Shown in pieces: positions 1 through 22,561 of a stretch of 22,561 bases of DNA. Position 1 is the first letter of the stretch; every line of letters begins with the position of its first letter. Where the stretch lies: positions 1 through 22,561 of the forward strand of contig NW_008246212.1 of NCBI RefSeq assembly GCF_000281045.1, given 5' to 3'. The notes beneath the pieces are model-generated. The model worked only from the letters and a program-made list of their open reading frames with translations. It did not search any database and was not told the DNA's origin. Source of the stretch: Saprolegnia diclina VS20. Taxonomy: Eukaryota; Oomycota; Saprolegniomycetes; Saprolegniales; Saprolegniaceae. The translations under genes were made by a program, and so were the position numbers.

Positions 1-93
1 CGCACCGCGAAGGTCACGCAGGAGTTCTTCCTCGTGCATGCACCATTGGTTCGCCGTCGTCGAAGTCTGCCAAGGCTCATCGGCGATTTGTAG
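1..93 (+). CDS. 3' end of an upstream gene (partial, product unknown)
   Basis: Frame 1 is open from the first base of the window to a TAG at 91-93 (30 codons). Most codons end in G or C, as in the well-supported genes nearby. The encoded tail contains a run of four arginines (positions 19-22) and ends in GDL. Nothing in this short stretch identifies the product. The 5' part lies outside the window, so the reading rests on frame and codon choice alone. Confidence 0.45.
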   Translation, partial: RTAKVTQEFFLVHAPLVRRRRSLPRLIGDL

Positions 94-482
94 ATCTGTC
101 ATTAAATGTATATTTCATGCATCACGAAAGCAATAAGTTGTCAATGCGTCGCTTTGGAGTATGATATGACAAAGGTAAACGAGTACTAGTACAGTACAAT
201 GTATGTCAGCGAATACTAACTGTTAGCGGGACTTGGACTCCGTAAAGTTTATGGCATTGCTATTGGGTAAATTGGAGTGTTTGCTGGCCCCCACCAACCA
301 GCCGTACGTGTAAAAACAACAAAGCGTTTTTGCGAGCCACTTTGATTGTACTTGTTGTACTTGGAACCTAGCGCCGAACTGATGTGCAATTTGTATCGCG
401 ATTTATGTATACTCTAATCAGGTTGGCTTTTTTTAGAATGGTTGCATATCTTGTCCGGATCGAATCCACACACGAGAGTAAC
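94..482. other. Intergenic spacer without a recognisable gene
   Basis: This is AT-richer sequence between the TAG at 91-93 and the ATG at 483. Several stop codons occur in each frame. It probably holds the 3' UTR of the upstream gene and the promoter and leader of the PX-like gene. I see no RNA gene, long repeat or clear core promoter element. Confidence 0.5.
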
Positions 483-1361
483 ATGGGCCAGACACTGAGC
501 TGCTGCCGCTCGAGCGAGGATGAACATGTCGACAAGCCAGCGACTGCGAAGGTGCGTGGCCAGACCATGTCGATGGACAGCGATCCATATGTACTGCTCC
601 TGCGGCCATCGCGAAACCTTGCCGAAGATCCAACAACAGCCAACGACGTCGTCAAGCCTGCACGTCAACGCGCTACAGTGATTGTGCGCGGACCGACTCG
701 TGGCCATGTGCGCAGTGCCAGTCTCGAAACCTTCGAGCTCGAGGTACTGACTAACGCGGAAAACATCGTTAACAACAACGCGCCGTTGAGTGAAAGCGAC
801 CTTTTGCTTCCACTACTGTCTCTCAAGCGTCCGCCAGCAGTACTTCTCTCGCCAAGCGTTTCGTGGGAGACTCGTTCTTTTGACGAATGCCCCAGTGTCG
901 GGGACGACGGCGAAGTGCGTGCTTGTGGCACTTCCAACCAAGACGAGACGCCAGCATCATACACCGTGGCTGTCACTCGCTTCTTCCCGATAGAAGACAA
1001 GTTTGAGTTCCACGTGACGGTTTTCGACGCAACCGGCGACCGCAAGCTCAAGCTCATTCGTGACCATGTCCGCTGCAAGCGCTACCATAGTTATCTGGAA
1101 GATACTGCAAGGCGCCACCGGGTATCCTGCCCCGTGCTGCCGCGCACACAAAAGCAAGACCGAATTCACGGGCGACAGCTCATGGAAATTTACATTGCTG
1201 CCGTATTAGCGTCGCCCGTGCTACGTGATGCAAGGTGCTCGCTTAAATACTTTCACGTGCTGCCACCGACGAAGCCCAAAACATCGCCGTCGGCGAAGCG
1301 CAGCCCAAGTGAGAAGCGCCAGCCGTGGCGCAACTATGTCCATTCTCCAAGCCACAAATAA
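483..1361 (+). CDS. PX-like domain protein with N-terminal MGQTLSCC acylation motif
   Basis: Single-exon gene of 292 aa ending in TAA. The frame is open for 33 more codons upstream, but that part is AT-rich. I choose the ATG at 483 because it gives MGQTLSCC, a textbook N-myristoylation signal (Gly2, Ser6) followed by Cys7-Cys8, which could be palmitoylated. Residues about 155-265 look like a divergent PX (phosphoinositide-binding) domain. They have a YTVAVTRFF strand, a central KRYHSYL segment, a proline-containing loop and a terminal helix with LMEIYIAAVLASP. The middle is polar and probably disordered, and the C-terminus is Lys/Ser/Pro-rich. The likely site of action is the cytoplasmic face of a membrane, through acyl chains plus lipid binding. 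Domain assignment is by pattern only, and the classical PX lipid-contact residues are not all obvious. Confidence 0.75.
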   Translation: MGQTLSCCRSSEDEHVDKPATAKVRGQTMSMDSDPYVLLLRPSRNLAEDPTTANDVVKPARQRATVIVRGPTRGHVRSASLETFELEVLTNAENIVNNNAPLSESDLLLPLLSLKRPPAVLLSPSVSWETRSFDECPSVGDDGEVRACGTSNQDETPASYTVAVTRFFPIEDKFEFHVTVFDATGDRKLKLIRDHVRCKRYHSYLEDTARRHRVSCPVLPRTQKQDRIHGRQLMEIYIAAVLASPVLRDARCSLKYFHVLPPTKPKTSPSAKRSPSEKRQPWRNYVHSPSHK

Positions 1362-1445
1362 TGTTCTTGTATGCTTTGTGCGTGGCATTATGATGTCCAC
1401 TCTCCTGCGCTCTTTTTCGCGTACCTCGAAGTAGCCCTTCGCGAC

Positions 1446-1802
1446 ATGGCGGCAACTGCAGGTGTCCCTCGCCGACTTCTCTGCTCCACCGTAGCACTTT
1501 AGACGCTCCAGTGCTGCACCGTGGGCCGGTCGCCACTGACGACGCTGCCCCATGTGCTCAACGACTATCTCTCCCTCGTCCCGTCTTTCGCAAAGCGCCT
1601 CAGGAACCGCGACAATCTCAAGGAGCTCACCGCCATGGCGCTGAACAAGGAGCTCTGGAGCGTGCTAACCGAGGCAATCGTTGACGCTTGCCCCGACGTC
1701 CCCATAGACGCACGACGCTGTCGGATACTTCCTTGCACGTATGCGACAATCCTCCTGCATAGCGCTCACAGCCAGTACTGCTGTGTTGATTTACGCGAAT
1801 AA
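1446..1802 (+). pseudogene. Coding-like fragment of unknown function with an in-frame TAG
   Basis: From about 1503 to 1740 this frame has good GC-ending codon usage and a helical, protein-like sequence (for example NLKELTAMALNKELW). The only upstream in-frame ATG (1446) is separated from it by a TAG at 1500-1502. A 21-nt GT-AG segment (1491-1511) would remove the stop in frame, but it is much shorter than any other intron here. The frame ends in a TAA (1800-1802) that overlaps AATAAA, a possible polyadenylation signal. It may be a decayed gene, a gene with an unrecognised first exon, or a chance open frame. I do not recognise the family. Confidence 0.3.
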
Positions 1803-1807
1803 ACGGC

Positions 1808-1840
1808 ATATATATGAAAGTGTTCCGCGTTTTCTTATTA
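1808..1840 (+). repeat. Dispersed repeat, copy A (about 33 bp)
   Basis: The sequence atatatatgaaagtgttccg and its continuation through the following gcgttttcttatta match 21156-21189 with three differences (two substitutions and one indel). The copy lies directly downstream of an AATAAA. A weaker partial resemblance of the preceding bases (gaataaacg plus cat) recurs at about 2164-2176. It may be a shared 3' processing region or the remnant of a dispersed element. Confidence 0.5.
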
Positions 1841-1879
1841 CAAATACCTCGCTTACGCAGAGACTAGCAATCTCCTTCT

Positions 1880-2173
1880 TCACTCACTCGCTGGGTCGTG
1901 GCTGCGCAGGCGATGGCACGGGGGCTCGTCTTGCTCTTCTGTAGTCGCGTTGGGGCGCTTGTGGGCGCGAGTGAGGCCCATGGTGACACGGTTCCTAAAG
2001 GCCTTCCAGGCTTCGCCATCGGCGGCAAAGCTACGCAGTTTCTTGAGGTCATCGAGAGACACCAGCGACTGAGGCGGCGTCAGCGACTGGAGGTCACGAT
2101 GCAGTACGATCGGCAATATGAGCTTGGCGCAGCCTAAAAAACGGGGCGTCTCGGGCGGGGCACAGAATAAACG
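1880..2173 (-). pseudogene. Coding-like minus-strand fragment, possibly the tail of a larger gene or retroelement
   Basis: This minus-strand frame is open between TGA codons at 2174-2176 and 1880-1882. In the part I checked, roughly 70 percent of codons end in G or C. It encodes a plausible sequence including LVSLDDLKKLRSFAADGEAW. The only in-frame ATG lies deep inside, so it lacks a start unless an upstream exon is spliced on. The string AADGEAWKAF faintly resembles the C-terminal end of non-LTR retrotransposon polyproteins, but that is a guess. The plus strand also has an open frame here (1898-2137) with slightly poorer codon bias, so even the strand is uncertain. Confidence 0.25.
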
Positions 2174-2374
2174 TCATATCTATCTACTATCTACGATGTC
2201 CGCTATTACTACACGGATATTTTGCGAGGCTGCGGTGGATCGCAGAACGAAACATAGAGCGCACAATTTGTTTTCCAATGAAGTATATATCGTGCATATC
2301 ATGGAGTCAAGTTGTCCCCCAAGGCTCCAAGTGTAGGACAATGTATCGCGCAGCAATCGGAGTTGTGTGAGAAG

Positions 2375-3073
2375 CTATTCGCGTGATCGCTTGGGCGTAA
2401 GCGCAATCGACGCAATGTTGCCATCGATGTGAGGAACCATGTCTTGGTTGCGGTCACAGTAAAGCAGGCTCGCCACGCACACTTGTTGCAGCACAAGTCG
2501 CGCATCTGAGAGCGAGTCTCCAGTCTTGTTCATGTCGATACTCAACTGCACGGATTTGCCCCGGACCAAATCGGACCGAATGGTCGCAAGGAGTTGGTCT
2601 CTAAAACCGGTCTCTCGCGTGAACTGGACGTAGCTGAGCTGCTGCGAAATGGTTCCTTCTGAGGCCGTGCCGCAGGGCGTACCATCTACATGTACGACAC
2701 TTTCTTGTGGATTCGCGCCCAGTTTATCGTCGCGAGCTGGCTCGTTGTTGTTGTTGCTCATGATCGCGGCGCCGCGCTTCAGCCGGTTTTCCTCCTTGAG
2801 TAGAAGCCACTTTCTGTATTGGTAGGTTCGTTTGAGAAGCGCCTCCGACGCGATATCATGAGCACGCTGGCGACCACGGTACGAAGCTTGAATCGCAGCC
2901 ACAGACATGAGGGCATCCCTGGTTACTGTGGTTTGTTTTGGCTCTTCTCGCTTTACTGTGGCGGTGGTGGCCGAGCTGCAATAAGTTCTTGGCTCCTTCA
3001 TTTGCGCAGCTTTTGCGTTCCATGCTTTCAGCATCGCCTTCTGCTCCGTCCGCGTTATGGCAGCAAACTCCAT
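2375..3073 (-). CDS. IQ-motif protein, otherwise unknown
   Basis: Single-exon model of 232 aa starting at the ATG at 3073 (MEFAAITRTE). An earlier in-frame ATG at 3148 would add 25 residues but lies in AT-rich sequence that looks like leader. Residues about 68-86 contain an IQ calmodulin-binding motif, AAIQASYRGRQRA, which fits IQxxxRGxxxR. It is followed by a basic, probably helical segment rich in K, R and W, then a low-complexity NNNNE stretch. The C-terminal half is more globular, contains LSIDMNKTG, and matches nothing I recognise. The stop is a TGA at 2375-2377. It lies 222 bp downstream of the end of the ankyrin-FN3 gene on the same strand. I could not splice the two together in frame, so I treat them as separate genes. 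Calmodulin binding is inferred from the motif. Confidence 0.65.
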   Translation of the reverse strand: MEFAAITRTEQKAMLKAWNAKAAQMKEPRTYCSSATTATVKREEPKQTTVTRDALMSVAAIQASYRGRQRAHDIASEALLKRTYQYRKWLLLKEENRLKRGAAIMSNNNNEPARDDKLGANPQESVVHVDGTPCGTASEGTISQQLSYVQFTRETGFRDQLLATIRSDLVRGKSVQLSIDMNKTGDSLSDARLVLQQVCVASLLYCDRNQDMVPHIDGNIASIALTPKRSRE

Positions 3074-3295
3074 CGAGGCTAAATATACACCGTTTGGTTG
3101 TGCTTGCGTGCAATTAATAAAACCGCCACACATTATTCCACACACCATGAGGGCACACTGCGAAACGACGTAACGTGATTGAGGCGAAGCGCAAAACCCT
3201 TTGCGATCAACGTCAATATGTAAGTCTTTGATATAACAAACTTGAGAAAGGTAAACGCGTGGTAAGTATTTCTTTCGTTGTATAGTGCATTTGTC

Positions 3296-6042
3296 TCACA
3301 TTCGGCGCAGCGTCTGGATCGGTGGACTCTCGAGGCTAAACTCGGTCCAGCCGCGATGTCGAACCCACGCGCGAACGCGAAAACAGTACCACGAGAGCGC
3401 CGAGAGGTTGGGAACGACGCAAGTTCGGCTCGGGAGCCTGTCGTCCACGATCGTCCACGTTCCTTTCGTGGCCGCACTGGTGCCAAGCTGGTCAAGTGGA
3501 CTATACGTTGGGAGCGGGCACATGTGCACCTCAAAGTGCTCTTTCATATCGTGGCGGCTATTCACGTCGGCTTGGTCCATCCACGTAAGCGTTAGCGAGT
3601 ACGATGTCTTGGCGACGGCAACTGGTGGCGTTGGCGGCAAGAAAGCTATGGCATTTACCAAATAGTTACTTTGGTACCACAAAGCGGATGTACCGTGCGT
3701 CCAAAAGGCCAGTGATGGTGCTCCATACTCACCCCATCCGAGGGCATTCCTCGCTCGGATGCGAAAACTATAGGGTGTGCCCACGGCAAGACCCGGAACG
3801 TGCACGGACGAAAACTCAACCGGAATCGAGTTCGATACGGTGATCCAGGGAGCCGTCGGGTCCGTTTCGGCACCCGAAAGCAGATTTGACGCGACGCGCT
3901 CGCGCATCGCTTGACGCTGAAGTTCGTACGTGAGCACAACAAAGCCATTGCAGCGTGGCGCGGACCACGCTACATCCATTGTTGTCTGAGATCGTGCGAG
4001 CATCCTGACATCAACGGGGCCCTCGGGTGCAGCACCTATGGGCTAGTGAGTGAAGGGAATTTCAGGTTCAAGCCACCCTCAGTGTAAAAGACCGGGCTGA
4101 TTGCGCAGTTGGTGAGGGTCTCCCATGAAGGTTCACCAAGTGGTACAAAAGCATAATGCGGGCGCACTTGAAATTGGAATGCAGTGGCGGGCACAAGGCC
4201 TTGTACGCAGTAGCGCTGATCGTGCACGGTAGACGGCACCAAGAGCCAGTCTTGCGCGCCAACGAACCGGTACGAAAGCTCGTACATGTCAATGTCATAT
4301 GGCGAGTAGGGCTTGGGCCATATCAATGTCAGCGATGTTGACGACCTCTCAACCATTTTAGGTGCGTCTAGGAAAAGTCTCGTCTCGTCGATGAGAATGA
4401 AAAAGCATACCGTTCGTGCAAATCCCATCACTTACGTCGCCAGCGTCCGACCACCCCAACGCATTGGCTGCCTTCAAGCGAAAAAAATAGACGCAACCTG
4501 GGGTGAGCCCTGATGCAACGAACTCGCGGAACCCGTCGCGTTTAAGAGCTAGCTTCGCTGGGTCGCCAACCCAGAGCTGCGTCCACGCGCCGTCTACCGC
4601 TTTGACGTCCATGAGAGACATCTATACGAACTCGGTATTTGGTGATGACTCGATGTGAGATAGAAGTACGAAAGCATCTGTCGTGCTAAGATTGATAGAG
4701 CCCGTGCGTTGAACGAGCACAACGAGTCTCTGGATCTCCAATCCATTGGGTTCTGGCACAGGTAGTAGCATCTACGTTTCAATATCTTGTGTCAGTCCAC
4801 TTGCAGGAAACGGGGCGTTGACTTTGATGAATTTGTCGGCTACACTTGTCACACGCGGGGCTTTAGGAGCTGTAGGTACGGACGCTGCGAGACATTGATC
4901 AATACATTAATTCGCGGGTGACATCGTGCCGTACGTGCAGTCGTCGCGAAGAGGTTGGAACTGTCACGGCTCCAACCAGCAGCGTTGCCCGCTTGCACTG
5001 TAATGACGTATAACGTGGCGGGCACAAGGTTTCTCACGACCAAGTTGGCCTTGCTGCAGACAATGGTGCTCGGCTCCACCGCGGTCTCGAGTTTCCACTG
5101 AACTCTATACTGAAGGATGGGCGCAGGCGCGGTGGCTGATCGTCGGGTTGACGCGACACCGGGCTCCCAGCTCAAGTGCAAGTTTGAAGGCTCGCTCAAG
5201 ACACATGCCAATCGCGCTGGCGGATACGGGACCCCTAGTATGTGTCATTTTCATCTACTCTAAGCTCAGTATGCTTCTGTGTGAACCCACCTTGAAGCAT
5301 TGTTTGGATCGCCTCGGAAGGAAACTCTTGAGCGACATCGTACGGCAGCATTCGATCCTATACATGTATGAGACTAAGTTGATGCATACCATCCCAATCA
5401 AGCACACCTGGCCGGGAATTTTCGCGGCGTCGTGACGTAAGAGCTGCTCAACACACGCCTGGTTGCCAAACATGACGGCAGTGTGCAATGGGGTCGATTG
5501 TGTCTGCAAAGAAATGATAAAGGCACAAGAATGACGCACTACCGTTGCCAGGGCGTTTACGTCGGCACCTGCGCGGATGAGACGCGCCATGATACGGCCA
5601 TCAGGTTGATTGGCAGCTGCATGCATTGCAGTGTATCCCAGTACCTATATCTCGGACGTCAAGGTTTTGCCAACGGTGTGCACGGCCAAACTGCTATCCA
5701 ATATACCGTGTGGGTTCGGTCAATAGGAATCCCAGCGCGAACAAAGAGATCGACACGGCTCTCGAGACCTTCACCCGCAGACTCGATGAAGTCGTCGACA
5801 AGCCATTGCAGTGAAATAGGGTCATGCATGCGTTTGTGAATGCCCTCAAGTGTTAGAGGCAGCCTCTTGGTCTTCTCGAGTGGCGTTAGCGCCTTGTTTT
5901 GCTTGCGCTACACGCTGCGGTCAAGGAGACAAAGAGAAGGTTGGTATACCCGCTGCATGACCTTGCGCGGTTGGCGCGCAGCCTTTTCGTCCAGCACGAT
6001 CTGACGCAGCATGTGCGTCGCCGACTTCGAGTTGGTGTCCAT
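3296..6042 (-). CDS. Ankyrin repeat plus five-FN3 domain protein, 12 exons
   Basis: Model complement(join(3296..3645, 3694..4035, 4077..4383, 4436..4621, 4670..4727, 4776..4884, 4935..5234, 5291..5357, 5408..5503, 5543..5644, 5707..5892, 5950..6042)) gives 731 aa with no internal stop. An in-frame TGA lies just upstream of the ATG at 6042. Residues about 75-181 are ankyrin repeats, with GYTAMHAAA, RAGADVNA, STPLHTAV and LPYDVAQEF as signatures. Five fibronectin type III domains follow, at about 183-281, 283-399, 400-501, 502-615 and 616-731. Their marks are the repeated strand motif (YVITVQAGNAAGW, YFFRLKAANALGW, YSFRIRARNALGW) and conserved Trp residues. No signal peptide or membrane segment is visible, so it is probably an intracellular scaffold. 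Animal FANK1 and ANKFN1 combine the same modules, but the function here is unknown. The 48-nt intron 4728-4775 uses a GAG acceptor and is the least certain junction. Confidence 0.85.
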
Positions 6043-6215
6043 GAAATTCCAAAAATACCTTCGTCCTCGAGCGTCCCTTCACCGACGTTGGAGCAAGCTT
6101 GGAACCAATGATGACGTAATCGAGAGATCCGCAACAGGACGCCCGAGCACTGATTGGCTTATTTCGTCTGGTAACATTGGTAACATTGGCGGGGCTCAGT
6201 TTCGAATCGGCGGTC
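6043..6215. promoter_or_regulatory. Divergent promoter between the ankyrin-FN3 gene and DHFR-TS
   Basis: This 173-bp spacer separates two head-to-head start codons. On the plus strand it contains three ATTGG pentamers (inverted CCAAT boxes) at 6153-6157, 6176-6180 and 6185-6189. The last two lie in a perfect 9-bp tandem repeat, gtaacattg x2 (6171-6188). The third runs into ATTGGCGGGG (6185-6194), which resembles an E2F/DP site. CCAAT boxes are normally bound by NF-Y. E2F control would fit an S-phase gene such as DHFR-TS. These are sequence matches only. Confidence 0.5.
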
Positions 6216-7809
<1,594 letters not shown>

Positions 7810-8062
7810 AAAAGCTAAACGAAACGGGACCTGAAATGATGTACTTCGACATCCTGGAATTTAAATCTGTGAATCCATTACACTGAACGTCCTGACTAAC
7901 AATATCGTGGGACCAGACTCCTTCCCCCGCAGGGTAGAGAAAGCGGCAGCAATGCACAACTCTACCAGGTTGCTTGTGTATATTGTGCGTAGCTCGCTGC
8001 TCAAACAGTTGGTATTGTATTTTAGCCGCAAGACCACGAGGTACCGGTTAGCCCGCTACACA

Positions 8063-9517
8063 CTAGGACCGCTTGGCGTCGCGCACCTTGTCGTAGGCAG
8101 CAGCCAGAAGTGCTGGGCCGAGACCGAGGAGGTATACAAAGGCGTAGGCGAAGAATGTACCAGCGTGCACCGGGTGGTCCATATCCAACATTGCCTTGGC
8201 CCAAATGTGCTCATAATAGTGCGCGACGACACCCAGCGAGACCAAGAGGTGCACGGCGCCTCCAACTTGAACCTTGAGTGGTGCTGCACAGAGGAGGAAG
8301 AGAACGCTTGTGCCAGAGTGCACAAGGAAGAATCCGAGCGTTAAGAGCTGCAAGAGAATGTAACCACTGGGGCTGCTCGTCTGGAGACTGCGAAGGACGT
8401 CAGTATCAAGCACGACAGACGACGCTCCAACGGCCCCAAAGAAGCACATGGCGAGGAAATTGAGGACAAGGACGACGTGTTGCGCTTGGATGCGACGCTG
8501 GAGGCTGCGAACGAAGATCGCGACGACGTATACTGGTGGTGCCATGAGCACGCCGACAACGACGACAGTTGCGGATGTCGCATGCGAGTCCCCAACGATC
8601 GGTGCAACGTTCGAGCGGATGTTTTCGTGTGACTGTAGTAGCGCGTTCTTGCCTTGAGCAACAGCAGCAGCGACGTCTTCAGGCACGCGAATGACGGAAC
8701 GGGCCTTGGCAAGTGCAGCTTTGAGCTCTGGACGCATCTCGCCTAGTTCGTTGCTGCGCGCCGCGAGGTAGTCGGCAAGCATTGGATGGGCAAGGTGGTC
8801 AAGTGCTTCGTCGTGAATCGCTCCCAACGCCTTGTGCTCGTCTTTCTACAAGCCCCCATGTTACAGGGATCATTCACCGATGGTACATACAAGCTGTTCG
8901 TAGGAGGCCAGCATCTCGATGACGTCGTCACGATATTTCATGACATCTTGTTGCAAAGAGAGGCCCCGTGCAATCTCTTTGGCAAGTTCTGACTTCAGCA
9001 GGTCGACGGCCTCCTGGTGCTCGCGCAGCTCTGCTGACAGTGTAGCCTGGGCGGCCTTGTGAACGCCAACCTCTTTCTCTGCACTTTCACGTCTCTCAAC
9101 TTCCTGTGCGAGAGCTGTGATGTGCAGTCGCTTGTACTCCGTGAGCGCTTGCTGAGCCTTTACAGATGAGCGCGCCTCTTCTAAGAGCTTTGTTTCGGCC
9201 ATTTGGGCCAACTCATCGGCTCGTTTGACTATAGTGGCAAAATTTTCTTGCATTCGCGACGAAAGAGAGCGAAGCGCACCTTTGCCCGTGAGATCCTTGA
9301 TTTCTTCTATACGAAGATCCGACGCAGTCTCACAAGCCATCACTGCGCTTTGGGTAGTGACGAGTCGATCGGTGAGCGTCGCGATTTGGGCGATGTCTTC
9401 AGGAAGCGAAGCACACACGAGTGTGGGCACGACGCCGCCTTCAATACCGACTGCAGCTTCATCAGCCACTGCCGTCAAGACACGAAGCCAAACAAGCGTG
9501 GCACCAAGGACGCGCAT
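8063..9517 (-). CDS. Predicted signal peptide-coiled coil-five transmembrane segment protein
   Basis: Model complement(join(8063..8845, 8891..9517)), 469 aa, with a 45-nt intron (donor GTATGT, acceptor TAG). The first in-frame ATG gives MRVLGATLVWLRVLTAVADE, a good signal peptide with possible cleavage after AVA. Residues about 55-260 are rich in A, E, K, L, Q and R with heptad-like spacing (for example KAQQALTEYKRLHITALAQE), indicating a long coiled coil. The intron lies inside the coil, and the helix continues smoothly across it. Five hydrophobic segments follow at about 300-322, 332-354, 371-397, 403-421 and 438-460. The last is followed by a short basic tail, DKVRDAKRS. The coil is probably luminal or extracellular if the signal is cleaved. 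I do not recognise the family. The gene converges on DHFR-TS with 253 bp between the stops. Confidence 0.8.
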
Positions 9518-10336
9518 CGCAGAATCCCGAGGAGCTTCTACCAGCACCAGCCACGTTTCGGACAACGCCCACCGTTCAACGCTCAAGATCGGTTTCAGAA
9601 TAGGCGTATAATGGCAACGGTTTTTGCCTATTGATGTGTCGCGTTCCCTTGGCGATGAGCTTTCCCGATGGTGTATTTGTACGTGTAGCAATATAACCGC
9701 ATCGTCCTCTGCGCATCGTCCTCCGAGCTCGTCACCTGCGCAACCATTCCTGCCGTCTCCTGGGTGCACTCGTGCGCTTTACCCTGTTGTTACCGGTTTG
9801 AGTGTGCATAACGTCGCCACCCAGCAGCCCCTGCCGTCCAGATTGTGTTCTCACGACGCAGACGCGCGTATTCTCTGGTCACTTATCACTTGCTTTATGG
9901 GTATTGTGCGCCTCAGGCTGCTGAGTAAATATTCATACACACGCTGTGGCATGATATCGCTCTACCAGTTCGTGGATGTCCGAAACTCTACGTCCCTTAA
10001 ATGAAAGTACTTCATACAAGAGATAGCGAGAGGCCGGTTGCTTAGCGAGTCGAGGGGCTTTAATCCTCTCCTCCTTCAATGTCGCTTCATTATCAAGACA
10101 AATGCGAATGGTTCAAGTCGCACCGACTAAATTGATGAAGCCAATGCATACGTTTCTACTACTACACACGGAAATGCAAATCTCGGACTGATTGGAAACG
10201 TAGCGAAATGCCAACAACGGAGGACCACCAGATCCACCAGCTGCTAACTCAGACAGTATTTCAGGGCGAAATTCTTAATGGTGTGAGAGCTTAAACGAAC
10301 CAATCAGAGCGCACTGTCATATCACCATTTTGCAAG
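9518..10336. promoter_or_regulatory. 819-bp divergent spacer with two CCAATCAG-type octamers
   Basis: This region lies between two divergent start codons, so it should hold both promoters. I see no convincing gene; one plus-strand open frame (9624-10004) is Ser/Pro/Cys-rich without family features. The octamer CTGATTGG (the reverse complement of CCAATCAG) occurs at 10188-10195. CCAATCAG occurs at 10300-10307, about 30 bp before the sulfotransferase ATG. Confidence 0.45.
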
Positions 10337-11554
10337 ATGGACGGGACGACGGAGAAGCGGTGGCTGACCGACGGCGAGAAGGACGGCGAGCATATTGCGA
10401 TCGTGAGCTACCCGCGCTCAGGCAACTCGCTTATGCGTGGTCTTCTCGAGAGTGTCACAGGCATCTACACGGGCTGCGACACCCAGCCCGACCGCAGCCT
10501 GAGTCTCGAGCTCCAAAACTATGGCATGAAGGGCGAGGTACCAACAAAACTGTGTTCGCCTGCGTCAACTCAACGTGCAAACACAGGGAGTCGTCGACGA
10601 GTCTGTTTGGTTCGTCAAGTCTCATTACCCTGAACGATCTGGCTACAAGCCCGTGGCCGTGCACAAGGCGATTCTTGTCGTGCGCAACCCGTGGGATGCA
10701 ATCAACTCGTACTTCAACATGACGTTGACCAACAGCCACAACAAGAGCGTTCACGACTCACAGTACGATCGCTTCGCGGAGCGCTGGGACAAGATGATCC
10801 AGAACGAAATCCAAGTTTGGATCCGGTTTCACCAGTATTGGACAACACGCGTCGACATACCGATCATGGTCGTGCGCTACGAAGACCTCATGGTCAACCG
10901 GTAGGTTACACAGAGGCGTGACAAAGTATTTCCTCGGCTCATAACGTCGTGATGTACGCTAGGCGAGAGTCGCTACACCGAGTGTGTAAATTCATTCTTG
11001 GAAAGGAGCCGAAGGACTCGCTTTGGGTACGATGCGACTTGCGGTGTTGATGACCGAAGGACATGACGAAATTGATGCTCAAAATCGTATAGGATACAGA
11101 GTGGGGTGAGCGAATCACATCCGTCATCGCGGCAGACGACGCAGGGCCGTACAAGCCACGCAGTGGCAAAATCAGCGCGTCCTTCCGGCACTACTCGCCG
11201 ATCCAGTTCCAGGATGTTTTGACGACAGCGCGACCACTCCTACGCCAATTTGGCTACGACACAGAGACGCAGAATTTTCCCGAGACCATTCCCCTACCGA
11301 ACCGTCAGGTGAAGCCCGGCAAGAGTGACGCCAAGCCGCTCATTCTGTCGGCCGACGGCCTCGAGCTGCGCGGCCGTAACGACTCTTTCGGCCGGCTCTC
11401 GACGTGGTTTCGCAAAACGCTACTGGATCCAGTGGTTGCAAGCGATGGCACAGAGCTCAACATGGACGAGGTGCTCGCCGCTCGCGACCGGAAGCGCCAG
11501 AGAGGCGAAATGGACGTGCTATTGGCCAAAAAGGCTGAACATAAAGAATTGTAG
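10337..11554 (+). CDS. PAPS-dependent sulfotransferase family protein, 4 exons
   Basis: Model join(10337..10537, 10587..10900, 10963..11026, 11093..11554), 346 aa. It should transfer sulfate from PAPS to an unknown acceptor. The 5'-phosphosulfate-binding loop is VSYPRSGNSLMRGLLE (about 23-38), and the 3'-phosphate-binding segment is LVVRNPWDAINSYFN. FVKSHYPE and VVRYEDLMVN are further conserved family motifs. Organisation most resembles the WSC-domain-associated sulfotransferase group, but no WSC domain is present. The C-terminal 90 residues are charged and less conserved. There is no N-terminal signal peptide or membrane anchor, unlike Golgi carbohydrate sulfotransferases, so a cytosolic enzyme is likely. 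The last four residues are HKEL, a weak look-alike of an ER-retention tail, which has no meaning without a signal peptide. Introns are 49, 62 and 66 nt. Confidence 0.88.
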
Positions 11555-11587
11555 ATACATGCAGTGCTTTCATTTGTGGGAAACAAG

Positions 11588-11595
11588 CCAATCAG
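11588..11595 (+). promoter_or_regulatory. CCAATCAG box upstream of the cotransporter
   Basis: CCAATCAG sits in the 163-bp spacer between the sulfotransferase stop and the cotransporter ATG, about 120 bp before the ATG. With one more base on each side it reads GCCAATCAGA, and the inverted copy at 6150-6158 also reads GCCAATCAG. NF-Y binding is inferred from the motif. Confidence 0.4.
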
Positions 11596-11717
11596 ACACG
11601 TAGAATGCGTACCCATCTCAGGTTGGATGCTCAGATTGGCCGCCGACCAGCCAGTAAGCGAGGACGCAGAAAGATCTGCAGCTGGCAAGAAGTATTTCCA
11701 ATTCGGACGGGGAAGAT

Positions 11718-14465
11718 ATGGAAGGACAGCGGATCCGCAGCTTCTCGCTGGACGCCGACGAGCAGTCCCACGCGTACACGCCGTTCTTGCCTGTGAGCAC
11801 CGCGACCCCAAACCGTCTCGGCACATTCAACGTATGTACTATGACGCCCTCTCGACTAGTGACGTTGGGTAGGGTGTTTACGTGCCCTGCCTCCTCAACA
11901 TCATCGGCGTCATCTTGTTCCTGCGCCTCGGCTGGGCAATTGGCCAAGCGGGTGTACTCGGTATGCTTGGTATTTTTGTCATCGCTGAGGCGCAGGCTGT
12001 GCTCACCGTTCTTGCGGCGAGCGCGATTGCAAGCAACGGCAGCATGCGCGGTGGCGGCTCATACTATCTCATCAGGTTTTGTCGATCTAACTGGCAGGTG
12101 TGAAGGGACCTTACATGTATTTAGTCGATCGCTGGGGCCTGAATTTGGCGGCGCCATCGGGCTGCAATTCTACCTCTTGTATGCATCCGGCGTAGCCATG
12201 TATCTGGTCGGCCTCGCAGAAGAAGTACAACAAACGTGGCTTGTGCATGCTTCGTGGGAAAAGCATCACATCATCATTTCTGTCGCTGCCATTGCTCTGC
12301 TTTCGACAACTGCGATCGCTCTCCTCGGCGCGCATGCATTCGCCAAGGTTAATCAGTACCTCTTTGGCGTTCAGTTTGCCTGTATTGCCTATGGCGCGGT
12401 ACGATGCCTATATCGTTATCATCACTACTCACGATTGTGACGTGCTAGGTGGAGATTTGCCTCACAAAACCACATTCCTTGGCAAGCGGTGGGCGCGTCA
12501 CGGGTCCATCGATGAACACGATGCGGGACAATCTATATGCCAACTACACAAATGAGCGCAATGCTTGTGGGCTCGGTCAAACGTGCAACTTTGGCGCTGT
12601 CTTTGGTATTGTTCAAGCACAAAATCATGTCCCCATAACTAAAATGGCGACGCCACGTAGCTGTCGTCTTCCCGCTCGCCACTGGATTCATGGAAGGTCT
12701 CAACCTATCCGGTGACCTCAAACATCCAGGTACAGACAGACCTGTACATTTTACAGCTCAACCATAATGATCGTCGATGTAGGCAAAAGTATCCCTGTTG
12801 GCAGCTTGGCAGCAATTGGAACGGCGTGTGTCGTCTACGTCTCGCTCATTTTTCTCTTCGGGAGCTCGTTTCCTGGCGCGACGTTGCGGACAAACTATAC
12901 CTTTTTTCAAGAAGTGAGTGCCTCGCCGATTGTCGTCGTCACGGGGCTTCTCGTGTCATGCTACACGTCTGGGCTCGGTGCACTTTTTGGTGCCTCGCGT
13001 ATTCTCCAGGCAATCGCCCGGGACTCACTATTTCCTGGTTTTCCCATCTCCGCCGTGTCACATATAACGGAATGCACGTGCGTTAGGTATGCGCTGGCTC
13101 AAGCAAGGCTCGGCCGTCGGCGATGAGCCTCAAGCCGCAGTCCTCTGCACGACACTTCTCTCGTTTCTCTTTATTTTGATCGGCGACCTCGACGTGCTTG
13201 CTCCAATTTGCACGTCGTTTTTTTGCCTCGCGTACGCTGCAGTAAACTTTACGGCCTTTGCTTTGCAGATCTCTGGCGTTCCCAACTTCCGTCCGACATT
13301 TCGTGGCAGCGCGTGGCCGCTTTCCCTCGCGGGTGTCGCCTTGAACCTCGGAGTGATGGTCTATCTTAACGCGCTCTATGCGGCCGAAACGCTTCTCGTC
13401 CTGAGCGTCCTTTTTGGCTACCTCTACATTGTGTCGCCGTCGGTCGCCGTCGGCTGGGGCAGCCTCTCGCAAGCTCTCTTGTATCACCAGGTACGCAAGT
13501 ATTTGTTGCGGCTGGACAGCCGGAAAGACCACTGTAAGTACTGGCGCCCGTCGCTGCTCCATGTGCCCGCCAGTATGTCGGCGCACAGCGTCTTTTTTTG
13601 CAATTGGCTGAAGAAAGGCGGTCTCTATCTGGTCGGTGACATTGAATTTGGTGCTGTCACCATGTCTACCGTGGCGACAACCCGGAACAAGTACATGCAA
13701 TGGCTCGCGTACCTTGAGACGCACCACATCAAGGCAATTCCACGGGTACCTTGAACAAAATCGTTCACTTCTTATCGCTCTGGGAATAGGTGCTTGTCGC
13801 CCCGTCGTTGCGGGATGGATACCGCAGCCTTCTACAGCTTGGCGGTCTCGGCGGCATGGACGTCAACACACTTGTGTTGGACTGGACACTGGTACAAAAG
13901 CAGCACTCTGGCAAATTAATGAGCAACAGTGGCGTAGGGACCGGATCTCGCCGCAGTAATGTCAGATGCACTCGTCTTGCAGAAGAATGTGGTGGTCCTG
14001 CGCCATGGCGATCGACATTCGCTACTCAACGAAAAATCGCCGCGTGCCATGACGATCGACGTATGGCTCATGACGGACGATGCACTGCAGCACGTAACGC
14101 TTATGCTGCAACTGGCGCATGTGCTCAAGGCAGCCGCGCCGTGGAAGCGGGCGTCGATCCGCCTCCTGCGCGTCGGTGGTGATGACAGCCAACGGGCGCT
14201 TTTGGACCTTGCTGACGACTTGCGCATTGATGTCGGTCCCGAAAACGCGATCGTGCTGCCTCGCGGCCCCACGCAAGACTTACAGCACGTCATTCTTGCG
14301 CACTCGAGCAATGCGGGTCTTGTCTTGCTCGCGCTGCCCTCACAAGGGCTTGCGACGAGCATGGATGCAGTCCTCGGAACGATGGACGCTGTCACTGTCA
14401 ACCTGCCTCCTACGATGCTGGTTCACTGCGCCCAGGAAAATGGTGTCATAACGACGTGCATCTAG
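11718..14465 (+). CDS. SLC12-family cation-chloride cotransporter, 9 exons
   Basis: Model join(11718..11831, 11873..12075, 12125..12398, 12449..12605, 12661..12729, 12783..13037, 13087..13745, 13790..13891, 13938..14465), 786 aa. It moves chloride with K+ and/or Na+ across a membrane. The first transmembrane region reads [20 protein letters not shown], and [21 protein letters not shown] follows. [35 protein letters not shown] and [14 protein letters not shown] are further family signatures, with about twelve hydrophobic segments. A loop with four Cys residues lies before the MEGLNLSGD segment. The C-terminal cytoplasmic domain (about 555-786) keeps [19 protein letters not shown] and the LLALPSQGL segment. 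The short N-terminus (about 38 aa) and compact C-terminus make it smaller than the roughly 1000-1200 aa animal KCC/NKCC proteins. Sequence favours the SLC12 family over amino-acid transporters. I cannot separate KCC from NKCC-like ion choice. Introns are 41-55 nt, and all eight end in TAG. Confidence 0.93.
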
Positions 14466-14559
14466 CCCAACATGCACGCAGAATCGAGTGTTAGTGAAAT
14501 ACGTACGTATGACTTTTCGCTTGTTATGTCAATGTAGCGGTCGACCTGTACGTGTGCAC

Positions 14560-14910
14560 CTACATCATATGCAAGGGCTCGTCCTTAGGCGCTGCCTCCA
14601 TGAAGACACGGGCGACAACACCCAGCATCGAGAAGCCGAATGCCATGCCAATGCCCCAGAGAAAGCTCTAGAATCGCAACATGTGACCCTGTCTACATGC
14701 GACGAACATCCTTACCGACTTGAGTTCTTGGCCCATCGTTGGTGGCTGGGGGATCTCTGTTGGCGTTTGTAAGTGCTCAGCAGGCGCAGACACCTCGGGT
14801 GCGACCTCGAGTGCGTCACGCTTCTCCGTCTTGCGTCGGGACGCGGACGCAGGTCGGCGTGCGGGCAGCGGTCGCCGGCCGACGCTCGAGCTTACCATTC
14901 GACGCAGCAT
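14560..14910 (-). CDS. Small (100 aa) single-pass membrane protein, probably mitochondrial
   Basis: Model complement(join(14560..14667, 14716..14910)), with a 48-nt intron (GTAAGG to CTAG). The N-terminus, MLRRMVSSSVGRRPLPARRP, is rich in Arg and Ser with no acidic residue for 32 positions, typical of a mitochondrial presequence. A Pro/Glu-rich middle follows. Exon 2 encodes one hydrophobic helix (about 66-88, with FLWGIGMAFGFSMLGVVARV) and a short tail, EAAPKDEPLHMM. An upstream in-frame ATG at 14982 lies in AT-rich sequence with palindromes, so 14910 is preferred. The size and single helix fit accessory subunits of inner-membrane complexes, but I do not recognise the family. Its stop lies 94 bp from the convergent cotransporter stop. 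Confidence 0.7.
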
Positions 14911-15398
14911 GATTGATTCCCTGCCAACTCGACTCGTGGTTTGTTGTTTTTTATTTATCCGAACGTGTGGGTCAAAATCCATACTATTAATAGTACTTTT
15001 TCAGCTTCGATTATAATATAATCGAAGCACGAAGCTCGAGCAGTTATAGAAAAATATTATTTTTCTATAACTTTTAAAATATGTTGGGTCTCATGTATTT
15101 TAAACGTTTTGGAAAACATTATCGAAGTATTAATACATGCTCTCCTCGGGAAAAAATTCAAAATTAATTGTGCACACAATCAATTTTGAAAAGTGAAGCG
15201 AAATTGTCAAATAACGTTAGGACGACGTAGCCCAGTGCGTCGTTGCTGTGCGCAGTGGCTGATTCTAAAAATCGTTCTCGATCACGAGATATGCAGTAAA
15301 AATGGATTTGACCCTGTCGCACGGGTACGCTGAAAATATACATACCATACAAAACCTTTAGTACGCAGTGGCGTGAAGCTAAAAACGCGCTGGCTTGC
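14911..15398. repeat. AT-rich spacer with a dense palindrome cluster (14982-15190)
   Basis: No gene is supported here. The perfect palindromes or hairpins I can pair by eye are: 14982-14995 (14-bp palindrome), 15004-15028 (12-bp arms, 1-nt centre), 15043-15071 (13-bp arms, 3-nt loop), 15073-15104 (9-bp arms), 15106-15117 (5-bp arms) and 15127-15136 (10-bp palindrome). At 15157-15190 there are 15-bp arms with one mismatch and a 4-nt loop. They lie 5' of the small membrane protein gene and 3' of the PH-PX-WH2 gene, so they could be in a promoter, a 3' UTR or an inserted element. No flanking target-site duplication is evident. Confidence 0.8.
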
Positions 15399-17732
15399 TT
15401 AATCGTCCCAATCGGAGTCGTCATCGTCGGCGTCATCATACTGGGTCACGTTGAGGCGGCTTGCCATAGCATTCGCGATGCTGTCATGGATGCTTGGCGC
15501 TGTTGCGAGTGGTGGGCGTGGAGCTACGGGAATTGGCGTTGGGAGAGCGGCAACGGGACGCGATGATGGGGCAGCGTTGTTTACTGTGGGCGCGGGTGGT
15601 TGGTTGCCGTCGACGGACTTGAGATGGGCGCCCATTCGAATGGCAGCAAGAAGATCTCCGCGTCCAGCACCACCAAATGGGCTTGGACGGGGTTGTGTAG
15701 GCGAGGGTGCAGTCGATAGAGCATTGGGTGCCGATGCAAGGATCTCGCGGTGCGATGGCCGACGCTGCGGCGGTTGTGCCACTGGCAGCTCCGATCGCTG
15801 CGAGGCTGGCCGCGTTATCTTGGTCGCGTTAAAAACAGGCTCTGTTTCAACGGACACAATGGACACTTCGTCGTCGTCGTCCGAGCTTGCATCATCAAAG
15901 AGGTTGCGGCTTGACACCTTCGTCGCGCGCGTTGGAGCTTGGAAACTCGCAGTGGTCGCCGTAACAGTTACGACACCGGCGAGAAGGCTTGACGCCCACT
16001 CGGGTGGGAACGCGAACGTTGAATGGAAGGCAGTGTGCTGCACGAGGCCGGGCACCGCCAGGAGGCCTTGGAGATACTGCGTTATCTCAACTGCGCGCTT
16101 CTGCATCAAATCCGGTTTCGTTGGGTTCCGAAGCACATGCTTGGACGGAAACTTGGGTAATGTAGCACTGTGCGCCTTGAGTGTTTGGTGCATGGCTTCA
16201 AGCTCATGGAATGCAAGCCCGAGACGCCGGCACCATGTATGAAGACGAAACTCAAACGTGTAGATGGCCATGGTCTTCCCACCACGCGTCTCAACGGCGC
16301 TCGCTACGTACCCCACCGACAGAACGGCAGGGACGTTCGATGGTGCATGCTCGATGGCACGTGCAGCGGACATTTCCTCGTTCTCTTCATCGTCGCCTAC
16401 AAAGGTCGCGATTCAAAACAATTGGCGTCCAATGTGCTGGGTCGTACCAGAGACAGATTTAGTACCAACCGTGGGTACGATTTTGTGGGCTTTGATCGAT
16501 TGGCGAGAGACAAGCGCGTCGGTATCATCGTCGTGATCGTCGTCATCGTCGCTGCTGTCGAAGAGACCCTTGCGCTCCGGGTGAAGCTTGTTGGACGAGA
16601 GCGCGCGTGTCAACAGCTCCTTCCCCTCGGCGCTGAGCTGCGACTGCCGTGACCGCGACGGCCGCTCGCTATCGACGCTGTACTTGCGGTTGCGTTTGAT
16701 GGCATCGAGGGCTGCTGCCATCGGATTCGTCGGCCGCGACACGAAGTCTGTGGACGCCGGCGTTTGCTTCGGTGGCGGTGGAGGTGGCGGAACGAACCCG
16801 CCGCGTAACTTTGTTGTGACGACAACGTTTTCTTCAGAAACACCAGAGACAGACGCATCGTCATCATTGACGACCGAGTCTTGCGACGAAACGGACCCCG
16901 TGGAAGCGTCCCGGAGGGGCTTCGGGTCTTTCGTGGACACGAAATCTACAAGGCAATGTGTGAGATGAACGAAATAGCTGCCAACTAATGTACACTGGCC
17001 CGGTGGGGGGAGGTCAAATCTGAACTTCGACTTGCGGGGTACCGCGTCTGGAAGAAGCGGTGGCACGGTGGCGTCGAGTGACTTGCCGCCTGCCATCATT
17101 TCGAGGCGCCGACGTTGCGCCTCCTTCCCGACGCGCCCTTGCGCGACCTTCTTGTTGAGTCGTTTCTTACGCTCTCGCAAGAGCTTCTCCGTCTCTTCGT
17201 CGAGCGTGCCAAGACCGTCCTTGCGCTGCAGCGGCGTCATCTCTTCGATTTCCCGCTCGCGGTCGAGGAGCTCTTGTTTCTTCTGCGCTACCCACTGTCG
17301 CTTTCGCGCTTCTTCGCGGTCCTTGATCTCTTGCTCCTTCTCGTGCTGCTTGCGGATCTCGCGCTTCACTTTGCGTCGCTCGCGCTTAATCTCGTTCGCC
17401 GCCTCGGAGGTTGGGTCAAGAACGGCGATTAGTGCCCGGCACCAGCGCTCGAGGTCCAGCCGGTTTTCGGCCGCAACGTACAGCGAGCGCTTATCCTTGA
17501 GCTGGAGCTCCAGGCCGTAGGAGTCCAGTGGCAACACCCCGAGACCTTCCCACTGGCAAAAGCCACGGACCGAGTACGTTGTGGCACCAGCACCATGGCT
17601 GGCGGTGGACTCGGGCGCAAACATACGCAGCTGGGAGGACCAGGAAAGCTGACAGAACTGCACCTGGAGCACACCGGCGGCAGGCGGCAGCCATTGTAGG
17701 TACCCCTCGTGCACAGGCTGCTTCTTATCCAT
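15399..17732 (-). CDS. PH-coiled coil-PX-WH2-connector-acidic protein: predicted Arp2/3 activator, 3 exons
   Basis: Model complement(join(15399..16396, 16448..16945, 16994..17732)), 744 aa. Domains in order: PH (about 8-107, starting HEGYLQWLP and ending in the LERWCRALIAVL helix); a highly charged coiled coil (113-215); poly-Pro of seven (299-305); an acidic patch (377-387); PX (about 444-545, with CRRLGLAFHELEAMH, LPKFPSKH and the YLQGLLAVPGL helix); a proline-rich linker; WH2 (657-675, GRGDLLAAIRMGAHLKSVD); an amphipathic connector (714-729, SIHDSIANAMASRLNV); and an acidic end, DDADDDDSDWDD, with Trp742. The last three elements are a complete VCA module, which in WASP-family proteins binds actin monomer and Arp2/3. 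PH and PX would tether it to phosphoinositide membranes. The start is the first in-frame ATG. Both introns end in TTGTAG, and the 48-nt one keeps the frame open if retained. Arp2/3 activation is inferred. Confidence 0.85.
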
Positions 17733-18560
17733 CGTCGTCAGCGTAAGATGTGAAGGCAATTTCAGTCCGGATACGATGCGGAACTTACGTCAACACCGCA
17801 AATAGTGTTGCTTCTCGTTTGTTGTGATTTTGCGTCGAAAGCTCCGTGTTTTTTCCAATAGAGAGATTTTTCTAACAAGAATTCTACTTGCATTTCGACT
17901 TCCGTAAAAAAAGAGCCGGTTCGTGGAATGCTGGAAGTGGGTCGCGGTTTTTGTAAACGTGATATTTGACATGAGAGGTCATTGATGAGAGGTCGTACAT
18001 TTTTTAGTTATATTTAAAAGAAAAAGTGTGCATCCGATTTCGGGATCAAGGTCCGGATGCTGAATTGTTTGGTCTACATTTCAGGACTAGACCCCGCCGG
18101 AATGTCTCTTCCAAGTCTGATTTTAGAATTCTTGTTGTCAAAATCACTGTATTAGAGTGATTTTGCCGTGATGCGTGGATTGGATTGATAAAAATGCATC
18201 ATTTTGAGGGCGTTGAGCTGGGCGTTATGATTCCTCGTACAACTACAGAGGGCAATTTTTACGGGCGGCGATTTGGCAAAAACACACTTAAATAGTGTGC
18301 GGTCTCTAAATTATATTTTATTAGCCTGACCGTGGGGATTTGTAAATAGTGTTAGACCAAAACCAAAACTTTATGAGGAACGATGAACACTACATGTATG
18401 ATGCATCTCCAAAGGGGAGCTACATCGCTGCCAACTCCACGTGAGACTTACCTTCTATTGGGTACGGTGGCCGCAGTCAAGAGGCAAATTCCGTAAGGGA
18501 CTGGACGCTTACAAATGAGCATTTCTCGATGGACGTAAAAAGTAGGGAACGACAATGCGC
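17733..18560. other. Non-coding AT-rich flank with isolated hairpins
   Basis: This is the 5' flank of the PH-PX-WH2 gene and beyond. No open frame has coding character. Two short inverted repeats stand out: 18283-18299 (cacact, 5-nt loop, agtgtg) and 18139-18165. No CCAATCAG octamer is seen close to the ATG. Confidence 0.5.
18139..18165. repeat. 10-bp inverted repeat with 7-nt loop
   Basis: caaaatcact and agtgattttg are perfect reverse complements separated by gtattag. The site is in non-coding sequence with no nearby gene end to explain it as a terminator. Confidence 0.6.
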
Positions 18561-19050
18561 AAGCCAAGCGAGTCGCGACGACCAAGGAGGAGGTGCGTCA
18601 AAGAAAGAACAGAAAACGCCCAAAAACAAACCGAGAACCACAAAAACAAACTGATCGTAAAAATAAGGCACACACGGACCCACACGCATTGCCAGAAAAT
18701 AAAACAATCCTAAAACAATCGAAGAGCGTAGACACCAAAGCCCACACCCGGGACCAGGGAACCAACCCCCAGTGACAAAGACCCAAAAGAACCCTGCGAT
18801 ACATCGAGCCCAAACCCGAATGACCAACGAAGACCACCCTAACGGCGCGTAAACCTGACGCAACACAAAAAAAACGCGAAAATGCCACAACAAAACCAAG
18901 CCACCTCGATACACACCCAGCACATAATAAAACGAGTACAAACCCCGAGAGAGACCCAAAAAAACCGAGCCGAGCGCCAGGGCGCCAAGCTACACCAAGG
19001 CGAGCACGACAACAGCGCACGAACGACAGCCAGAAGACACGAGCGAGCAA
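18561..19050. other. Strongly T-depleted, A/C-rich tract without coding character
   Basis: On the plus strand, T is rare for more than 400 bp. By hand I count 26 T in the 420 bases 18601-19020, about 6 percent, while A and C dominate. Because stop codons need T on one strand and A on the other, long open frames arise on both strands by composition alone. The minus-strand frames give implausibly hydrophobic, aromatic-rich sequences. I see no tandem period, no terminal repeats and no known RNA. It may be a non-coding RNA template, a skewed element or a mutational patch. Confidence 0.65.
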
Positions 19051-19129
19051 TTGACCCGTTGGTCATGAGCAAGATTATCCTTGAGACCCCAAAAGGGTAG
19101 TTCTCTCTGCTATGCTATGCATATTTCTT

Positions 19130-19450
19130 TCAGCACGAAGGCTTCGCGCGGCCCTTGCCTTTGGGAGAATGCTTGGCACGGCCTTTGACGTTCGGAGGAG
19201 GCATGGCGCGGCCCTTACCTCCGGATGCACGCTGCGTTGGTACTAAGCCCGAATCAAAATCAAGGTCCAGGTCTAAGTCGCGGTCCAAGTCAAGCTGGTG
19301 CTGCAGAGATGGGGACATCGCACGACCGTTCCTTCTTTGCGGACGAAAGAGATTGGGACCCGACGCCGGACACAGGTTATCCGCAAGCGGGGTTCGGCAG
19401 CCGGCGCTTCTCTTCGTTCTGCTGGCAAGAAACGCCCCACGACCACCTCG
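19130..19450 (-). CDS. Doubtful small protein with repeated GRA[K/M] motifs
   Basis: A minus-strand frame runs from just after a TAA near 19452 to the TGA at 19130. It contains four GRA motifs (NGRAMSP, GKGRAMPP, VKGRAKHSP, GKGRAKPSC) and an alternating Asp/Leu run (LDLDRDLDLDLDFD). The first ATG (19318) gives 62 aa; a spliced upstream exon is possible but not identified. The opposite strand reads as a Ser/Arg/Lys repeat in the same place, and codon bias does not clearly choose between them. The DNA repeat (cgcggccctt-like units) may simply be low-complexity sequence. Confidence 0.25.
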   Translation of the reverse strand, partial: RGGRGAFLASRTKRSAGCRTPLADNLCPASGPNLFRPQRRNGRAMSPSLQHQLDLDRDLDLDLDFDSGLVPTQRASGGKGRAMPPPNVKGRAKHSPKGKGRAKPSC

Positions 19451-19666
19451 TTACCCGTTTCCAGGTGAAGCGAGGAATCTAGTTCATAACAGGGAGCAGC
19501 TCGGGGGAAACTATTGGCCACCTGTTGCATTCATGGATGAGCATACATAGTGCACACGTGCCTCACGAATAATGAAGCGTACTCCGATCGTGGTGAAAAT
19601 TTATGCGCTCACCAAGTTTGCTGTTCAAGAGATGCGATGGCATATCGATCCTAATTCACTGTGCCA

Positions 19667-20660
19667 TCAGACATAGTACTCTATACTTGCGAAGACCCAA
19701 AGTAGAGAGCAAACATATACTTCCGAAAAACTCGTCGTCAAACTGTACGACAAAACTGGACCAATCACCGGCGACTCGAATCGTGTTTGCGTAGTGGACC
19801 GACTGTTATGGTGAGTGGCTCGCAGCTGGAACGCGTATTCTTTTCGCAAGCCGAGCTCAGACTGTGTAAAACACGAAGGCGCAGTTTTCCGGGGCCTGCA
19901 TTGACAGAATGCACATTGGTGTGAAGCAGCGAGGAGCTGTTGACTTCGTTGTCCTGGACTCGGAGGCGACGACAGACGCGAATCCTTGCGGTAGCCTGTT
20001 GCATCAGCAGTGCCTAGATTCAGGAGCAGCCGTGACAGGTCGGACGCTGGCAGCATGATAAGCGAGTCCGCATCATCGTCCCAATACTAACGTGGAGGCG
20101 GGGACTTTGCTGGACGAAGCGGAATTGCCTCACAGCTCGTTTGTTGTCAGCGACTCGAATACACGTCGTGCATACTGACACATCAAGCTCTCAGGCGTTC
20201 TCGAGTCCGTACTCAAGCTGGAGTTGCGCCTTCTTTGCGGCATACTCAAGTGTCGCAGGTGGTGGCAGTCAAACTACCTCCGGTGTGGTACAGAGCTGCT
20301 CAACGGCACAGTGTCGAATCGCGTTCGATCACCGAACTGTTCCTTTGGAGGCGAAGCATGCAGCCGAGGTGGATACTACTTCCGAGATGAAATCGCAGAA
20401 GATGCGAGGACACCAGCCCTACCAAAATCGAGCGCACTAAACCTTTGATGCGCTTCGCTAAGCTTGGTCGGCTGGCGTCGTTCATTTTCGGCTGCAGTTG
20501 CCTTGGCGCACTTTTCTTTCGTCTGCTGGCCCAAGCCACTGACTCTCCGCTTCACGAAGACGTTTCCTTCTCGTACAACGCTTGCGCCTCGCATTCTTGC
20601 ACTTTCGACGCAGCTCGTCGTTATTCGCTGCCAAGTTATATGGACATTTGGGCTCGGACA
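19667..20660 (-). pseudogene. Decayed coiled-coil/FN3-like gene remnant
   Basis: The minus strand shows short protein-like pieces in shifting frames. Near 20640-20470 there are charged helical stretches (NNDELRRKCKNA, TKEKCAKATAAENERRQPTK). Near 20260-20200 a piece reads LPPPATLEYAAKKAQLQLEY. Near 19870-19780 a piece reads LRKEYAFQLRATHHNSRS, which matches the F-G strand region of an FN3 domain. Stops and frame changes between them are too many and too close for the intron style seen elsewhere. I read this as a pseudogene, perhaps related to the intact ankyrin-FN3 gene upstream, although no long nucleotide identity is visible. Undetected splicing or assembly errors are alternatives. Confidence 0.3.
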
Positions 20661-20886
20661 ACAAATGCGAAAATACTAGATTTTTCGAGAACTAGTAGTA
20701 GCAAGAGGCCACTGCAATGCCAAGAAACCACGCCGGCGGATGTGCTGCACAGTGTGCTGCACACACATCACCACAGAGTATTTATTAACTATGTACGCGC
20801 ACTCGTTTTGCTCGTAGGTCAGCTCAGTGGCCAAAGTGGCTTGAACACCTGTCGACCCACGAAGGAGGGTTGCTCAGATATCTGAC

Positions 20887-20999
20887 CGTTTATATAATAG
20901 GGGAGAGAGACACCGACCGAGCACATAGAACCAACGCCGCACGGAGCGTAGTAACAGGCGAGAGCAGCGGAGGACCGGGAAGTGACAGGACTTTGTGAT
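20887..20999 (+). promoter_or_regulatory. TATA-like element followed by a T-poor purine-rich tract
   Basis: tttatataatagggg (about 20889-20903) resembles a TATA box. The next 90 bases (20901-20990) contain only four T by hand count and are rich in A and G. The arrangement resembles a core promoter with a skewed leader, but no gene follows that I can support. Confidence 0.25.
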
Positions 21000-21155
21000 A
21001 GCAGTTCTTTAAAGTAAAGAGATCAGTGTCCACTCCCCTCGAGGGCACTAAGAACGGACGAACAGACCTGAGGCAAATTGGACTAGGCGGCAAAGCATAA
21101 CTGACCCGAGCAAAGTGATCGCTTTCTTGTCGTATTGGCATCGAATTATATTTCT

Positions 21156-21189
21156 ATATATATGAACGTGTTCCGCGTTATCTTCATTA
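21156..21189 (+). repeat. Dispersed repeat, copy B (about 34 bp)
   Basis: The sequence atatatatgaacgtgttccg and the following gcgttatcttcatta match copy A at 1808-1840 with three differences. The copy is in the same orientation, about 19.3 kb away. It lies outside any gene. Confidence 0.5.
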
Positions 21190-22561
21190 TGTCACAAAGA
21201 CTCCGCATACGTAGCGCTACGCCGGAATGCGTGGGAGTTGGCTCCAGCACTTGGTCGTTGGGAGTGAGCTACGTACGGAGAGATTCATCCCTTGTTGGAC
21301 CCCACTCGCCGAGTTATAGCTCGCGCGAGGTCGTATTTCTGCTACGCTATCTCAATGTTTTGTGCAGGACACCATCCTGTTTATAGTATGGCGTCTTTTC
21401 TCGTAAAGTTCAGTTTTTTCTTGGATTGTTTGTTGCTCTATTATTAGGCTTTAAACATTCTGTCCAGTCTATGGATGTACCGCCGTACGGAGCTCGTCAC
21501 GAGTCACGGAGTTGCGTAGGCTAAATGCATTGGTCTAGGAAGTTTGATCATACACTGCGCAAAAAGCCGAACATAAATAGGTTTAGCTAAGCGAATATGT
21601 TTCGGCCTTTCTAGACTTAGAACCCGAAGCATTTGTGATTTTAACTGTGTTAACGAGATAGAGAATCGATAACTTGCTCAGAACTTTCCGACCACTCATT
21701 TGGTGTATACTTGTTTTCGTTCCGGAGAATCAACTTTTCCTGTATCTCGAATTGGACAAAATAGTTCCTGAGTACACCTTCTCAGAAGCTTGCTGTCGCG
21801 TATTAGCCCTATTAGCAAAGGAGGCGCTTGCTAAGCAATTTGAAACATGCTGTCATGGTGTAGTTACGACCGGCGGGTAGTTGAATTTCCGTGTCAGGCT
21901 AGCAAAGTGGGACCTACGTCTGCCCTGTAAGGCCAGACTGTGCCACAAGAAACGTGTTTTCAGATTTTTTGACTGACTTCAGATATTCTTGTTGTTTGTC
22001 GAAGGTTTTCTCTGATCTTCCGGCTACAAATCTATCCACACAATGCATAATGTTACATGCTATCAGTTCATAATATTACATGCTGTCAGTTTAAAGACAG
22101 CAACGATTTTATTGACATGCAACTAGATTCGTGTTCTACGCACGAAATTGGTTGCTTTGTTTATATGGTGCTCTCTCTTTTTGTGCGAGTCATTTCAGTA
22201 TATGACACCATACAGGTGAGCAACGCACAGCTCTGGCGAACCTTATATATATTTTATCATTCTAACCAATACGAGTGTGGCTTATCCTAGTTCAGAAATG
22301 TTTTCAGAATGCGTACTGGCACAGTTTTATCAGGTATGTATTCAACAGGTTCTGGGTAGACAGAACTAAAAATCCTCTCGAGTGGTTTTATGCGGACGTC
22401 CGCGTGGAGAGCAATAAAATTGGGCTGTCCGGTGGCACTTATATGGCAGGGTTTTGAAGGTATTGTTTGGAGGCAGCAATACTGCGGAGACACTGCGAAG
22501 CTGACTAATAAATGCACAGCGTTCAAGGTAAGGCAATTCACTGGGGTCTGCATTCCTTTCT
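21190..22561. other. Non-coding region without a supportable gene
   Basis: All open frames are short, start in AT-rich sequence and lack coding codon bias or domain features. The longest candidates (for example 21674-21880, plus strand) show nothing recognisable. No tRNA, rRNA or transposon end is seen. Confidence 0.5.
22046..22091 (+). repeat. 23-bp tandem duplication
   Basis: Two directly adjacent 23-bp units (22046-22068 and 22069-22091) of the form cataatRttacatgctRtca plus gtt differ at two positions. It is a simple recent duplication in non-coding DNA. Confidence 0.75.

What the first reader, a model, noticed from the sequence alone, without database searches (positions are those of the whole stretch)
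15399..17732. PH-PX-VCA protein: a WASP-like Arp2/3 activator with an unusual pair of lipid-binding domains
Seen: one spliced frame joins a PH domain, a long charged coiled coil, poly-proline, a PX domain, a WH2 motif, an amphipathic connector helix and an acidic tail with Trp742. Known: WH2-connector-acidic (VCA) is the output module of WASP, WAVE, WASH and WHAMM-type proteins, whose targeting domains are WH1/GBD, SHD, WAHD or similar. I know of no named WASP-family class with both PH and PX. Inference: a phosphoinositide-targeted actin nucleation factor, perhaps for endosomes or the hyphal tip. The splice that links the two halves (intron 16397-16447, phase 1) is essential to the claim.
Basis: partly seen in the sequence, partly recalled or inferred. 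Interest (0 to 1): 0.85.

Follow-up and report, generated by a model that had tools for sequence, protein, structure and literature searches.

The report
Oomycete PH-PX-VCA actin nucleation activator
This water-mould gene encodes a probable activator of branched actin growth that joins a WASP-type "on switch" to two folded domains not listed together in the named families of such activators, and relatives occur in many oomycetes.

Summary
A three-exon minus-strand gene (17732-15399) encodes 744 aa, identical to SDRG_16672 of Saprolegnia diclina. AlphaFold plus fold comparison supports a PH-fold domain (Pfam finds none) and a PX domain; poly-proline, WH2, connector helix and an acidic DWDD end are present. 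Of 31 homologs retrieved, 28 carry oomycete names and 3 are unnamed; 24 of the 26 that hold WH2 plus connector end in an acidic Trp tail.

Most likely it is an Arp2/3 nucleation-promoting factor; the genome has Arp2/3 subunits. One survey gives Phytophthora WASH only; another lists neither WASP nor SCAR for P. ramorum. PH+PX+VCA matches none of the named WASP-family classes.

Correction: the lipid inference is weak. The PX arginine required for PI3P is Ser/Thr/Ala in 22 of 22 aligned rows, while a secondary-site His is invariant. The "coiled coil" is a highly charged helix with poor heptads. The most conserved short motif, R(K/R)GLFD plus acidic residues, resembles retromer-binding motifs of FAM21. 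Sequence similarity of the connector/acidic part to WASP and WAVE is weak on its own. Nothing is tested biochemically.

The parts
15399..17732 (-). whole gene, exons 17732-16994, 16945-16448, 16396-15399; 744 aa, = SDRG_16672
16946..16993 (-). intron 1, 48 nt, GT-AG, in frame
   Evidence: its removal gives the annotated protein P0001
16397..16447 (-). intron 2, 51 nt, GT-AG, phase 1; if retained, stop at residue 424
17412..17720 (-). PH-fold domain, residues 5-107
17241..17405 (-). long charged helix, residues 110-164, then conserved MTPLxRxDGLGTLDEET block to about residue 217
16770..16790 (-). poly-proline, residues 299-305
16551..16574 (-). LF-acidic motif 1, RKGLFDSS (371-378) followed by an acidic run; R371, G373, L374, F375, D376, S378 invariant in 25 of 25 rows of A3
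16005..16337 (-). PX domain, residues 433-543; A474 stands for the PI3P arginine, F475, K498, R513 kept, His482 invariant in 22 aligned rows
15891..15905 (-). LF-acidic motif 2, NLFDD (577-581)
15603..15674 (-). WH2, residues 654-677 (V)
15450..15494 (-). connector amphipathic helix, residues 714-728 (C)
   Evidence: AF2 helix 715-728
15402..15449 (-). acidic tail, residues 729-744, with Trp742 (A)

Best explanation
It is an oomycete class I (WASP-type) nucleation-promoting factor. The WH2 binds an actin monomer, the connector helix and Trp-containing acidic tail bind Arp2/3, and together they start a branch (inferred from the conserved VCA). Poly-proline would feed profilin-actin or bind SH3 proteins (inferred). 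The PH and PX domains and the LF-acidic motifs place it and perhaps hold it inactive on a membrane or complex (inferred). PX is predicted not to read PI3P; it either uses the secondary site for multiply phosphorylated lipids, as SNX25 does, or binds protein (inferred). Shown: gene structure, folds as models, motif conservation, taxonomic spread among the homologs retrieved, presence of Arp2/3, WASH and VPS35 genes in the genome. Not shown: any binding or activity.
For: Gene and splice. PH and PX folds. VCA: the tail profile matches an N-WASP construct with three WH2 stretches at 1.6e-11, full N-WASP over a range from WH2 to the acidic tail (6uhc_H, residues 399-491; E 0.031 with A4, 0.0014 with A2; ranges seen, not the alignment), and WAVE1 3p8c_D at 0.0033 for the whole chain. 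26 of 31 retrieved homologs hold WH2+C, and 24 of those 26 end in an acidic Trp tail (23 by pattern plus P0004 by eye). Identity between Saprolegniales and the other rows: 0.65 WH2, 0.46 C, 0.38 A, against 0.10-0.22 in seven linker stretches. Arp2/3 genes ARPC4 (3.2e-48) and ARPC2 (2.5e-24) in the same genome.
Against: No biochemistry. WH2 is just under Pfam's cut-off in S. diclina. Similarity of the connector to known proteins is weak: the WAVE1 connector stretch scores 8.0 bits, i-Evalue 54, and single WH2 stretches of the N-WASP construct score i-Evalue 0.01-0.43; a plain tail query found WH2 stretches only, among chance-like hits. The V-C spacer is 24-72 residues by pattern, against about 13 in WAVE1 counted the same way from the alignment, so cooperation of V and C is not assured. 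PI3P arginine absent. Five of 31 homologs lack VCA, apparently short or partial models of 405-685 aa.
Confidence: 0.8

Rival explanations
1. Actin-monomer or profilin-actin binder (verprolin-like) in which the acidic tail does something other than bind Arp2/3.
For: Long V-C spacer; weak sequence match of the connector. A second S. diclina gene, SDRG_15003, has PX, poly-Pro and WH2 but ends right after WH2, so PX-WH2 without CA exists in these organisms.
Against: Connector pattern and terminal acidic-Trp end kept in 24 of 26 homologs that hold WH2+C; the matched range in full N-WASP runs to its acidic tail.
Confidence: 0.12
2. Retromer-coupled endosomal activator: the LF-acidic motifs bind VPS35, making it a one-chain parallel to FAM21+WASH. 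(A reading of the address; compatible with the best explanation.)
For: R(K/R)GLFD in 25 of 25 rows of A3 and in 28 of all 31 homologs, followed by 4 or more D/E within 12 residues in 24 of the 25 (P0006 has serines); a second LF-acidic site after PX. FAM21 LFa motifs are Leu-Phe-acidic and bind VPS35 (PMC7618989, PMC4110399 passages). VPS35 gene present (1.1e-99).
Against: Short motifs; mostly two against 21 in FAM21; no VPS29-binding PL motif was looked for; how often such motifs occur by chance in this proteome was not measured; PX lacks the PI3P arginine.
Confidence: 0.2
3. Plasma-membrane or cortical activator: the PX secondary site reads PI(4,5)P2-like lipids and drives cortical actin such as oomycete plaques or the tip cap. 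(Also a reading of the address.)
For: A474/H482/K494 have the same spacing (0, +8, +20) as R714/H722/K734 of SNX25, whose secondary site binds multiply phosphorylated lipids (PMC6449406 passages; register of A474); H482 is kept in 22 and K494 in 21 of 22 rows; SNX25 PX is rank 5 of the fold matches. Plaques are described as unique to oomycetes with unknown composition (PMC5306229 passages).
Against: Few basic residues around the secondary site; equal spacing assumes no insertion; no location data.
Confidence: 0.3
4. The N-terminal PH-fold domain is a diverged WH1 (WH1/EVH1 domains share the PH fold, recalled), so the protein is a remodelled WASP that gained PX.
For: N-terminal position of a PH-like fold, poly-Pro and VCA as in WASP (layout).
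Against: The N-terminal rows of the 50 shown by VIA are PH domains; UniRef calls homolog P0027 a PH protein; no GBD hit. WH1 chains were not compared directly.
Confidence: 0.08
5. Two neighbouring genes wrongly joined (PH-helix protein and PX-VCA protein).
For: The join falls in a poorly conserved linker.
Against: The 744-aa protein equals the deposited annotation, and orthologs carry all blocks in one chain.
Confidence: 0.02

Closest known systems
WASP / N-WASP
   Same: poly-Pro, WH2, connector and acidic tail
   Different: no WH1 or GBD hit in the protein; none in the genome for WH1, but that control was silent; PH fold and PX instead; long V-C spacer
SCAR/WAVE
   Same: connector region resembles WAVE1 'SRRIAVEYSDSEDD' by eye, 8.0 bits; the genome keeps CYFIP (2.2e-58)
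   Different: SCAR homology domain not looked for by profile; NCKAP1 not detected (control silent); SCAR listed as not found in P. ramorum
WASH and its FAM21 partner
   Same: VCA output; LF-acidic motifs recall FAM21 LFa
   Different: a separate WASH gene exists in this genome (WAHD 2.2e-11); no WAHD match here
WAML (Entamoeba IMD-VCA) and WAWH
   Same: precedent for VCA fused to another membrane-binding N-terminus
   Different: IMD or GBD instead of PH/PX
PXK/MONaKA and SNX9 (both recalled; listing of one search did not help)
   Same: PX linked to WH2 (PXK) or to N-WASP activation (SNX9)
   Different: kinase-like or BAR domains, no own CA tail (recalled)
SDRG_15003 family (Saprolegniales)
   Same: PX, poly-Pro, WH2; possible PH
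   Different: no CA tail; 4 members found; its AF2 model failed (pLDDT 35)

Membership tests
WASP superfamily (class I NPF) in the broad sense | C-terminal WH2 - connector - acidic module | tested here: met
   WH2 by profile, connector and acidic part by pattern, helix and conservation
WASP superfamily (class I NPF) in the broad sense | proline-rich region before VCA | tested here: met
   residues 299-305; between-clade identity 0.89 for 298-305; but PX lies between it and WH2
WASP superfamily (class I NPF) in the broad sense | activates Arp2/3 | not testable with these tools
   needs pyrene-actin assay
WASP | WH1 and GBD | tested here: inconclusive
   no Pfam hit to either, but Pfam also missed the PH fold; WH1 shares that fold (recalled) and was not compared directly
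WASH | WAHD domain | tested here: not met
   no match; the WAHD gene is elsewhere
SCAR/WAVE | N-terminal SCAR homology domain | tested here: inconclusive
   N-terminus models as PH fold; no SHD profile was run
PH domain | strand barrel capped by a C-terminal helix | tested here: met
   (model only; DSSP counts six strands, one of them long, then helix 91-105)
PH domain binding phosphoinositides | basic motif in beta1-beta2 | tested here: inconclusive
   not conserved in the block, by eye; motif recalled
PX domain | PX fold and PxxPxK loop | tested here: met
   LPKFPSK 492-498
PI3P-binding PX | Arg-Tyr pair, loop Lys, helix-2 Arg all present | tested here: not met
   Arg position S 10, T 9, A 3 of 22 rows; Y/F 22, K 21 and R 1, helix Arg 22 (P0027, P0029 gapped and P0031 misaligned, left out); rule from PMC6449406 passages

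The most novel reading that the evidence does not exclude
Oomycetes replaced the SCAR protein they lost with this PH-PX protein: its WAVE-like connector is held in check by the retained CYFIP, so a lipid- or retromer-addressed activator plugs into a remnant WAVE complex, alongside WASH, as the second and cortical branch of Arp2/3 control in a whole class of organisms.
Probability: 0.1. Interest if true: 0.85.

Novelty: new variant of a known kind. Interest (0 to 1): 0.62.

Why it matters
Oomycetes build unusual actin structures (long-lived plaques of unknown composition, appressorial asters; PMC5306229 passages), yet the survey seen gives Phytophthora only WASH. A second, conserved, probable Arp2/3 activator with a new targeting front end gives a concrete gene to test, and would show VCA re-wired to membrane or trafficking domains once more in evolution.

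Tried and rejected
PI3P targeting by PX: set aside after the arginine check. Canonical coiled coil: weak. Mis-joined genes: rejected. A close paralog: the only strong genome match to the 744-aa protein is itself; the next has E 0.0079. Homologs outside oomycetes: none named among 19 and 25 hits, but only the 7,988 and 7,993 candidates sharing most words were scored, so distant ones could be missed. PH in SDRG_15003: AF2 model useless, weak PH_MRCK hit E 0.19; left open. WH1 and NCKAP1 absence: the tool's controls were silent, so not proof. Strumpellin (PF10266): not completed. One of 25 rows had a COMM-domain hit at 0.0086 and one a nepovirus polyprotein hit at 1.1e-4; taken as noise, not looked into. 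The 2012 FAM21 repeat paper is not held, so other papers were used.

Full report
1. The gene. On the minus strand, 17732-15399 splices over two short GT-AG introns (16993-16946, 48 nt; 16447-16397, 51 nt, phase 1) to 744 codons. The product is identical to SDRG_16672 of Saprolegnia diclina VS20 (P0001). Retaining the second would stop translation at residue 424. At the sensitivity used the gene is single in the genome: next match E 0.0079.

2. Relatives. Two searches of 5.8 billion proteins gave 19 and 25 hits, 31 distinct proteins. 28 of 31 carry an oomycete name: Saprolegnia, Achlya, Thraustotheca, Aphanomyces, Pythium, Globisporangium, Phytophthora, Peronospora, Plasmopara, Peronosclerospora and Albugo; three are unnamed. 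No named hit lies outside oomycetes, with the caveat that only 7,988 and 7,993 candidates were scored.

4. The output module. The tail profile (10 sequences) finds a three-WH2 N-WASP construct (1.6e-11), WAVE1 (3p8c, 0.0033 for the chain: WH2 13.1 bits, connector 8.0 bits with i-Evalue 54) and N-WASP over residues 399-491 (6uhc, 0.031; 0.0014 with the full-length profile). So WH2 is secure, while connector and acidic tail rest on layout, predicted helix and conservation. 26 of 31 proteins contain WH2 and connector by pattern, and 24 of these end in an acidic Trp tail (23 by pattern, P0004 by eye); the two exceptions are Aphanomyces astaci models, P0007 named partial and P0008 running on past the connector. 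The V-C spacer is 24-72 residues against about 13 in WAVE1 counted likewise from the alignment. This longer spacer is a departure from WAVE1.

5. The targeting end. Chandra et al. 2019 (abstract and passages) state that the human PX domains that bind PI3P have an Arg-Tyr pair, a loop Lys and a helix-2 Arg, and that those that do not bind it lack at least one. Aligned through SGK3, the Arg is A474, and it is S, T or A (10, 9, 3) in the 22 aligned rows of A3 (P0027 and P0029 are gapped there; P0031 reads Q in a misaligned stretch; these three were left out). Y/F475 and the helix Arg513 are kept in 22, Lys498 in 21 with one Arg. His482 is invariant in the 22, K494 is K in 21 and N in one. Their spacing from A474 equals R714-H722-K734 of SNX25, whose secondary site binds multiply phosphorylated lipids; this assumes no insertion and uses the paper's residue numbers. 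The PH beta1-beta2 loop has no conserved basic motif (by eye; motif recalled). Lipid targeting is possible but probably not of the simple PI3P kind.

6. R(K/R)GLFD is the family's most conserved short motif: six of the nine columns invariant over the 25 rows of A3 fall in or next to it. It occurs in 28 of 31 homologs (not in P0007, P0008, P0030), with an acidic run after it in 24 of the 25 rows of A3. A second LF-acidic site follows PX in most near-full-length members. FAM21 reaches retromer through Leu-Phe-acidic motifs (passages), and VPS35 is encoded here. This suggests, but does not show, a trafficking link; chance frequency was not measured.

7. Cellular setting. The genome has ARPC4 and ARPC2, a WASH gene, CYFIP and VPS35. 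WH1 and NCKAP1 were not found, but the controls were silent too. [quoted passage not shown] Fritz-Laylin 2017 lists n.f. for P. ramorum in the SCAR and WASP columns (one passage). A 2010 survey lists PH and WH2 among domains associated with FYVE and PX (one passage). Searches listed no paper on this protein; others showed 20 of 225, 20 of 40 and 6 of 25 papers, so a mention inside an unlisted text could be missed.

8. Verdict. A real, conserved, probably Arp2/3-activating protein with a new front end: a new variant of a known kind. The C-terminal mechanism is well supported by layout and conservation; the address label is open, and PX-PI3P is unlikely.

Noticed in passing
L023 3085-4479 (G000:C82); protein P0032 = SDRG_15003: Second S. 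diclina gene with PX (5e-6), poly-Pro and WH2 (2e-5) and a possible PH, ending right after WH2 with no CA tail; 7-exon model equals the deposited 368 aa; 4 Saprolegniales members.
   Followed up: partly
L016 (G000:C33, about 362080-362601): Formin-like text (LPRYFEIVLALGNVLNEG, recognised from memory, in a neighbouring frame) with about seven short ALLAAIR WH2-like repeats.
   Followed up: no
L012 (G000:C29, 144968): WW-like segment (by eye) followed by WH2, the best WH2 match in the genome (36.2 bits), no CA tail seen.
   Followed up: no
G000:C32 592864-595348: CYFIP/Sra1 retained (2.2e-58) although SCAR was listed as not found in an oomycete and NCKAP1 was not detected here, with a silent control.
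   Followed up: partly
window 18500-19060: About 500 bp very poor in T on the + strand (AT skew 0.60-0.76 at GC about 0.5), only its own place found in the genome, no explanation.
   Followed up: partly
window 15004-15190: Three near-perfect AT-rich palindromes (arms 12-16 nt, loops 1-2 nt) just 3' of the gene.
   Followed up: no
window 16680-16730 (-), protein residues 319-335: Conserved helix NPMAAALDAIKRNR / NAFAASLAAIRRNR resembles the helical half of WH2 and sits after poly-Pro; may be a degenerate second actin site.
   Followed up: no
window 6177-6875 (+), 10575-10904 (+), 12767-13754 (+), 3296-4003 (-): Neighbours: DHFR-thymidylate synthase, sulfotransferase, amino acid permease, fibronectin type III protein; four other frames of the nine scanned gave no Pfam family. 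No evident link to actin.
   Followed up: no
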